64,000 nt of DNA. Source: Pseudomonas sediminis (GTDB lineage: Bacteria; Pseudomonadota; Gammaproteobacteria; Pseudomonadales; Pseudomonadaceae). Where the stretch lies: contig NZ_CP154631.1 in assembly GCF_039555755.1 (NCBI RefSeq), positions 1,612,001 through 1,676,000 of the forward strand, written 5' to 3'. The translations under genes and the position numbers were made by a program. Shown here piece after piece: positions 1 to 64,000 of this stretch. Positions within the stretch are counted from its first letter, which is position 1. Each line of letters begins with the position of its first letter. The notes beneath the pieces were generated by a model, which saw nothing but the letters and a program-made list of their open reading frames with translations, was not told where the DNA came from and ran no database searches.

Positions 1-311
1 ACGAATAGTGATTTGGGCTGGTAGCTGAGCAATTGCCGCAACAGGCGCGCCTGCTCGCCATAACGCAACGGCCAGCTAGCCCCCAAGTCTGTCAACGCCT
101 GATCATCTATCAGCACCACTACCACGTCTTGCTGCCCAGACTCAGGGTAGAAAGGCGCCAGCATGCGCAGCAGCCAGGTTTCGCTATGATGGTCGGAGGC
201 ATCGCGCAGACCGAACGGATTGAAGAACGCGACGAAGAGCATCAACAACAAACCTAGAACAGCGCCGGGTTTGTTGAGTAAAGGAGCAAGAAAAATTTGC
301 CTGAGGCGCAT
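1..311 (-). CDS. CHASE2-domain sensor protein, N-terminal part only
   Basis: Reading leftward from an ATG at 311, the frame stays open to the window edge, giving about 103 residues. It starts with a short cytoplasmic segment and one membrane helix (roughly residues 17-35, rich in L, V, A and F). The next part carries the CHASE2 signature: VVVVLIDDQALTDLG, then SWPLRYGEQARLLRQL. CHASE2 is an extracytoplasmic sensor domain found at the front of adenylate cyclases, histidine kinases and diguanylate cyclases. The output domain lies outside the window, so the enzyme class is unknown. A CRP/Vfr-type palindrome lies just upstream, which would fit control by a second-messenger regulator. The CHASE2 call is from motif memory but the match is good. 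Confidence 0.8.
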   Translation of the reverse strand, partial: MRLRQIFLAPLLNKPGAVLGLLLMLFVAFFNPFGLRDASDHHSETWLLRMLAPFYPESGQQDVVVVLIDDQALTDLGASWPLRYGEQARLLRQLLSYQPKSLF

Positions 312-355
312 CCCTGAAAGCACAAGAACATCCTTGATATCGCTTGGCTCAGGAA

Positions 356-371
356 TGTGACACAGCTCACA
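356..371. promoter_or_regulatory. CRP/Vfr-type binding site upstream of the CHASE2 gene
   Basis: TGTGACACAGCTCACA is a complete match to the CRP consensus TGTGA-N6-TCACA. In Pseudomonas the CRP homologue Vfr recognises very similar sites. Its centre is about 52 bp before the start codon at 311 on the minus strand, a plausible activator position. Binding and the promoter itself are inferred. Confidence 0.65.
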
Positions 372-430
372 AGCAAAGCAAACAAGAATTTGACATCAAA
401 ATAGTGGCACACAATCCTACAGCTACCTGC

Positions 431-835
431 TCACGGAATGTCTTCTTCGTCTTCTCGTGGCAATTGCTCGTCCAATCGCAGCCACGGTAGCCGGCTGCCC
501 ACCCAGATATGCCGGTCCGCCGGAGCCTGTTCCGGCTCGTCCAAGGTGGCGACGGTGACGTCCAGCGTGTGCGGGCTGAGCGACGTGAACAGCGCCAGAT
601 GTGCGCCGCAGTCCGCACAGAAATAACGCGTACAACTGGCCGACGACTTGAAAGCCTTCGGCGTGCCGCTTAACCAGTGAAACGTCTCACGGAGCACGGT
701 GACCCAGGCGGTGAGAATCCCGCCCGTGCTCCGCCGGCAGACCGAGCAGTGGCAATGAGCGATGTCCTCCAGCGGCGCATTGATCCGATAACGCAGCGCA
801 CCGCACTGGCAGCCCCCCTGATGTTCAGACTTCAT
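431..835 (-). CDS. GFA/CENP-V-fold zinc protein
   Basis: This 134-residue protein belongs to the family of glutathione-dependent formaldehyde-activating enzyme (GFA). The zinc-binding pattern is clear: GGCQCGALRYR near the start, HCHCSVCRRSTGG around residue 28, and YFCADCGAHLAL around residue 70. The ATG at 835 is preferred because GGAGG lies just upstream; a longer open frame reaches back to 892 without support. It lies on the same strand as the CHASE2 gene but is separated from it by the Vfr-type site. Most stand-alone family members have no proven substrate, so a thiol-adduct role is only a family-based guess. Confidence 0.85.
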   Translation of the reverse strand: MKSEHQGGCQCGALRYRINAPLEDIAHCHCSVCRRSTGGILTAWVTVLRETFHWLSGTPKAFKSSASCTRYFCADCGAHLALFTSLSPHTLDVTVATLDEPEQAPADRHIWVGSRLPWLRLDEQLPREDEEDIP

Positions 836-903
836 CCCGCCTCCGCCTTGCATTGCCCCGCTCCGCTGACCAAGATAGGCGCTCACCACCACCGGGGGTT
901 CCC

Positions 904-1809
904 GTGATAGACCTGTTGCTGGCCTTGTGGCCGCTGTTCGCCATGATCGTTGCCGGCTACTGGCTGCGCCTGCGTGAGTTCCCGAGCGAGGCCTTCTGGC
1001 CGGGGGCCGAGCGCCTCAATTACTTCATCCTGTTCCCTGCCCTGCTGTTCTCCAGCCTGGCTCGTGCACCGTTGAACAACCCCGCCTTGCCGCGCCTGGC
1101 GCTGGCGGTGCTAATCGGTCTGGGCATCGCCTGGCTGACGCTGCTGCTGGTACGTCGCCTGCGTGGCTGGCCAGCGGGGCGTTTTGGCGCATTCACTCAA
1201 GGCATTCTGCGCTTCAACACCTACCTGGGCCTGGCTGCGGTCGGCAGCCTGTTCGGCCAGGAAGGCCTGACGCTCGCTGCCCTGATGCTGGCCCTGATGG
1301 TGCCGACGGTGAACGTGTTGTCGGTCTGGTCGCTGACGGCCGAACGCGGCATCAGTGCGCGCAGCCTGCTGCTGCCGATCATCAAGAATCCGCTGATCCT
1401 CGCCTGCCTCGGCGGTGCGCTGTTCAACCTCACGGGCATCGGCCTGCCGGGTGGCACCGACCGCCTGCTCAGCCTGCTCGCCGCCGCCAGCTTGCCTTTG
1501 GGCCTGCTCTGCGTCGGTGCGGCACTCAAGCCGGAACAACTGGGCGGAGAAATTCCTGCACTGACCTGGAACAGCGCCCTGCGCCTGCTGGCGATGCCGC
1601 TGCTGGCCTGGGGCGTGGCCTGGGCACTGGCCCTGCCAGCCATGGAGAGCGCGGTTCTGGTGCTGTTCTTCGCCCTGCCCACCGCACCGACCGCCTACGT
1701 GCTGACCCGCCAGCTCGGTGGCGACAGTCAGCTGATGGCCGGCATCATCACCCTGCAGACGCTGTTGGCGGCCGGCAGCCTGGTGGCAATCATGATGTTC
1801 CTGGCCTGA
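904..1809 (+). CDS. AEC-family transporter (auxin efflux carrier type)
   Basis: The 301-residue protein is almost entirely hydrophobic, with about ten membrane helices in two halves, as in AEC carriers related to the bile acid/sodium symporter fold. The motifs NYFILFPALLFSSLA and IIKNPLILACLGGALFN are typical of the family. I chose the GTG at 904 because GGGGG precedes it at good spacing and the first helix starts at once; the open frame back to 853 would overlap the divergent GFA gene. Members export or import small organic anions; the substrate cannot be predicted here. Confidence 0.87.
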   Translation: MIDLLLALWPLFAMIVAGYWLRLREFPSEAFWPGAERLNYFILFPALLFSSLARAPLNNPALPRLALAVLIGLGIAWLTLLLVRRLRGWPAGRFGAFTQGILRFNTYLGLAAVGSLFGQEGLTLAALMLALMVPTVNVLSVWSLTAERGISARSLLLPIIKNPLILACLGGALFNLTGIGLPGGTDRLLSLLAAASLPLGLLCVGAALKPEQLGGEIPALTWNSALRLLAMPLLAWGVAWALALPAMESAVLVLFFALPTAPTAYVLTRQLGGDSQLMAGIITLQTLLAAGSLVAIMMFLA

Positions 1810-1825
1810 TTGGCCAGCACGGGCG

Positions 1826-2590
1826 CTACTCCACGTAGCTCTCGATCAGCCGCTGATATTCGCCGCGGGCCTTGAGCGCCTCGAGCCCACGATTGAAGCG
1901 CTCGATCAACTCGGTAGCACGCGGATGCTGCCGCGAGACGATAAAGTGCAACGTACTGCTCTGAAACGGCACCCGTGACCGGTGAAACTGCGCCAGTTCA
2001 GCGCCAGCACTGTGCAAAGCACTGCCCCCCAGGTTACGGTCGGCAATGAACAGGTCGTCACGTTCGAGCAGCAGCAGCCGTGCGCATTCCTGCAAACCCA
2101 GTGGAGAATGACGGCGCAGCACACCCTGCTCGACCATTTGCTGGATCGCCGCCGGTGGCTGCCAGCCCAGCGGATAGCAGAGTCGCCGGCCGATCATGGC
2201 GGGCAGATCATCGAGCTCGATGTGATCACCGGCCCGGCTGAAGATGTATGGTTCGGCCACATAAATGGGCGCCGAGTAGAGAAACTCCGCCTCGCGCTCG
2301 GCAGAACGGATGTAGGGAAAGGTGGCGTCGTACTCAACGCGCTTGGCTTTCAGGTAACCGCGGTTCCAGGGCAGCCAGTCGAGCGTGATCGCCGTGCCCT
2401 GCTCGGCCAATGCCGCACGCACCACCTGGGTAAGCATGCCTTGGCCGGGCAATGCCTTACCGGTGAACGGTGCGTAGTCGTCGCCGGTAGCCAGGTGCAG
2501 CACCTCCGCTCGCACCGATGCGCACAACAGCAGGCCCAGCAGAGCCGCCCCCCAGAATCCCACCATCAAGCTCCAATAACTGGCGTGCAT
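1826..2590 (-). CDS. Periplasmic solute-binding protein, SBP_bac_3 (PAAT) type
   Basis: A 254-residue protein with an N-terminal signal peptide (hydrophobic core about residues 10-27, probable cleavage after SVRA). The mature part begins EVLHLATGDDYAPFTGKALPGQGMLTQVV, the usual opening of family 3 extracytoplasmic solute receptors, and contains DATFPYIRSAEREAEFLYSAP. No permease or ATPase gene adjoins it, so it looks like one of the orphan PAAT-like receptors common in Pseudomonas. The ligand is probably a small polar molecule but cannot be told. It ends convergently against the AEC transporter gene, 16 bp away. Confidence 0.83.
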   Translation of the reverse strand: MHASYWSLMVGFWGAALLGLLLCASVRAEVLHLATGDDYAPFTGKALPGQGMLTQVVRAALAEQGTAITLDWLPWNRGYLKAKRVEYDATFPYIRSAEREAEFLYSAPIYVAEPYIFSRAGDHIELDDLPAMIGRRLCYPLGWQPPAAIQQMVEQGVLRRHSPLGLQECARLLLLERDDLFIADRNLGGSALHSAGAELAQFHRSRVPFQSSTLHFIVSRQHPRATELIERFNRGLEALKARGEYQRLIESYVE

Positions 2591-2754
2591 GCGCCTTACT
2601 AACCCTGATCATTGACTCTCGCTGTCGCAAGCCAGGCTGTCCAGTACAACCCGGTTATAGGGCGACAATTCATCAGGTTCTCTTGATACGGAACATGAGG
2701 CATTGCAAGACTACGACTATCCTTGCTGCACCACGAACCGACTGCGACACGCCG

Positions 2755-3885
2755 ATGAATGACACCAGCGCCAACGACCAGCCCGATGTTTTCCCCTACC
2801 TGCAGCTGATGCATCAACATGCCGGCTCAGACCTGTTCTTCAGCGTCGGCGCGCCGCCGCACATGAAGGTCGAAGGGCATAGCCAGCCCGTCGGCCAGCG
2901 CATCATGAAGGTCGGTGAGGTGCAGCAGCTGGCCTATCAACTGATGACGCAGAAGCAGATCGCCGAGTTCGAACGCGACCTGGAGATGAACCTGGCCGTC
3001 GGCCTGCAGGGCGCCGGGCGTTATCGGGTCAACGTCTATTACCAGCGCGGCGAAGTGGCCATGGTGGTGCGCCTGATCAAGAGCGAGATCCCCAGCTTCG
3101 AGGCACTTGGCCTGCCCAGGCTGCTGGAGAAACTGGCCATGCAGGACCGCGGGCTGATCCTGGTCACCGGCGCGGCCGGCTCGGGCAAGTCCACCACGCT
3201 GGCGGCGATGCTGGATTTCCGCAATCGCCACAAGAGCGGGCATATCGTCTGCATCGAAGACCCTATCGAGTTTCTCCACAGCCATCAGCGCTCGATCATC
3301 GACCAGCGTGAAGTCGGCCTCGACACCCACAGTTTCGACGACGCCCTGCGCAACGTGCTGCGCGAGGCGCCGGACGTGATCATGCTCGGCGAGATCCGCG
3401 ACGCCCCGACCATGCAGCATGCCCTGCACTATGCCGAAACCGGCCACCTGTGCGTCGCCACCCTGCATGCCACCAGCAGCAGCCACGCCATCGAACGTAT
3501 CGCCCGCTTCTTCCCCGACGACGCTCGCAAGCAGGTACTGGCCGACGTCGCGCACAACCTGCTCGCGGTGGTCGGCCAGCGCCTGGTGCCCGGCATCGAA
3601 CAGAAGCGTGTGGCGGCGGTGGAGCTGATGTTGGGCACGCCCTATATCCGCGACCTGATCCAGCGAGATGAACTGGAGGAGCTGCGCGAGGCCACTGCGC
3701 GGGCTTCCGAACAGGGCCTGCAGACCTTCGATCAACACCTGTTCGCCCTGCTCGAAGCCGGACGCATCACCCTGGCCGAAGCGCTCAAGTTCGCCGACTC
3801 GCGTACCGACCTCAGCCTCAAGTTCAAACTCGAGCGCGGTTTCTCCGCCGACGATGCCGAACTCAAGGTGCTGCGAGACGGTTGA
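2755..3885 (+). CDS. PilT/PilU-family type IV pilus retraction ATPase paralogue
   Basis: The 376-residue hexameric-type ATPase has the PilT/PilU layout: an N-terminal part with GSDLFFSVGAPPHMKVEG (about 24-41), Walker A GAAGSGKST (139-147), an aspartate-box region CIEDPIEF (167-174), Walker B-like DVIMLGEIRD (207-216, catalytic Glu 213) and a histidine-box region AETGHLCVATLHA. Length and C-terminal SRTDLSLKFKLERG resemble PilU more than PilT. It stands alone, whereas pilT and pilU normally sit together elsewhere, so it is probably an extra paralogue affecting twitching or DNA uptake. The ATG at 2755 is chosen by homology; an open frame begins further upstream at 2518 without support. Confidence 0.85.
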   Translation: MNDTSANDQPDVFPYLQLMHQHAGSDLFFSVGAPPHMKVEGHSQPVGQRIMKVGEVQQLAYQLMTQKQIAEFERDLEMNLAVGLQGAGRYRVNVYYQRGEVAMVVRLIKSEIPSFEALGLPRLLEKLAMQDRGLILVTGAAGSGKSTTLAAMLDFRNRHKSGHIVCIEDPIEFLHSHQRSIIDQREVGLDTHSFDDALRNVLREAPDVIMLGEIRDAPTMQHALHYAETGHLCVATLHATSSSHAIERIARFFPDDARKQVLADVAHNLLAVVGQRLVPGIEQKRVAAVELMLGTPYIRDLIQRDELEELREATARASEQGLQTFDQHLFALLEAGRITLAEALKFADSRTDLSLKFKLERGFSADDAELKVLRDG

Positions 3886-3972
3886 CTGGCTTTCTGAATG
3901 ATTTCGGCCGATGCTCATCTATACAGGCCGAAACCATAACGTCTAATCGGCCGTCTTTCAGGGGGCCGATTT

Positions 3973-5613
3973 ATGCTGACCCTGCTGCATTTGCTGTCAG
4001 CCATTGCCCTGTTGGTCTGGGGCACACACATCGTACGTACCGGCATCCTGCGCGTGTTTGGTTCACAACTGCGCAAGGTGCTCAGCCACAACATCAGTCG
4101 TCAGCCGCTGGCGTTCGTCGCCGGCATCGGCGTCACGGCGCTGGTGCAGAGCAGTAACGCCACCGCGCTGCTGGTCACCTCCTTCGTCGCTCAGGGCCTG
4201 ATGGCACTGGCGCCGGGGCTGGCGATCATGCTCGGTGCCGACGTCGGCACCGCGCTGATGGCACGCGTGCTGACCCTCGACCTGAGCTGGCTCAGCCCGC
4301 TGCTGATCTTCCTCGGGGTGATCTTCTTTCTCTCGCGACGGCAGACCCGAGCGGGGCAACTCGGCCGCGTGGCCATCGGCCTGGGGCTGATGCTGCTGGC
4401 GCTGGAGTTGATCGTTGCCGCCGCCACGCCGATCACCGAGGCACGCGGGATTCGCGTGCTGTTCGCATCGTTAACCGGCGATCTGTTGCTCGATGCCCTG
4501 GTCGGCGCGATGTTCGCCCTGCTCACCTATTCCAGCCTGGCAGCGGTGTTGCTCACCGCGACCCTGGCTGGCGCCGGGCTGATCAGCTTGCCGGTGGCCA
4601 TCGGGCTGGTGATTGGCGCCAATATCGGCAGCGGCCTGCTGGCCTTTCTTACCAGCAGCCTGCAGAACCCGGCCGGGCGCCGCGTGGCGCTGGGCAGCCT
4701 GATCTACAAGCTGATCGGGCTGTTACTGGTACTGCCTGTGCTGCAACCACTGGCCGATTGGCTGGACAGCCTGAACTGGCGCCCGGCGGAGCTGGTGATC
4801 TTTTTCCACCTGCTCTACAACAGCCTGCGCGCGGTGCTGATGTTGCCCAGCGTCGGGCTGATGGCGCGCTTCTGCAACTGGCTGCTGCCGGACCGAGCCG
4901 ACGATAGCGGCATCGCCCGACCACGCCACCTCGACCCAACGGCGTTGGCCACGCCGAGCCTGGCGCTGGCCAACGCCGTGCGCGAAACCCTGCGCGTGGG
5001 TGACAAGATCGAAGCCATGCTCAACCGCCTGCTACCGGTGCTGGAGCAGAACCAGCCAGCACTGAACAAGGAGCTGCGCAGCCTCAATGACGATGTCGCC
5101 AGTCTGTGCCGGGCGGTCAAGCTGTACCTCGCACAAATCCCCCGTGAGGACCTAAGCGAGTACGAAAGCCGGCGCTGGGCAGAGATTCTCGAGCTGGCAG
5201 TCAACCTCGAGCAGGCTGGCGATCTGATCGAGCGCATGCTCGGCAAGATCCAGAACGAGAAGACCGCGCAACGCCGGGCCTTCTCCCAAAAGGGGCTGGA
5301 GGAGCTCACCAGCCTGCACGGACAACTGATGGCCAACCTGCGCCTGGGCCTGAACGTGTTCCTCAGCGCCGACCACGCCAGCGCCAGCCAGCTGCTGCGC
5401 GAGAAGCGCCGCTTCCGCGCGCAGGAGCGACGCCTGGCCCACGCCCATATCGGCCGCCTGCAGCGTCAAGTGGTGCAGAGCATCGAAACCAGCTCCCTGC
5501 ACCTGGAGCTGATCGCCGACATGAAGCGGCTCAACTCGCTGTTCTGCACCAGCGCCTACGTGGTGCTCGAGGGCGGCGAAACCGGCGCCCTCAAGCTCGA
5601 AGGCGGCGAGTGA
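3973..5613 (+). CDS. Na+/phosphate cotransporter family protein with PhoU-like tail
   Basis: A 546-residue protein with two parts. Residues 1 to about 310 form the Na/Pi cotransporter (NptA/YjbB) membrane region with two inverted QSS-type repeats, seen here as ALVQSSNATALLVTSFV and LLTYSSLAAVLLTATLAGAG. Residues from about 330 to the end are a helical PhoU-like cytoplasmic domain (VGDKIEAMLNRLLPVLEQNQ, then NLEQAGDLIERMLGKIQ). In E. coli, YjbB exports phosphate. Start ATG follows AGGGGG at good spacing. The gene meets the NCS2 permease gene tail to tail with one base between the stop codons. Confidence 0.88.
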   Translation: MLTLLHLLSAIALLVWGTHIVRTGILRVFGSQLRKVLSHNISRQPLAFVAGIGVTALVQSSNATALLVTSFVAQGLMALAPGLAIMLGADVGTALMARVLTLDLSWLSPLLIFLGVIFFLSRRQTRAGQLGRVAIGLGLMLLALELIVAAATPITEARGIRVLFASLTGDLLLDALVGAMFALLTYSSLAAVLLTATLAGAGLISLPVAIGLVIGANIGSGLLAFLTSSLQNPAGRRVALGSLIYKLIGLLLVLPVLQPLADWLDSLNWRPAELVIFFHLLYNSLRAVLMLPSVGLMARFCNWLLPDRADDSGIARPRHLDPTALATPSLALANAVRETLRVGDKIEAMLNRLLPVLEQNQPALNKELRSLNDDVASLCRAVKLYLAQIPREDLSEYESRRWAEILELAVNLEQAGDLIERMLGKIQNEKTAQRRAFSQKGLEELTSLHGQLMANLRLGLNVFLSADHASASQLLREKRRFRAQERRLAHAHIGRLQRQVVQSIETSSLHLELIADMKRLNSLFCTSAYVVLEGGETGALKLEGGE

Positions 5614-5614
5614 C

Positions 5615-7123
5615 TCAGTCGGCGCCGGTCACGCGTTCGGGCTCGGCCGGCTCGACGCCGCGCCAGGCGTACCAGGCGAAGAACAGCGCCATCAGCAGAT
5701 AACCGTGGACGAAGTCTGGCGCGGCGTACCAAGCCAGCTTCGGCGCGTGCATCAGGCCAACGAAGGCCATGGCCGCCGCCACCAGGGCGAAGGTGGTGGC
5801 CTGGCGGAACTGGCGATCGATCACCGCCACGCACATCGCGCCCAGCAGGATGGCGCTGAACATGGCGCCCTGCCCTAGCGCGCCGATGGCGCTGGAAATG
5901 CCCTCGACCACTTCAGGGGCACCACGGTTGAAGCGGGTCGCCAGGTAGTTGGCGAAGTACGGCAGCATCGCCAGCGCCACTGCCGGGTAGTAACGGGCGT
6001 GGTTGCTGTTGAACGCGGTGGCGATCATCGACATGCCGACGAACACCAGGATCGGCGCCACCACCGATACCGGAATCAGCGCGGCGATGAAGGCGATCAG
6101 ACCGAACATGGTCGCCAAGCCGTACACCGCGCCATTGAGCAGGCTGTAACCACGCCCGGCGCCCATCCACTTCGAACCCACTGTGGCGATGTACACGGTG
6201 GTCGGGAACACGCCGCCGAACAGCGCCCCGAGCGAGGTGCCGAGTCCGTCTACCGCCTGACACTCGCGCACGCTGTAGCTGTCACCGGCGGCACTCATGG
6301 CCTCGACGTTGTTCATGGTCTCGATGGCGTTGTACAGGGTGATCGGCAAAATTACCGTCATCAGCGCCAGCAGAGTGGTGAACAGCAGGCCCAGGCCTTC
6401 GTACCAGGCCAGGTTGGGCAGCAGCGGGTAGAAACCCAGGTGGGTGAAGGCATCGCTGAACTTGCCGCCGTCAGCCGCGCCGATCAGGTAGGCCAGCGCG
6501 GTGCCGACGACGATGGCGAACAGCGAGGCAGGGAGGCGGAACGGCATGCTCACCCGCGCCACCAGGCCGACGATGGTGATGGCTAGCACCAGCAGGCCGA
6601 TCACCGGAATTTCCAGAGTCTTGAACAACATTTCCCCAGCGATGAAGGTCAGTGCCACCCCGGCCACCGCGCCGAGCATGGCCGCACGCGGCAGATGACG
6701 CTGCACCCAGTTGCCGATGAGGCTGATGGCGGCCTCGATCAGACCACTTATGAAGCACGCGGCCACGGCCACCTTCCAGGCCAGTTCTGCATCGCCGGTG
6801 AGGTTCTTCGCCGGCAACAGCACGCCGAACAGGAAGACGAACATCACCGGCGTACTGATGCCATAGGACAGCGCCGTCACGTCGGCACGGTTCTCCTTGC
6901 GCGCCAGTCGCGCGGCACTAAAGGCGTAGTAGAAGTTGCCGGCCATCACCGCCACCGCCGCGCCCGGCAACACCTGACCGAACACGATCTCGGCGGGAAA
7001 GCCCATGCCCAGCATGCTGATGGCGATGATCACGAAGTTGGCAATGTTGTTCTGGAATAGGGCGAAAAAGGCGTCGGTGTCTTCCTTCTTGTACCAGGGA
7101 TAGTGCACGCGTGGCGTCGACAT
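5615..7123 (-). CDS. NCS2-family permease (xanthine/uracil type)
   Basis: The 502-residue protein has 12-14 predicted membrane helices, beginning with the soluble start MSTPRVHYPWYKKEDTDAFF. Family-like stretches include ADVTALSYGISTPVMFVFLFG and ETMNNVEAMSAAGDSYSVRECQAVDGLGTSLGALFGG, the latter resembling the conserved NCS2 loop that carries a key Glu. Relatives move nucleobases such as xanthine, adenine or guanine with protons. Substrate is not certain because this branch diverges from well-studied PbuX and AzgA. AAGGA precedes the start. The neighbouring TRAP operon is separated from it by a hairpin. Confidence 0.75.
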   Translation of the reverse strand: MSTPRVHYPWYKKEDTDAFFALFQNNIANFVIIAISMLGMGFPAEIVFGQVLPGAAVAVMAGNFYYAFSAARLARKENRADVTALSYGISTPVMFVFLFGVLLPAKNLTGDAELAWKVAVAACFISGLIEAAISLIGNWVQRHLPRAAMLGAVAGVALTFIAGEMLFKTLEIPVIGLLVLAITIVGLVARVSMPFRLPASLFAIVVGTALAYLIGAADGGKFSDAFTHLGFYPLLPNLAWYEGLGLLFTTLLALMTVILPITLYNAIETMNNVEAMSAAGDSYSVRECQAVDGLGTSLGALFGGVFPTTVYIATVGSKWMGAGRGYSLLNGAVYGLATMFGLIAFIAALIPVSVVAPILVFVGMSMIATAFNSNHARYYPAVALAMLPYFANYLATRFNRGAPEVVEGISSAIGALGQGAMFSAILLGAMCVAVIDRQFRQATTFALVAAAMAFVGLMHAPKLAWYAAPDFVHGYLLMALFFAWYAWRGVEPAEPERVTGAD

Positions 7124-7193
7124 GCTGGCTGCGTCCTTGTTGTCTGAGTGGTCAGGCCGGCGAGTCTAGCAATCCGCCGCGAGGGCATAAACG

Positions 7194-7222
7194 AACAAGG
7201 CAGCCGGAGCTGCCTTGTTTTC
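7194..7222 (-). terminator. Hairpin terminator after the TRAP permease gene
   Basis: An 11-bp perfect stem AACAAGGCAGC / GCTGCCTTGTT with a four-base loop lies 14 bases beyond the TRAP permease stop codon in the direction of transcription. The following run is only moderately T-rich, so efficiency is uncertain. Confidence 0.65.
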
Positions 7223-7235
7223 AGTGCCAAGCCCG

Positions 7236-9794
<2,559 letters not shown>

Positions 9795-9829
9795 GGGGCG
9801 AACCTGCATTCGAGTAATCGGAGAACGGC

Positions 9830-9862
9830 AAAACCCGCGGGCCTGCGCCTGCGGGTTTGTTT
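9830..9862 (-). terminator. Intra-operon hairpin between TAXI receptor and permease genes
   Basis: Stem AAACCCGC / GCGGGTTT with a 12-base GC-rich loop, followed on the minus strand by TTTT. It stands between the receptor gene, transcribed first, and the permease gene. It probably ends or stabilises part of the message so that more receptor than permease is made, as in other binding-protein operons. Confidence 0.6.
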
Positions 9863-9943
9863 AACACTAGAAGCGAATCGAGTGATGCGCCTGGCGACGC
9901 ATCACTAATGGCCCTGGCGGATCGACCGGCAGAGCCAGAGGGC

Positions 9944-10915
9944 TTACAGCCAGCCGCGCTCTTTGTAATAACGCTCGGCGCCCTCGTGCAGCGGGGCAGT
10001 CAGACCGACCTTGATCATGTCCTCTTCCTTCAGGTCAGCGAAGGCCGGGTGCAGACGCTTGAAGCGATCGATATTGTCGAATACCGACTTGACCAGCTGG
10101 TAGACCACCTCCGGGTCAGCCTTGGCGCTGGTGGACAGCACGGCCTTGCCGCCGATGGACGGAGTCGGCTGGTCGTTGCCCTTGTACAGACCGCCAGGGA
10201 TGTCGGCCTTGGTGTAGTAGGTCTTCTCGGCCAGCAGCTTGTCGATCTCGGCGCCGGTCACCGGAACCAGGACGGCGTCGGTGGTGGTGGTGGCTTCCTG
10301 GATCGCGCCGTTGGGATGACCGACGAAGTAGGTCATGGCATCGATGTTGTTGTCGCCCAGAGCACTGGCCTGTTCAGCCGGCTTCAGCTCGGCAGCCAGG
10401 GCAAAGGCGGAGCGATCCCAGCCTTTGACGGCCATGATCTCTTCCAGGGTGTCACGCTGGCCGGAACCCGGGTTGCCGACGTTGACGCGCTTACCCTTGA
10501 GGTCGTCGAAGCTGGTGATGTTGGCGCTACGACGGGCGAGGACGGTGAACACTTCGCTCTGCAGCGAGAACACCGCGCGGATGTCGCTCATTGCACCTTC
10601 GGCTTCGAACGGCGCAGCGCCGTTAAGGGCCTTGAACTGGTGGTCAGACTGCATGATGCCGAAGTTGAATTCGCCGCTGCGAATGCCATTGACGTTGGCC
10701 ACACCGCCGCCACTGGCTGGCGCGTTGCACTTAATACCGTGCTCAGCCGAGCCACGGTTGAGGAAGCGGCAGATGGACTGGCCGGCAACGTAATAGACGC
10801 CTGTCTGGCCGCCGGTGCCGATGGTGACAAATTTTTCTTCAGCCTGTGCCATACCACTCAGGGCAGTACCCGCGAGCGCGGCGGACAGGACCCATGCCAA
10901 GGATTTGCCTTTCAT
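9944..10915 (-). CDS. TAXI-family TRAP solute-binding protein
   Basis: A 323-residue secreted receptor. The signal peptide ends AQA around residue 25. The mature protein starts EEKFVTIGTGGQTGVYYVAGQSICRFLNRG, the characteristic TAXI opening, and later has LKGKRVNVGNPGSGQRDTLEEIM and FVGHPNGAIQEATTTTDAVLVPV. TAXI receptors hand organic acids such as glutamate or C4-C5 dicarboxylates to the fused membrane subunit; here the ligand is unknown. GGAG lies seven bases before the ATG. First gene of the operon, with its promoter in the 10916-11050 region. Confidence 0.92.
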   Translation of the reverse strand: MKGKSLAWVLSAALAGTALSGMAQAEEKFVTIGTGGQTGVYYVAGQSICRFLNRGSAEHGIKCNAPASGGGVANVNGIRSGEFNFGIMQSDHQFKALNGAAPFEAEGAMSDIRAVFSLQSEVFTVLARRSANITSFDDLKGKRVNVGNPGSGQRDTLEEIMAVKGWDRSAFALAAELKPAEQASALGDNNIDAMTYFVGHPNGAIQEATTTTDAVLVPVTGAEIDKLLAEKTYYTKADIPGGLYKGNDQPTPSIGGKAVLSTSAKADPEVVYQLVKSVFDNIDRFKRLHPAFADLKEEDMIKVGLTAPLHEGAERYYKERGWL

Positions 10916-11058
10916 GGGATATCTCCTTTTTTCTGTTGTTTTGAGCGAGCGTGCCTTGTGAGCGACGTCCGGGTGGGAAGTCTAACCGCTTGCGGCGAAT
11001 ATGCACGCCTTGTTGGTCAATCGGTCGTAACCGCTTATGTGAGGCGCGGGCTATCGCC

Positions 11059-11586
11059 CTGCCCCGCGCGCTGTGCCAGAAGCCCCTGATCCAGGCCAAC
11101 CTGCCGCTGCAGCAACTGCTGCGTCAGCATGCCGAAACGCTGCTCGCCCGCTTGCCGAGCGCAAGCCTAAGCGCGCGGGTTATCGGCCAGCTCGGCGAAC
11201 AACTGGCGCATGGCGAGCCCGATCGCGCAGAACTGGCCCGTCCGCTGAACCTGAGCGAACGCACCCTGCAGCGCAGGCTGGCCGAAGAGGGCTGCAGCTA
11301 CCAGCAACTGCTGGCCGACACGCGTCGCCAACTGGCCGAACAACACCTGCGCGACGGCCGCCTGCCAGCGGCGGAAATCGCCTTGCTGCTGGGCTACTCC
11401 GAGCCCAGCGTGTTCTTCCGTGCCTTCCGCCAATGGACCGGCCTGACGCCTGGCGAGTACCGCACCCAGCACGGCGCAGGCTCGCTCGCCAACACGGCTA
11501 TACGCGGGCCATGCGGCCCATCATGGCCAGGCCGTCCGCGCCGCGAACAGCCTGCCACGGTATCAGCACATCACCTGCGTCGATGA
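11059..11586 (+). pseudogene. AraC-family regulator remnant lacking its N-terminal domain
   Basis: The reading frame encodes the linker and DNA-binding half of an OruR-like AraC regulator: KPLIQANLPLQQLLRQHAETLLARLP, then two helix-turn-helix segments (LNLSERTLQRRLAEEGCSYQQLL and IALLLGYSEPSVFFRAFRQWTGLTPGEYR). Intact relatives have about 200 more residues in front. No room exists for them: the frame reaches back only to 10951, and that upstream sequence matches no regulator and borders the TAXI gene promoter. The frame also runs about 35 residues past the usual end. I read it as a deletion remnant. An intact copy may once have controlled the adjacent TRAP operon, but that is conjecture. Confidence 0.7.
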
Positions 11587-11664
11587 TGACTATGCCTGCG
11601 CTTGGCGTGCGCAGCCTGAACCGGAGAGGTTAGAGTAGCCGGCCACGCAACGAGGAGACTCCCT

Positions 11665-12666
11665 ATGAGCCGACTGGCCTCCATCAAGCTCTCCACCCTC
11701 GACTTGGCGCCGATTCGCGACGATGGTGATGCCGCTCAAGCCCTGCACCATTCGCTGGCGCTAGCCCGCCATGTCGAGAGTCTCGCCTTCGAAAGATTCT
11801 GGGTGGCCGAACACCACAACATGGACGGCATCGCCAGCTCCGCTACCTCCGTGCTGCTCGGCTACCTGGCCGCCGGCACCTCGAAGATCCGCCTTGGTTC
11901 CGGCGGGGTGATGCTGCCCAACCACGCGCCGCTGGTGATCGCCGAACAGTTCGGCACCCTGGCCACGCTCTACCCTGGGCGGATCGAGCTGGGTCTGGGC
12001 CGCGCGCCCGGCGCCGATCAGTACACCGCCCATGCCCTGCGCCGTAGCCGTGATGGCAGCGCCGACGACTTCCCCAATGACGTCGAAGAACTACAGGCCT
12101 ACCTCGGGCCGCGCCAGGAAGGACAGCGGGTGATCGCCATGCCTGGTGCAGGGACCAATGTGCCGATCTGGTTGCTCGGCTCCAGCCTGTTCAGCGCTCA
12201 ATTGGCCGGCATGAAAGGCTTGCCCTACGCCTTCGCCTCGCACTTCGCACCGCGCTATATGCACGAGGCGGTGCGCACCTACCGTAACCACTTCCGCCCC
12301 TCGGCAGTGCTGGACAAACCTTACGTGATGCTCGGCGTGCCGCTGCTGGCAGCCGATAGCGACGAGCAGGCACAGTACCTGGCCACCTCCGCGTTCCAGC
12401 GCATCCTTGCGCTGATCCGTGGCCAGAGCATGGTGCAGCGCAAGCCGGTGCCAAGCATGGACGGCCTATGGCTGCCGCACGAGCGTCAGGCCGTGGGCGA
12501 GTTCTTCGGCCTGGCCGCCATCGGCGGGCCGCAGACCGTGCGCCAGCGCCTGGAACAGTTGCTGGAGCAGACCGAAGCGGACGAGCTGATCTTCACCTGC
12601 GACATGTACGACTTCGCCGACCGCCTGCACGCCTTCGATATCCTCGCCGAGCTGCAGAACAGTTGA
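11665..12666 (+). CDS. LLM-class flavin-dependent oxidoreductase
   Basis: This 333-residue protein has the bacterial luciferase-like fold: [10 protein letters not shown] at the start, [54 protein letters not shown] region, and [20 protein letters not shown]. This pattern matches the YhbW/MsnO8-like group (alkanal monooxygenase alpha-chain-like), which uses reduced FMN and oxygen. The natural substrate is not predictable. GAGGAG precedes the ATG by eight bases. OsmC follows 84 bp later on the same strand, so both may belong to an oxidative stress or detoxification response. Confidence 0.88.
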
Positions 12667-12750
12667 AGGCGAACTTTGTGTGCGTTACCGCCCTCTGAAT
12701 CAGAACAGGCCGCCAGACCGGCGGCCCCGTTCATACGATGGGAGACGCAC

Positions 12751-13176
12751 ATGAAGAAGACAGCTTCAGCCCACTGGCAAGGCGGTATCAAGGACGGCAA
12801 AGGCACTATCTCCACTGAAAGTGGCGTCCTCAAGGAATCGCCTTATGGCTTCAACACCCGCTTCGAGGACAAGCCCGGCACCAATCCCGAAGAGCTGATC
12901 GGCGCCGCTCATGCAGGCTGCTTTTCCATGGCACTGTCCAAAGAGCTGGGCGACGCTGGCATGACTGCCGAGAGCATCGACACCAAGGCGCAAGTGACCC
13001 TGGAGAAGGTGGAAGGCGGCTTCGAAATCAGTACCGTGCACCTGACGCTGCGCGCGGAAATTCCAGGTGCAGATCGCGCCGCCTTCGAGAAAGCGGTGGA
13101 AGCGGCCAAGACCGGCTGCCCAGTCTCCAAGGTACTGAAGGCCACGATCACCCTGGAAGGCATACTCGAAGCCTGA
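12751..13176 (+). CDS. osmC: OsmC family peroxiredoxin
   Basis: The 141-residue protein matches E. coli OsmC in length and order: ASAHWQGGIKDGKGTISTESGVL, GTNPEELIGAAHAGCFSMALS with the peroxidatic Cys near residue 56, and a second Cys in KTGCPVSKVLKA. OsmC is a homodimeric, dithiol-dependent peroxidase that prefers organic hydroperoxides over hydrogen peroxide. The ATG at 12751 follows GGGAG and fits the family start; the longer frame from 12676 is not supported. Expression is usually induced by osmotic and stationary-phase stress. Confidence 0.92.
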   Translation: MKKTASAHWQGGIKDGKGTISTESGVLKESPYGFNTRFEDKPGTNPEELIGAAHAGCFSMALSKELGDAGMTAESIDTKAQVTLEKVEGGFEISTVHLTLRAEIPGADRAAFEKAVEAAKTGCPVSKVLKATITLEGILEA

Positions 13177-13235
13177 CCTCGCAGCGGCGGCGCACCCGAT
13201 GATCAGCGGCGTGCGCCGTGCGCAACAGCCTCGGC

Positions 13236-13658
13236 CTAGATGGCTGTCCCACAACGCATTACCTCACCCCGCGCCAGCACATTGCGCTGCTCGTCATACA
13301 GCCACGCCTGCGCCTTCATCAGCTGTTGGCGTGCTTCGACGCGGTAGCGCTGGCCGGCCGCAAAGTCGTCGTAACGCAGGCGAATCTCGCAGGTCATGCG
13401 CAATGGCTCGCTCTGCATACCTATCGAGCCACCACTACGCACCTCGAACTGAAAGCGCGTTTCCAGCTCATGCTTGCCGGGCGTCACCTGGAAGTAGCGG
13501 CCATCCGGCCAGCGCTTGCCGTCCAGGCGGTCGGCCATCAGCAAGGTATCGGCGCTGGAATACAGTTCGACCCAGGCCTGCTGCGGGTCCGGCTTGGGCA
13601 GGGGAGAAGCACAGGCCCCGAGCATCATCAGGGCGGGAGCGAGAAACAGGGCGCGCAT
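13236..13658 (-). CDS. Conserved lipoprotein of unknown function
   Basis: The 140-residue protein begins MRALFLAPALMMLGACAS, a short signal with lipobox LGAC, so it should be lipid-anchored at Cys 15. The mature part is mostly beta-strand-like, with YSSADTLLMADRLDGKRWPDGRYFQVTPGKHELETRF, which resembles the PEGA-like or metal-independent carbohydrate-binding folds seen in other pseudomonad lipoproteins. GGAGG precedes the ATG at 13658. I do not recognise a function. Confidence 0.72.
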   Translation of the reverse strand: MRALFLAPALMMLGACASPLPKPDPQQAWVELYSSADTLLMADRLDGKRWPDGRYFQVTPGKHELETRFQFEVRSGGSIGMQSEPLRMTCEIRLRYDDFAAGQRYRVEARQQLMKAQAWLYDEQRNVLARGEVMRCGTAI

Positions 13659-13782
13659 GGCGACCTCCACGGTAGGGTTCATACACCAGCCTACATCGGG
13701 AAGCAGGCAAAACCGAGGCGCAACGGGCGTATTCGAACCAGTGGGGCTGGAGACAACCCCTGCGATCAGCTAGCGTGACGAC

Positions 13783-14850
13783 ATGCCCAACGCCTTCCCT
13801 AAAGACCTGCTGCGCCGCTATGCGGTTCCCCTGCTCGCCCTGCTGCTGGGCGGCTGCTCGACCCTCGATTACTACGCCCATCTCGGCCAGGGCCAATGGC
13901 AATTGCTGCAGGCGCGCCAGCCAGTCGAACGGCTGCTAAGCAACCCTGCGACAGACCCCGACCTGGCCAGGCGCCTGACGCTGAGCCAGCAAGCGCGGGA
14001 CTTTGCCAGCGCGCAGCTGCAGCTGCCCGAGAACCGCAGCTATCGCCTGTACGCCGACCTGGAGCGTCCCTTCGTGGTGTGGAATGTCTTCGCCACGCCG
14101 GAGTTTTCCCTCGACCCCGAGCTGCATTGCTTCCCCATCGCCGGTTGCGTCGCCTACCGCGGCTACTACCAGCAGGGTCGCGCCCACGGTGCTGCCGCGC
14201 TACTGCGCCAAGAGGGCCTGGATACCTACATCAGCGGCGTCGAGGCGTACTCCACCCTGGGCTGGTTCGATGACCCACTGCTCAACACCATGCTGCGCTG
14301 GAGCGACGAGCGCTTCATCGCGGTGATCTTCCACGAGCTGGCGCACCAGCAGTACTACCTGCCGGGCGATACGGCCTTCAACGAGTCCTTCGCCACCTTC
14401 GTCGAGCGCGAGGGGCTGCGTCAGTGGCATTCGGCCCGCAATGAAACACCGCCGGCCAGCGATGATCGCCAACGCCAGCAGTTCATCGAGCTGGTGCTGG
14501 CAAGCCGCGAGCGCCTACAACAGCTCTACGCCAGCGACCTGCCGGAGTCAGCCATGCGCATCGCCAAACAGGCCGAGTTCGAGCGCCTGCGCCGCGACTA
14601 CCGTGCCTTGCGCCAGCGCGAATGGGGCGGCCAGGGTCGCTATGACGCCTGGATCGAGAGCCCGCTGAACAACGCCAAGCTGCTGCCCTTTGGCCTCTAC
14701 GATCAATGGGTGCCGGCTTTCGCAGCACTGTTCGCCCGGGAAGAACGGGACTGGCGCGCGTTCTATGCCGCAGTCGCAGCACTCGGTCGGTTGCCGCAGG
14801 CAGATCGTCGGGCCGCGTTGGAAAGCCTGATGCAAGACGACCAGAACTGA
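13783..14850 (+). CDS. Putative zinc aminopeptidase lipoprotein
   Basis: The 355-residue protein has an N-terminal lipoprotein signal (LLALLLGGCSTLDYY, Cys around residue 25). A gluzincin-type metal site is visible: FHELAHQQYYLPGDTAFNESFATFVE, where HELAH gives two zinc ligands and NESFATFVE supplies the third. This matches the family annotated as putative aminopeptidases in Proteobacteria (PF10023). It should work in the periplasm or on the inner face of the outer membrane. No substrate is established. The DUF1161 gene follows on the same strand 58 bp downstream. Confidence 0.85.
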   Translation: MPNAFPKDLLRRYAVPLLALLLGGCSTLDYYAHLGQGQWQLLQARQPVERLLSNPATDPDLARRLTLSQQARDFASAQLQLPENRSYRLYADLERPFVVWNVFATPEFSLDPELHCFPIAGCVAYRGYYQQGRAHGAAALLRQEGLDTYISGVEAYSTLGWFDDPLLNTMLRWSDERFIAVIFHELAHQQYYLPGDTAFNESFATFVEREGLRQWHSARNETPPASDDRQRQQFIELVLASRERLQQLYASDLPESAMRIAKQAEFERLRRDYRALRQREWGGQGRYDAWIESPLNNAKLLPFGLYDQWVPAFAALFAREERDWRAFYAAVAALGRLPQADRRAALESLMQDDQN

Positions 14851-14908
14851 TTGGCACATTGCCAGTCCAACCTATTCAGGTTTTCGCCCAACACCGGAGG
14901 TACAAGCG

Positions 14909-15139
14909 ATGCAACGACTGATTCCCGCCCTGGCCCTGATGCTCCTTGCTGGCGGTGCGCTGGCCGCGCCCAAGCCCTGCGAAGAACTCAAGCAGGAAAT
15001 CGAAGTGAAGATTCAGGCCAACAACGTGCCCAGCTACACCCTGGAAATCGTGCCCAACGCCGAAGTTCAGGATCAGAGCATGGTCGTCGGCAGCTGCGAC
15101 GGCGGCACCAAGAAGATCGTCTATCAGCGCAACGGCTGA
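14909..15139 (+). CDS. DUF1161 small periplasmic protein
   Basis: A 76-residue protein with signal peptide MQRLIPALALMLLAGGALA and a mature part containing KPCEELKQEIEVKIQANNVPSYTLEIV and VVGSCDGGTKKIVYQR. Two Cys may form a disulphide. This is the complete DUF1161 family pattern, common in gamma-proteobacteria and of unknown role; relatives such as E. coli YdcA-like and YnfD-like small proteins are also periplasmic. GGAGG lies upstream of the ATG. Confidence 0.85.
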   Translation: MQRLIPALALMLLAGGALAAPKPCEELKQEIEVKIQANNVPSYTLEIVPNAEVQDQSMVVGSCDGGTKKIVYQRNG

Positions 15140-15146
15140 TACACCC

Positions 15147-15208
15147 TGTAGGAGCGAGCTTGCTCGCGAAGCTTTCGCTTTCATTCGCGAGCAGAGCTCG
15201 CTCCTACA
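15147..15208. repeat. REP element (paired inverted repeat)
   Basis: TGTAGGAGCGAGCTTGCTCG at the left is mirrored by CGAGCAGAGCTCGCTCCTACA at the right, around an AAGCTTTCGCTT centre. This is a classic Pseudomonas REP pair sitting between two convergent genes, where it may also stop or protect transcripts. Confidence 0.85.
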
Positions 15209-15211
15209 GTT

Positions 15212-15859
15212 TCAGCAGATGAAGGCCTGACGCATTTCCTCCAGCGTTTCGAAGTGGAAGTCCGGCGCCTCGCCGAGCAACTCCTCACGACTACCGAATC
15301 CGTAACCGACCGCCACCGCCTGCAAGCCATTGCTGCGCGCGCCGATCAGGTCATGCTTGCGGTCGCCGATCATCAGCGCCGAGCCGGGCGCCAGTCCTTC
15401 CGACTCCAACAGATGCGCCAGCAGCTCCACCTTGTTGGTGCGGGTGCCATCCAGCTCACTGCCATAGATGCGCGTGAAGTAGCGGTCGAAGCCGAAGTGC
15501 CGGGCTATTTCCTCGGCGAACACCGTCGGTTTGCTGGTCGCGATATACAGCGTGCGGCCCTGCGCCACCAGAGCCTCGAGCAGCGTCTCTACGCCATCGA
15601 ACACACGATTCTCGTACAGCCCGGTCACCCGGAAGCGCTCGCGGTAGTGATTGACCGCCTGCCAGCCGGTGGCCTCATCCAGCGCGTAGGTGGCCATGAA
15701 GCACTGCAACAAGGGCGGGCCGATGAAATGCTCCAGCGCGGTCAGGTCCGGCTCGTCGATACCCAGCTTGGCCAACGCGTACTGCACCGAACGGGTGATG
15801 CCCTCACGCGGGTCGGTCAGGGTGCCGTCGAGGTCGAAGAGAATGGTGGAGTGATGCAT
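15212..15859 (-). CDS. HAD-superfamily phosphatase, phosphoglycolate phosphatase-like
   Basis: A 215-residue HAD-IA hydrolase. Motif I is FDLDGTLTD (nucleophile Asp 9), motif II IATSKPT (about 106-112), the conserved Lys is near TNKVELLAHLL, and motif IV is MIGDRKHDLIGARSNG. The helical cap after motif I is of the Gph/PGP or 5'-nucleotidase (YjjG-like) kind. Candidate substrates are phosphoglycolate or nucleotides, but this assignment rests on fold only. A REP pair follows the stop codon directly. Confidence 0.87.
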   Translation of the reverse strand: MHHSTILFDLDGTLTDPREGITRSVQYALAKLGIDEPDLTALEHFIGPPLLQCFMATYALDEATGWQAVNHYRERFRVTGLYENRVFDGVETLLEALVAQGRTLYIATSKPTVFAEEIARHFGFDRYFTRIYGSELDGTRTNKVELLAHLLESEGLAPGSALMIGDRKHDLIGARSNGLQAVAVGYGFGSREELLGEAPDFHFETLEEMRQAFIC

Positions 15860-15918
15860 GGCGGGCGCCTATTCGCAATCGGAACGGCCGCGAAGGATAC
15901 CCGCCTTTGTCAGCTGGT

Positions 15919-16890
15919 TCACGCCTGAGCGGCCTGCGCGCGGTAGCCCCAACGCAGCCCGAGGCGAGTGAACGGCCACAGCAGCGCCAGTTGCAGCAGG
16001 CTGAAGAACAGCATCAATACAAGAGCGTCGCCCAGTCCAAGCCAAAGCAGCGCTAGCAGCACGATGCCGCAAAGCAGTGCACTGCCTATCCACATTGACA
16101 GGGTGATCGCCACCGCCGCGGCCAGCTGTCCGCCATTGAATCCTCGCACCTGCGCCGGCAGTGCCGCACGTGCGGTGAAGAACGCGACCAGCAGATACAG
16201 CCCGGCATTCACCAGGTTGACCAGTGCCTCCCAGCCCTGCAGCTCGTACCCGTAGGCCATGCCGCTCAGCAGCTGGGTGGTCATTCCGGCTAGTTGCAGG
16301 GATGCCACCACGACGGCGAGCGCGAAGCACCAGGCCAGTGTCGCCCCCGGCACCTGCAAATCGTCAGCGACTACTTCGGCCTGGTGTCGAAACAGGTGCA
16401 GCAGCAGCCAGAGCGGTAGCAGCACCTCGAGGCAAAAGGTCAACAAACCGACGCCCCACCAGCCGAAGCCCATCAGCAGGCGCCCACTGCTGTAGGTATC
16501 CGTCTGCTCATACAACCACATGTACAAATGCCCCGAGGCGTACCCCAGCCCCCAGCTCAGCAACAGATACAGCACCCCATAGCTCACCAACAGCACTGCC
16601 GGCTGCCGGTAACTCGCCAAGCTGTGGCGCTCCATATAGAAATTGGCCAGCCAGTAGACACCCAGCCCGGCCATCAGCAAATGGGTTAGCCAGTAGCTGG
16701 CGACGTAACGCAGCCAGAACATGGCATCGGTGGCGATATCGTTCATCAGCCACCCGATCAGCGTGACAGCAATGCTGACCACGCTTATCAGCAGCGCCAC
16801 ACCCACCAGATGCAGCGGCAACACCGGCAGTTGCCTTGCGCCCAATGTCGGCGCGAGCGGTTCGGGAGCGAAGGGATTGGGTTCGGTCAT
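15919..16890 (-). CDS. Multi-pass membrane protein of unknown function
   Basis: This 323-residue protein has about eight strongly hydrophobic segments, after a proline-rich cytoplasmic start MTEPNPFAPEPLAPT. It is not a transporter I can name. The ATG at 16890 was chosen because it opens the proline-rich leader; an open frame back to 17013 would add a low-complexity basic stretch. The phosphatase gene ends the same strand unit about 60 bp downstream. Features such as repeated LVNAGLYLLVAFFTARAALP suggest a DUF-type integral membrane protein restricted to pseudomonads. Confidence 0.7.
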   Translation of the reverse strand: MTEPNPFAPEPLAPTLGARQLPVLPLHLVGVALLISVVSIAVTLIGWLMNDIATDAMFWLRYVASYWLTHLLMAGLGVYWLANFYMERHSLASYRQPAVLLVSYGVLYLLLSWGLGYASGHLYMWLYEQTDTYSSGRLLMGFGWWGVGLLTFCLEVLLPLWLLLHLFRHQAEVVADDLQVPGATLAWCFALAVVVASLQLAGMTTQLLSGMAYGYELQGWEALVNLVNAGLYLLVAFFTARAALPAQVRGFNGGQLAAAVAITLSMWIGSALLCGIVLLALLWLGLGDALVLMLFFSLLQLALLWPFTRLGLRWGYRAQAAQA

Positions 16891-17035
16891 GGGGCGATCC
16901 TTGTCGTCGAAACAGTCCGTTGGAGGTAGTCGGAGAATAACTACCTTGTTGACGCTGGAAAGTGCAAAAGCCCATTTGCGTGCTGCAGTCGATGCAGACA
17001 CCAGGCTACTCATCCGCCTTACTAGCGCGTGCTTA

Positions 17036-17536
17036 TCAGTCCAGCAAACTACGAAACATCACATGGCAATCCACCAATCCATGCCGGGCGTGGCGGTAGG
17101 CCTTGGGCAAAGTGCCGACTATCGCGAAGCCGTGTTTCTGCCACAGCGCGACCGCGACCTCGTTGGTGGCCACCACGCTGTTGAACTGCATGGCGCGGAA
17201 ACCCAGCTCGCGTGCCACCTGCAGCGAATGGGCGCAAAGGCGGCTGGCGATGCCGCGGCCACGGGCGGCCGGGGCGGTCATATAGCCGCAGTTGCACACG
17301 TGATCGCCGGGCCCAGCGGCGTTGGCCTTGATGTAGTAAGTGCCGAGAATCTGCCCGCCCTGCTCGGCAACGAAGGTCGCGCGGGGCAGTTCGACCCAGG
17401 TTTTCCAGGCCGTTTCGCGATCCATGTTCGAGTCAAAGGCGTAGGTTTCCTGCGCCTGCACCACGTCACGGATGATCGGCCAGACCTGGTCGAAATCGGC
17501 CGCTTCGATGGGGCGGATGATCAGTTCATCGCTCAC
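17036..17536 (-). CDS. GNAT-family N-acetyltransferase
   Basis: The 166-residue protein starts IIRPIEAADFDQVWPIIRDVV and has the acetyl-CoA pyrophosphate loop in APAARGRGIASRLCAHSLQVARELG, followed by MQFNSVVATNEVAVALWQKHGF. It is a single-domain GNAT enzyme. Its ATG overlaps the stop codon of the gamma-carbonic anhydrase gene (ATGA), so the two are translationally coupled. Substrate unknown; many such enzymes acetylate amino acids or antibiotics. Confidence 0.87.
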   Translation of the reverse strand: MSDELIIRPIEAADFDQVWPIIRDVVQAQETYAFDSNMDRETAWKTWVELPRATFVAEQGGQILGTYYIKANAAGPGDHVCNCGYMTAPAARGRGIASRLCAHSLQVARELGFRAMQFNSVVATNEVAVALWQKHGFAIVGTLPKAYRHARHGLVDCHVMFRSLLD

Positions 17537-18075
17537 TGGTCGTAACCTTCGGCCAGGTGCAGATCCTTGAGTTTCACGTAGTTGCCGGCCGTGTAGCTGA
17601 AGAAGTTGCGTTCCTTGTCGGTCAGCGGGCGGGCCTGTTTCACCGGGCTGCCGACGTAGAGATAGCCGCTTTCCAGGCGTTTGCCCGGCGGCACCAGCGA
17701 GCCTGCGCCGATGATCACCTCGTCCTCGACCACCGCGCCGTCCATGACGATGCTGCCCATGCCGACCAGAATCCGGTTGCCCAGGGTGCAGCCATGCAGG
17801 GTGACCTTGTGCCCGACGGTCACTTCATCACCGATGATCAGCGGGTAACCATCGGGGTTGAACGGCCCGGCGTGGGTGATGTGCAGCACGCTGCCGTCCT
17901 GCACGCTGGTGCGCGCGCCAATGCGGATGCGGTGCATGTCGCCACGGATCACGGTCATCGGCCACACCGAGCTGTCCTCACCCAGTTCGACATCACCGAT
18001 GACCACGGCGGAGGCGTCGACGAAGACGCGCGCACCCAGTTGGGGGAGGTGTTGCTGGTATTTGCGAATCGCCAC
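17533..18075 (-). CDS. Gamma-carbonic anhydrase-like hexapeptide protein
   Basis: The 180-residue protein is a left-handed beta-helix of hexapeptide repeats with the gamma-carbonic anhydrase signature: GDVELGEDSSVWPMTVIRGDMHRIRIGARTSVQDGSVLH region, then VTVGHKVTLHGCTLGNRILVGMG. Histidines in HITH and VGHKVTLHG would bind the trimer-interface zinc. Such proteins (YrdA, CaiE and PaaY relatives) hydrate carbon dioxide or act on thioesters. The GTG at 18075 has CAGGAG at good spacing and matches the family start MxxRKY. Likely corresponds to PA0066 in P. aeruginosa (from memory). Confidence 0.88.
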   Translation of the reverse strand: MAIRKYQQHLPQLGARVFVDASAVVIGDVELGEDSSVWPMTVIRGDMHRIRIGARTSVQDGSVLHITHAGPFNPDGYPLIIGDEVTVGHKVTLHGCTLGNRILVGMGSIVMDGAVVEDEVIIGAGSLVPPGKRLESGYLYVGSPVKQARPLTDKERNFFSYTAGNYVKLKDLHLAEGYDQ

Positions 18076-18196
18076 GATAGAGACTCCTGGGCTGCGGGAA
18101 AGCTTGATTGTAATTAAGATGGCCCCCATATCGACTGCAATCGTCCTGGGATTTTCCCCGGCGCAGCCTCTCTTCCTTCGCCACAGGTGCCTCGTC

Positions 18197-20245
18197 GTGA
18201 CCGCGAACAATCCCCTGCTGCAAGACTTCGACCTGCCGCCCTACTCGCAGATCAAACCGGAGCACGTCGAGCCCGCCGTCGACCAGATCCTGGCCGACAG
18301 CCGCACGGCCATCACCAAGCTGCTTGAACAGCAGCAGACCAATCCGAGCTGGGATGGCCTAGTGCTGGCGCTGGACGAGCTGGGCGCGCGCCTGGGCCGC
18401 GCCTGGAGCCCGGTGAGCCACCTCAACGCGGTGTGCAACAGCCCTGAACTGCGCACGGCCTATGAGGCCTGCCTGCCCAAACTGTCGGAATACTGGACGG
18501 AAATGGGCCAGAACAAGCCGCTGTTCGAGGCCTATGACGCACTGGCCAAGAGCCCGGCTGCGGCCAATTTCGACGTGGCGCAGAAGACCATCCTCGAACA
18601 CGCGCTGCGTGACTTCCGCCTGAGCGGCATCGACCTGCCGGCCGAGCAGCAAAAGCGCTACGGCGAAATCCAGATGCGCCAGTCCGAGCTGACCAGCAAA
18701 TTCTCCAACCAGCTGCTCGACGCCACCCAGGCCTGGACCAAGCACATCACTGATGAAGCGCGCCTGAACGGCCTGACCGACTCGGCCAAGGCACAGATGA
18801 AACAGACCGCCGAGGCCAAGAGCCTGGACGGCTGGCTGATCACCCTGGAGTTCCCCAGCTACTACGCGGTGATGACCTACGCCGACGACCGCGCGCTGCG
18901 CGAAGAGGTGTATGCCGCCTACTGCACCCGCGCCTCCGACCAGGGGCCGAATGCCGGGCAGAACGACAATGGCCCGCTGATGGCCGAGATTCTCGACCTG
19001 CGCCAGGAGCTGGCGCGCCTGCTCGGTTTCGCCAACTACAGCGAGCTGAGCCTGGCCAGCAAGATGGCCGAATCCACCGACCAGGTGCTGAGCTTCCTGC
19101 GTGACCTGGCGGTACGCAGCAAGCCCTTCGCCGAGCAGGATCTGGCCGAGCTGAAAGCCTTCGCCGCCGAACAGGGCCTGGATGACCTGCAAAGCTGGGA
19201 CGTCGGCTACTACAGCGAGAAACTGCGCCAGCAACGCTACAGCATCTCCCAGGAAGAGGTGCGCGCCTGGTTCCCGGTGGACAAGGTGCTCACCGGCCTG
19301 TTCGCCATCGTGCAGAAGCTCTACGGCATCGAGATTCGCGAGCTGAAAGACTTCGACACCTGGCACCCGGACGTACGCCTGTTCGAGATTCAGGAAAACG
19401 GCCAACACGTCGGCCGCTTCTTCTTCGACCTCTACGCCCGCGCCAACAAGCGTGGCGGCGCCTGGATGGACGGCGCCCGCGATAAGCGCCGCGACGCTAA
19501 GGGCAAGCTGATCGCCCCGGTGGCCAACCTGGTGTGCAACTTCACCCCGCCGGTCGGCGGCAAGCCGGCGCTGCTGACCCACGATGAGGTCACCACCCTG
19601 TTCCACGAGTTCGGCCACGGCCTGCACCACCTGTTGACCTGCGTCGAGCATGCCGGCGCCTCGGGCATCAACGGTGTGGCCTGGGACGCGGTCGAGCTGC
19701 CCAGCCAGTTCATGGAGAACTGGTGCTGGGAGCCGGAAGGCCTGGCGCTGATCTCCGGCCACTATGAAAGCGGTGAGGCGCTGCCGCAGGCCATGCTGGA
19801 CAAGATGCTGGCGGCGAAGAACTTCCAGTCCGGGCTGATGATGGTGCGCCAGCTGGAGTTCTCCCTGTTCGACTTCGAGCTGCATGCCACCCACGGCGAC
19901 GGCCGCAGCGTGCTGGACGTGCTCGAAGGCGTGCGCGCCGAGGTCTCGGTACTGCGCCCACCGGCCTACAACCGCTTCGCCAACGGCTTCGCACATATCT
20001 TCGCCGGTGGCTATGCGGCCGGTTACTACAGCTACAAGTGGGCCGAAGTGCTCAGCGCCGATGCCTTCTCCAAGTTCGAGGAAGAAGGTGTGTTCAACGC
20101 CAATACCGGCCGCGCCTTCCGCGAGGCGATCCTGGCCCGTGGCGGTTCGCAGGAGCCCATGGTGCTGTTCGTCGACTTCCGCGGTCGTGAGCCGAGCATC
20201 GATGCCCTGCTGCGCCACCTCGGCCTGAGCCAGGAGGCCGCATGA
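18197..20245 (+). CDS. prlC: Oligopeptidase A
   Basis: A 682-residue M3-family metallopeptidase of the expected length. It begins TANNPLLQDFDLPPYSQIKPEHVEPAVDQIL and has the zinc site TLFHEFGHGLHHLLT (HEFGH) followed by the downstream glutamate region SQFMENWCWEPEG. PrlC degrades free signal peptides and other short peptides in the cytoplasm. The GTG at 18197 matches the known N-terminus; upstream sequence in the same frame from 17858 belongs to the divergent gamma-carbonic anhydrase region. The YheV-like gene overlaps its stop codon. Confidence 0.95.
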   Translation: MTANNPLLQDFDLPPYSQIKPEHVEPAVDQILADSRTAITKLLEQQQTNPSWDGLVLALDELGARLGRAWSPVSHLNAVCNSPELRTAYEACLPKLSEYWTEMGQNKPLFEAYDALAKSPAAANFDVAQKTILEHALRDFRLSGIDLPAEQQKRYGEIQMRQSELTSKFSNQLLDATQAWTKHITDEARLNGLTDSAKAQMKQTAEAKSLDGWLITLEFPSYYAVMTYADDRALREEVYAAYCTRASDQGPNAGQNDNGPLMAEILDLRQELARLLGFANYSELSLASKMAESTDQVLSFLRDLAVRSKPFAEQDLAELKAFAAEQGLDDLQSWDVGYYSEKLRQQRYSISQEEVRAWFPVDKVLTGLFAIVQKLYGIEIRELKDFDTWHPDVRLFEIQENGQHVGRFFFDLYARANKRGGAWMDGARDKRRDAKGKLIAPVANLVCNFTPPVGGKPALLTHDEVTTLFHEFGHGLHHLLTCVEHAGASGINGVAWDAVELPSQFMENWCWEPEGLALISGHYESGEALPQAMLDKMLAAKNFQSGLMMVRQLEFSLFDFELHATHGDGRSVLDVLEGVRAEVSVLRPPAYNRFANGFAHIFAGGYAAGYYSYKWAEVLSADAFSKFEEEGVFNANTGRAFREAILARGGSQEPMVLFVDFRGREPSIDALLRHLGLSQEAA

Positions 20246-20535
20246 GCGACGCCCCGGTGAACAGCACGCCAAAACGCTTCATCGCCGGCGCCGTGTGCCC
20301 GGCGTGCAGCGAGACCGACAGCATCAAGATGTGGAACGTCGACGGCGTGCCGCACCGTGAATGCGTCAAGTGCGGCTATGCCGACACCCTCGACGCACGC
20401 GGCAACTCGGTGCCCAAGGAGATTCCCACGCGGGTCAACGTCAGCGGTCTGAAGCCCAAAGTGGCCGATCCCAACGTGCAGGCGGTGCAGTTCTTTCCTA
20501 ATCCCAAGCTGAAGAAACCGAGCGAGCCCACCTAG
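20242..20535 (+). CDS. YheV-family zinc ribbon protein
   Basis: The 97-residue protein has two CxxC pairs, AVCPACSETD and RECVKCGYADTLD, forming a zinc ribbon, followed by a basic proline-rich tail. This is the YheV/DUF2387 family. The start codon overlaps the prlC stop codon (ATGA), and this coupling of prlC with a YheV-like gene is the same as in E. coli (near prlC elsewhere) and P. aeruginosa PA0067-PA0068, as I recall. No activity is known. Confidence 0.87.
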   Translation: MSDAPVNSTPKRFIAGAVCPACSETDSIKMWNVDGVPHRECVKCGYADTLDARGNSVPKEIPTRVNVSGLKPKVADPNVQAVQFFPNPKLKKPSEPT

Positions 20536-20604
20536 TCCGGGCATTCTCGGGTGGGTTAGCGGTGCCGAGCGCCGATGCTGCAGGCGAGTTGCACCCGCAT
20601 GACT

Positions 20605-21396
20605 TTACTCGCGGAAAAACTCCCCGGGCGTCGCACCGAACTGGCGGCGAAAGGCAGCGATAAACGCCGATAACGAGTCGTAGCCGCAGGCCAGCGCCAC
20701 GTCGGTGACACGCTCGCCCTGCTCCAGCGGGGTGAGCGCATCGAGCAGGCGCTGGCGCTGGCGCCACACGCGAAAGCTCAGGCCCGTTTCACGCAGGAAC
20801 AACCGGCTCAGGGTCTTTTCCGACACCCCCAGGCGCTCGCCCCATTCGGCCAGCCCCAACTGACGCAGCGTGGCATCCTCCAGCCCCTGACACACCTCGC
20901 GCAGCCGCGCGTCTTGCGGCAACGGCAGCATCAGCGCCACGTCCGGTGCAGCGCGCAATTCGTCCAGCAACACCGCAGCCAGCCTGCCCGGCGCGCCCTG
21001 CTCGTCATACTCGGCCGGTAACGCACTGAAGCCGCGAATCAGCTCGCGCAGTAGGGGGCTGACCGCCAGCACCCGGCATTCGGCCGGCCCCCAGGGCACC
21101 GCGCTACCGTCGATGTACAGACTGCGCATCTCGGTACGCGGCGAGCTGAACACCTGATGCTCGACACCTGCCGGTACCCACACCGCGCGCTGTGGCGGAG
21201 CGACGAAGCGCGCGCCAAGAGTCTGCACCTCGAGTACCCCGGCGATGGCGTAGGACAGTTGCACCCAAGGGTGCGTATGGCGAAAGGTCAGGGCGCGGTT
21301 GGTCAGCGATTCAGTGCGGCCATAGAGTGGCCGAGGCAGGCTCGGCAGCTCGGGCAGGCTGCGATGCAGGGTGGCGGGCTGTCTGTTTGTCGACAC
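20605..21396 (-). CDS. AraC-family transcriptional regulator with cupin sensor
   Basis: A 263-residue regulator. The N-terminal cupin contains FRHTHPWVQLSYAIAGVLEVQT and PPQRAVWVPAGVEHQVFS, as in NimR/YdeC-like regulators. The C-terminal pair of helix-turn-helix motifs includes LGLAEWGERLGVSEKTLSRLFLRETGLSFRVWRQRQRLL and VTDVALACGYDSLSAFIAAFRRQFGATPGEFFRE. The GTG at 21396 is preferred, with AAGAG upstream; the open frame back to 21945 is a shadow of the transporter gene. It faces away from the SBF transporter gene across 81 bp, so it probably regulates that gene. This pairing of an AraC regulator with an efflux carrier recalls NimR and NimT. Confidence 0.85.
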   Translation of the reverse strand: MSTNRQPATLHRSLPELPSLPRPLYGRTESLTNRALTFRHTHPWVQLSYAIAGVLEVQTLGARFVAPPQRAVWVPAGVEHQVFSSPRTEMRSLYIDGSAVPWGPAECRVLAVSPLLRELIRGFSALPAEYDEQGAPGRLAAVLLDELRAAPDVALMLPLPQDARLREVCQGLEDATLRQLGLAEWGERLGVSEKTLSRLFLRETGLSFRVWRQRQRLLDALTPLEQGERVTDVALACGYDSLSAFIAAFRRQFGATPGEFFRE

Positions 21397-21477
21397 TTGC
21401 TGGCTCTTTAGCGTTAGCCGGAAATTTTCGATGACGATAGTCTGGCGCCCTCCTGTATCGCAAGTCCGAGATTCGCC

Positions 21478-22464
21478 ATGTTCCTGCGCCGCCTGCTGCC
21501 CGACAATTTCACCCTGACCCTGCTCGCCGTGGTACTCGCCGCCACGTTGCTGCCTGCCAGCGGCCAGATCGCCACGATCTTCGAGTGGATCACCAACCTG
21601 GCCATCGCCCTGCTGTTCTTCATGCACGGCGCCAAGCTGTCGCGCCAGGCGATTCTTGCGGGTGCCGGGCACTGGCGTCTGCACCTGCTGGTGTTTGCCT
21701 GCACCTTCATCCTCTTCCCGCTGCTCGGCCTGGCGCTCAGTCCAGCACTGGAGCCGCTGCTGGGCAAAGAGCTGTACCTGGGCATGCTCTACCTGTGCGC
21801 CCTGCCGGCCACCGTGCAATCGGCCATCGCCTTCACTTCGCTGGCGCGCGGCAACATCCCGGCGGCGATCTGCAGCGCTGCAGCCTCCAGCCTGCTGGGT
21901 ATCTTCCTCACCCCGCTGCTGGTGGCCTTCCTGATGGGCGTGCACGGCGACAACGGCTCGACCCTCGACGCCGTCGGCAAGATCAGCCTGCAGTTGCTGC
22001 TACCGTTCGTTCTCGGCCAGATCGCTCAGCGCTGGATAGGCGGCTGGGTAAACCAGAACAAGAGCTGGCTGAAATACGTCGACCAGAGCTCGATCCTGCT
22101 GGTGGTCTACACCGCCTTCAGCGCCGCGGTGATCGGCGGCCTGTGGCAGCAGGTACCGCTGGCCACTCTGCTACTGGTGATTGCCGCCTGCTGCGTGTTG
22201 TTGGCGCTGGCCCTGATGTTGACCCACCTGCTGGGCAAATGGATGGGCTTCAGCCTGGAAGACCGCATCACCATCCTCTTCTGTGGCTCGAAAAAGAGCC
22301 TGGCCACCGGCGTGCCGATGGCACAGGTGCTGTTCGCCGGCAGCGCCATCGGCGTGCTGATCCTGCCGCTGATGCTGTTCCACCAGATCCAGTTGATGGT
22401 CTGCGCGGTGCTGGCACAGCGTTACGCCAAACGCGAGGAGGCACCGCAGACCGCGGCCGTCTGA
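21478..22464 (+). CDS. Bile acid:sodium symporter (SBF-like) family transporter
   Basis: The 328-residue protein has ten membrane helices and matches the SBF-like CPA group (YfeH): LFFMHGAKLSRQAILAG, FTSLARGNIPAAICSAAASSLLGIFLTPLL, and LFCGSKKSLATGVPMAQVLF with the conserved GSKKS segment. Family members are thought to move organic anions with sodium; no ligand is known. It is transcribed away from the AraC regulator gene, sharing a short promoter region, so it is likely the target of that regulator. Confidence 0.9.
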   Translation: MFLRRLLPDNFTLTLLAVVLAATLLPASGQIATIFEWITNLAIALLFFMHGAKLSRQAILAGAGHWRLHLLVFACTFILFPLLGLALSPALEPLLGKELYLGMLYLCALPATVQSAIAFTSLARGNIPAAICSAAASSLLGIFLTPLLVAFLMGVHGDNGSTLDAVGKISLQLLLPFVLGQIAQRWIGGWVNQNKSWLKYVDQSSILLVVYTAFSAAVIGGLWQQVPLATLLLVIAACCVLLALALMLTHLLGKWMGFSLEDRITILFCGSKKSLATGVPMAQVLFAGSAIGVLILPLMLFHQIQLMVCAVLAQRYAKREEAPQTAAV

Positions 22465-22505
22465 TCGGCACCACGATAGAAGGGACTTGCTCGGGCGCTA
22501 AATAA

Positions 22506-22521
22506 CTGTATTTTTATACAG
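22506..22521. promoter_or_regulatory. LexA (SOS) box
   Basis: CTGTATTTTTATACAG fits the LexA consensus CTGT-N8-ACAG exactly, with an AT-rich centre. It ends 19 bases before the start of the radical SAM gene and overlaps a TATATT stretch that could be the -10 element. PA0069, the P. aeruginosa counterpart, is in the SOS regulon as I recall. Confidence 0.85.
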
Positions 22522-22540
22522 TATATTTTGGAGTCCGAGC

Positions 22541-23602
22541 ATGTCCGTCAGCCTGCCGCCACGTGGCCGTGGCACCGCCAGCAACCCGCACAACCGCTAT
22601 GCGCCAACCCGCTCGCAGCAGGAAGACGACGGCTGGTATCAGGACGAAACACCACCAAGTCGCGCCACCGAAGTGCGCAAGGAGCAGGCGAAGACGGCGA
22701 TCACCCGCAACAACTCGCCGGACGTCGGCTTCGACCGCTCGGTGAATCCCTACCGCGGCTGCGAGCACGGCTGCATCTACTGCTTCGCAAGGCCAACTCA
22801 CGCTTACTGGGACATGTCGCCAGGCATCGACTTCGAAACCCGTCTGATCGCCAAGACCAACCTGGCCGAGCGCCTCGAAGAGCAACTGCAGAAACCCGGC
22901 TACGTGCCGCAGCCGATTGCCCTTGGCATGAATACCGACGCCTACCAGCCCATCGAGCGTGAACAGCGCCTGACCCGCCAGACCCTGGAAATCCTGCTGC
23001 GCTACAAGCACCCGCTGCACCTGATCACCAAGGGCTCGCTGATCCTGCGCGACCTCGACCTGCTCAGCGAGCTGGCCCAGCACAACCTGGTCAGCGTGGC
23101 CTTCAGCCTGACCACCCTGGATGACGAACTGAAACGCATCATGGAGCCGCGTACCGCCGCCCCAGCTGCTCGCCTGCGTGCCATGCGCACGCTGCACGAG
23201 GCAGGTGTTCCGGTGAGCGTGATGTGCGCGCCGATGATTCCACAGATCAACGACATGGAGCTGGAGGCGCTACTCGAAGCCGCCCGTGATGCCGGCGCCC
23301 GCTCGGCCGGCTACGTGCTGCTGCGCCTGCCGTTGGAGATCGCCGGGGTGTTCGAGGAGTGGCTGCAGGTGCACTTTCCGGATCGCGCCGCGCACGTGAT
23401 GAGCCTGATTCGCCAGAGCCGCGGCGGCAAGAATTACGACAGCCGCTTCGGCAGCCGCATGCGTGGCGAGGGCCTGTTCGCTGACCTGCTAGAACAGCGT
23501 TTTCGTCTGGCGCGGCGCAAGCTCGGCCTGGATCGGCGCGGCAGCGTGATGCTGGACTGTTCGCAGTTCTGCCCGCCCGGTGCGCAATTGAGCCTGCTCT
23601 GA
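22541..23602 (+). CDS. PA0069-family radical SAM protein, SOS-controlled
   Basis: The 353-residue protein has the radical SAM cluster motif GCEHGCIYCFARPTH (CxxxCxYC) around residue 80, inside the family pattern RSVNPYRGCEHGC, followed by a TIM-barrel-like core (LITKGSLILRDLDLL, FSLTTLDDELKRIMEPRT). It is distantly related to spore photoproduct lyase, which repairs thymine dimers. The family (Rv2578c/PA0069) lacks a proven reaction; the LexA box suggests DNA repair or damage tolerance. GGAG lies seven bases before the ATG. No partner gene is coupled to it. Confidence 0.92.
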   Translation: MSVSLPPRGRGTASNPHNRYAPTRSQQEDDGWYQDETPPSRATEVRKEQAKTAITRNNSPDVGFDRSVNPYRGCEHGCIYCFARPTHAYWDMSPGIDFETRLIAKTNLAERLEEQLQKPGYVPQPIALGMNTDAYQPIEREQRLTRQTLEILLRYKHPLHLITKGSLILRDLDLLSELAQHNLVSVAFSLTTLDDELKRIMEPRTAAPAARLRAMRTLHEAGVPVSVMCAPMIPQINDMELEALLEAARDAGARSAGYVLLRLPLEIAGVFEEWLQVHFPDRAAHVMSLIRQSRGGKNYDSRFGSRMRGEGLFADLLEQRFRLARRKLGLDRRGSVMLDCSQFCPPGAQLSLL

Positions 23603-23780
23603 ACGCACGCCCCGCTCTGCCCTCTAAAAGCAGATAACCCGGCCACTGACGCTGCGCATCAATTGCAAAGATCTGCAGGTTGTCGCGCCGTTTGGCGCAG
23701 GAGAAACTTGCCGTGTGACTCGCGCAGCGCAGCGACAGTCGTTTTAGCAGCGTATTTTCGATAACAAAGAGGTTCAGGGC

Positions 23781-24509
23781 ATGCCTTACAAACACCAGGT
23801 GATTCCGCTTCAGACCCACGAGGGCACCGAAACCGCCGATCAGGCGCTGCACAGCATCGTCGATGGCTTCAAGCGCTTTCGCAACGAGGTCTTCCCGCAG
23901 CAGGAAGAGCTGTTCAAGAAGCTCGCCACCGCCCAGAACCCCCGCGCCATGTTCATCACCTGCGCCGACTCGCGCGTGGTGCCGGAACTGATCACGCAAA
24001 GCTCGCCCGGCGACCTGTTCGTCAACCGCAACGTCGGTAACGTGGTGCCGGCCTATGGGCAGATGATGGGCGGCGTTTCCACCGCCATCGAATACGCGGT
24101 GATGGCCCTGGGCGTGCAGCACATCGTCGTTTGCGGCCACTCCGACTGCGGCGCGATGAAGGCCGTGCTCAACCCGGCATCGCTGGAAACCATGCCCACG
24201 GTAAAAGCCTGGTTGCGCCATGCCGAAGTCGCCCGCAGCGTGGTGGCAGAGAACTGCAACTGCAGCGACGACAAGGAAACCCTGGCAGTGCTCACCGAAG
24301 AAAACGTGGTGGCGCAGCTCAACCACCTGTGCACCCACCCTTCGGTAGCAGCCAAGCTGGCGCGCGGCCAGCTGTTCATCCATGGCTGGGTGTACGACAT
24401 CGAAACCAGCCAGATCAAGGCCTACGATGCCGAGCTGGGCAGCTTCCTGCCGCTCGACGGCGACAAGATCCCGATGGCCACACCGCGCTCGCGCTTCCCG
24501 CAGGACTGA
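23781..24509 (+). CDS. Beta-class carbonic anhydrase
   Basis: A 242-residue beta-carbonic anhydrase. Zinc ligands are Cys 61 (ITCADSRV), His 120 and Cys 123 (VVCGHSDCGAMKA), and the Asp 63-Arg 65 dyad is intact. It reversibly hydrates carbon dioxide to bicarbonate in the cytoplasm, here next to the bicarbonate-consuming pyruvate carboxylase genes, which may be coincidence. AGAGG lies 11 bases upstream of the ATG. I recall PA0102 (psCA1) as the P. aeruginosa relative. Confidence 0.93.
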   Translation: MPYKHQVIPLQTHEGTETADQALHSIVDGFKRFRNEVFPQQEELFKKLATAQNPRAMFITCADSRVVPELITQSSPGDLFVNRNVGNVVPAYGQMMGGVSTAIEYAVMALGVQHIVVCGHSDCGAMKAVLNPASLETMPTVKAWLRHAEVARSVVAENCNCSDDKETLAVLTEENVVAQLNHLCTHPSVAAKLARGQLFIHGWVYDIETSQIKAYDAELGSFLPLDGDKIPMATPRSRFPQD

Positions 24510-24514
24510 AACGC

Positions 24515-24542
24515 GCCGGCCGGAGTCAAGGCTCCGGCCGGC
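24515..24542 (+). terminator. GC-rich hairpin after the carbonic anhydrase gene
   Basis: An 11-bp perfect stem GCCGGCCGGAG / CTCCGGCCGGC begins six bases after the stop codon, without a T-run. It may stabilise the mRNA end or serve as a weak terminator. Confidence 0.5.
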
Positions 24543-24628
24543 TGAAGGGAAAAGGCCATGCCCCGCGCAAGCGGTGCTGATCGCCTGCGCTGTACTTGCG
24601 CACCTGGGGCATGACCAGAGAACTGCAG

Positions 24629-24652
24629 TAAAAAAAGGAGCCTTGCGGCTCC
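24629..24652 (-). terminator. Intrinsic terminator for pycAB (second of two)
   Basis: On the minus strand, stem GGAGCC / GGCTCC with loop GCAA is followed by eight T residues. It is downstream of pycB, behind another, larger hairpin. Confidence 0.75.
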
Positions 24653-24695
24653 CGGGTCTCAAACCCTGTGGCGCCTCATGCGAAGCGCCTGCGAA

Positions 24696-24753
24696 TAAAA
24701 AAGGAGCCCGGGTTACGCCCCGTCAAACTTGCCCATCCAACAGGCCGGGCTCC
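24696..24753 (-). terminator. Intrinsic terminator for pycAB (first of two)
   Basis: On the minus strand, GGAGCCCGG pairs with CCGGGCTCC across a 34-base loop and is followed by TTTTTTATT. It starts eight bases beyond the pycB stop codon. Two terminators in series suggest tight insulation of this highly expressed operon. Confidence 0.7.
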
Positions 24754-24760
24754 ATAGAGG

Positions 24761-26572
24761 TTAACCTTCGATTTCCACCAGTACTTCGCCCGGATTGACG
24801 CGGTCGCCCTTGGCCACGTGAACGGCCTTGACGGTGCCGGCAATCGGCGCCTGTACTTCGGTTTCCATCTTCATTGCTTCGGTGATCAGCACCGCCTGAC
24901 CCGCCTTGACCGTGTCACCTTCCTTGACCAGTACATCGACGATGTTGCCTGGCATGGTGGTGGAGACGTCGCCCGGTGCAGCGGCCTGTTTACGCTTGCC
25001 ACCGCTGCCTGCGACGAAATCGTTGAGCGGCTCGAACACCACTTCTTCCGGCATGCCGTCGATGGACAGGTAGAAGTGACGCTTGCCGTCGCCCTTGACG
25101 CCAACACCAGTGATGTCCACACGGTAGCTTTCGCCATGCACGTCGACCACGAACTCGGTTGGCACGCCCTCACCGCCCACCGGCGCGGCCTTGCCCTGAC
25201 CATTCGGCATGGGCAGCAGCTCTTCCGGTTTGAGGGTGCCGGCCGCGCGCTCTTCGAGGAACTTGCGCCCGATATCGGGGAACATGGCGAAGGTCAGCAC
25301 GTCCTCTTCGGACTTGGCCAGGCTGCCGATCTCTTCACGCAGGCGCGCCAGCTCGGGTTTGAGCAGGTCGGCCGGGCGCACGTCGATCACTTCTTCGCTG
25401 CCGATGGCCTGCTTGCGCAGTTGCTCATCGACCTTGCCCGGCGCCTTGCCGTAGCGACCCTGCAGGTACAGCTTCACTTCGTTGGTGATGGTCTTGTAGC
25501 GCTCGCCGGCCAGCACGTTGAAGAACGCCTGGGTGCCGACGATCTGCGAAGTCGGCGTCACCAGCGGCGGGAAGCCGAGGTCGGCACGCACGCGCGGAAT
25601 CTCTTCCAGCACTTCGTTCATGCGGTTCAGCGCGCCCTGCTCCTTGAGCTGGTTGGCCAGGTTGGAAATCATCCCGCCCGGCACCTGGTTGACCTGCACG
25701 CGGGTATCCACGCCGGTGAACTCGCTCTCGAACTGGTGGTATTTCTTGCGCACGGCATGGAAGTACATGCCGATTTCCTGGATCAGCTCCAGATCCAGGC
25801 CGGTGTCGAACTCGCTGCCCTTGAGCGCGGCGACCATCGACTCGGTGCCCGGATGGCTGGTGCCCCAGGCCAGGCTGGAGATGGCGGTGTCGATGTGGTC
25901 GGCACCGGCTTCGATGGCCTTGAGCTGGCACATCGAACCGAGACCGGCGGTGTCGTGACTGTGGATGAACACCGGCAGGTCGACTTCGCTCTTCAGCGCC
26001 TTGACCAGTTCGAAGGTGGCGTACGGCGTGAGCAGGCCGGCCATGTCCTTGATCGCGATGGAGTCGATGCCCATCGCCTGCATGGCCTTGGCCTGGGCGA
26101 CGAAGGCCTCGTTGGTGTGCACCGGGCTGGTGGTGTAGGCGATGGTGCCCTGGGCATGCTTGCCGGCAGCCTTGACCGCCTCGATGGCCACGCGCAGGTT
26201 ACGCACGTCGTTCATCGCATCGAAGATGCGGAACACGTCGATGCCGTTGACCGCTGCCTTGGCCACGAACGCCTTGACCACGTCATCGCTGTAGTGGCGA
26301 TAGCCGAGCAGGTTCTGCCCGCGCAGGAGCATCTGCAGACGGGTGTTGGGCAGCGCAGCCTTGAGCTGGCGCAGGCGCTCCCACGGGTCTTCCTTTAGGA
26401 AGCGCACGCACGAGTCGAAGGTGGCGCCGCCCCAGACTTCCAGCGACCAGTAGCCGACGCGGTCGAGCTTGTCGCAGATCGGCAGCATGTCTTCGGTGCG
26501 CATGCGCGTGGCCAGCAGCGACTGGTGGGCATCGCGCAGGACGGTATCGGTAACGGTGATCTTCTTGCTCAT
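24761..26572 (-). CDS. pycB: Pyruvate carboxylase subunit B (carboxyltransferase plus biotin carrier)
   Basis: The 603-residue protein has an HMGL-like TIM barrel at the N-terminus (TVLRDAHQSLLATRMRTEDM; LLRGQNLLGYRHY; SSLAWGTSHPGTESM), a PYC/OADA domain in the middle and a biotinyl domain at the end (LITEAMKMETEVQAP, biotin Lys 568). It transfers a carboxyl group from biotin to pyruvate to give oxaloacetate. With the adjacent subunit A it forms the two-subunit acetyl-type pyruvate carboxylase of Pseudomonas; it is often mis-called oadA because of homology with sodium-pumping oxaloacetate decarboxylase, whose membrane subunit is absent here. Second gene of the operon, eight bases after pycA. 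Confidence 0.95.
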   Translation of the reverse strand: MSKKITVTDTVLRDAHQSLLATRMRTEDMLPICDKLDRVGYWSLEVWGGATFDSCVRFLKEDPWERLRQLKAALPNTRLQMLLRGQNLLGYRHYSDDVVKAFVAKAAVNGIDVFRIFDAMNDVRNLRVAIEAVKAAGKHAQGTIAYTTSPVHTNEAFVAQAKAMQAMGIDSIAIKDMAGLLTPYATFELVKALKSEVDLPVFIHSHDTAGLGSMCQLKAIEAGADHIDTAISSLAWGTSHPGTESMVAALKGSEFDTGLDLELIQEIGMYFHAVRKKYHQFESEFTGVDTRVQVNQVPGGMISNLANQLKEQGALNRMNEVLEEIPRVRADLGFPPLVTPTSQIVGTQAFFNVLAGERYKTITNEVKLYLQGRYGKAPGKVDEQLRKQAIGSEEVIDVRPADLLKPELARLREEIGSLAKSEEDVLTFAMFPDIGRKFLEERAAGTLKPEELLPMPNGQGKAAPVGGEGVPTEFVVDVHGESYRVDITGVGVKGDGKRHFYLSIDGMPEEVVFEPLNDFVAGSGGKRKQAAAPGDVSTTMPGNIVDVLVKEGDTVKAGQAVLITEAMKMETEVQAPIAGTVKAVHVAKGDRVNPGEVLVEIEG

Positions 26573-26580
26573 GATGTCCC

Positions 26581-27996
26581 CTACAGGCCCGCGTGGGCAG
26601 CGATGGCGGTGGCGATGGCGATGGCCAGGTGCGACGGGTTGCGCTTGATCGAGTACTGGGTCAGTTCCGGGTGGCTTTCGACGAAGCTGGTATTGAACTG
26701 GCCGCTACGGAATTCCGGGTTACGCAGGATTTCCTGGTAATAAGGCGCGGTGGTGCGCACGCCCTGCACGCGCATGTCGTCCAGTGCGCGCAGGCCGCGG
26801 TCCATCGCCTCTTCCCAGGTCAGCGCCCAGACGATCAGCTTCAGGCACATCGAGTCGTAATAGGGCGGAATGGTGTAACCGGTGTAGATCGCCGTGTCGG
26901 TGCGCACGCCAGGGCCGCCGGGCGCGTAGTAACGGGTGATCTTGCCGAACGAGGGCAGGAAGTTGTTCTTCGGGTCTTCGGCGTTGATCCGGAACTGCAG
27001 GGCATAACCGCGGTGGATGATGTCTTCCTGCTTGACCGACAGCGGCAGGCCGCTGGCGATGCGGATCTGCTCGCGAACGATGTCGATGCCGGTGATTTCC
27101 TCGGTGATGGTGTGCTCCACCTGCACCCGGGTGTTCATCTCCATGAAGTACACCTCGCCTTCAGCGAGCAGGAACTCCACGGTGCCGGCATTCTCGTAGC
27201 CCACCGCCTGCGCGGCGCGCACGGCGAGGTCACCGATATAGGCGCGCTGCTCGGGAGTGAGCTGCGGGCTCGGGGCGATTTCGATCAGCTTCTGATTACG
27301 GCGCTGGATCGAGCAATCGCGCTCGTACAGGTGCACGGTGTTGCCGAAGCTGTCGGCGAGGATCTGCGCCTCGATATGCTTCGGATTGACGATGCATTTT
27401 TCCAGGAAGACTTCGGCGCTGCCGAAGGCCTTGGTCGCCTCGGAAATGACCCGCGGGTAGGCCTGCTCCAGCTCCTCACGGCTGTTGCAGCGGCGAATGC
27501 CACGACCGCCGCCACCGGAGGTGGCCTTGAGCATCACCGGGTAGCCAATGCGCTCGGCTTCACGCAGGGCTTCGGCCAGATCGGCGACGTTGCCTTCAGT
27601 GCCGGGGGTGCAGGGCACGCCAGCGGCCATCATGCTGCGGCGGGCTTCGGTCTTGTCGCCCATGCGGCGGATGACTTCCGCGCTCGGGCCTATGAATTTG
27701 ATCCCACGTTCGGCGCAGATCTCTGCAAGTTCGGCATTTTCGGACAGAAAACCGTAACCCGGGTGCAGCGCATCGCAGCCGGTTTCCACGGCCAGGTTGA
27801 CCAGCTTGCGCGGGTTCAGATAGCCAGCCAGCGGGTCTTCACCAATGCTGTGCGCTTCGTCGGCACGCTTGACGTGCAACGCATGACGGTCCGCATCGGA
27901 GTAGATCGCCACCGAGCGGATACCCATCTCGGCGCAAGCTCGCACGATGCGGACGGCAATCTCACCACGGTTGGCGATCAGTATTTTTCTTATCAC
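26581..27996 (-). CDS. pycA: Pyruvate carboxylase subunit A (biotin carboxylase)
   Basis: This 471-residue ATP-grasp enzyme starts IRKILIANRGEIAVRIVRACAEMGI and includes the glycine-rich loop KATSGGGGRGIRR and FMEMNTRVQVEHTITEEITGIDIV, all standard for biotin carboxylase. It carboxylates the biotin on PycB using ATP and bicarbonate. GTG at 27996 matches the family N-terminus, with GAGG upstream; the open frame back to 28035 has no support. The operon faces the LysR regulator gene. Confidence 0.95.
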   Translation of the reverse strand: MIRKILIANRGEIAVRIVRACAEMGIRSVAIYSDADRHALHVKRADEAHSIGEDPLAGYLNPRKLVNLAVETGCDALHPGYGFLSENAELAEICAERGIKFIGPSAEVIRRMGDKTEARRSMMAAGVPCTPGTEGNVADLAEALREAERIGYPVMLKATSGGGGRGIRRCNSREELEQAYPRVISEATKAFGSAEVFLEKCIVNPKHIEAQILADSFGNTVHLYERDCSIQRRNQKLIEIAPSPQLTPEQRAYIGDLAVRAAQAVGYENAGTVEFLLAEGEVYFMEMNTRVQVEHTITEEITGIDIVREQIRIASGLPLSVKQEDIIHRGYALQFRINAEDPKNNFLPSFGKITRYYAPGGPGVRTDTAIYTGYTIPPYYDSMCLKLIVWALTWEEAMDRGLRALDDMRVQGVRTTAPYYQEILRNPEFRSGQFNTSFVESHPELTQYSIKRNPSHLAIAIATAIAAHAGL

Positions 27997-28108
27997 GATC
28001 CAATCCTCAGCGCAGAGCTGCAAGGGCCGCTGCAACAGTTGGTTGCAAACGTGGTGAAACCCTATCCGGCTGTACGAATTAACAAAAATGAATAATTATT
28101 TGATCGTG

Positions 28109-28126
28109 CATAAGTAATTACTTATG
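28109..28126. promoter_or_regulatory. Palindromic operator candidate for PycR
   Basis: CATAAGTAATTACTTATG is a perfect 18-bp palindrome, in an AT-rich gap between two divergent genes. It contains the LysR-type T-N11-A arrangement (ATAAGTAATTACTTAT). It is 25 bp before pycR and 113 bp before pycA, so it could both autoregulate and control pycAB. Confidence 0.65.
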
Positions 28127-28150
28127 AATTGATCGAACGAGGGCGAAAAC

Positions 28151-29125
28151 GTGCGTAAAACCCTGCTGCGCATGACGCTGCGCCAGCTTCAGGTGTTCCG
28201 AGCGGTGTGCGAACACGGCTCCTACAGCCGCGCAGCCGAGGACATGTCACTGACCCAACCGGCCGTGAGCCTGCAGATTCGTCAGCTGGAAGAGCTGGTC
28301 GGCCAGCCCTTGTTCGATTATGTCGGCAAGAAGCTTTACCTGACCGAGGCAGCCGAGGCACTCAAACGGGCCAGCAGCGATATTTTCGGCCGCCTGGAGA
28401 GCCTGGATATGCAGCTGTCAGACCTGCAAGGCTCACTGCAGGGGCAGCTCAATTTGTGCATCGAATCCAGCGCCAAGTACTTCATTCCCCACCTGTTCGC
28501 CGAATTTCGCCGCCAATACCCGGATGTCATTCTTAACCTGACAGTGGTCAACCACGCCCTGGTGGTGCGCCGCCTGACCCAGAGCCGCGATGACCTGATG
28601 ATCATGAGCCAGGTACCGCAGGACATGGCGCTGGACTTCATGCCCTTCCTCAACAACCCGATCATCGCCGTGGCACCGCCCGATCACCCGCTGTGCGAGG
28701 CGGACAGCCTGCAGTTGCAGGACCTCACCACCTACCCACTGCTGATCCGCGAAAGCGGCTCAGGCACTCGCCGCGCCTGCGAGGAGTACTGCCACCAGAA
28801 ACGCGCACACTTCCCACATACGTTGGAAATCGGCTCGCTGGAGTCGCAGCGCGAAGCAGTGCTGGCCGGGCTCGGCATTGCCCTGCTACCGCGTGATGCG
28901 GTGCGCCTGGAGTTACAGCATGGCCTGCTGCGCGAGCTGCCGGTGGCCGAGTTGCCCTTGCAGCGCAGCTGGTGCGTGGTGAATATCCGCGGTCGCCGTC
29001 TGTCCCCGGTGGCGCAGGCCTTCGTCGACTTCATCCGCACCGAACGCGCGCGCATCGTCAAACTGGCTGAACGCTTTCAGGCCATCAGCGCAGGATCGGG
29101 CAAGAATCTCGCAGGATCGGCCTAA
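28151..29125 (+). CDS. pycR: LysR-type regulator of pyruvate carboxylase
   Basis: The 324-residue LysR protein has the helix-turn-helix at LRQLQVFRAVCEHGSYSRAA and TQPAVSLQIRQLEELVGQPLFDY, then a substrate-binding-type effector domain (LCIESSAKYFIPHLFAEFRRQYPDV). It is divergent from pycAB, as in P. aeruginosa PA5435-PA5437, where PycR is a virulence-related regulator as I recall. GTG at 28151 is the start by homology; an ATG at 28172 is an alternative. The same name here is by context and similarity. Confidence 0.85.
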   Translation: MRKTLLRMTLRQLQVFRAVCEHGSYSRAAEDMSLTQPAVSLQIRQLEELVGQPLFDYVGKKLYLTEAAEALKRASSDIFGRLESLDMQLSDLQGSLQGQLNLCIESSAKYFIPHLFAEFRRQYPDVILNLTVVNHALVVRRLTQSRDDLMIMSQVPQDMALDFMPFLNNPIIAVAPPDHPLCEADSLQLQDLTTYPLLIRESGSGTRRACEEYCHQKRAHFPHTLEIGSLESQREAVLAGLGIALLPRDAVRLELQHGLLRELPVAELPLQRSWCVVNIRGRRLSPVAQAFVDFIRTERARIVKLAERFQAISAGSGKNLAGSA

Positions 29126-29196
29126 CCCTTCTTAACTGGCATACGGGACATTGGCAGCCTGGGATCGCTCCACCAAAACCTGCCTGGGAGAAACCA

Positions 29197-30384
29197 ATGC
29201 TGTCGGGAATCAGCGCCCTGCTCGGCGCCATCCACGCGCTCGAACACGATAACGGCCAGGCCGTGCTCGCCACCGTGGTCAAGGTCGAAGGCTCGGCCTA
29301 CCGCCGCCCCGGCGCGCGCATGCTGATCCCGCTCTACGGCGGCACCGTGGGCACCATCAGCGGCGGCTGCCTGGAGTCCGAGGTAGCGAAGAAGGCCTGG
29401 TGGCTGACCGATAGTGGCGACGCCGTGATTCGCCGCTACAGCACGGCCACCCAGGACGACGATGATGATCAGGACGCCGCACTGACCTTCGGCCTCGGCT
29501 GCAACGGCACCGTGCACGTATTGCTCGAACGCCACAGCGCGGAAAAGCCGCTGGCGGTGCTCGAGTTGCTGCGCCAGGTGCGCGAAAGCGGCCAGGCCGG
29601 GGCGGTCGCCACGGTGATCGGCAGCTATCGCAACGCCCGTGTACGCGTGGGCGAGCGTCTGTATCTGCATCCATCACTGAGCGACGGCAGGCGCCTACTC
29701 GATTCCGCACTCGACGCCGAGGTTCGCGCCGATCTGCAACGAACCCTGACCGATGGCCGCTCCTCGCTGCGCAGCTACCGCGACGAGCGTGGCGAGATCG
29801 AGGTGTTCTGCGAATACCTGGCGCCGCAGCGACGCCTGGTGATCTTCGGTGCAGGGCATGATGCGCAGCCTCTGACGCATATGGCCAAGCTGCTGGACTG
29901 GCACGTCACCGTGGTCGATGGCCGTGCCCATTTCGCCCGCGCCGAACGCTTCCCCGACGCCGACACCGTGCTGCAGGTCGATGCCCGGCCACCTTACGAG
30001 CTGCACACACTCACCGACGGCGCCATGGTGGCGATCATGAGCCACAGCTACAGCCAGGATCGCCATTGGCTGGGCAGCGTGCTGCAGGGCGCGCCTGCCT
30101 ATATCGGCCAACTGGGGCCACGTGACCGCACCGAACGCCTGCTGGACGAGATTCGCCAGCATAGCCCGCACTTGCCGGCACTGGAACGCCTGCACTACCC
30201 CATCGGCCTGGATATCGGCGGTGATACGCCGGAGAGCGTGGCCACGGCGATCCTCGCCGAGATGACGGCCGCCATTAACCAGCGCACAGGCGGCATGCTC
30301 AAGCATCGCCAGGCAGCGATCCATACGCCAACGCCGCAGGGCGCAAGCGATATCGAGCCAGCGACCAGACTGACCGCCTCCTGA
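29197..30384 (+). CDS. XdhC/CoxI-family molybdoenzyme maturation protein
   Basis: The 395-residue protein joins an N-terminal XdhC/CoxI domain (VEGSAYRRPGARMLI, GGCLESEVAKKAW with its conserved Cys, and a GLGCNGTVHVLLE segment) to a C-terminal Rossmann-like XdhC domain (LVIFGAGHDAQPLTHMAKLLDWHVTVVD). Such proteins insert sulphurated molybdenum cofactor into xanthine dehydrogenase-family enzymes. It converges on the iorAB genes, so its client is probably IorB. It follows pycR by 72 bp, though a functional link with pyruvate metabolism is not implied. Confidence 0.9.
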   Translation: MLSGISALLGAIHALEHDNGQAVLATVVKVEGSAYRRPGARMLIPLYGGTVGTISGGCLESEVAKKAWWLTDSGDAVIRRYSTATQDDDDDQDAALTFGLGCNGTVHVLLERHSAEKPLAVLELLRQVRESGQAGAVATVIGSYRNARVRVGERLYLHPSLSDGRRLLDSALDAEVRADLQRTLTDGRSSLRSYRDERGEIEVFCEYLAPQRRLVIFGAGHDAQPLTHMAKLLDWHVTVVDGRAHFARAERFPDADTVLQVDARPPYELHTLTDGAMVAIMSHSYSQDRHWLGSVLQGAPAYIGQLGPRDRTERLLDEIRQHSPHLPALERLHYPIGLDIGGDTPESVATAILAEMTAAINQRTGGMLKHRQAAIHTPTPQGASDIEPATRLTAS

Positions 30385-30428
30385 GCAAAGCCCCGGATTG
30401 CATCCGGGCTACGGCCTGACACAGATTC

Positions 30429-30478
30429 GTAGGGTGGGCTTCAGCCCACCACAGCTGGCGGGCTAAAGCCCACCCTAC
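30429..30478. repeat. REP-like inverted repeat GTAGGGTGGGC
   Basis: GTAGGGTGGGCTTCAGCCCACC at the left and GGCGGGCTAAAGCCCACCCTAC at the right form an imperfect inverted repeat in the gap between two converging genes. Confidence 0.75.
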
Positions 30479-30571
30479 ACAATGCATGGATGCAGGATGC
30501 CAGAGCCGAAAGGACCTCCCATACAAAGCGCCTTCTCTAACCCCATCCGATCTACCGCCCGGCGCGCCCCT

Positions 30572-30597
30572 TGTGGGAGGGGCTTTAGCCGCGACCG
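30572..30597. repeat. Single REP half-unit
   Basis: TGTGGGAGGGGCTTTAGCCG followed by CGACCGG is the left half of the REP pair at 60801-60849, here without its inverted partner. Confidence 0.7.
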
Positions 30598-30606
30598 GCT
30601 GAAACA

Positions 30607-30636
30607 AAAACGCCCGGGCAAATGCCCGGGCGTTTG
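30607..30636 (-). terminator. Terminator for iorAB
   Basis: On the minus strand AAACGCCCGGGCA pairs with TGCCCGGGCGTTT across a two-base loop and is followed by TTG; TTTTTG runs on from the stem. It begins 17 bases beyond the iorB stop codon. Confidence 0.8.
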
Positions 30637-30652
30637 TTTACCGCGTCTTCGG

Positions 30653-32893
30653 TCAGGCCTTGATCTGCGCCGGGAATGGCAGCTTGCGCAAACGCACGCC
30701 GGTCGCTGCGAACAGCGCGTTGGCCAGAGCTGGCGCCAGCGGCGGCACGCCCGGCTCACCGACACCGGTCGGGTTCTCCGCCGACGGCACGATGTGCACC
30801 TCGACCTTGGGCATCTCGTTCATGCGCAGCACCTGGAAGTCGTGGAAGTTCGATTGCTCGACCCGTCCTTCCTTCAAGGTGATCGCACTATGCCGGGCAG
30901 CCGCCAGGGCGAAGCCGATACCGCCTTCCATCTGCGCCTTGATCACATCCGGATTGATCGCGATGCCGCAGTCCACCGCGCACACCACGCGATCCAGACG
31001 ATAGCTGCCATCGGCCTTCACCGTGACCTCGGCGACCTGCGCCACGAATGAGCCGAACGATTCATGCACGGCAATGCCACGCCCGCGCTTCTCGCCCTCG
31101 GCGCCCGCCGCCAGCGGCTTGTCCCAGCCGGCCTGCTTGGCGGCCAACTCCAGCACACCGCGATGACGCGGATGACTGTCCAGCAACGCGTGGCGGAAAC
31201 TGTAAGGGTCCTGCCCAGCCGCGACAGCGGCCTCATCGATCATGGTTTCAGCGACGTAACCGGTGTGGGTATGCCCCACCGAGCGCCACCAAAGCACCGG
31301 CACCTTGATATTGGTCGGCGTGCTCAGCTCCACCTGCAGGTTGGGCACGGCGTAGGAGAGATTGGAGAGGCCCTCGACCGAGGTATGGTCGATGCCTTCC
31401 TTGATCATGAAGGGCTCCATCGAGGTACCGGTCATGATCGACTGCCCAACGATACGGTTGTGCCACGCCTGCAGCTTGCCGGCCTCATCCAGGCCGATGC
31501 GCACGCGGTGCAGGTACAGCGGTCGGAAATAACCGCCACGGGTATCGTCCTCACGCGTCCAGACCATTTTCACCGGCGCATCCACGCCCTTGTCATGCGC
31601 GGCCTTGGTGATCGCCACCGCCTCCAGCAGGTAGTCCGACACCGAACCAGCACGGCGACCAAAGCTGCCGCCGGCATACAGCTGGGTCAGCGAAACCTGC
31701 TCGGGCGTCAGGCCCAGGTAGCTGCTGATGATGGCTTGGTCGACGGTCTGAAACTGCTCGCCGTTCCAGATTTCGCAGCGGTCGCTGGCAAGCTTGACCA
31801 GGCAGTTCATCGGCTCCATCGCCGCGTGCGCCAGATAAGGAAACTCGTAGTCGGCCTCAACGGTTTTCGCCGCTTGGGCCAGCACCGCATCGGTATCGCC
31901 CTTGCTCGTGGCCGGCCGACCTGGCTTGCCCGCATCCTCGCGGTATTGCGCGAGAATTTCCTCGCTGCCAAGGGTGAAGGCCTGGCTCTCATCCCAGTCG
32001 ATCACCAGCGCATCGCGCCCCTGGCGCGCCGCCCAGGTGTTCTTCGCCAACACGGCGACGCCCGAACGACCATGGGGCAGGTCACGAAACTCCACCACCT
32101 CGACCACATCACGCACGGCCTTGGCCTTGCTGCTGTCGACCGAGCGCGGCACACCGCCGAAACGCGGCGGATAGGCGACCATGGCCACCAGCATGCCGGG
32201 CAGCTTGAAGTCCTGGGTGAAGATGGCGCTGCCATCGGTCTTGCCCGGGCTGTCCTTGCGGCGCAGCTCGCGCTTGCCGATCAGCTTGAAGTCCTTCGGG
32301 TCCTTGAGCTGCACCTGCTCCGGCACCGGTAGCGAGGCTGCCGCCTCAACCAGCTCACCGAAGCCAGCACTACGGCCGGAGCCGGCGTGACTGACCACGC
32401 CCTGGCTTACGCTGATTTCACTGGCCGGCACGCCCCAACGCTGTGCAGCGGCTGCCACCAGCATGGCCTTGGCAGTGGCGCCGGCGTTGCGCATCTGCTC
32501 CCAGGAGTTGGCCATAGCGGTGCTGCCGCCGGTACCCTGCATCGGGCCAAAGGCGAGGTTGTTGTAGCGTTTCACATCGGCCGGCGCGCCTTCGACGCGC
32601 ACCTTGTCCCAGTCGGCATCCAGTTCTTCGGCCAACAAGGTGGCCAGGCCCGTGTAGCTGCCCTGGCCCATTTCCAGGTGTTTGGCCAGGACGGTCACCG
32701 TGCCATCGAGGTCGATGCGCACGAAGGCGTTCGGCTCCAGCGGGCCGCCTGCTGCGGCCAGCGCATCCATGCCGCGCAGCAGCGGCGCGAAGAAAATGCC
32801 CAGCGCCAGGCCACCGCCACCCTTGAGCAGGGTGCGACGGCTGACATTGAGGATGCCGCGAGTGGCGCTATCGGGAGTTTCGATCTTGCCCAT
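30653..32893 (-). CDS. iorB: Isoquinoline 1-oxidoreductase-type molybdenum subunit
   Basis: The 746-residue protein begins with a twin-arginine signal ([22 protein letters not shown]), so it is exported folded. It carries the molybdopterin-binding pattern of the xanthine oxidase family ([58 protein letters not shown]). IorB relatives oxidise aromatic N-heterocycles or aldehydes. ATG at 32893 is chosen to open the signal peptide. It is preceded by the [2Fe-2S] subunit and faces the XdhC gene, which probably matures it. No cytochrome partner lies here. Substrate unknown. Confidence 0.9.
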
Positions 32894-32907
32894 GTCTATG
32901 CGCCTCC

Positions 32908-33366
32908 TCAGGCCAGTTTGTCGGCAGCTTCGTGAATCGCGGCGCGAATCCGCACGTAGGTAGCGCAGCGGCAAATATTGCCGCTCATGGCCGCATCGAT
33001 ATCGGCATCGCTCGGCGCCTTGTTGCTACTCAGCAAGGCCGTCGCCGCCATGATCTGCCCGGACTGGCAGTAACCGCACTGCACCACGTCGAGTTGCCGC
33101 CAAGCCTGCTGGACCACCTTGCCCACGGCATCTTCGCCGACCGCTTCGATGGTGTTGATGCGCTTGCCGACCACTGCCGATACCGGGGTAACGCAGGAGC
33201 GGGTCGGCTGGCCTTCGACGTTCACCGTGCAGGCGCCGCACAGCGCCATGCCACAGCCGTACTTGGTGCCGGTGAGATTGGCGACGTCGCGCAATGCCCA
33301 GAGCAGCGGCATATCGTCGGCCACGTCCAGCTCGTGGTCCTGGCCATTGAGATTCAGGGTAATCAT
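32908..33366 (-). CDS. iorA: [2Fe-2S] subunit of isoquinoline 1-oxidoreductase-type enzyme
   Basis: This 152-residue protein has two [2Fe-2S] motifs, KYGCGMALCGACTVNVEGQPTRSC (plant ferredoxin type) and CGYCQSGQIM...GNICRCATYVRI (helical type), as in the small subunit of xanthine oxidase-family enzymes. It passes electrons from the molybdenum centre of IorB. The ATG at 33366 fits the family start. The two genes are 14 bp apart, so they form one operon. IorA has no signal and would ride out with IorB through the Tat system. Confidence 0.92.
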   Translation of the reverse strand: MITLNLNGQDHELDVADDMPLLWALRDVANLTGTKYGCGMALCGACTVNVEGQPTRSCVTPVSAVVGKRINTIEAVGEDAVGKVVQQAWRQLDVVQCGYCQSGQIMAATALLSSNKAPSDADIDAAMSGNICRCATYVRIRAAIHEAADKLA

Positions 33367-33579
33367 GGTCTGCCCACCTTGTTCTGATGGTGTCTGATGG
33401 TTCCGGCATGGCTTGCCGGTGGTCACGGTCAACCCCGCACACAGGGGGCCAGACCATCACTGTAGTGGGCACAAAAGCGCCTGTCGCCGCCGACCACAGA
33501 GATCGGCAGAACCGGGCAATAAGTTCGTAGAATCGGGCAAGCTCGCTGCCCTGCTCGCAGGCAGGACAGCGAGAGAGGA

Positions 33580-33792
33580 TCAGGCCGCGCGGCGCGACGT
33601 GCGCTCAGCCTGCTGCGAGTAGCCGGCGGACACCAGCTCGGGGAAGTCGGCAAGTTCGCGTTGCAGCTGACACTGCTCGGCATAGTGCTCGATGGCCCGG
33701 CGATAGGCCATGCGGCGCTGGTCTTGCAGTTTGCGCCGGGTCTTGGCGTCGGGTTGGTCATGCAGGTGCGCGTCATCGAAGATACGAGGCAT
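33580..33792 (-). CDS. Small hypothetical protein
   Basis: A 70-residue highly charged protein, MPRIFDDAHLHDQPDAKTRR..., with many Arg, Gln and Glu residues and no membrane segment or known domain. GGGAG lies nine bases upstream of the ATG, which makes it more credible than the overlapping frames. It is 96 bp after the regulator gene on the same strand and may be the last gene of that unit. P. aeruginosa carries a small conserved gene near its hexR locus, as I recall, but I cannot confirm the match. Confidence 0.5.
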   Translation of the reverse strand: MPRIFDDAHLHDQPDAKTRRKLQDQRRMAYRRAIEHYAEQCQLQRELADFPELVSAGYSQQAERTSRRAA

Positions 33793-33888
33793 CTCGGTTC
33801 TCCCGGAACGAGGACTGGAGCACCCAGCTTCGCTCAGGGAGATGACGCTTTGACGGCGTGAAAATGAACAGGCGGTGAACCCGCTCTC

Positions 33889-34755
33889 TCAATCCTCTGT
33901 GTTGCGCAGCGACTTCGGTGACAGCCGCAAGCTGCGCAGGCTGCGCTTGACGCTCTTGAGGTGGTTGACCAGGCTCGGCCCGCGCGCCATGGCCACGCCC
34001 ATGGCCAGCACGTCGATCACCACCAGGTGGGCGATGCGCGAGGTCAGGGGGGTGTAGATCTCGGTGTCTTCCTGCACATCGATGGCCAGGTTGACGGTCG
34101 ACAGCTCCGCCAGTGGCGTCTGGCTCGGGCACAGGGTGATCAGACTGGCACCGGATTCACGCACCAGGTTGGCACTGATCAACAAGTCCTTGGAACGACC
34201 GGACTGGGAGATGCACACCGCCACGTCGCCCGGCTGCAGGGTCACTGCGCTCATCGCCTGCATGTGCGGGTCGGAATAGGCCGCGGCATTGAGCAGCAGG
34301 CGGAAGAACTTGTGCTGGGCATCGGCAGCCACCGCGCCGGATGCACCGAAACCATAGAACTCCACGCGCTGCGCGTTGGAGCAGGCGGCGATGGCGCGCT
34401 GCAGCGCCTCTGAGTCGAGCTTCTCGCGCACCTCCATCAGCGTATGCAGGGTGGTGTCGAAGATCTTCAGGCTGAAGTCGGCGACCGAGTCATCCTCGTG
34501 AATCGCGAACTGACCGAAGCTGGCCCCGGCAGCCAGACTCTGCGCCAGCTTCAGCTTGAGGTCCTGGAAGCCACTGCAACCGATGGCGCGGCAGAAGCGC
34601 ACGATGGTCGGCTCGCTGATGCCGACGCTGTGCGCCAGTTCGGCCATGGAGCTGTGCATCACCGATGCAGGATCGAGCAAGACGTGATCGGCCACCTTGA
34701 GCTCGGACTTGCGCAGCAGGTGGCGCGACTGGGCGATGTGTTGCAACAGATTCAC
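33889..34755 (-). CDS. RpiR/HexR-family regulator
   Basis: The 288-residue protein has an RpiR helix-turn-helix at the front (LLRKSELKVADHVLL, MAELAHSVGISEPTIVRFCRAIGCSGFQDLKLKLA) and a SIS sugar-phosphate domain (RVEFYGFGASGAVAADAQHKFFRL, VAVCISQSGRSKDLLISANLVRESG). HexR is inactivated by KDPG and represses zwf and Entner-Doudoroff genes. This copy faces a zwf gene but no pgl or eda follow, so it matches the PA5438-PA5439 pair (from memory) rather than the classic hexR-zwf-pgl-eda locus. The palindrome in the shared promoter is probably its operator. Confidence 0.85.
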   Translation of the reverse strand: MNLLQHIAQSRHLLRKSELKVADHVLLDPASVMHSSMAELAHSVGISEPTIVRFCRAIGCSGFQDLKLKLAQSLAAGASFGQFAIHEDDSVADFSLKIFDTTLHTLMEVREKLDSEALQRAIAACSNAQRVEFYGFGASGAVAADAQHKFFRLLLNAAAYSDPHMQAMSAVTLQPGDVAVCISQSGRSKDLLISANLVRESGASLITLCPSQTPLAELSTVNLAIDVQEDTEIYTPLTSRIAHLVVIDVLAMGVAMARGPSLVNHLKSVKRSLRSLRLSPKSLRNTED

Positions 34756-34845
34756 TGAGATAGGCTCTATGCAGAAAAGGGTCTACCGCGGCACTCGGCG
34801 GGTCATAGCTCGGTTATGATCGGCGGGCGGCGGTTGTAGTGACCT

Positions 34846-34860
34846 TGTAGTTATACTACA
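34846..34860. promoter_or_regulatory. HexR-type operator between regulator and zwf
   Basis: TGTAGTTATACTACA is a perfect palindrome matching the HexR consensus TGTARTWWWAYTACA known in gamma-proteobacteria. A half-site TGTAGT lies just upstream at 34835-34840. Located between the divergent regulator gene and zwf, it could control both. Confidence 0.8.
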
Positions 34861-35025
34861 TAGCTCGCGCTCGCGCACAGCCAAGCCACTGCCAATTCGC
34901 TGAACGAACTTTCCGGCATGCCCGCATGCCGAAGAACACAGGCATATCTGAGGGCGTTTTCGCGCCCCTCTCATGCGAACGCAGGCCGCTTGCAATGGCC
35001 TGCCACAACGAGTCGGAGTCCTCCC

Positions 35026-36468
35026 TTGAGCATCCCCTGCGACATGCTGGTCTTCGGTGGTACGGGCGACCTGGCCCTGCACAAATTGCTACCGGCGCTC
35101 TATCACCTGCACCGCGAAGGACGTCTGCACGCCGATGTGCGCATCCTCGCCCTGGCCCGCAGCACTCATAGCCGCGAGGCCTACCAAGCCCTGGCCGAAC
35201 GTCACTGCCGTGCCCAGGTGGCGCGTGCCGATTTTGCCAACGAGACTTGGGCCAGCTTCGCCGCACGCCTCGACTACTTCGCCATGGATGCGGCGCAAAG
35301 CGCCGATTTCGGCCGCCTGGCCAAACGCCTGGGGCGTGATGACGAGCGCGTACGGGTCTACTACCTGGCTACCGCACCGAGTCTGTTCGAAGCCATCGCC
35401 GCACACCTGGCCAACGCCGGTCTGGCCGGCCCCGCAGCGCGCATAGTGATGGAAAAGCCCATCGGCCACTCGCTGGAGTCCGCCCGTGCGATCAACGCCG
35501 CCATCGGCGCCGTATTCGACGAAGCGCGGGTGTTCCGCATCGATCACTACCTGGGCAAGGAAACCGTGCAGAACCTGATGGCGCTGCGCTTCGCCAACGC
35601 CCTGTTCGAGCCGGTATGGCGCGCTGGGCACATCGATCACGTACAGATCAGCGTGTGCGAAACCCTCGGCGTGGAGAACCGCGGCGGCTACTACGACAAA
35701 GCCGGCGCCATGCGCGACATGATCCAGAATCACCTACTGCAGCTGCTCTGCCTGGTGGCCATGGAAGCGCCGGTGCGCTTCGACGCCGACGCGGTGCGCA
35801 ATGAAAAGGTGAAGATCCTCGAGGCGCTGAAACCCATCTCCGGGCTCGACGTGCAGGACAAGACCGTGCGCGGCCAGTACACCGCCGGCAAGATCGGCGG
35901 CCATGACGTGCCCGCCTACTACTTCGAGAAGAACGTCGACAACGACAGTGATACCGAGACCTTCGCCGCCGTGCAGGTGGAGATCGACAACTGGCGCTGG
36001 GCCGGTGTGCCCTTCTACCTGCGCACCGGCAAACGCCTGGCGAAGAAGGCGTCGGAGATTCTGATTCAGTTCAAGCCCGTGCCGCATCGCCTGTTCAACG
36101 ATGGCGAAGCCAACCAGTTGCTGATCCGCCTGCAGCCGGAAGAGCGCATCAGCCTGCAACTGATGGCCAAAAACCCCGGCAAGGGCATGCACCTGAAACC
36201 GGTGGAGCTGGACCTCAATCTGGCCAATGCCTTCAACCAGCAACGTCGTTGGGATGCTTACGAGCGCCTACTGCTCGACGTGATCGAAGGCGACTCGACG
36301 CTGTTCATGCGCCGCGACGAGGTGGAGGCGGCCTGGCAATGGGTCGACCCGATCCTGCAGGGCTGGCACCAGCACTACCAGAGCCCGCGCCCCTATCCGG
36401 CCGGCAGCGATGGACCAGAGCAACTGCAACACCTGCTGGAGCGTCACGGGCGGCACTGGGCGGAGTGA
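35026..36468 (+). CDS. zwf: Glucose-6-phosphate 1-dehydrogenase, second copy type
   Basis: The 480-residue enzyme oxidises glucose 6-phosphate to 6-phosphogluconolactone with NADP or NAD. The coenzyme motif is FGGTGDLALHKLLPALY near the start (usual GxxGDL), the substrate site is RIDHYLGKETVQNLMALRFAN, and VRGQYTAG lies further on. TTG at 35026 has GGAG seven bases before it; an ATG at 35044 is also in frame but too close to the nucleotide fold. It is followed convergently by an MFS gene, not by pgl or eda, so it is probably an isoform of zwf, as PA5439 in P. aeruginosa seems to be. Confidence 0.93.
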   Translation: MSIPCDMLVFGGTGDLALHKLLPALYHLHREGRLHADVRILALARSTHSREAYQALAERHCRAQVARADFANETWASFAARLDYFAMDAAQSADFGRLAKRLGRDDERVRVYYLATAPSLFEAIAAHLANAGLAGPAARIVMEKPIGHSLESARAINAAIGAVFDEARVFRIDHYLGKETVQNLMALRFANALFEPVWRAGHIDHVQISVCETLGVENRGGYYDKAGAMRDMIQNHLLQLLCLVAMEAPVRFDADAVRNEKVKILEALKPISGLDVQDKTVRGQYTAGKIGGHDVPAYYFEKNVDNDSDTETFAAVQVEIDNWRWAGVPFYLRTGKRLAKKASEILIQFKPVPHRLFNDGEANQLLIRLQPEERISLQLMAKNPGKGMHLKPVELDLNLANAFNQQRRWDAYERLLLDVIEGDSTLFMRRDEVEAAWQWVDPILQGWHQHYQSPRPYPAGSDGPEQLQHLLERHGRHWAE

Positions 36469-36482
36469 TCCGCCCCGGTTAC

Positions 36483-37727
36483 TTAGGCGGCGGGCCTGCG
36501 GCGCCCATGCATCAGCACGACCACCAGCACCATCATCCCTACGCTACCCGCAGCCACGAACAACCCCTCGTAGCCCAACGCCTTGGCCAGCACCCCGCTG
36601 CTGGCCCCAACGAAGCCGGACAGCAGCAACTGTGCCGAGGCCTGCAAGGTGAAGTCGGCGCCTTCGTGTTCGGGGCGGCACATGCGCATCATCGCGGCGA
36701 ACAGGGCGACGGTGGACATGCCGTCGGCTACCTGTTCGAACAGGGTCACGGCATAGATCAGTCCTGTGTTAGCGCCCTGCCCCACCAGCAAGGCCAGGGC
36801 CGCGATGCCGATGGCCTGCAGGGCGCCGAACAGGATCAACGCGCGCAGCACGCCGATGCGCGCGTAGAGCAAGCCTCCGAGCAAGGCACCGCCGATGCCG
36901 GCCAGGCTGCTGATCAGGGTCAGTTGGCCTAGCGCTGCGGTGCTCCAACCTTGATCCACCAGCATCGGTTTGATCATCGGCGAACCGAGCGAGTCGCCCA
37001 ATTTGAAGGTCAGTACCACAGCCAACCACAGCAGCATGCCGGGTTGCGCCAACAGGCCACGGTAGTGGTCGAACAGCAGACGTGGGCCGAGGGCGTTTTC
37101 AGCCAGAGCAGGCTGGAACGGCAACACGCGGCGCTCGGGAAACAGCCAGATCGGCACAGTCATCAGCAGGATCAGGCCGGCCACCAGCCCCACAGCCAGG
37201 TTCCAGCCCAACGGGTCGATCATCAGCAACAGGCCGCTGCCGCTGACGATCATGCCAACCTTGTAGCCGCCCACCTGCAGGCTATTGCCCAGGCCACGCC
37301 AGCGTTCGGGCAGCAAGCGTACGGTGAGCCCGTCGGTGGCGATGTCCTGGGTCGAGGCCAGCAGGTTGATCAGCAGCAGCAAACCAAGCAACAACCACAG
37401 GCCGGAGCCGAACAGCGTCTGCGGTGCCAGCAGCGCCAGTGCCGCGACACAGACGATGACTCCGCTCTGCAGCGGCAGAATCCAGCCACGGTGATGGCCT
37501 AGGCGGGCCGAGGCCAGACGGTCGATCCAGGGTGCCCACAACACCTTGAGCAGCCAGGGCAGCGCCAATAGTTTGAGCAAGCCAATCAGCGCCAGGTCGA
37601 CGCCATGCTGGCGCAGCAGCACCGGTAGCGAGTGGGCGATCAGCCCGGATGGCAAACCCTGAGCACAGTAGAGCGAGGCCAGCAGCACCAGCGTGGCGTT
37701 GGACGGGCGAAGTGCAGTGGGCGACAT
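36483..37727 (-). CDS. MFS transporter of the AmpG / RhtX-FptX type
   Basis: A 414-residue carrier with 12 membrane helices. The early stretch LYCAQGLPSGLIAHSLPVLLRQHGVDLALIGLLKLLALPWLLKVLWAPWIDR and TQDIATDGLTVRLL match the AmpG family, which also includes the siderophore importers RhtX and FptX. No siderophore biosynthesis genes are nearby, and the nearest gene is a zinc-import locus, so substrate (muropeptide or metallophore) is open. ATG at 37727 is preferred to the TTG 18 bases upstream. It ends convergently against zwf. Confidence 0.78.
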   Translation of the reverse strand: MSPTALRPSNATLVLLASLYCAQGLPSGLIAHSLPVLLRQHGVDLALIGLLKLLALPWLLKVLWAPWIDRLASARLGHHRGWILPLQSGVIVCVAALALLAPQTLFGSGLWLLLGLLLLINLLASTQDIATDGLTVRLLPERWRGLGNSLQVGGYKVGMIVSGSGLLLMIDPLGWNLAVGLVAGLILLMTVPIWLFPERRVLPFQPALAENALGPRLLFDHYRGLLAQPGMLLWLAVVLTFKLGDSLGSPMIKPMLVDQGWSTAALGQLTLISSLAGIGGALLGGLLYARIGVLRALILFGALQAIGIAALALLVGQGANTGLIYAVTLFEQVADGMSTVALFAAMMRMCRPEHEGADFTLQASAQLLLSGFVGASSGVLAKALGYEGLFVAAGSVGMMVLVVVLMHGRRRPAA

Positions 37728-37884
37728 GACGGGCGCTCGCGGCAAAAGCGCAAGCCTAGTGGTTTGCGCATGCGGGCGGCAACGAGGCGGTGGTTACAGT
37801 TCGTAGCTCGACGGGGCGCGGCTGGAGCCCATGCCACAAAAGCCTGGCCGGCCCGTGGTCTGGATGCAATCCGGGGCGCTTCAA

Positions 37885-37907
37885 TCGCGAATGAATTCGC
37901 TCCTACA
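37885..37907. repeat. REP half-unit
   Basis: TCGCGAATGAATTCGCTCCT, followed by ACA, is the half-palindrome of the pseudomonad REP also seen at 15147-15208 (GCTTGCTCGCGAA, CGCTCCTACA), here alone. Confidence 0.65.
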
Positions 37908-37940
37908 CAGGGCCTGCCGCCGGACTCTCCAATGCGTGTC

Positions 37941-38885
37941 CTACAGGCTATTCAGGCACTCGCTCAGGCCGCCTGCCAGATTCTCCAGCAGTTGCTCGTA
38001 ACCGCTGGCGTCGACCGGCAAGGTGCCGCCCAAGGCATCCAGTTCCGCCAGTTTCACCGGCAAGCCTGCGGTCAGGGTTTCAGCCAAACGCGGACGTAGC
38101 GGCGGTTCGCTGAACACGCAGCTCGGCCCCGTCTGCTGCAGGCGCTCGCGCATGGCAGCGACATGCCGCGCACCCGGCTGTACCTCGGTCAGCACGCTGA
38201 ACACGCCCGCGTGCTTGAGGCCGTAGGCGGCCTCGAAATAGTCGAAGGCCTCGTGGAAGACGAAATACGGCTTGCCCTGCAAGGCGGCCAGTTGCGGGCG
38301 AATGCGGCCATCGAGCGCATCCAGGCGCGCTTCGAAGGCTTGCAGATTGGCGGCGTAACGCGCGGCGTTGGCGGCATCCAGCTTGGCCAGGTCTGCCGCC
38401 ATGCGCGCGGCGATCACCTTGGCGTTGTCGGCGGCCAACCAAAGGTGGGCATCCAGGCTGCCCGGACGATGATCGTGATCATGGCCAAGGTCATCGCTGG
38501 CATGTTCGTGACCATGATCATGCTCGTCTTGGTCATGATCGTGTTCGTCGTGGCTATCGCCGAAGTGGCGCAGGGTCATGCCGGGCAGATCCTGCACCGC
38601 CACTTGAGGCTTGTCGCGGCTGCCCAGCACCCGCGGCAGAAAACCCTCCATGTCCGGACCGATCCAGTACAGCAGGTCGGCATCACGCACTCGCCGTACG
38701 TCGGACGGGCGCAACGCATAGTGGTGCGGTGAGGCGCCAGGCGGCAGCAACACTTCGGGTTCGCCGACGCCGTCCTGCACCGCTGCGGCGATCAGTTGCA
38801 GCGGTTTGATACTGGTCAGCACACGCACTTCGGCTTGGGCGCTGACGACGAAAAACAGGGTAAAGAGACAGAAAAGACGTAACAC
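37941..38885 (-). CDS. znuA: Zinc ABC transporter substrate-binding protein
   Basis: The 314-residue protein has a signal peptide ending at about residue 18 (SAQA) and is a cluster A-I metal receptor. Zinc ligands include His in LLPPGASPHHYALRPS, HLWLA, and HEAFDYFEAAYG, and a histidine- and aspartate-rich loop at about residues 114-145 (DSHDEHDHDQDEHDHGHEHA) that delivers zinc. It feeds ZnuBC. It is divergent from zur, and its start codon is 28 bp from the Zur box, so low zinc should turn it on. Confidence 0.94.
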   Translation of the reverse strand: MLRLFCLFTLFFVVSAQAEVRVLTSIKPLQLIAAAVQDGVGEPEVLLPPGASPHHYALRPSDVRRVRDADLLYWIGPDMEGFLPRVLGSRDKPQVAVQDLPGMTLRHFGDSHDEHDHDQDEHDHGHEHASDDLGHDHDHRPGSLDAHLWLAADNAKVIAARMAADLAKLDAANAARYAANLQAFEARLDALDGRIRPQLAALQGKPYFVFHEAFDYFEAAYGLKHAGVFSVLTEVQPGARHVAAMRERLQQTGPSCVFSEPPLRPRLAETLTAGLPVKLAELDALGGTLPVDASGYEQLLENLAGGLSECLNSL

Positions 38886-38912
38886 GGGGCATACTCGGAT
38901 GGCATTGAACAG

Positions 38913-38925
38913 GTAATATAATAAC
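38913..38925. promoter_or_regulatory. Zur box between znuA and zur
   Basis: GTAATATAATAAC lies midway between the divergent znuA and zur starts. It differs from the inverted GTTAT-N3-ATAAC core by one base in each read direction and sits within an AT-rich palindrome-like stretch (GGTAATATAATAACG). It is the expected place for zinc-dependent repression of both operons. Confidence 0.65.
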
Positions 38926-38951
38926 GTCTCTCACTCGCTCCGTCCTTGCCC

Positions 38952-39437
38952 ATGACCGACACGCCCCTGGCTGCACGCCCTCATGACCATTCTCGCTGCG
39001 TCAGCCATGCCCTGGCCGAGGCCGAAACCATCTGCGCGCGCCAGGGCTTGCGCCTGACCGCTCTGCGCAAACGTGTATTGGAGTTGGTGTGGGCCAGCCA
39101 CAAGCCGCTCGGCGCCTATGACATCCTCGGCGTATTGAGCGATGAAGACGGTCGCCGCGCGGCGCCGCCCACGGTGTACCGCGCACTGGATTTCCTGTTG
39201 GAAAACGGCCTGGTGCATCGCATCGCATCACTTAACGCCTTCGTAGGTTGCAGCCACCCTGAGCACGCGCATCAGGGCCAGTTCCTGATCTGCCGTAGCT
39301 GCCACGCGGCTACCGAGCTGGAGCAACCGGCCATCAGCCAGGCCATCGTCGACGGGGCGGCCGGCGTCGGCTTCGTCGTCGAAAGCCAGACCGTGGAAGT
39401 GGTCGGCCTCTGCGCAGGCTGCAAGGGCGCGGCATGA
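38952..39437 (+). CDS. zur: Zinc uptake regulator Zur
   Basis: A 161-residue Fur-family repressor. The DNA-recognition helix region is [45 protein letters not shown], and [11 protein letters not shown] and CAGCKGAA give the structural zinc cysteine pairs. Near the N-terminus is [39 protein letters not shown]. The ATG at 38952 fits the family; an in-frame TTG at 38946 is less likely. Its stop codon overlaps the znuC start (ATGA). With zinc it binds the box upstream and represses znu genes. It is np20 (PA5499) in P. aeruginosa, as I recall. Confidence 0.94.
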
Positions 39438-40222
39438 GCGATGCGCTGATCCGCCTCGACGGCGTCGCTGTCAGCTTCAACGGCCAGCCTGTGCTGGACG
39501 ATGTGCAGCTCAGCGTACAGCCCGGCGAGATCGTCACCCTGATCGGCCCCAACGGCGCCGGCAAGACCACCCTGGTACGCGTGGTGCTCGGCCTGCTCCA
39601 ACCCGACAGCGGCAACGTGCGCCGAGCGCCACGCCTGCGCATCGGCTACATGCCGCAAAAACTCCACGTCGACGCGACCCTGCCGCTGTCGGTGCTGCGT
39701 TTCCTGCGCCTGGTGCCTGGGGTGGATCGCAAGCGCGCCCTGGCAGCACTGGCCGAGGTCGGTGCCGAGCAGGTGATCGACAGCCCGCTACAGAGCATTT
39801 CCGGTGGCGAGATGCAGCGCGTACTGCTGGCCCGCGCCCTGCTGCGCGAACCACAACTGCTGGTGCTCGACGAGCCGGTACAAGGCGTCGACGTCGCCGG
39901 CCAGGCCGAGTTGTATCGGCTGATCTCGCGGCTGCGCGAACGCCATGGCTGCGGCGTACTGATGGTCTCACACGACCTGCATCTGGTGATGAGCGCCACC
40001 GATCAGGTGGTCTGCCTCAACCGCCATGTCTGCTGCTCCGGCCACCCGGAGCAGGTCAGCGGTGACCCAGCCTTCATCGAACTGTTCGGCCAGGACGCCA
40101 AGAGCCTGGCCGTCTACCACCACCATCATGACCACGCTCACGACCTGCATGGCGGCGTGGTTCAGCCCGGCCTGACCATCCACGGCCCGGCTCACGTTCA
40201 CGGCCCTGGTTGCAAACACTGA
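39434..40222 (+). CDS. znuC: Zinc ABC transporter ATP-binding protein
   Basis: A 262-residue ABC ATPase with Walker [11 protein letters not shown] (about 38-47), signature [16 protein letters not shown], Walker [14 protein letters not shown] and the switch histidine in MVSHDLH. A histidine-rich tail follows ([13 protein letters not shown]...), as in ZnuC proteins, perhaps to buffer zinc. It overlaps zur upstream and znuB downstream. Confidence 0.95.
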
Positions 40223-41010
40223 TGCCCGATTTCCTCCTCAACGCCCTGCTCGCCGGCCTTACCCTGGCCCTGGTGGCCGGACCGCTCGGCTCCTTCGTGG
40301 TGTGGCGGCGCATGGCCTACTTCGGCGATACCCTGTCCCACGCGGCCCTGCTCGGCGTGGCACTGGGCCTGATGCTCGACGTCAGCCCGACCCTGACGGT
40401 GACCGTCGGCTGCGTGCTGCTCGCCGTGCTGCTGGTGACCCTACAGCAGCGCCAGCCGCTGGCCTCCGACACCCTGCTGGGTATCCTCGCCCACAGCACC
40501 CTGTCACTGGGCCTGGTGGCGCTGAGCTTCATGCATGACGTGCGCATCGACCTGATGAGCTACCTGTTCGGCGACCTGCTCGCCGTCAGCCCCACCGACC
40601 TGGCCTGGATCATCGGCGGCAGCGCCCTGGTGCTGGCACTGCTGGCCTGGCTGTGGCGACCGCTGCTGGCGATCACCGTGCACGAAGAGCTGGCACGGGT
40701 CGAAGGCCTGCCGGTAGCGGCGATTCGCCTGGCGCTGATGCTGCTGATCGCTGTGGTAATCGCCGTGGCGATGAAGATCGTCGGTGTGCTGCTGATCACT
40801 TCCCTGCTAATCATCCCCGCCGCCGCCGCCCAGCGCCACGCACGCACGCCGGAACAGATGGCCGTCGGCGCCAGCTTGCTCGGCCTGCTGGCGGTGTGTT
40901 GCGGCCTGGCGCTGTCTTGGTATCAGGACACACCAGCCGGGCCGTCCATCGTGGTCAGCGCTGCTGCGTTGTTCCTGGCCAGCTTTGCGCTGCCCAAGCG
41001 CAACAGCTGA
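40222..41010 (+). CDS. znuB: Zinc ABC transporter permease
   Basis: A 262-residue membrane permease of the metal ABC-3 family with eight to nine helices. It starts PDFLLNALLAGLTLALVAGPLGSFVVWRRMAYFGDTLSHAALLGVALG, the usual opening, and later has HEELARVEGLPVAAIRLALMLLIAVVIAVAMKIVGVLL. Its ATG shares a base with the znuC stop codon (TGATG), so the three genes zur, znuC and znuB are coupled in translation. Confidence 0.95.
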   Translation: MPDFLLNALLAGLTLALVAGPLGSFVVWRRMAYFGDTLSHAALLGVALGLMLDVSPTLTVTVGCVLLAVLLVTLQQRQPLASDTLLGILAHSTLSLGLVALSFMHDVRIDLMSYLFGDLLAVSPTDLAWIIGGSALVLALLAWLWRPLLAITVHEELARVEGLPVAAIRLALMLLIAVVIAVAMKIVGVLLITSLLIIPAAAAQRHARTPEQMAVGASLLGLLAVCCGLALSWYQDTPAGPSIVVSAAALFLASFALPKRNS

Positions 41011-41099
41011 TGGCGCGCTCTGCGTAGCCGATCAAGATGAAATCAGCGGTACGAACCTGTATGATTGCACGTTTTTTGCACAATTCGAGACGCGTAGTT

Positions 41100-41945
41100 A
41101 TGAAGTCGTTCGCTTTTCGTGGTCTTACGCTTTTTCTGGTTCTACTTCTGGCCGGTTGCCAGAGCAGCCAGCAGCACAGCCTCCCGCCGGTCGATGATCT
41201 GGTCATCGCCTTCCGCCAGCTCGACCTGAGCCTGGCCGAAGAGCGTCTCGATGATGCGCGCAGCCAACTCAACACCCTGCAGCAACGCGCCAGCCGCGAC
41301 ACGCGTCTGGAGCAGTACCAGCGCCAGCTGGCCGAGGCCTACATGGAACAGGGCCGCGAAGCACTGCAGCAGGGCGATCTGGATCGCGCCGCGCAGGCCT
41401 TGGGCCAGGCCCGCAGCCTGATGCCACAGGCGCCGGCTCTGAGTCACGACCTCATCCAGGCCATCGACAGCGCACGCACGGCACGCCAGACGGCCGCCGA
41501 GCAACAAGCACGTGATGCCGCCGCCAAGCTCGATGCTGAACGTCAGGAACAACTGCGTCAGCAGCGCCTGGCCAGTGAGCGCCAGGCTGCCGCCAAGGTA
41601 GCAACGGCTCAGGTAGCGGCGAGCCAGCCGACGCCCACGGTCGAGAGCACACCCAAAGCACGCCTGATCGACCCAAGCGCCGCCACCAGCAGCGTGGCCT
41701 TGCCTATGCTGGACAGCCAGGACAACGAAAACCTGCGCCGCCTGCTCGATAACGTAGCCGCCGATGTCGTGACCTTTCGCTGTGCGGTGCGCATCGAAGT
41801 GCGCGAGGCCAAGGATTACCCCTGGGTCGCGGCGCTGCTCTCGGCGCGGATCAAGAAGCTCGACCCGAGCTTCCATCCGCAGTTTAGCCAGAAGATCGCG
41901 CCACAACAGGTACCGCGCCTGCTGTTGAGCCCACAACGCAACTGA
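41100..41945 (+). CDS. PA5502-like lipoprotein with TPR-like helical repeats
   Basis: The 281-residue protein begins MKSFAFRGLTLFLVLLLAGCQSSQQ, with lipobox LAGC (Cys 20). The mature part is helical with repeated Leu/Gln/Ala segments (RQLDLSLAEERLDDARSQLNTLQQRASRDTRLEQYQRQLAEAYMEQ) resembling a TPR or coiled-coil scaffold, then a long acidic linker and a compact end (VTFRCAVRIEVREAKDYPWVAALLSARIKKLDP). Function unknown. In P. aeruginosa the counterpart (PA5502, from memory) also sits between znuB and metN, so the order is conserved. ATG at 41100 is chosen because it opens the signal peptide. Confidence 0.8.
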   Translation: MKSFAFRGLTLFLVLLLAGCQSSQQHSLPPVDDLVIAFRQLDLSLAEERLDDARSQLNTLQQRASRDTRLEQYQRQLAEAYMEQGREALQQGDLDRAAQALGQARSLMPQAPALSHDLIQAIDSARTARQTAAEQQARDAAAKLDAERQEQLRQQRLASERQAAAKVATAQVAASQPTPTVESTPKARLIDPSAATSSVALPMLDSQDNENLRRLLDNVAADVVTFRCAVRIEVREAKDYPWVAALLSARIKKLDPSFHPQFSQKIAPQQVPRLLLSPQRN

Positions 41946-42131
41946 GGAAGGGCGCGCGCACTACCGCTGATCGCTAATGCCATTTTGTAATAAACATAGG
42001 CCTATAAAGATTTTCTCGGCCTAAACACTGCCGGGTAAACTAGCGCGCTTTTGCGCCCTACCCGGCGCTCGATGCGCCGGCTCGACAACACTCTGGAGCC
42101 GGCGCCTGAACACACCCAAAAGGTCGTTCGC

Positions 42132-43139
42132 GTGATCCAGTTTCAATCCGTCCACAAGGCCTACCGCGTCGCAGGCCGCGAGATTCCGGCACTGCAGCCC
42201 ACCACGCTGCAGGTCGGCAGCGGCCAGGTGTTCGGCATCATCGGCCATTCCGGCGCCGGCAAGAGCACCCTGCTGCGCCTGATCAACCGCCTGGAAGAAC
42301 CCTCGGGCGGTCGCATCGAGATCGACGGCGTCGACGTCACCGCCCTCGATGCCAATGGCCTGCGCCGCTTCCGCCAGCAGGTCGGAATGATCTTCCAGCA
42401 CTTCAACCTGCTGTCGTCGAAGACCGTTGCTGACAACATCGCCATGCCGCTGCGTCTGGCCGGCGAGCTGAGCCGCGCCGAGATCGACGCCCGCGTCGCC
42501 GAGCTGCTGGCGCGCGTCGGCCTGCAGGATCACGCCAACAAATACCCCGCGCAGCTCTCCGGCGGGCAGAAACAGCGTGTCGGCATCGCCCGTGCGCTGA
42601 GCACGCGGCCGAAGATCCTGCTGTGCGATGAGGCCACCAGCGCCCTCGACCCGCAGACCACCACCGCCGTGCTGCAGCTGCTGGCCGAGATCAACCGCGA
42701 ACTGGGCCTGACCATCGTGCTGATCACCCACGAGATGGACGTGATCCGCCGCGTCTGCGACCGGGTGGCGGTGATGGACGCCGGCATCATCGTCGAGGAA
42801 GGCCCGGTGGCCGAGGTGTTCCTGCACCCGCAGCACCCGACCACGAAGCGTTTCGTGCAGGAGTCCGAGCACGTCGACGAAGCCGAACAGCGCGATGACT
42901 TTGCCCATGTCGAAGGCCGCATCCTGCGCCTGACCTTCCAGGGCGAAGCCACCTACGCACCGCTGCTGGGCACTGTGGCCCGCGAAACCGGGGTGGACTA
43001 CAGCATCCTCGCCGGGCGCATCGACCGCATCAAGGACACCCCCTACGGCCAGCTCACCCTGGCCCTGACCGGTGGTGACATCGACGCCGCGCTGGCGCGC
43101 TTCGCAGCCGCCGACGTGCATCTGGAGGTACTGCGCTGA
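42132..43139 (+). CDS. metN: Methionine ABC transporter ATP-binding protein
   Basis: A 335-residue ABC ATPase with Walker [12 protein letters not shown]-loop [10 protein letters not shown], signature [16 protein letters not shown], Walker [14 protein letters not shown] and HEMD. The C-terminal NIL domain ([30 protein letters not shown]) senses methionine in E. coli and restrains transport. GTG at 42132 matches the P. aeruginosa start. It overlaps metI by the last base (TGATG). Confidence 0.95.
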
Positions 43140-43807
43140 TGCTCGAACAACTGCTGCCCAACGTGTTCTGGCCGGAAATCTGGCAGGCCAGTCTCGACAC
43201 CCTGAACATGCTGCTCGGCTCGATGCTGTTCACCGTGCTGCTCGGCCTGCCGCTCGGCGTGCTGCTGTTTCTCACCGGCCCGCGCCAGCTGTTCGAGCAG
43301 AAGGCCTTGTACGGCGCGCTGTCGCTGGTGGTGAACATCCTGCGCTCGGTGCCCTTCGTCATCCTCTTGATCCTGATGATCCCCTTCACCGAGCTGCTGG
43401 TCGGCACCTCGCTGGGCGTCGCCGGCGCCATCCCGCCGCTGGTGGTGGGTGCCACACCGTTCTTCGCGCGCCTGGTGGAAACCGCACTGCGCGAAGTGGA
43501 GCGCGGCATCATCGAGGCGACCCAGGCGATGGGCGCTACCACCTGGCAGATCATCACCCGCGCGCTGCTGCCCGAGGCGCTGCCCGGCCTGCTCGCGGCC
43601 ACCACCGTCACCGCGATTACCCTGGTGTCTTACACCGCCATGAGTGGCCTGATCGGCGGCGGCGGCCTCGGAGACCTGGCCGTGCGCTACGGCTACCAGC
43701 GCTACCAACCGGACGTGATGGCGGTGACCGTGATCCTGCTGCTGATTCTGGTGCAGGTGCTGCAGATGGTCGGGGATCGCCTCGTGGTGCATTTTTCCCG
43801 TAAATGA
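43139..43807 (+). CDS. metI: Methionine ABC transporter permease
   Basis: A 222-residue permease of the MetI type with five membrane helices, including the EAA loop ALREVERGIIEATQAMGATTWQIITRALLPEALPGLL near residues 118-153 that contacts MetN. Downstream AATVTAITLVSYTAMSGLIGGGGLGDLAVRYGYQRYQ is typical. It is translationally coupled to metN. Confidence 0.94.
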   Translation: MLEQLLPNVFWPEIWQASLDTLNMLLGSMLFTVLLGLPLGVLLFLTGPRQLFEQKALYGALSLVVNILRSVPFVILLILMIPFTELLVGTSLGVAGAIPPLVVGATPFFARLVETALREVERGIIEATQAMGATTWQIITRALLPEALPGLLAATTVTAITLVSYTAMSGLIGGGGLGDLAVRYGYQRYQPDVMAVTVILLLILVQVLQMVGDRLVVHFSRK

Positions 43808-43868
43808 TGAAAAGCGGCGACTCGCCACCCGCGAGACCCGCGCCAACCTTCCCAAAAGGAACCTTGAA

Positions 43869-44639
43869 ATGAAGAAACTGCTGACTGCCATCGCCGCCTG
43901 CGCGGCCTTCTCGGCCCAGGCCGAAACCCTCAACGTCGCTGCCACCCCGGTGCCGCACGCGGAGATCCTCGAGTTCGTCAAACCAGCCCTGGCCAAAGAA
44001 GGCGTGGAGCTGAAGGTACGTGTGTTCACCGACTACGTGCAGCCCAACCTGCAGGTACAGCAGAAGAACCTCGACGCCAACTTCTTCCAGCACCAGCCGT
44101 ACCTGGACGAGTTCAACGCCAGCCGCAAGACCGAGCTGGTCAGCGTTGCCGGCGTGCACGTCGAGCCCTTCGGCGCCTACTCCAGCAAGATCAAGGATCT
44201 GAGCGAGCTGCCGCAAGGCGCCACCGTGGCCATCCCCAACGATGCCACCAACGGCGGCCGTGCCCTGCTGCTGCTGCAGAAGGCCGGCGTGATCAAACTC
44301 AAGCCGGAAGCCGGCATCCTCGCCACGCCGAAGGACATCGTCGAGAACCCGAAGGCAATCAAGGTGCGTGAACTGGAAGCGGCCACCCTGCCGCGCGTAC
44401 TGAGCCAGGTCGACCTCGCCCTGATCAACACCAACTACGCCCTGGAAGCCAAGCTGAACCCGACCAAGGACGCCCTGGCCATCGAAGGCAGCGACTCGCC
44501 GTACGTGAACATTCTGGTGACCCGCGCTGACAACAAGGACAGCGAGGCCGTACAGAAGCTGGTCAAGGCCCTGCACAGCGCCGAAGTGAAGCAGTTCATC
44601 GAAGAGAAGTACCAGGGCGCCGTCGTCCCGGCGTTCTGA
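43869..44639 (+). CDS. metQ: Methionine-binding protein MetQ
   Basis: A 256-residue NlpA-family receptor. Mature sequence ETLNVAATPVPHAEILEFVKPALAKEGVELKV, then ANFFQHQPYLDEFN, VTDYVQPN-type region and PNDATNGGRALLLL define it. The signal peptide MKKLLTAIAACAAFSAQA has a Cys at position 11 but too short a hydrophobic stretch before it for a normal lipobox, so it may be cleaved after AQA as a free periplasmic protein rather than a lipoprotein. It delivers L- and D-methionine to MetNI. Confidence 0.94.
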   Translation: MKKLLTAIAACAAFSAQAETLNVAATPVPHAEILEFVKPALAKEGVELKVRVFTDYVQPNLQVQQKNLDANFFQHQPYLDEFNASRKTELVSVAGVHVEPFGAYSSKIKDLSELPQGATVAIPNDATNGGRALLLLQKAGVIKLKPEAGILATPKDIVENPKAIKVRELEAATLPRVLSQVDLALINTNYALEAKLNPTKDALAIEGSDSPYVNILVTRADNKDSEAVQKLVKALHSAEVKQFIEEKYQGAVVPAF

Positions 44640-44668
44640 TCGCCGCCGACCGCTCTTGCTGTAAACAG

Positions 44669-44701
44669 TGCCGCGCCGCTGCAAAGCTGCGCGGTATTTT
44701 T
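44669..44701 (+). terminator. Terminator after metQ
   Basis: CCGCGC (44671-44676) pairs with GCGCGG (44689-44694) around a loop, followed by TATTTTT. It lies about 30 bp beyond the metQ stop codon and ends the metNIQ operon. Confidence 0.75.
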
Positions 44702-44758
44702 ATGCGTGGAATCTCAGCGATCCGTAGGGTGCGCCGTACGCACTGCCAACAATACGGA

Positions 44759-45613
44759 TCAGCGCCGCAGGCATTCCAGCAGACAATCCAGCGCCGGCTG
44801 GCGCTGCGCACGGCGCACCAGGGCAACCAACTCGCGATGGAAGGTCAGCGCGCCCAGCTCGATCACCCGCAGGCGCGTCGGCCGTTGCAGCCACAGGCCC
44901 GCACGCGGAACCAGGGCCACGCCCATACCGTTTTCCACCAGGCGCACGATGGCATCCAGTTCATCCAGCTCCAGCGCCTCACGTACGCTCAGGCGCTGCT
45001 CGCGCAGAAAGCGGCTGACCTGACGACCGCCGAACGAGGCGCGGTCGTAGCGCACGAAGGGCTGCTCCGCGAGCAGCCGCAGCGGGTCGTCGCCCGGCAC
45101 GTCCAGCGGCGCAATAAGCACGAAAGGCTCCTGTGCCAGCGGCACTTCCAGGATTTCCTTGGGCAAGGCGAACGGCGGCTTGATCAACAGGGCCAGGTCC
45201 AGCTCACCGGCATCCAATTGGCTGAACAGCTGTAGGGAAACGCCCGGCACCAGCTTCAGCTCGACGAGCGGTGCCAGCTGGCGAAAACGCGGTAAAGCCT
45301 CGGCCAGCAGACCAGTCTGCAAGGTAGCGATGGCACCGACGCGCAACTCGCCCTGCCATTGATCGGCGGCCTGTGGCAGCGCCATCTGCGCATACAGCGC
45401 GAGCATCTGCTCGGCCAGCGGCAGGGCGTGGCGGCCCGCGGCGTTGAGCACAGCGGCGCGGCCACTGCGGTCGAACAGGCGTACACCCAGGTGTTGTTCC
45501 AGCACGCGCATCTGCGCGCTGACCGCCGACTGGGTCAACCCCACCTGCTGGCCGGCAGCGGCGAAGGTGCCCAGGCGAGCGACGGTGACGAAGGTTTTCA
45601 GCTCGCGCAGCAT
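44759..45613 (-). CDS. LysR-family transcriptional regulator
   Basis: A 284-residue LysR regulator with the N-terminal DNA-binding motif LRELKTFVTVARLGTFAAAGQQVGLTQSAVSAQMRVLEQHLGVRLFDRSGRAAVLN and a periplasmic-binding-like C-terminal domain (ELRVGAIATLQTGLLAEALPRFRQLAP). No target can be assigned: the divergent gene is a VOC protein, 143 bp away, which is a plausible partner. The stop codon falls close to a terminator for metQ on the other strand. Confidence 0.87.
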   Translation of the reverse strand: MLRELKTFVTVARLGTFAAAGQQVGLTQSAVSAQMRVLEQHLGVRLFDRSGRAAVLNAAGRHALPLAEQMLALYAQMALPQAADQWQGELRVGAIATLQTGLLAEALPRFRQLAPLVELKLVPGVSLQLFSQLDAGELDLALLIKPPFALPKEILEVPLAQEPFVLIAPLDVPGDDPLRLLAEQPFVRYDRASFGGRQVSRFLREQRLSVREALELDELDAIVRLVENGMGVALVPRAGLWLQRPTRLRVIELGALTFHRELVALVRRAQRQPALDCLLECLRR

Positions 45614-45756
45614 CGAGGCCTCTATTAATCAAAAATATTTGAGCTTGCGCGCAAGGATATTCGCTTTAGAACAATTTCGCTGTTGATAGGCTGGTGCAAT
45701 GAACACCGATGGCGGGTTGCACCCGCCCTACCCACAATAACCAGAGGTATTCCGTG

Positions 45757-46182
45757 ATGTCCCTTGCGCCCTTCCACCTGGCAATTCCCGTTCATGACCT
45801 GGCAGCAGCCCGACATTTCTACGGCGAGGTATTCGGCTGTGCCGAGGGTCGCAGCAGCGACCACTGGGTAGACTTCGATTTCTTCGGACACCAACTGGTC
45901 ATCCACGAGGCGCCGAAGATGGCCTATCAGGAAGAGGCCGTAAGCAACCCCGTGGACGGCCACGACGTGCCGGTGCCGCACTTCGGCGTGGTGCTCGGCT
46001 GGGCCGACTGGGAAGCGCTGGCCGAGCGCCTGCGCAGCCGCGAGACGAAGTTCGTCATCGAGCCCTATGTACGCTTCAAGGGCCAGGTCGGCGAGCAGGC
46101 CACCATGTTTCTCCTCGACCCCTGCGGCAACGCGCTGGAGTTCAAGGCGTTCAAGGACATCGGCCAACTGTTCGCCAAGTGA
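45757..46182 (+). CDS. VOC (glyoxalase-like) domain protein
   Basis: A 141-residue vicinal oxygen chelate protein: [46 protein letters not shown] at the front and [18 protein letters not shown] at the end, with His and Glu positions of the metal site (HLAI, EFK). Members include dioxygenases, glyoxalase I and resistance proteins. Substrate unknown. ATG at 45757 is chosen; a GTG just before it is possible. Divergent from the LysR gene, which may regulate it. Confidence 0.85.
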
Positions 46183-46215
46183 ACGCAGGCTGCCTGGGTA
46201 GCGAGCAAATGCCGT

Positions 46216-49098
46216 TCAATCCAGAGGATTATCGATCTGCGCACGCAGCAGCTCGGCGAAGGCGCTTGCCTCCACCGGGCGGCTGATCAGAAAGCCCTGG
46301 ATCTCATCGCAGTTCTGGCTCTTGAGAAAGTCCATCTGCGTCTGGGTTTCCACGCCCTCGGCCACCACTTTCAGCTCCAGGCTGTGGGCCATGGCGATGA
46401 TCGCGCGGGTGATCGCTGCGTCCTCGCCACCGGGCGAAAGATCGCGGATGAAGGTCTGGTCGATCTTCACGTAATGCACCGGGAAGCGCTTGAGGTAACT
46501 GAGCGAGGAATAGCCGGTGCCAAAGTCGTCGATGGCCAGCTTGACCCCCAGTTCGCGCAACTGGCGGAAGGTGACGATGACGCTGTCGACGTTGTCCAGC
46601 AGCTGGCTTTCGGTCAGCTCCAGTTCCAGATACTGCGGCGCCAGGCCGGTCTCTTCGAGCACCTGACGCACCAGGCTGGTGAGGTTGCCCTGGCGCAGCT
46701 GATGCACCGAGATGTTCACCGACACACGGATTTGCGCCAGCCCCTGGCGCTGCCATTCACACGCCTGCTGGCAGGCCTGACGCAGCACGAACTCGCCAAT
46801 CGGCGCGATCAGCCCGGTTTCCTCGGCCAGACCGATGAACTCGCTCGGCGGCACCATGCCCTGTTGCGGATGGCGCCAGCGCACCAGCGCCTCGGCAGCA
46901 TTGAGCTGGTCGTCGGCGAGGTTCAGTTTGGGCTGGTAGAACACCTCCAGCTGGCCTTCGTCGATGGCCTTGCGCAGCTGGTTCTCCAGTTGCAGGCGCT
47001 CCAGGGTGCAGGCCTGCAGGTTGTCGGTGAAGAACTGGAAGGTGTTGCCGCCCAGGTGTTTGGCATGTTGTACGGCCATATTGGCCTGGCTGATCAGCGC
47101 GCTGATCTCGCGCGCATAGTCCGGCATCAGGCTGATACCCAGCGAGGCGCTGACCACCAGCTCGTGGCCACCAACGGTCATTGGCACACGCAACTTGGCC
47201 AGTAGCCGACTGGCCACCCGCGCCAGGCTGGAAAGGCTGCCATAGGCATCAAGGATGATGGCGAACTCATCACCCGACAGCCGTGCAATGCAGTCAGCTT
47301 CCGGCACGGCCTGGGTCAGGCGACGGCTCATCTGCCGCAGCAATTGATCCGCCACTTCATGGCCGAGGCTGTCGTTGAGCAGCTTGAAGCGGTCTAGGTC
47401 GATATGCACCAGAGCGATGCTGCGGCCGCTCTGGCGGGCGCGCTGGCTGGCATCGTGCAGACGCTCCTTGAACAGACTGCGGTTGGCCAGGCCGGTCAGA
47501 TCATCGTAGTGCGACAGGTAGCGCAGGCGCTCCTCGGCCTCGCGTCGCGCACTGAGGTCGGCAAAGAAGCCGACGATTTGGCTGGGCCGGCCGCTGGCGT
47601 CGCGTATCAGGTTGAGCTGCAGCCATTGCGGGTAAAGCTCGCCGCTCTTGCGCGTCTCGATCAGCTCGCCCTGCCAGGTGCCGGTGCTGTCCAGTTCCTG
47701 GCGGATCATCTGGTATTGCCGGCGCATCTCGCGGCTGCCGATCAGGCTGGTCACCGTGCGCCCGACCACTTCCTCACGGCTGTATCCGGTCACCGCGCTG
47801 AACGCGCGGTTGACCGCCAGCACACAGTAGTCGGGGTCGAGGATGAAGATGCCTTCGCTGGCCGCTTCGAACACGGTCGCCGCCAGACGCTGTTGCTGCT
47901 CCTGCTGACGCCGCGCACTGACATCGCGCCGCGTGCCGAGCATGCGCCGTACACGGCCGGCGGCGTCGCGCTCGACCGCACGGCCACGGTCCTCGACCCA
48001 GACCCAGTGACCATCGACATGGCGCACGCGGTACTCGATCTGATAATCCTCGCTGCGCCCCTTGAGGTGCCGGACCAACGCCCGGCGCAACCCTGGCAGA
48101 TCATCCGGATGCAGGCGCGGGGTCAGGTCGCGCAGCATCACCTGCACCTGCTCCGGCTCCAGACCGAACAGCTCGCGCAGGTGCGAATGGTGCACCTGAT
48201 CGCTTTCCAGATCCCAGTCCCACAGCCCCAGCTCACTGGCCTCCAGCGCCAGGGCCAGGCGCTCCTGACTCGTGCCCAGGGCATGAGTCGCCTCGTCCAG
48301 CTCCAGGGTACGCTCGGCCACGCGCATTTCCAGCGCACCATGGGCACCGCGCAGCTCACGTTCGGCGCGACGGCGTTGCTCAACCTCGCGCGCCAGCTCT
48401 TCGTTGAGCCCTTCGGCGCGCTGCTTGGCGCGCTCCAGGTTGCTGATCAGCGCCAGGTTATGGAACCGTTGCAGCAGGCTGCGCTGTACCAGGCGATTGA
48501 CCTGCCAGGCCACGATCAGCAAGGCAAGAAACAGGATCAGCCCAAGCAGCCCCCAACCGCGTTGCAGGCTGTTGTCGGCCAGCAACAGATAGGTCACCGA
48601 AGGCAGCAGGCAGGGCAAGGCGAAGCTGAGAAAGGCCGACAGGCTGACGGCATAGGCCACGCTGGCTGAAAGAATCGCCGCAGCGATCAGACCATAGACC
48701 AGCGCCTGCTGGTAGAAGACATCGGCGGGCACCAGCACTATCACGGCGAAGGCGAGGGTCAACCCAGATGCACCGGCACCAAAAAGAAAGATGCGGCGCC
48801 AGTAGGGTTCGGCCTGGCGGGTCGGCAGCGCCGCGTTGAAGGCATTCACCTGGGTCAGACGCAGCAGCACCAGCAACACCACCCAGCCCAACCATGCTGC
48901 GAGCATGAGGGCGCTCTGCTGATTCCACAGCAACAGGCTGCAGGCCAGGCCAACCAGGAGCATGAGCAGAGTGGGCAGGCGCGAGCCCAGAAACAGCAAG
49001 CGGGTGCGCTCGACGGCAATATCCGTGGCGAACTGACGTTCAGCCTGATGCGGGTCCAGCGTCACCTCTTGAACTTCGGCGCTAGTCGTGGCGGTCAT
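46216..49098 (-). CDS. PAS/GGDEF/EAL cyclic-di-GMP protein with membrane sensor
   Basis: A 960-residue protein in this order: about seven membrane helices (residues 35-210), a coiled coil, two PAS domains (about 270-510), a GGDEF domain and an EAL domain. The GGDEF signature reads LSGDEF near residue 608, with no RxxD inhibitory site, so cyclase activity is doubtful, although SGDEF can be active. The EAL part is intact: AEALVRWRHP near 738, NISVHQL, LELTES, and IDDFGTGYSSLSYLKRFPVHYVKIDQTFI. So it is probably a cyclic di-GMP phosphodiesterase. The pairing with uvrD matches PA5442-PA5443. Start ATG at 49098. Confidence 0.9.
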   Translation of the reverse strand: MTATTSAEVQEVTLDPHQAERQFATDIAVERTRLLFLGSRLPTLLMLLVGLACSLLLWNQQSALMLAAWLGWVVLLVLLRLTQVNAFNAALPTRQAEPYWRRIFLFGAGASGLTLAFAVIVLVPADVFYQQALVYGLIAAAILSASVAYAVSLSAFLSFALPCLLPSVTYLLLADNSLQRGWGLLGLILFLALLIVAWQVNRLVQRSLLQRFHNLALISNLERAKQRAEGLNEELAREVEQRRRAERELRGAHGALEMRVAERTLELDEATHALGTSQERLALALEASELGLWDWDLESDQVHHSHLRELFGLEPEQVQVMLRDLTPRLHPDDLPGLRRALVRHLKGRSEDYQIEYRVRHVDGHWVWVEDRGRAVERDAAGRVRRMLGTRRDVSARRQQEQQQRLAATVFEAASEGIFILDPDYCVLAVNRAFSAVTGYSREEVVGRTVTSLIGSREMRRQYQMIRQELDSTGTWQGELIETRKSGELYPQWLQLNLIRDASGRPSQIVGFFADLSARREAEERLRYLSHYDDLTGLANRSLFKERLHDASQRARQSGRSIALVHIDLDRFKLLNDSLGHEVADQLLRQMSRRLTQAVPEADCIARLSGDEFAIILDAYGSLSSLARVASRLLAKLRVPMTVGGHELVVSASLGISLMPDYAREISALISQANMAVQHAKHLGGNTFQFFTDNLQACTLERLQLENQLRKAIDEGQLEVFYQPKLNLADDQLNAAEALVRWRHPQQGMVPPSEFIGLAEETGLIAPIGEFVLRQACQQACEWQRQGLAQIRVSVNISVHQLRQGNLTSLVRQVLEETGLAPQYLELELTESQLLDNVDSVIVTFRQLRELGVKLAIDDFGTGYSSLSYLKRFPVHYVKIDQTFIRDLSPGGEDAAITRAIIAMAHSLELKVVAEGVETQTQMDFLKSQNCDEIQGFLISRPVEASAFAELLRAQIDNPLD

Positions 49099-49387
49099 GG
49101 GCGATTTTCTTGTAATGGTTGCCTGAGGGGCTGCGGTGTTTTTCAGCTGCCTCAGCCCTGACGTCGCGGGAGAATACCCGAGACAGACGCTCTGCCCAAC
49201 AATGATGTGGCCCCTTTCACAGCTTGACGCCCAACTTTTGGCGGGCACCGGCAGAGCATGATGGCCTTTGGCCGCCTGACCAGGCGCATCTGCGCCCTGA
49301 CCTGCCAGTCGTCGGTTGCATCGGACGCGTTTCTCCACGCTCGGCCAACGGTTTGCCCTCCCCTGTCCGGCCCCCTAGAATGCCGCG

Positions 49388-51571
49388 ATGCAAAATGACC
49401 TCGATCACAGACTCACTACCCTCAATCCCGCCCAGCACCACGCGGTTACCACACCGCCTGGTCATCAGCTGGTGCTGGCCGGCGCCGGCTCGGGCAAGAC
49501 CCGCGTGCTGGTGCATCGCATCGCCTTCCTGATCCAGCGCCTGGACGTTTCGCCGCACAGCATTCTGTCGGTGACCTTCACCAACAAGGCGGCTGCCGAG
49601 ATGCGTCACCGCATCGAAGACGTGCTCGGCCACGCCCCTGCGGGCATGTGGGTCGGTACCTTCCACGGTCTGGCTCACCGCCTGCTGCGTGCACACTGGC
49701 AGGAGGCAAAGCTAGCCGAGAACTTCCAGATTCTCGACTCCGACGACCAGCAGCGCCTGATCAAGCGGGTGATCCGCGACCTCGGCCTGGATGAACAACG
49801 CTGGCCGGCCAAGCAGGCGCAGTGGTTCATCAACGGGCAGAAGGATGAGGGCATCCGCCCGCAAGGCATCCAGGCCAGCGGCGACCTGTTCCTGGCCACC
49901 ATGCGCAGCATTTATGAAGCCTACGAGGCAGCCTGCGCGCGCACCGGCGTCATCGACTTCGCCGAGCTGCTGCTGCGTGCCCTCGACCTCTGGCGCGACA
50001 ACGCCGGCCTGCTGGAGCATTACCAGCGCCGCTTCCGCCATATCCTGGTCGACGAGTTCCAGGACACCAACGCCGTGCAGTACGCCTGGCTGCGCTTTTT
50101 GGCTAAGGGCGGTGAAAGCCTGATGGTCGTGGGCGACGACGATCAGTCGATCTACGGCTGGCGCGGCGCGAAGATCGAGAACATCCAGCAGTTCGACAGC
50201 GATTTCGCCGATGCCGAGATCATTCGCCTGGAGCAGAACTACCGCTCCACCGCCAATATCCTCAATGCCGCCAACGCGCTGATCGCCAACAACCAGGGCC
50301 GCCTCGGCAAGGAGTTGCGCACCGACGTTGGCGATGGCGAGCCGCTGGCCCTGTATGCAGCCTTCAACGAGCACGACGAAGCGCGCTACGTGGTCGAGAC
50401 CATCGAGGACGCCCTGCGCAAGGACGGTCTCAAGCGCAGCGAGATCGCCATTCTCTATCGCTCCAACGCCCAGTCGCGCGTGCTGGAAGAGGCGCTGCTG
50501 CGCGAGAAGATCCCCTACCGCATCTACGGTGGTCAGCGCTTCTTCGAGCGTGCCGAAATCAAGAACGCCATGGCCTATCTGCGCCTGCTCGACGGGCGCG
50601 GTAACGATGCGGCGCTGGAGCGCATCATCAACGTACCGGCGCGCGGCATCGGCGAGAAAACCATCGAAACCATCCGCGAGTACGCCCGCGCCCATGACGT
50701 GCACATGTGGGAGGCGATCCGCCTGATGCTGGCGGTCAAGGCTCTGCCGGGCCGTGCCTCGGGGGCCCTGGCCGGCTTCATCGACCTGATCGACAGCCTG
50801 GCCGAGCAGGTCCTGGCCATGCCCCTGCACCAGATGACTCAGTTGGTCATCGAAAAGAGCGGCCTGCTCGCCTATCACGAGGCGGAAAAAGGCGAGAAGG
50901 GCCAGGCCCGGGTGGAAAACCTGGAGGAACTGGTCAGCGCCGCACGCGCCTTCGAGAACGATGAAGACGACGAGCTGACCCCGCTGCAGGCCTTCCTCAC
51001 CCACGCCTCGCTGGAGGCCGGGGACACCCAGGCCGCCGAAAACGAAGACAGCATTCAACTGATGACCCTGCACAGCGCCAAGGGCCTGGAATTCCCACTG
51101 GTGTTCCTGGTGGGCATGGAAGAGGGTCTGTTCCCGCACAAGATGAGCCTGGAAGAACCGGGCCGATTGGAAGAAGAACGCCGCCTGGCCTATGTCGGCA
51201 TTACCCGTGCCATGCAGAAGCTGGTGATCAGCTACGCCGAAACACGGCGTCTCTACGGTAGCGAGACCTATAACAAGGTGTCGCGCTTCGTCCGCGAAAT
51301 CCCCGCACCGCTGATTCAGGAAGTACGCCTGAGCAACAGCGTCAGCCGCCCGGTGAGCACCAGCTCGATGGGTGACGGCAGTCTGTTCGCCGGCAGCGCC
51401 GTACCGCAAACGCCCTTCAGCCTGGGCCAACGCGTACGTCACAGCCTGTTCGGCGAGGGCACCATCCTCAATTTCGAGGGTGCTGGCGCCCAGGCGCGGG
51501 TTCAAGTGAATTTCGAAAACGAAGGCAGTAAATGGCTGATGCTGGCGTACGCCAAGCTTGAAGCCTACTAG
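49388..51571 (+). CDS. uvrD: DNA helicase II
   Basis: A 727-residue SF1A helicase with Walker A AGAGSGKTRVLVHRI, FTNKAAAEMRHRI, DEFQDTN (motif II), GDDDQSIYGWRGA and TLHSAKGLEFPLVFLVGMEEGLFPH. The tail KRVRHSLFGEGTILNFEGAGAQARVQVNFENEGSKWLMLAYAKL is the usual C-terminal Tudor-like domain that contacts RNA polymerase. UvrD unwinds DNA in nucleotide excision and mismatch repair. No LexA box was seen before it. The ATG at 49388 follows GCCGCG, with no clear SD. Confidence 0.95.
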   Translation: MQNDLDHRLTTLNPAQHHAVTTPPGHQLVLAGAGSGKTRVLVHRIAFLIQRLDVSPHSILSVTFTNKAAAEMRHRIEDVLGHAPAGMWVGTFHGLAHRLLRAHWQEAKLAENFQILDSDDQQRLIKRVIRDLGLDEQRWPAKQAQWFINGQKDEGIRPQGIQASGDLFLATMRSIYEAYEAACARTGVIDFAELLLRALDLWRDNAGLLEHYQRRFRHILVDEFQDTNAVQYAWLRFLAKGGESLMVVGDDDQSIYGWRGAKIENIQQFDSDFADAEIIRLEQNYRSTANILNAANALIANNQGRLGKELRTDVGDGEPLALYAAFNEHDEARYVVETIEDALRKDGLKRSEIAILYRSNAQSRVLEEALLREKIPYRIYGGQRFFERAEIKNAMAYLRLLDGRGNDAALERIINVPARGIGEKTIETIREYARAHDVHMWEAIRLMLAVKALPGRASGALAGFIDLIDSLAEQVLAMPLHQMTQLVIEKSGLLAYHEAEKGEKGQARVENLEELVSAARAFENDEDDELTPLQAFLTHASLEAGDTQAAENEDSIQLMTLHSAKGLEFPLVFLVGMEEGLFPHKMSLEEPGRLEEERRLAYVGITRAMQKLVISYAETRRLYGSETYNKVSRFVREIPAPLIQEVRLSNSVSRPVSTSSMGDGSLFAGSAVPQTPFSLGQRVRHSLFGEGTILNFEGAGAQARVQVNFENEGSKWLMLAYAKLEAY

Positions 51572-51594
51572 TACACCGTATCTGGAGATAATCG

Positions 51595-52689
51595 ATGAAT
51601 CGCCGCAATCTGTTCGGCACCGCCCTGGCGCTGATCGCCGCCATCGGCCTGGTTGGCTGCAAAGAAGACAAGGCTGCCAGCGAGCAAGCCGCTGCCAAGC
51701 CGGCAGAAATCATCCACTGGAAAATGGTCACGTCCTGGCCGAAGAACTTCCCTGGTCTGGGCACCTCTGCCGAGCGCCTGGCCGAGCGCATCAACGCCAT
51801 GAGTGCCGGGCGTCTGACCGTCAAGGTCTACGCCGCTGGTGAGCTGGTACCGGCGCTGGAAGTGTTCGACGCCGTTTCCCGCGGCACCGCCGAGATGGGC
51901 CACGGCACCCCGTACTACTGGAAAGGCAAGGTGCCAGCTGCGCAGTTCTTCAGCAGCGTGCCGTTCGGCCTCTCCACCCTGGAAATGAACGCCTGGCTCA
52001 GCCACGGCGGTGGCCAGGCGCTGTGGGATGAAACCTACGCACCGTTCGGTGTGAAGCCGCTGTCGGCGGGCAACACCACCATGCAAATGGGCGGCTGGTT
52101 CAATAAGGAAATCAACAGCCTGGACGACATCAAAGGCCTGAAGATCCGCATGCCGGGCCTCGGCGGCGAAGTCTGGAGCCGTCTGGGTGCGATCACCGTC
52201 AACCTGCCGGGCGGCGAAATTTTCACCTCCCTGCAGACCGGTGCCATCGATGCCACCGACTGGGTCGGCCCCTATAACGACCTGGCCTTCGGCCTGCACA
52301 AGGCTGCCAAGTACAACTACTTCCCGGGCTGGCAGGAGCCGCAGGCGGTGGTCGAGGCCATGGTCAACCAGAAGGCCTTCGACGCATTGCCGACCGACTT
52401 GCAAGCCATCGTCGTCGAAGCCGCGCGTGCCGCGACCCTGGACATGATGGACGACTACGTGTTCAACAACGCCAAGGCGCTGCAAAGCCTGAAGAGCGAA
52501 GGCGTGCAGTTCAAGCGTCTGCCGGATGACGTGCTGCAAGCCATGCGCGAGCAGTCCAATCTGGTGCTCGAGTCTTTGGCCGCCGAGAACGATCTCAACG
52601 GCCGCATCTGGGCCTCGCAGAAAGCCTTCCTGGAAGAGGCCAGCGCCATGCAGGAGCTGACCGAGAAAGAACTGTACAACTGGCGTTGA
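51595..52689 (+). CDS. TRAP-type substrate-binding lipoprotein, first of a tandem pair
   Basis: A 364-residue DctP-family receptor. The start MNRRNLFGTALALIAAIGLVGCKEDK has lipobox LVGC, so it is probably lipid-anchored. The mature fold shows HWKMVTSWPKNFPGLGT, INAMSAGRLTVKVYAAGELVPALEVFDAVSRGTAEMGHG, and the conserved arginine region GLKIRMPGLGGEVWSRLG. Members bind carboxylates or mannitol-like substrates. No TRAP membrane gene lies nearby; an almost identical paralogue follows. GGAG is eight bases before the ATG. It is 23 bp downstream of uvrD and may be cotranscribed. Confidence 0.9.
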   Translation: MNRRNLFGTALALIAAIGLVGCKEDKAASEQAAAKPAEIIHWKMVTSWPKNFPGLGTSAERLAERINAMSAGRLTVKVYAAGELVPALEVFDAVSRGTAEMGHGTPYYWKGKVPAAQFFSSVPFGLSTLEMNAWLSHGGGQALWDETYAPFGVKPLSAGNTTMQMGGWFNKEINSLDDIKGLKIRMPGLGGEVWSRLGAITVNLPGGEIFTSLQTGAIDATDWVGPYNDLAFGLHKAAKYNYFPGWQEPQAVVEAMVNQKAFDALPTDLQAIVVEAARAATLDMMDDYVFNNAKALQSLKSEGVQFKRLPDDVLQAMREQSNLVLESLAAENDLNGRIWASQKAFLEEASAMQELTEKELYNWR

Positions 52690-52698
52690 GCCAACCGA

Positions 52699-52723
52699 AC
52701 GGGGCTGAAAAGCCCCGTTTTTC
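52699..52723 (+). terminator. Terminator between the two TRAP receptor genes
   Basis: ACGGGGCT / AGCCCCGT with a GAAA loop and TTTTTC run, ten bases after the first receptor's stop codon. It looks like a full intrinsic terminator, so the second copy may need its own promoter or receive only read-through. Confidence 0.85.
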
Positions 52724-52738
52724 TTAGGGATTGCGCCC

Positions 52739-53821
52739 ATGCATCTTCGTTCGCTGCTTCTACTGCCCCTGCTCGCCTTCAGCCTGATCGGCTGCAAGGA
52801 AGACTCCCCGCCGGCCAACCAGGCCACCGCTCCCGCGCAAAGCTTCCATTGGAAGATGGTCACCACCTGGCCGAAAAACGCGCCCGGCACCGGCACCGCT
52901 GCCGAACGCCTGGCCGAGCGCGTCAACGCCATGAGCGCCGGGCGCCTGACCATCAAGGTCTACGCCGCTGGCGAGCTGGTGCCGGCGCTGGAAGTATTCG
53001 ACGCGGTCTCCCGCGGCACGGCCGAGCTCGGCCACGGTACGCCCTACTACTGGAAGGGCAAGGTGCCGGCGGCGCAGTTCTTCGGTGCGGTGCCCTTCGG
53101 GCTGTCCACCCTGGAAATGAACGCCTGGCTGAACAAGGGCGGTGGTCAGGCGCTATGGGACGAAGCCTATGCACCATTCGGCCTCAAGCCGCTGACGGCG
53201 GGCAATAGCACCATGCAGATGGGCGGCTGGTTCAACAAGGAAATCAACAGCCTGGCTGACATCAAAGGCCTGAAAATCCGTATGCCGGGCCTCGGCGGCG
53301 AAGTCTGGAGCCGCCTGGGTGCGGCCACCGTGGTGATGCCGGGCGGCGAAATCTTCACCTCGCTGCAAAGCGGCGCCATCGACGCCACCGACTGGGTCAG
53401 CCCTTACAACGACCTGGCCTTCGGCCTGCATAAAGCCGCCAAGTACTATTACTACCCGGGCTGGCAGGAACCACAGTCAGTGCTCGAACTGCTGATCAAC
53501 CAGAAAGCCTTCGACGCCCTGCCCGCCGACCTGCAGGCCATCGTCACCGAAGCGGCGCGTGCGGCGACCCAGGACATGATGGACGACTACGTCTACCACA
53601 ACGCCCTGGCGCTGGATGAACTGAAGAAGAGCGGCACGCTGCTCAAACGCTTCCCCGACGAAGTGCTGCAGGCGATGCAAAAGGAGAGCGAACAGGTGCT
53701 GGGCGAGCTGGCCGCACAAAGCGAACTCAATGGCCGCATCTGGGCCTCGATGCAGGCGTTCCAGGCGCTGGCTATCCCCATGCATGCACTCTCGGAAAAG
53801 GAGCTGTACGACTGGCGCTGA
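52739..53821 (+). CDS. TRAP-type substrate-binding lipoprotein, second of a tandem pair
   Basis: A 360-residue paralogue of the gene at 51595-52689, colinear along its whole length with most residues the same and no large gap. Signal MHLRSLLLLPLLAFSLIGCKED, lipobox LIGC. The same ligand-pocket regions are kept (GLKIRMPGLGGEVWSRLG, GAIDATDWVSPYNDLAFGL), with changes such as NLPGG to VMPGG and QAVVEAMV to QSVLELLI near the pocket, so ligand preference may differ. Product of a tandem duplication that has since drifted. Confidence 0.9.
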   Translation: MHLRSLLLLPLLAFSLIGCKEDSPPANQATAPAQSFHWKMVTTWPKNAPGTGTAAERLAERVNAMSAGRLTIKVYAAGELVPALEVFDAVSRGTAELGHGTPYYWKGKVPAAQFFGAVPFGLSTLEMNAWLNKGGGQALWDEAYAPFGLKPLTAGNSTMQMGGWFNKEINSLADIKGLKIRMPGLGGEVWSRLGAATVVMPGGEIFTSLQSGAIDATDWVSPYNDLAFGLHKAAKYYYYPGWQEPQSVLELLINQKAFDALPADLQAIVTEAARAATQDMMDDYVYHNALALDELKKSGTLLKRFPDEVLQAMQKESEQVLGELAAQSELNGRIWASMQAFQALAIPMHALSEKELYDWR

Positions 53822-53849
53822 GCCGCTCAGCGCTATAGCCCTTGCCCTT

Positions 53850-53910
53850 GTGGGAGCCCCGCCCCGGGGCGAAGCTTTAACCCAGCTTCGCGGCGGGGCG
53901 CCGCTCCTAC
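53850..53910. repeat. REP-like inverted repeat
   Basis: GTGGGAGCCCCGCC on the left and GGCGGGGCGCCGCTCC on the right, with AGCTTTAACCCAGCT in the centre. It is a variant REP pair between two genes read in the same direction. Confidence 0.65.
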
Positions 53911-53984
53911 CCATACGGCGAACCTATCGGACTCCGTTTGTCGTTCCAGGCGCCACCTCAAGCCCTGGCGGCCATACTTCAGGG

Positions 53985-54566
53985 ATGAAGAAAAAACCGA
54001 CCGACCCCGCCCACATTCTTGATAACGCTCTGCAACTGGCCGACGTCTGCGGCTGGGAGCGCCTGCACCTGTTCGACGTCGCCGCCGCGCTCGATATTGG
54101 TCTGGACGATATCGCCCGCCATTACCGCGACAAGGATGACCTAGTGGAGGCTTGGTTCGACCGCGCCGACCTGGCCATGCTTGGTCACGCGAAAAATCCC
54201 GCTCTGCAGGGGCTGAACGCCGAACAGCGCCTGGAAAATTGCCTGCTGGCCTGGCTCGACAGCCTCGCCGCACATCGGGCCGTCACCGGCCAGATGCTGC
54301 TTTACAAGCTCGAGCCCGGGCATATCCACCTGCAGGTGCTCGGCCTGATGCGCGTCAGCCGCACCGTGCAGTGGTGGCGCGAAGCAGCCGGACGGCAAAG
54401 CCTGCACCTGCGCCGTATCGCCGAAGAAACCCTGCTCACCAGCGCCTACCTGCGCAGCTTCGTGCATTGGCTGCGTCATCCCAATGAAGACGCAGCAACC
54501 TTCCGCGCCTTTCTGCGTGGTCAACTACGCTGCGGCCCGTTGCCTCTGCTGCTACAACGCCCGTAG
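53985..54566 (+). CDS. TetR-like transcriptional regulator
   Basis: The 193-residue protein has a TetR-style N-terminus (AHILDNALQLADVCGWERLHLFDVAAALDIGLDDIARHYRDKDDLVEAWFDRADLAML) and an all-helical remainder with no family I recognise. The helix-turn-helix is shorter and less basic than usual, so DNA binding is likely but not certain. AGGG lies four bases before the ATG; an in-frame extension back to 53730 overlaps the preceding gene and is rejected. Target unknown. Confidence 0.72.
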   Translation: MKKKPTDPAHILDNALQLADVCGWERLHLFDVAAALDIGLDDIARHYRDKDDLVEAWFDRADLAMLGHAKNPALQGLNAEQRLENCLLAWLDSLAAHRAVTGQMLLYKLEPGHIHLQVLGLMRVSRTVQWWREAAGRQSLHLRRIAEETLLTSAYLRSFVHWLRHPNEDAATFRAFLRGQLRCGPLPLLLQRP

Positions 54567-54722
54567 GGTGCGCCATGCACACCAGGGGCCGCTTCGGTAC
54601 CAAGCCGGGCAGGCACGGCGCCATCCAGTGCAGGCAAAAGCCGGAAACATTCTGTCACTGGTCATGCCCCCCTATGACGGGCAAGATGCCGGCCAAGCTT
54701 TTCCATAAGAGAGAAAACCGTG

Positions 54723-55577
54723 ATGCAGCGTTTCCTCAGTATCGCCATGGTTCTGTGCCTGGCACTGACCTTCAGTTTCGAAGCCCACGCCAAGCGTTTT
54801 GGCGGTGGCAAATCCTTCGGCTCCGCGCCCAGCCACCAGACCCGTCAGGCCACACCGCCAGCGCAATCGGCTGCCCAGGCACCCGGTCGTCAACAGCCTG
54901 CCGCTGCCGCCAGCGGTGCTTCGCGCTGGCTCGGCCCGCTGGCCGGTCTGGCCGCGGGTGGCCTGCTGGCCTCGATGTTCATGGGTGACGGTTTCGAAGG
55001 CCTGCAGATCATGGACATGCTGATCTTCGGCCTGATCGCCTTCCTGCTGTTCCGCTTCCTCGCTGCCCGTCGCGCTCGCCAACAGCCGCAAATGGCCACT
55101 GCCGGTGCGCCGTACCAGCGTGAAATGCCGAACGCCGACAACGCCCCGGCCGCTGGCAGCAATATCTTCGGTGGTCGTCTGGCCTCGGCTGCTCCGGTGA
55201 TTAACGCACCGGCCTGGTTCAACGAGCAGAGCTTCATCGCCGCCGGTCGCGAGCACTTTATGAACCTGCAGCAGCACTGGGACGCCGACGAGATGGACAA
55301 GATCGCCGAGTTCGTCACTCCGCAACTGCTGGACTTCCTCAAGCGCGAGCGCGCCGAGCTGGGTGACGGCTTCCAGTCCACCTACGTCGATAACCTCGAC
55401 GTGCAACTCGATGGTGTCGACGACAACGCCGAGAAAACCATCGCCACCCTGACCTTCAGTGGTGTGTCGAAGACCTCGCGCTTCGACCAGGGCGAGCCGT
55501 TCAGCGAAAGCTGGCGCCTGGAGCGCGCCCAGGGCGACAACCAGCCCTGGCTGATCGCTGGCATTCGCCAGAACTGA
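54723..55577 (+). CDS. Tim44-like domain protein, exported
   Basis: A 284-residue protein: signal peptide MQRFLSIAMVLCLALTFSFEAHA, then KRFGGGKSFG, a Gln/Pro-rich linker, two hydrophobic segments (WLGPLAGLAAGGLLASMFM and IMDMLIFGLIAFLLFRFLAA) and a C-terminal Tim44/MlaC-NTF2-like domain (WFNEQSFIAAGREHFMNLQQHWDADEMDKIAEFVTPQLLDFLKRE). Bacterial homologues are inner-membrane proteins of unclear function. ATG at 54723 is preferred over the overlapping GTG at 54720. Its original terminator is interrupted by an IS element 31 bp beyond the stop codon. Confidence 0.85.
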   Translation: MQRFLSIAMVLCLALTFSFEAHAKRFGGGKSFGSAPSHQTRQATPPAQSAAQAPGRQQPAAAASGASRWLGPLAGLAAGGLLASMFMGDGFEGLQIMDMLIFGLIAFLLFRFLAARRARQQPQMATAGAPYQREMPNADNAPAAGSNIFGGRLASAAPVINAPAWFNEQSFIAAGREHFMNLQQHWDADEMDKIAEFVTPQLLDFLKRERAELGDGFQSTYVDNLDVQLDGVDDNAEKTIATLTFSGVSKTSRFDQGEPFSESWRLERAQGDNQPWLIAGIRQN

Positions 55578-55591
55578 TCGCTACGACGCAG

Positions 55592-55608
55592 AAAAAACCC
55601 GGGCTTGC
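55592..55608 (+). terminator. Left arm and loop of a terminator split by the IS element
   Basis: AAAAAACCCG at 55592-55601 pairs perfectly with CGGGTTTTTT at 57221-57230. The loop GGCTTGCT is interrupted by the IS element, with GCTTGC copied on both sides (55603-55608 and 57214-57219). Before insertion this was a ten-bp bidirectional terminator for the Tim44-like gene and the elaA-type gene. Confidence 0.85.
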
Positions 55609-55646
55609 AGACTGTGTGAAAACGTTCTGAACTGAACCGGTTCAAT

Positions 55647-55683
55647 ACAAACGCCTCGATTGATTCGGGGCGTTTGTGTTTTT
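55647..55683 (+). terminator. Terminator inside the IS, reading from the left
   Basis: ACAAACGCC pairs with GGCGTTTGT, followed by GTTTTT. It terminates plus-strand transcripts that enter the IS from the Tim44-like gene, opposite to the transposase. The self-complementary TGAACCGGTTCA at 55633-55644 lies beside it. Confidence 0.75.
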
Positions 55684-55711
55684 ACTGGTGCAATGATGCA
55701 AAGTGCAGCGC

Positions 55712-57136
55712 TCAGGTCAGCAGCTCGATCATGCGGCGTGCCCCGAGTACCGAAATAGCACGTTTGAGGTTGTAGGCTTGCACGGCCATCGCCATCTCAG
55801 CTCTCACCCCGCTGAAATGGCGCACTAGAAAACGACCGTTGCCCAGAATCCATTGTTTGAGATTGCCAAAAGGGTGCTCGACGATTGCTCGTCGCCGTCC
55901 CATCATCTCAGGATGAGTTTCGAGTCGTTTCTCCATCCGCGCGAACGCCTCTTCGTTGGGATGGCGGCTGATATGACGCCGTTGGGCCTGTGTGCACTTG
56001 GCTTTTAATGGGCAGTTCCCGCAGTCCTTGGCACGGGCTGCGTAAAGGCGAGTGCCACGATTGAGCTGTTTGAGCGACAGGGTCTTGCCCGCAGGACATT
56101 GGAAGCTGTCGGTCGCAGGATCGTAAGTGAAGTCCTGACGCGCAAACAGTGTGCCGCCGCCCTGGTTGTTGGGCGCGCGATTCACGGGGACGAAAGCCGT
56201 AATGCCCGCTTCTTCGCAGGCTTGAAACTGCGCCCCGTTGGAATAACCTGCATCAGCCGTGACGGTCAGCTCAGGCTGCTGCAGAACCGCATGAGTCGCT
56301 TTGGCCATCGGCTCCAACTGCTGGTTGTCGGTGCAGTCACTGGTCACTTCGTGATGCACGATCAGGCCATGCTCGGCATCGACAGCGCTCTGCACGTTGT
56401 AGGCCACGCAAGGGCTCTTGCCTGAGCAGCGCATCTTCTTGGCATCCGCTTCGCCTTCGACGAACTGTTCCAGGCCCTGCGCCTCCATCAGCGCTTTTAC
56501 GGTCAAGTTATCGGCATGGCGATCCTGTAGCTGGCGTAGCGCCTGTTTCACCGCTGCCCGGTCAATCGTCTCTTGCGCGTCTTGTGCATCACCCTCATCA
56601 AGCTGGGCCAGGTACTGGGCAATGTGTTTTTCCAGCTTCGCTTGTTGACGCTTGAGCTTCTCCACACTCAGGTGCTTGCGCAGCGAAGCTACCGCTTGGA
56701 ACTTGCTGCCATCGATGGCCACCAGCTCCCCACTGATCAAGCTCGCCTGGCGACAGAACTGGACGAAAGCCTTGCAAGTCGCCTGAAAGGCCACGCTGTT
56801 GTCTTTGCGAAAATCCGCGATGGTCTTGAAGTCCGGCGCCAGACGACCCAGCAACCACATCACCTCGATATTGCGCTGGCACTCCGCCTCCAATCGACGA
56901 GAGGAGCGAATGCGCTGGAAGTAGCCATATAGGTATAGCTTGAGCAAATCAGCTGGATCGTAGCCAGGGCGCCCAGTCTTGAGCGGCTCAGCCTTGCTGA
57001 ACCCCAGTACCTTCAGATCCAGACGAGCCACATAGGCCTCGATGACTCGAACTAGATGATCCTCAGGAACCAGCTCTTCCAATGTCGGCGGAAACAGGCT
57101 GCTTTGTTGCCGATCTTCACCTTGGATATAGCCCAT
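55712..57136 (-). CDS. IS1182-family transposase
   Basis: The 474-residue transposase starts GYIQGEDRQQSSLFPPTLEELVPEDHLVRVIEAYVARLD, typical of IS1182, with a DDE core: IDGSKFQA (Asp), VTADAGYSNG (Asp) and a C-terminal EHPFGNLKQW (Glu). A cysteine pair region PLKAKC and CGNC lies between them. The ATG at 57136 is just after a hairpin that buries the ribosome-binding sequence AGGGG; a TTG at 57145 in the stem is another possibility. No frameshift or truncation was seen, so it is probably active. Confidence 0.92.
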   Translation of the reverse strand: MGYIQGEDRQQSSLFPPTLEELVPEDHLVRVIEAYVARLDLKVLGFSKAEPLKTGRPGYDPADLLKLYLYGYFQRIRSSRRLEAECQRNIEVMWLLGRLAPDFKTIADFRKDNSVAFQATCKAFVQFCRQASLISGELVAIDGSKFQAVASLRKHLSVEKLKRQQAKLEKHIAQYLAQLDEGDAQDAQETIDRAAVKQALRQLQDRHADNLTVKALMEAQGLEQFVEGEADAKKMRCSGKSPCVAYNVQSAVDAEHGLIVHHEVTSDCTDNQQLEPMAKATHAVLQQPELTVTADAGYSNGAQFQACEEAGITAFVPVNRAPNNQGGGTLFARQDFTYDPATDSFQCPAGKTLSLKQLNRGTRLYAARAKDCGNCPLKAKCTQAQRRHISRHPNEEAFARMEKRLETHPEMMGRRRAIVEHPFGNLKQWILGNGRFLVRHFSGVRAEMAMAVQAYNLKRAISVLGARRMIELLT

Positions 57137-57140
57137 AAAC

Positions 57141-57174
57141 GACAATGCCCCTATCGACCGATAGAGGCATTGTC
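57141..57174 (-). promoter_or_regulatory. Translation-blocking hairpin before the transposase start
   Basis: GACAATGCCCCTATCG pairs with CGATAGAGGCATTGTC, 15 of 16 pairs, with a two-base loop. On the minus strand the AGGGG ribosome-binding sequence falls in the stem, so transcripts entering from outside would fold and hide it, whereas one started inside the element would not. Such structures limit transposase made by read-through in other IS families. Confidence 0.65.
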
Positions 57175-57219
57175 TTCACCTTGCACTCAGACTGCTAGGT
57201 TTTCACACAGTCTGCTTGC

Positions 57220-57230
57220 TCGGGTTTTTT
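57220..57230 (+). terminator. Right arm of the split terminator
   Basis: CGGGTTTTTT, preceded by T, completes the stem begun at 55592-55601; see that entry. Confidence 0.8.
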
Positions 57231-57250
57231 ATTGCGGCATTTGCCGGTTA

Positions 57251-57299
57251 TCGCGGCTGAAGCCGCTCCTACGACGTGGGAGGCGCTTTAGCGGCGACG
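57251..57299. repeat. REP pair
   Basis: TCGCGGCTGAAGCCGCTCCT then, after ACGAC, GTGGGAGGCGCTTTAGCGGC. Two REP units in opposite orientation, in the gap after the elaA-type gene. Confidence 0.7.
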
Positions 57300-57310
57300 T
57301 CCCGTCCCCA

Positions 57311-57781
57311 TCACGACAGATCCTTAGCAGCCCGGCGCATGCCGATATGCGGGATGTCGTCCTCCAGATACACCTCGGTCACCGCCTCGAAGCCATAACG
57401 CCCGTAGTAGCCCTGCAGGTGCGCCTGCGCCGACAGATAAACCGACAAACCCGACCAACGCTGAGCACACTCGACCAGCGCCCGCTCCATCAGCCGATGG
57501 CCCAGTCCGCTGCCGCGCGCCCGCTCGGCGATCACCACCCGACCGATCACCACCTCGCCGTCCATGCGCTGCGGATCGAGCAAGCGCAGATAACCCACCA
57601 GCCCAGATTCATCACGCGCCAGCAGGTGGCAGGTGTCACCGACCAGGTCCTGGCCATCGGTTTCCAGATAGGGGCAGTTCTGCTCGACCACGAACACCTG
57701 GGTGCGCAGTGCCAGCAGTTCATAGAGGGTCGCAGCATCGAGTTCGCTGTGGTGCAGGCAGTGCCAGGTAAGAGATGACAT
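57311..57781 (-). CDS. elaA: ElaA-type GNAT acetyltransferase
   Basis: A 156-residue protein with the ElaA pattern: TWHCLHHSELDAATLYELLALRTQVFVVEQNCPYLETDGQDLVGDTCHLLAR and GRVVIAERARGSGLGHRLMERALVECA (acetyl-CoA loop RARGSGLG), HLQGYYGRYGFEAVTEVYLEDDIPHIGM at the end. Function and substrate are unknown. GGAG lies six bases before the ATG at 57781; the frame reaches back to 57868 unsupported. Its transcription terminator was split by the IS, so read-through may now reach the transposase. Confidence 0.87.
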   Translation of the reverse strand: MSSLTWHCLHHSELDAATLYELLALRTQVFVVEQNCPYLETDGQDLVGDTCHLLARDESGLVGYLRLLDPQRMDGEVVIGRVVIAERARGSGLGHRLMERALVECAQRWSGLSVYLSAQAHLQGYYGRYGFEAVTEVYLEDDIPHIGMRRAAKDLS

Positions 57782-57885
57782 GAAAGGCTCCGCAAAAGCG
57801 CCAGTATGCAGTGGCAACGACATGTTTTCATTCTGCCGGCCAGCTACTGTATAAAGCCGATCCCCCAAGATGAGGAGCCGACGCC

Positions 57886-58293
57886 GTGGAAGAAGTCATC
57901 GAACAGCTGCGCGAACTCAACGAGCCGGTACCGGTACCGCTGGAGCTGCCGGAAGAAGAGACCCTGGTGGAGATTCAGGAGCAGATCCTCATCCACTTGC
58001 CCTTCGAGCTGCGCGAATACCTGCTCAAGGTCAGTGATGTGGTCTACGGCCGCCTGGAGCCGGTGACCGCCAGTGATCCGCAATCGCACACCTACCTGCC
58101 GGAAGTCGCCTCGGTGGCCTGGGATCTCGGCCTGCCGCGCGACCTGGTGCCACTGTGCCAGGACGGCCGCGATTACTACGCGGTGGACGTGGAAGGCCAG
58201 GTCTGGCTGTGGGATGGCGACGAAGGCGAGCTGACCGACGAAAGCTGGGACTCGGTCTGGCACTGGTGCCGTGACGTCTGGCTGGAAAGCTAA
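57886..58293 (+). CDS. SMI1/KNR4-family (SUKH) protein
   Basis: A 135-residue acidic protein with EEVIEQLRELNEPVPVPLELPEEETLVEIQEQILIHLPFELREYLLKVSDVVYGRLEPV, the N-terminal helix pattern of the SMI1/KNR4 fold, then YLPEVASVAWDLGLPRDLVPLCQDGRDYYAVDVEGQVWLWDGDE. GTG at 57886 follows GGAG by about ten bases. In polymorphic toxin loci SUKH proteins are immunity proteins, but no toxin gene is adjacent, and this one is the common solitary pseudomonad form. Role unknown. Confidence 0.83.
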   Translation: MEEVIEQLRELNEPVPVPLELPEEETLVEIQEQILIHLPFELREYLLKVSDVVYGRLEPVTASDPQSHTYLPEVASVAWDLGLPRDLVPLCQDGRDYYAVDVEGQVWLWDGDEGELTDESWDSVWHWCRDVWLES

Positions 58294-58325
58294 GCAGACC
58301 GCCGCCGATCAGGAAACCGGCCACT

Positions 58326-58483
58326 GTAGGGCGGACTCAGGAGCGCAGCGAACAGTCCGCCAAATAGGGCGAGAATCGCACTCCACGTATTCCATGAGCC
58401 CGCAACGGCGTACCGCTTCGCGAACGGATCGCCGCCCGGTACGCCCTGCAGTGCGACAACATGGACAGCCGAGTCCGCCCTAC
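58326..58483. repeat. Inverted repeat GTAGGGCGGACTC
   Basis: GTAGGGCGGACTC at 58326-58338 and its exact reverse complement GAGTCCGCCCTAC at 58471-58483, separated by about 130 bp, between two converging genes. It may be a pair of REP-type units with a spacer, or the ends of a small decayed element. Confidence 0.6.
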
Positions 58484-58489
58484 GGCCAT

Positions 58490-59143
58490 TCACACCTCGC
58501 CCTGCTCCAACGCCAGCAGGTTGAGCAGAAAGCGCGCGAAGTAAAGCAGATCCTGTTCCATCGCCTGGCGAGCGCCCTTGGCATCGCCGGCTTCGATAGC
58601 GGCAAAGGCGTCTTCATGAAAGTCATTGAGCCGCAGCGACAGGTCGGCGCCGGTGAACAGCCGGTTGAAGAAGGGGCCGATCTGCAGCCATAGCGACTCG
58701 ATCGAACGCAGCAACACCGGGTTGCCACATGCACCGTACAAATGCAGGTGAAACTGGCTGTTGGCATTGAGGTAGTCCTGCACCTGGCGCTGCTCGATGG
58801 CGGCGTCCATGCGCTGCACGCAGTCACGCAGCAGGGCCAGATCGCTGCTGTCCAGGCGCGGCGTGGCCAGCTCCACTGCCAGGCCTTCCAGCGCCAGGCG
58901 CACCTGAAAGATGTTTTCGTAGCGCTCACGGGTCATCGACGGGACTCGCACCGAGCGCTGCTGCTCGCCCTCCAGCGCGCCCTCGGCCACAAGCCGCTGC
59001 AGGGCCGCGCGAACCGGCATCGGGCTGGTGCCCCATTCGGTGGCCAAGTCGCGGATCTTCAACCGCTCCCCAGGTTGGAAACGTCCGACCAACAGCCCTG
59101 AGCGGATGTTCTGATACAGCTGCTCCTGCAGATTGTCAGCCAT
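58490..59143 (-). CDS. GntR-family regulator with FCD domain
   Basis: A 217-residue regulator: N-terminal winged helix LQEQLYQNIRSGLLVGRFQPGERLKIRDLATEWGTSPMPVRAALQRLVAEGALEGEQQRSVRVPSMT and a helical FCD sensor domain (YENIFQVRLALEGLAVELATPRL, then FHLHLYGACGNPVLLRSIESLW with metal-type His). It is divergent from the aminotransferase and probably binds the twin palindromes in the shared promoter region. GGAGG precedes the ATG at 59143. It may be the PA5525-type regulator of the PA5522-PA5523 genes (memory). Confidence 0.87.
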   Translation of the reverse strand: MADNLQEQLYQNIRSGLLVGRFQPGERLKIRDLATEWGTSPMPVRAALQRLVAEGALEGEQQRSVRVPSMTRERYENIFQVRLALEGLAVELATPRLDSSDLALLRDCVQRMDAAIEQRQVQDYLNANSQFHLHLYGACGNPVLLRSIESLWLQIGPFFNRLFTGADLSLRLNDFHEDAFAAIEAGDAKGARQAMEQDLLYFARFLLNLLALEQGEV

Positions 59144-59278
59144 GTGCCACCTCCATCGGAGGCGCCGGCAATTGGGCAAGGGTCAAGCTACAGTCACGCA
59201 TGGGAGGCTCCGATTGAAGATGCGGCGAGTCTACGACAGGAACTGATTTTGTGTGAAAAACGGCTGAATACAAAATTT

Positions 59279-59292
59279 TTTGTGATCACAAA
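59279..59292. promoter_or_regulatory. GntR-type operator, copy 1
   Basis: TTTGTGATCACAAA is a perfect palindrome in AT-rich sequence between the GntR gene and the aminotransferase gene. It repeats at 59339-59358. Confidence 0.8.
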
Positions 59293-59338
59293 TATAGATT
59301 TAAAAGCCAAAATAATCGATTCTGATCTAAGCGTTTAC

Positions 59339-59358
59339 TATTTTGTGATCACAAAATA
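59339..59358. promoter_or_regulatory. GntR-type operator, copy 2
   Basis: TATTTTGTGATCACAAAATA is a perfect 20-bp palindrome, 60 bp centre to centre from copy 1. That is about six helical turns, so one regulator dimer on each could lie on the same face. It lies 34 bp before the aminotransferase start. Confidence 0.8.
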
Positions 59359-59391
59359 TCATGCCGACAGCATTCAATCGAGGTATGCCCC

Positions 59392-60786
59392 ATGACCACC
59401 GCCAGTGGCATCAGCCAAGTTGCCGTTGACCGTTTCGTCGCCACCGAGCGCGAGCGCTTCCTGTCCCGCAATCCGAAGTCCGTGGCCCTGGCCGAGCGCG
59501 CCCGCCACTCGCTGTACGGCGGCGTGCCGATGCACTGGATGGCCGATTGGTCGACGCCGGTGCCGCTGTTCGTCGAGCGAGCCAAGGGCGCACGTTTCTT
59601 CGATGTGGACGGTCACGAGTACATCGACTTCTGCCTGGGTGACACCGGCACCATGTTCGGCCACTCCCCCGATCCGGTCACGCGCGCCCTCGCCGAGCAA
59701 GCGAACAATGGCCTGACCACCATGCTGCCCGGCGAGGACGCTGTGGTATGCGGCGAGCTGCTGGCCCAGCGTTTCGGCCTGCCCTACTGGCAGGTGACCG
59801 CCACGGCAACAGATTCGAATCGCTATGTGCTGCGCTGGGCGCGCGCCATCACTCAGCGCAAGACCCTGCTGGTGTTCGACGGCTGCTACCACGGCACTGT
59901 CGACGACGTGATGGTGCGCGAGCGCGACGGCAAGACCGTGCACCGCTCCGGCCTGGTCGGCCAGGCCTATGACCTGACCGAGCACAGCCGCGCCATTCCC
60001 TTCAACGATGTCGCAGCGCTGGAAGCCGCATTGGCTCAGGGCGATGTCTGCGCCCTGCTCTGCGAGCCGGCGATGACCAATATCGGCATGGTCCTGCCTG
60101 ATCCAGGCTTCATGCAAAAATGCCGCGAGTTGACGCGTAAGTACGGCAGCCTGCTGATCATCGACGAAACCCACACCATCTCCACCGACATCGGCGGCTG
60201 CACACGTCTGTGGAACCTGGATCCCGACTTCTTCGTGGTCGGCAAACCCATCGCCGGCGGCGTGCCTTGCGGCATCTTCGGTTGCAGCGCAGAGATGGCA
60301 GGCGCCATGACCCAGGCGCGTCAGCGCGCCAGCGAGGCAAGCCACGGGCACGGTCACAGCGGCATGGGCACCACGCTCTCAGCCAACGCTCTGGCCATGC
60401 ACTGCATGCGTGCCAACCTGGAACAGGTGATGACCCAGGCGGCCTACGACCACATGCTGCCGCTGGCGGCGCGCCTGGCCGAGGGCTTGCGCCAGTTGAT
60501 CGGCAAGCACGGCCTGAAGTGGTCGGTGACCGAGTTGGGCGCGCGTTGCGAATTCCAGTTCTGCGCCACGCCGCCGCGCACCGGCGCCGAGGCCGAGGCC
60601 GCGTTCCATGACGAACTGCAAATGGCCCTGCACCTGTACATGATCAACCGCGGCATTTTGATCACGCCATTCCACAACATGACCCTGTGCTGCCCGAGCA
60701 CCACAGCGCAGGATGTGGACAAGCTGATCACGATGCTCGATCAAGCCCTCACCGAGCTGCTGGCCATCCCCGGCGCCCGCGAGTAA
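59392..60786 (+). CDS. Class III aminotransferase (glutamate-1-semialdehyde aminomutase type)
   Basis: A 464-residue PLP-dependent fold-type I enzyme. Visible are YIDFCLGDTGTMFGHSPDPV, TATDSNRYVLRWARAITQRKTLLVFDGCYHG, LLIIDETHT (PLP-binding Asp) and VVGKPIAGGVPCGI with the Schiff-base Lys. A glutamine synthetase-like gene follows and a GntR regulator faces it, as in PA5522-PA5525 of P. aeruginosa (memory), so it likely removes an amino group in the breakdown of a polyamine, diamine or similar compound. Exact substrate is not known. Confidence 0.87.
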   Translation: MTTASGISQVAVDRFVATERERFLSRNPKSVALAERARHSLYGGVPMHWMADWSTPVPLFVERAKGARFFDVDGHEYIDFCLGDTGTMFGHSPDPVTRALAEQANNGLTTMLPGEDAVVCGELLAQRFGLPYWQVTATATDSNRYVLRWARAITQRKTLLVFDGCYHGTVDDVMVRERDGKTVHRSGLVGQAYDLTEHSRAIPFNDVAALEAALAQGDVCALLCEPAMTNIGMVLPDPGFMQKCRELTRKYGSLLIIDETHTISTDIGGCTRLWNLDPDFFVVGKPIAGGVPCGIFGCSAEMAGAMTQARQRASEASHGHGHSGMGTTLSANALAMHCMRANLEQVMTQAAYDHMLPLAARLAEGLRQLIGKHGLKWSVTELGARCEFQFCATPPRTGAEAEAAFHDELQMALHLYMINRGILITPFHNMTLCCPSTTAQDVDKLITMLDQALTELLAIPGARE

Positions 60787-60800
60787 TTCATCGATCAGCC

Positions 60801-60849
60801 TGTGGGAGGGGCTTTAGCCGCGACAGTCGCCGCTAAAGCCCCTCCCACG
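60801..60849. repeat. REP pair
   Basis: TGTGGGAGGGGCTTTAGCCG at left, CGGCTAAAGCCCCTCCCACG-type sequence at right, loop around CGACAGTCGCCG. It lies between two co-directional genes, probably stabilising the upstream message. A half copy occurs at 30572-30597. Confidence 0.85.
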
Positions 60850-60876
60850 AGATAACGACTCACTGTGAGAATCACC

Positions 60877-62244
60877 ATGCAATTCGCCAACCCGCAGGAA
60901 GCCCGCGACTTTCTCGCCGCCCACCCCGAGGTCCGCAGCATCGAGCTGATGCTGATCGACGCCAACGGCATCCCGCGCGGCAAGCTGCTGCATCGCGACG
61001 AGCTGCTGGCCATCTACGAAAACGGCCGACCGCTGCCCAGCTCGATCCTGTCGCTGACCATCCAGGGCGAGGACGTCGAGGAAAGCGGCCTGGTCTGGGA
61101 AGTGGCCGACGCCGACTGCTGGACCTACCCACTGCCCGGCAGCCTCACCCTGCAACCCTGGCGCGTGGTGCCCACCGGCCAGGTGCAGGTGAGCATGCAC
61201 CCGACCCAGGGTCTGCCGGCCACGCCGGGTGATCCGCGCCATGCGCTGGTGCGCGCCATCGACGCGCTCAAGGCCGACGGCTATCACCCGGTGATGGCAG
61301 TGGAGCTGGAGTTCTACCTGCTGGACAAGCAGCGTGACGCCAATGGCCGCCCACAGCCCGCCGTACAGATGAACGGCGTGCGCCCACAGGCGCCGCAGGT
61401 CTACGGCCTGTACGAGCTGGAGCAGATGCAGCCGTTCCTCGACGACCTCTACGCCGCCTGCGAGGCGCAGGGCCTGCCGGTGCGCACGGCCATCTCCGAA
61501 TACGCGCCGGGCCAGCTCGAACTGACCCTGGAGCACCGTTTCGATGCACTGCAGGCGGTAGACGAAGGCGTACGCTACAAGCGCCTGGTCAAGGGCGTGG
61601 CCAACAAACACGGCTTGCAGGCCTGCTTCATGGCCAAGCCGTTCGGCGACCTGGCTGGCAGCGGCATGCATATGCACGTATCGCTGGCCGATGCCGAGGG
61701 CAACAACCTGATGGCCAGCGAAGACCCACAAGGTACGCCGCTACTGCGCCATGCCATCGGCGGCATGATGGCCACGCTCAACGATGCCCTGGCGATCTTC
61801 TGCCCCAACGCCAACTCCTTCCGCCGCTTCCAGGCCAACAGCTACGCGCCGCTGGCCAAGAGCTGGGGGGTGAACAACCGCACCGTGTCATTCCGCGTTC
61901 CCGGCGGGCCGGCCAACAGTCGCCATGTCGAGCACCGCATCTGCGGTGCCGATGCCAACCCCTATCTGGCGGCAGCCGCGATCCTCGCCGGCATCCACAA
62001 GGGCATCCGCGAGCAGCTCGACCCAGGCGCAGCCATCGTCGGCAATGGCTACGAACAGGCCCGTGAAACCCTGCCCACCGACTGGCTCACCGCCCTGCGC
62101 AACCTGGAAGATTCGAGCTGGGCACGCGAAGCGCTAGGCGAGGATTTACTCAAGGTGTTCCTTGCGATCAAATGGGCCGAGTACCGCCAGTTCATGGGAG
62201 AGGTGGGCGAGCAGGACTGGCGCTGGTACCTGACTCACGCCTGA
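60877..62244 (+). CDS. Glutamine synthetase family protein, gamma-glutamylpolyamine synthetase-like
   Basis: A 455-residue protein with the glutamine synthetase fold: SIELMLIDANGIPRGKLLH, AVELEFYLLD (metal Glu), EYAPGQLELTLEHRFDALQAVDEG, CFMAKPFGDLAGSGMHMHVSL and NSFRRFQANSYAPLAKSWGVNNRTVSFRVPGGPANSRHVEHRICGADANPYL. It belongs to the PuuA/PauA group that adds glutamate to polyamines or amines using ATP, the opening step of gamma-glutamylation catabolism. The ATG at 60877 is preferred to a GTG at 60865. The aminotransferase upstream would act on the product or on a related amine. Confidence 0.88.
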   Translation: MQFANPQEARDFLAAHPEVRSIELMLIDANGIPRGKLLHRDELLAIYENGRPLPSSILSLTIQGEDVEESGLVWEVADADCWTYPLPGSLTLQPWRVVPTGQVQVSMHPTQGLPATPGDPRHALVRAIDALKADGYHPVMAVELEFYLLDKQRDANGRPQPAVQMNGVRPQAPQVYGLYELEQMQPFLDDLYAACEAQGLPVRTAISEYAPGQLELTLEHRFDALQAVDEGVRYKRLVKGVANKHGLQACFMAKPFGDLAGSGMHMHVSLADAEGNNLMASEDPQGTPLLRHAIGGMMATLNDALAIFCPNANSFRRFQANSYAPLAKSWGVNNRTVSFRVPGGPANSRHVEHRICGADANPYLAAAAILAGIHKGIREQLDPGAAIVGNGYEQARETLPTDWLTALRNLEDSSWAREALGEDLLKVFLAIKWAEYRQFMGEVGEQDWRWYLTHA

Positions 62245-62291
62245 TCGTCGCGGACGATGAGTTGGCGGCGAGCCCTGCCGCATATCCTTAT

Positions 62292-63554
62292 CTACAGCGG
62301 CATGCAACGCCCGTTGAATCCTGCCTCGTGCGGGCCGTCGAAGCACAGCTGGCCGCGTCCATCGGGCTCGGCCAGCTGTGTCGGATGGTAGGGGTTGCGG
62401 GCATCCGGAATGTTGGCCAGCTGCTCGGCATCGAAAGGCCCCGGAGGCAGGGTCACCACCGCGGCCAGCAAGCGGCGCTTCGCCTCCAGGTCATGCAAGC
62501 GCCCGGCATACAGGCGCATGTCCGGGCCGGCGATAGCCAGCAAGATGTTGCCAGCCCGGTTGCGCATGCCGCCAACCGAGGCCGGTCCGGGAGCCGGCTC
62601 CTGCAGCGCGGCGGCGAACGCATGCGGCTCCAGCTGCGACAACTCCACGGCCCGCACATAAGGCGTCAGGCTGGCGTTGATGGTCATCTGCGGTCGGAAA
62701 AACAGTAGCAGCCCAAGGTATTCCCGGCCGGAGACGCTATCCGGCAGCTGCGCATACATCTGCGCGATACCGTAGAACTCGCGCTGCATGGGCTTGAGCA
62801 GCGAGCGCTCGGCCGCGCTGAAGGGCTCCGGAACCGACGGGCGTGGGATCAGCCCCTGGCGATAGAGACGAACCTGCCATTCCAGGTTATCGCTGATCAG
62901 CCGCCCCAGCAGCATCTTCAGAACCAGGTTGTCCGCGCGCACCAGTTGCTGGCGCAGTAGCCTGAGCTCCTCGCGCAACCCTCCCTGCGCCACATCGCTT
63001 TGGCCATCGCGGGCCATTTGCAGCATGAGCAGATCGTGCACCCGCTGGCCCGCGTACACATAAGTGAGTCGCGGTACCGGCTCGGCGACACTCACCGAGG
63101 TCAGCGTGCGGTAGTCGTCCATGTTGAGAAAATCCCAGTAGCGCCGCTGCAGAGCGAACCAATCGGGGGCGATACGGCTTCCCAGGTCGGCCTGTGCAAG
63201 CAGGCTGTCGAAGCAGCCGAGCGCCTCGATTCGGCAGAACAGTCGCCCTTCTGGCAACGACAGGCTGGCAACGGTCGGCCCCGAATAATCGCTATCGGTC
63301 ACGCCGCGCCCGGCGTACCAGCGCTCGTAGTGCTGCAGACGGGCCTTACCCAGTGCCTCGGGCTGCTCATCGAAAGGCGCATCGATCCCGTTGAGGAAAA
63401 GGTACGCGCGGCTTTCGCCGGTCGCCGCCTGCACCTGCTGCTGCCAGTCCTGCACCTGAGTGCCAAGCGGCTCATCACGCAGCCAGGCGCTGCCACCGAC
63501 CAGCAGCGCCAGCGCCAGAATCACAGCACCCAGCAGGCCATCCCGTCGGCTCAC
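62292..63554 (-). CDS. Unknown protein with N-terminal membrane anchor
   Basis: A 420-residue protein with one N-terminal membrane helix (SRRDGLLGAVILALALLVGGSAWLRDE) and a large presumably periplasmic part. It contains a helix-rich region RLTYVYAGQRVHDLLMLQMARDGQSDVAQGGLREELRLLRQQLVRADNLVLKMLLGRLISDNLEWQVRL and two Cys in FCRIEALGCFDSLL. I see no known domain. The GTG start at 63554 overlaps the TGA stop of the previous gene (GTGA), so they are translationally coupled. A related export or envelope role is only a guess. Confidence 0.75.
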   Translation of the reverse strand: MSRRDGLLGAVILALALLVGGSAWLRDEPLGTQVQDWQQQVQAATGESRAYLFLNGIDAPFDEQPEALGKARLQHYERWYAGRGVTDSDYSGPTVASLSLPEGRLFCRIEALGCFDSLLAQADLGSRIAPDWFALQRRYWDFLNMDDYRTLTSVSVAEPVPRLTYVYAGQRVHDLLMLQMARDGQSDVAQGGLREELRLLRQQLVRADNLVLKMLLGRLISDNLEWQVRLYRQGLIPRPSVPEPFSAAERSLLKPMQREFYGIAQMYAQLPDSVSGREYLGLLLFFRPQMTINASLTPYVRAVELSQLEPHAFAAALQEPAPGPASVGGMRNRAGNILLAIAGPDMRLYAGRLHDLEAKRRLLAAVVTLPPGPFDAEQLANIPDARNPYHPTQLAEPDGRGQLCFDGPHEAGFNGRCMPL

Positions 63555-64000
63555 TGACGCACCTGCGCATCGACCTTGATGTAGTCGCCCGCCACGCTGA
63601 TGCCCATGCCGCCATAGTCCTGGCAGCCATCGGCGAACACTTCCAGCACGCGCAGCGAGATTCCCTCGCGCAGCAGACTCACCGCGCAACCAGCATTCAG
63701 CGCGGCATCCTCCAGGCGCATCTGCACAGCGTCGCCGACCAGCTTGCCCTCAAGCTCACCGACGGCCGCCGGGCCGTACTCCTCGACCCGCGCCCCCGCG
63801 CGCAACGGCGCGAAGCTGGCGTGATAACCGCCGCCAGGAATCTCGCTGATCTGCAGTTCGCTCCACACCGCCTGGCCGCTGTAGCGCAGGTAGCGGCCTA
63901 CCGGGCTGGCACTCAGTGCCGGGTAATCCAGCGCCTGGCTGACCTTGATCAGGTTGTGCCGCGTTGCCGAACCGTAAAGGTTGGTGTCCAGTGTCAACTG
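63551..64000 (-). CDS. Unknown protein, C-terminal part only
   Basis: The last 149 residues of a gene that begins beyond the window. It ends RVLEVFADGCQDYGGMGISVAGDYIKVDAQVRQ and has Cys in AGCAVSLL and DGCQDYG, possibly a disulphide pair. The listed first codon TTG at 63997 is probably internal. It overlaps the next gene, so the two are one operon. The visible part has no domain I can name; a Gly- and Tyr-rich, strand-like pattern suggests an exported protein. Confidence 0.65.
   Translation of the reverse strand, partial: QLTLDTNLYGSATRHNLIKVSQALDYPALSASPVGRYLRYSGQAVWSELQISEIPGGGYHASFAPLRAGARVEEYGPAAVGELEGKLVGDAVQMRLEDAALNAGCAVSLLREGISLRVLEVFADGCQDYGGMGISVAGDYIKVDAQVRQ

Follow-up and report, generated by a model that had tools for sequence, protein, structure and literature searches.

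Results

An IS1182-family element in the loop of a predicted terminator

The window (the whole 64,000-nucleotide stretch of Pseudomonas sediminis DNA that we analysed) carries a 1,607-bp insertion sequence (IS) between a Tim44-like domain gene and a convergent GNAT acetyltransferase gene. Element ends and target duplications were set by comparing copies, terminal repeats by comparing ends, terminator arms by comparing flanks and the transposase gene from the open reading frame list and a domain search. The features are listed below; those given without a strand are unstranded.

54720–55577, + strand: Tim44-like domain gene whose terminator is interrupted (PF04280, 30.1 bits, cut-off 29.6)
55592–55603: left arm of the split intrinsic terminator (AAAAAACCCGGG), also supported by the empty site in G064, G012 and G255
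55604–55607: left copy of the target duplication CTTG, which is the terminator loop
55608–57214, − strand: IS1182-family insertion sequence, 1,607 bp
55608–55623: left terminal inverted repeat (CAGACTGTGTGAAAAC)
55644–55683, + strand: terminator-like hairpin (55644–55680) plus U run inside the left end (fold −24.7 kcal/mol)
55712–57145, − strand: transposase, 477 amino acids as listed from TTG, with DUF772 and DDE_Tnp_1 domains
57141–57174, − strand: hairpin inside the right end, just 5′ of the transposase ATG, with a weak U run here (fold −25.3 kcal/mol)
57199–57214: right terminal inverted repeat (GTTTTCACACAGTCTG)
57215–57218: right copy of the target duplication CTTG
57219–57230: right arm of the split terminator (CTCGGGTTTTTT)
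57311–57868, − strand: GNAT acetyltransferase gene, convergent to the Tim44-like gene (NF007644/PRK10314, just above cut-off)

The element has perfect 16-bp terminal repeats and a single transposase gene, and members of the IS1182 family are about 1.3–2 kb long. Its transposase scored 418.2 bits against the curated IS1182 model NF033551 (cut-off 270), which bears out the family assignment made in an earlier note on this DNA, and it exceeded the cut-offs for PF05598, PF01609 and PF13751 (DUF772 plus DDE type). An alternative start is the in-frame ATG at 57136–57134. Among solved structures the transposase profile matched only TAL repeat proteins; no stretch passed alone, and we rejected these matches as spurious. 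The same genome holds five full copies, one broken copy, nine full copies of a 74% identical relative and eight short fragments. Near-identical copies at different sites imply that an element with predicted DDE activity has been mobile recently. In the broken copy (L006; query positions 683–1605), the surviving end adjoins half of a terminator-like arm. A transposase with 98% identity is found in a terminator-type loop on a large Pseudomonas fulva plasmid (L365; record NZ_CP064948), which suggests plasmid-borne movement of the element between species.

Removal of the IS and one repeat leaves AAAAAACCCGGGCTTGCTCGGGTTTTTT at the insertion site. The flanks AAAAAACCCG (55592–55601) and CGGGTTTTTT (57221–57230) are fully complementary, forming the perfect stem that the earlier note had described, and the rejoined site with its neighbouring bases folds at −15.4 kcal/mol into a 12-pair stem (including one G–U pair) that is capped by the loop CUUG and has a T run after it. 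The target thus lies downstream of the Tim44-like gene and combines a GC-rich hairpin with a T run behind it, as expected of an intrinsic terminator, and we predict it to be one. The repeat had been read as GCTTGC; the true duplication is CTTG, and we assign the outer C and G to the ends of the IS because other copies share them (for example, TAGAA-C...G-TAGAA in L003). The loop had been given as eight bases, which stands under strict Watson–Crick pairing only and gives way to four in the empty sites of three relatives, which read CCCGGG[CTTG]CCCGGG. A simple terminator scan of 54500–58500, with or without the IS ends, returned no site and also missed the hairpins of the IS itself; a split hairpin is expected to escape such a scan. 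Close by, a REP-like repeat with GCGGCTGAAGCCGCTCCTAC lies at 57249–57304, about 40 bp from the insertion, and a gene of the SMI1/KNR4 (SUKH_5) family (57886–58293) adjoins the GNAT gene.

Relatives provided the empty site. A genome labelled as the same species (G064) has an IS-free, intact terminator, AACAAACCCGGG[CTTG]CCCGGGTTTTTTT, in a locus that reads AACAAACCCGGGCTTGCCCGGGTTTTTTT; G012 and G255 share the empty site AAGAAACCCGGGCTTGCCCGGGTTTCTT, and G270 retains the right part of the site next to a different left neighbour. The terminator is therefore present where the IS is absent and, together with the complementary arms and the rejoined fold, this confirms the proposed insertion inside a terminator loop. 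The Tim44-like sequence was present in 25 of the 38 relatives searched, our genome being counted among the 25. All of the other 24 have a hairpin that begins 14 to 32 nt past its stop codon (stem score 8–19), and none of them has an IS end within 120 nt of that stop. The neighbour on the far side often differs, as the GNAT gene was found in only 2 of these 24 within the stretch examined.

Two further sites from the same genome (L002 and L010) were compared with G064, G255, G270 and G012. At the L002 site, the terminator is intact in G064 (loop CTCG) and G255 (loop CGAG) and imperfect in G270; in G012 the same terminator holds a 1,193-bp IS copy (L351) with the duplication CAAG. The loop differs, so the G012 insertion is probably independent of the one in our genome. 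At the L010 site, the terminator is intact in all four relatives, with the loop CATG or TATG. We also observed that the loop at the L002 site is CTCG in G000 and CAAG in G012 while the same-species G064 is empty, and that one terminator apparently holds different elements in two species, L058 in G012 and L060 in G270, whose flanks are nearly identical. The L002/L351 and L058/L060 cases suggest recurrent use of particular terminators across species.

Most other copies lie in terminator-type hairpins

We scored hairpins as the number of pairs minus twice the number of mismatches, ungapped, with the centre within 1.5 nt of the duplication. In our genome all 14 two-ended copies (of the IS and its 74% relative) lie in terminator-type inverted repeats: 13 of them score at least 8 and all 14 at least 5, and in 9 the duplication is exactly the loop. 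To widen the sample, we searched 298 congeneric genomes at the protein level and obtained matches in 82, with at most five candidates scored per genome, so that copy numbers are lower bounds. Flanks were taken from 80 of the matches listed and later from 8 more. Sites from the 82 genomes, from named genomes and from later additions amounted to 69 distinct two-ended sites with a matching end type, or 68 once an element of a sister clade (L242) had been removed. Sites that share the adjoining 20 bp on each side were treated as one; any orthologous insertions with a difference within those 20 bp would count twice. The 68 leave out copies at contig ends (L028, L061, L169, L175 and L285), one-ended copies such as L006, and copies with off-pattern ends or length (L085/L282, L174, L179 and the 1,193-bp copy in L351). 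By eye, the flanks of L085/L282 form a hairpin with the loop TATCA. More distant relatives in Shinella, Methylobacterium and Acidobacteriaceae, also uncounted, have flanks that by eye are partly hairpin-like, with no clear duplication.

At 54 of the 68 distinct sites (79%) the hairpin score is at least 8, and at 60 it is at least 5. Such scores are rare by chance: in the window as a whole, 97 of about 62,000 positions (0.16%) score at least 8, and with right arms swapped among the sites 5.7 of the 68 on average, and at most 13, reached that score. Intergenic DNA in the window, defined by the absence of open reading frames in six frames, gave 217 positions, too few to be informative, with none at score 8. 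A duplication of 3–6 bp is present at 65 of the 68 sites, and both arms are retained at most of them. Four plasmid copies, including ISPpu20, which were examined among 19 records with at least 60% identity and added afterwards, all lie in terminator-type hairpins (score 10–12), three with a duplication that is exactly the loop. The flanks of other copies are thus heavily biased to terminator-type hairpins, which was the check that the earlier note had proposed.

Eight sites score below 5 and were counted as misses: L073, L167, L170 and five from a single genome, G237 (L086–L090). Within the latter, L088–L090 lie in imperfect REP-like hairpins, L087 has an off-centre terminator-like stem and one has no hairpin. 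The three sites L088, L089 and L090, whose elements fall inside the hairpin-using clade, share the REP-like repeat GGAGCTGCC-GAAG-GCTGCGATC, so that this lineage may have shifted to another class of target.

The target duplication tends to follow the loop

Overall, the duplication is exactly the loop at 40 of the 60 hairpin sites. When duplications of 4 or 5 bp are compared, the longer one occurs at 5 of 8 loops of 5 nt versus 2 of 40 loops of 4 nt (P = 6 × 10−4); with the four plasmid sites the counts become 8 of 11 versus 2 of 40 (P = 1 × 10−5). Parity follows the same trend across all loop sizes, with an odd duplication in 10 of 16 odd loops versus 4 of 47 even loops. Loops of 3, 6 or 8 nt mostly have a duplication of 4 or 5 bp, with one of 3 bp, which indicates that the stagger of the enzyme itself also limits the duplication. 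Single exceptions are a 4-nt loop with a 6-bp duplication and L252, which has no duplication; the plasmid site L367 has a 3-nt loop. On the simplest reading, the complex would be centred on the dyad and a stagger of 4 or 5 would be selected to fit.

These data bear on the choice that the earlier note had left between target preference for hairpins and neutral survival, in which insertion is random and only harmless insertions persist. By reasoning, insertion into a terminator loop is probably cheap, as neutral survival would have it. Against this, as a rough bound, if intergenic DNA is a tenth of the window and all 97 high-scoring positions are intergenic, about 1.5% of sites at most would be expected in such hairpins versus the 79% seen. 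Furthermore, survival cannot set an exact loop position with a loop-sized duplication, as found at the 40 sites; we therefore reject it as the main cause and give it almost no credence. Target preference over neutral survival is strongly supported by the sequence comparisons, given that every two-ended copy in our genome lies in such a hairpin.

Structure, base sequence or transcription as the cue

A preference for hairpins could arise without the hairpin playing any role. Each transposase protomer might read a half-site in duplex DNA, made up of a GG-rich arm with a T tract about 7–8 bp out, and two such half-sites, inverted and 4–5 bp apart, would make terminators merely the commonest DNA with the required layout. 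A half-site pattern is indeed present, with G at position 1 in 86% and T at positions 8–11 in 86–92%. We measured covariation between arms at the 65 of 68 sites with a duplication of at least 3 bp. Own arms are complementary at 6.42 of 8 positions versus 4.03 (s.d. 0.16) for exchanged arms; none of 2,000 shuffles reached the observed value (z about 15), and a match so much better than that of exchanged arms speaks against duplex reading.

A sister clade behaves differently. Its transposases are about 43% identical and also match NF033551 (495 bits for L104), and its elements have similar ends and a 4-bp duplication; unlike the hairpin clade, they use a fixed palindromic motif and show no arm complementarity beyond it. 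At 80 sites, selected for an exact 4-bp duplication, complementarity was 3.91 versus 3.90 for exchanged arms (z about 0). In the half-site, position 8 is G in 96%, position 10 is C in 89% and position 6 is C in 82%; the palindromic target is approximately GNCYGCTWTNGGCC/GGCCNAWAGCRGNC, and the duplication is GGCC, GACC or GGTC at 67 of the 80 sites. Motif-using loci of this clade (among L091–L163 and L181–L243) come from Alpha-, Beta- and Gammaproteobacteria. That the sister clade apparently works by half-sites lends duplex reading some plausibility for the hairpin clade too.

We also compared sites with an A tract, a GC-rich core and a T tract, a layout that, as defined, 18 of the 68 sites lack. 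Hairpins formed in 46 of the 50 targeted layouts versus 29 of 134 in the background. Hairpin-free layouts were thus common in the background (105 of 134) and rare among targets (4 of 50), contrary to duplex reading, although the difference is smaller when cores are very rich in GC: at a GC content of at least 0.8, 30 of 33 targeted versus 18 of 28 background layouts were hairpins (P = 0.014). An initial background set, which was smaller and had many terminators of Tim44 genes, contained hairpins in 22 of 51 layouts. The spacing of A and T tracts was rejected as the sole cause on the 46 of 50 versus 29 of 134 count, with a weaker case against it for these very GC-rich cores.

A hairpin alone does not seem to suffice. 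A REP-like repeat (GCGGC-TGAA-GCCGC core) has 99 matches in our genome at up to two mismatches (55 forward and 44 reverse), the one at 57249–57304 among them, versus 4 for a reversed control (1 and 3), and none of the 14 insertion points in this genome lies within such a core. That these hairpins go unused implies that the A and T tracts, or terminator status, also matter; AT-rich flanks may ease cruciform extrusion, a possible reason for a role of the tracts. Their neglect would also be expected under duplex reading. On balance we regard duplex reading as unlikely, while granting it real weight.

Terminator status points to a further possibility, namely that the transposase is attracted by RNA polymerase that has paused or is terminating, or by the hairpin in the RNA, rather than by a structure in DNA. 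Targets are mostly of the terminator type and the REP-like hairpins of the same genome are spared, which fits; the orientation of the IS nevertheless shows no clear bias with respect to which T run is longer (24 versus 17, with 18 ties, at 59 sites), most duplications sit symmetrically on the dyad and the three G237 sites lie in REP-like hairpins. Such transcription-led targeting appears improbable. Recognition of DNA structure rather than base sequence by the transposase is the likely reading.

In a quick tree of 47 transposases, a branch with SH-aLRT support of 100 sets the motif users apart, and the REP users of G237 fall inside the hairpin side. The tree was midpoint-drawn and built without ISSep1, a Bradyrhizobium IS1182 element and L173; of its 42 inner branches, 16 are open, and a program warning concerned long branches meeting near the split.

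Hairpins inside the element ends

The insertion had been thought to leave both neighbouring genes without their terminator. This is doubtful, as the IS brings predicted hairpins at both ends, and the left-end hairpin with its U run faces transcription coming from the Tim44-like gene. End hairpins are a general feature: a stem score of at least 9 (G–T allowed) was found at the left end of 43 of 43 distinct element bodies and at the right end of 41 of 43. These hairpins probably mean that the host terminator has been exchanged for another and not simply lost, and they probably also keep outside transcripts out of the transposase gene.

Discussion

We consider it highly probable, from comparison of natural insertion sites, that the IS1182 transposase of this Pseudomonas lineage picks intrinsic-terminator hairpins, centres on their dyad and duplicates the loop. 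The transposase would select a terminator hairpin and insert centred on the dyad of its inverted repeat, and the two strand cuts would fall at the loop edges, in most cases with a stagger of 4 or 5 bp, so that the loop would become the target duplication and the IS would be flanked by one arm on each side. We infer that the transposase senses a hairpin or cruciform, aided by A and T tracts, rather than base sequence, and that the end hairpins could partly stand in for the terminator that is lost and protect the transposase gene against transcription from outside. A broader account is an even bet: a DDE lineage in which the hairpin target would be read by structure and the loop would set a 4- or 5-bp stagger, next to a sister clade reading sequence, with the split in the tree marking the switch and the host terminator swapped for that of the element. 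If true, the split would mark a change from sequence to structure recognition within one enzyme family. Sixty natural hairpin targets with exact positions, an effect of loop length, empty sites from the same species and a sequence-reading sister clade make the question testable. Terminator loops, combined with the terminator-like hairpins of the element itself, suggest a possible low-cost route to several IS copies per genome.

The closest IS-named element among the matches listed is ISPpu20 of plasmid pWW53, a distinct member of the IS1182 family with a 68% identical transposase; its own copy likewise lies in a terminator-type loop, with the 5-bp duplication TTAAT. A search by name found no paper on ISPpu20 in the open-access literature. 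Records annotated as ISPa7 were 44.5–44.7% identical among the matches listed, near the level of the sister clade. ISSep1, the only staphylococcal IS1182 element among those matches, has a 24.5% identical transposase, a figure that does not apply to IS1272 itself.

Group IIC introns also insert at terminator stem-loops, as this IS does. They differ in being RNA-using retroelements with unrelated machinery and no loop duplication.

The nearest parallels are IS1272 and TnSha1 of staphylococci, which are distant members of the same family and use hairpin targets that share no common sequence, several of them terminators. There, TnSha1 is described as always entering hairpins and IS1272 as doing alike; five of seven sequenced targets were terminators confirmed by RNA sequencing, and the hairpin was partly deleted with no duplication (PMC4923244). 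Three new IS1272 insertions are described as replacing inverted repeats, with older copies at inverted-repeat or 'non-IR' targets, and that paper draws loop duplication only as a hypothetical pathway and cites a review by Siguier and colleagues for palindrome targeting by some IS1182 members (PMC5678879). Passages on IS1182 elements of Paracoccus mention a 4-bp duplication and no hairpin targets (PMC3281130, PMC11578231). The Pseudomonas element shares the hairpin target with IS1272 and TnSha1, as seen at 60 of 68 sites and at the empty sites, and does not show their deletion without duplication. In the open-access literature, covered mostly as titles and abstract openings and apart from subscription papers and ISfinder notes, we recognised no IS that duplicates a terminator loop, and structure-guided targeting by ordinary DDE transposases has, in that same literature, apparently been reported for few elements. 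Within this scope, targeting of terminator hairpins is itself already published for IS1272 and TnSha1, and the loop-duplicating mode looks new: IS1272 and TnSha1 remove part or all of the hairpin and make no duplication, whereas the Pseudomonas element keeps the hairpin, splits its loop and duplicates it.
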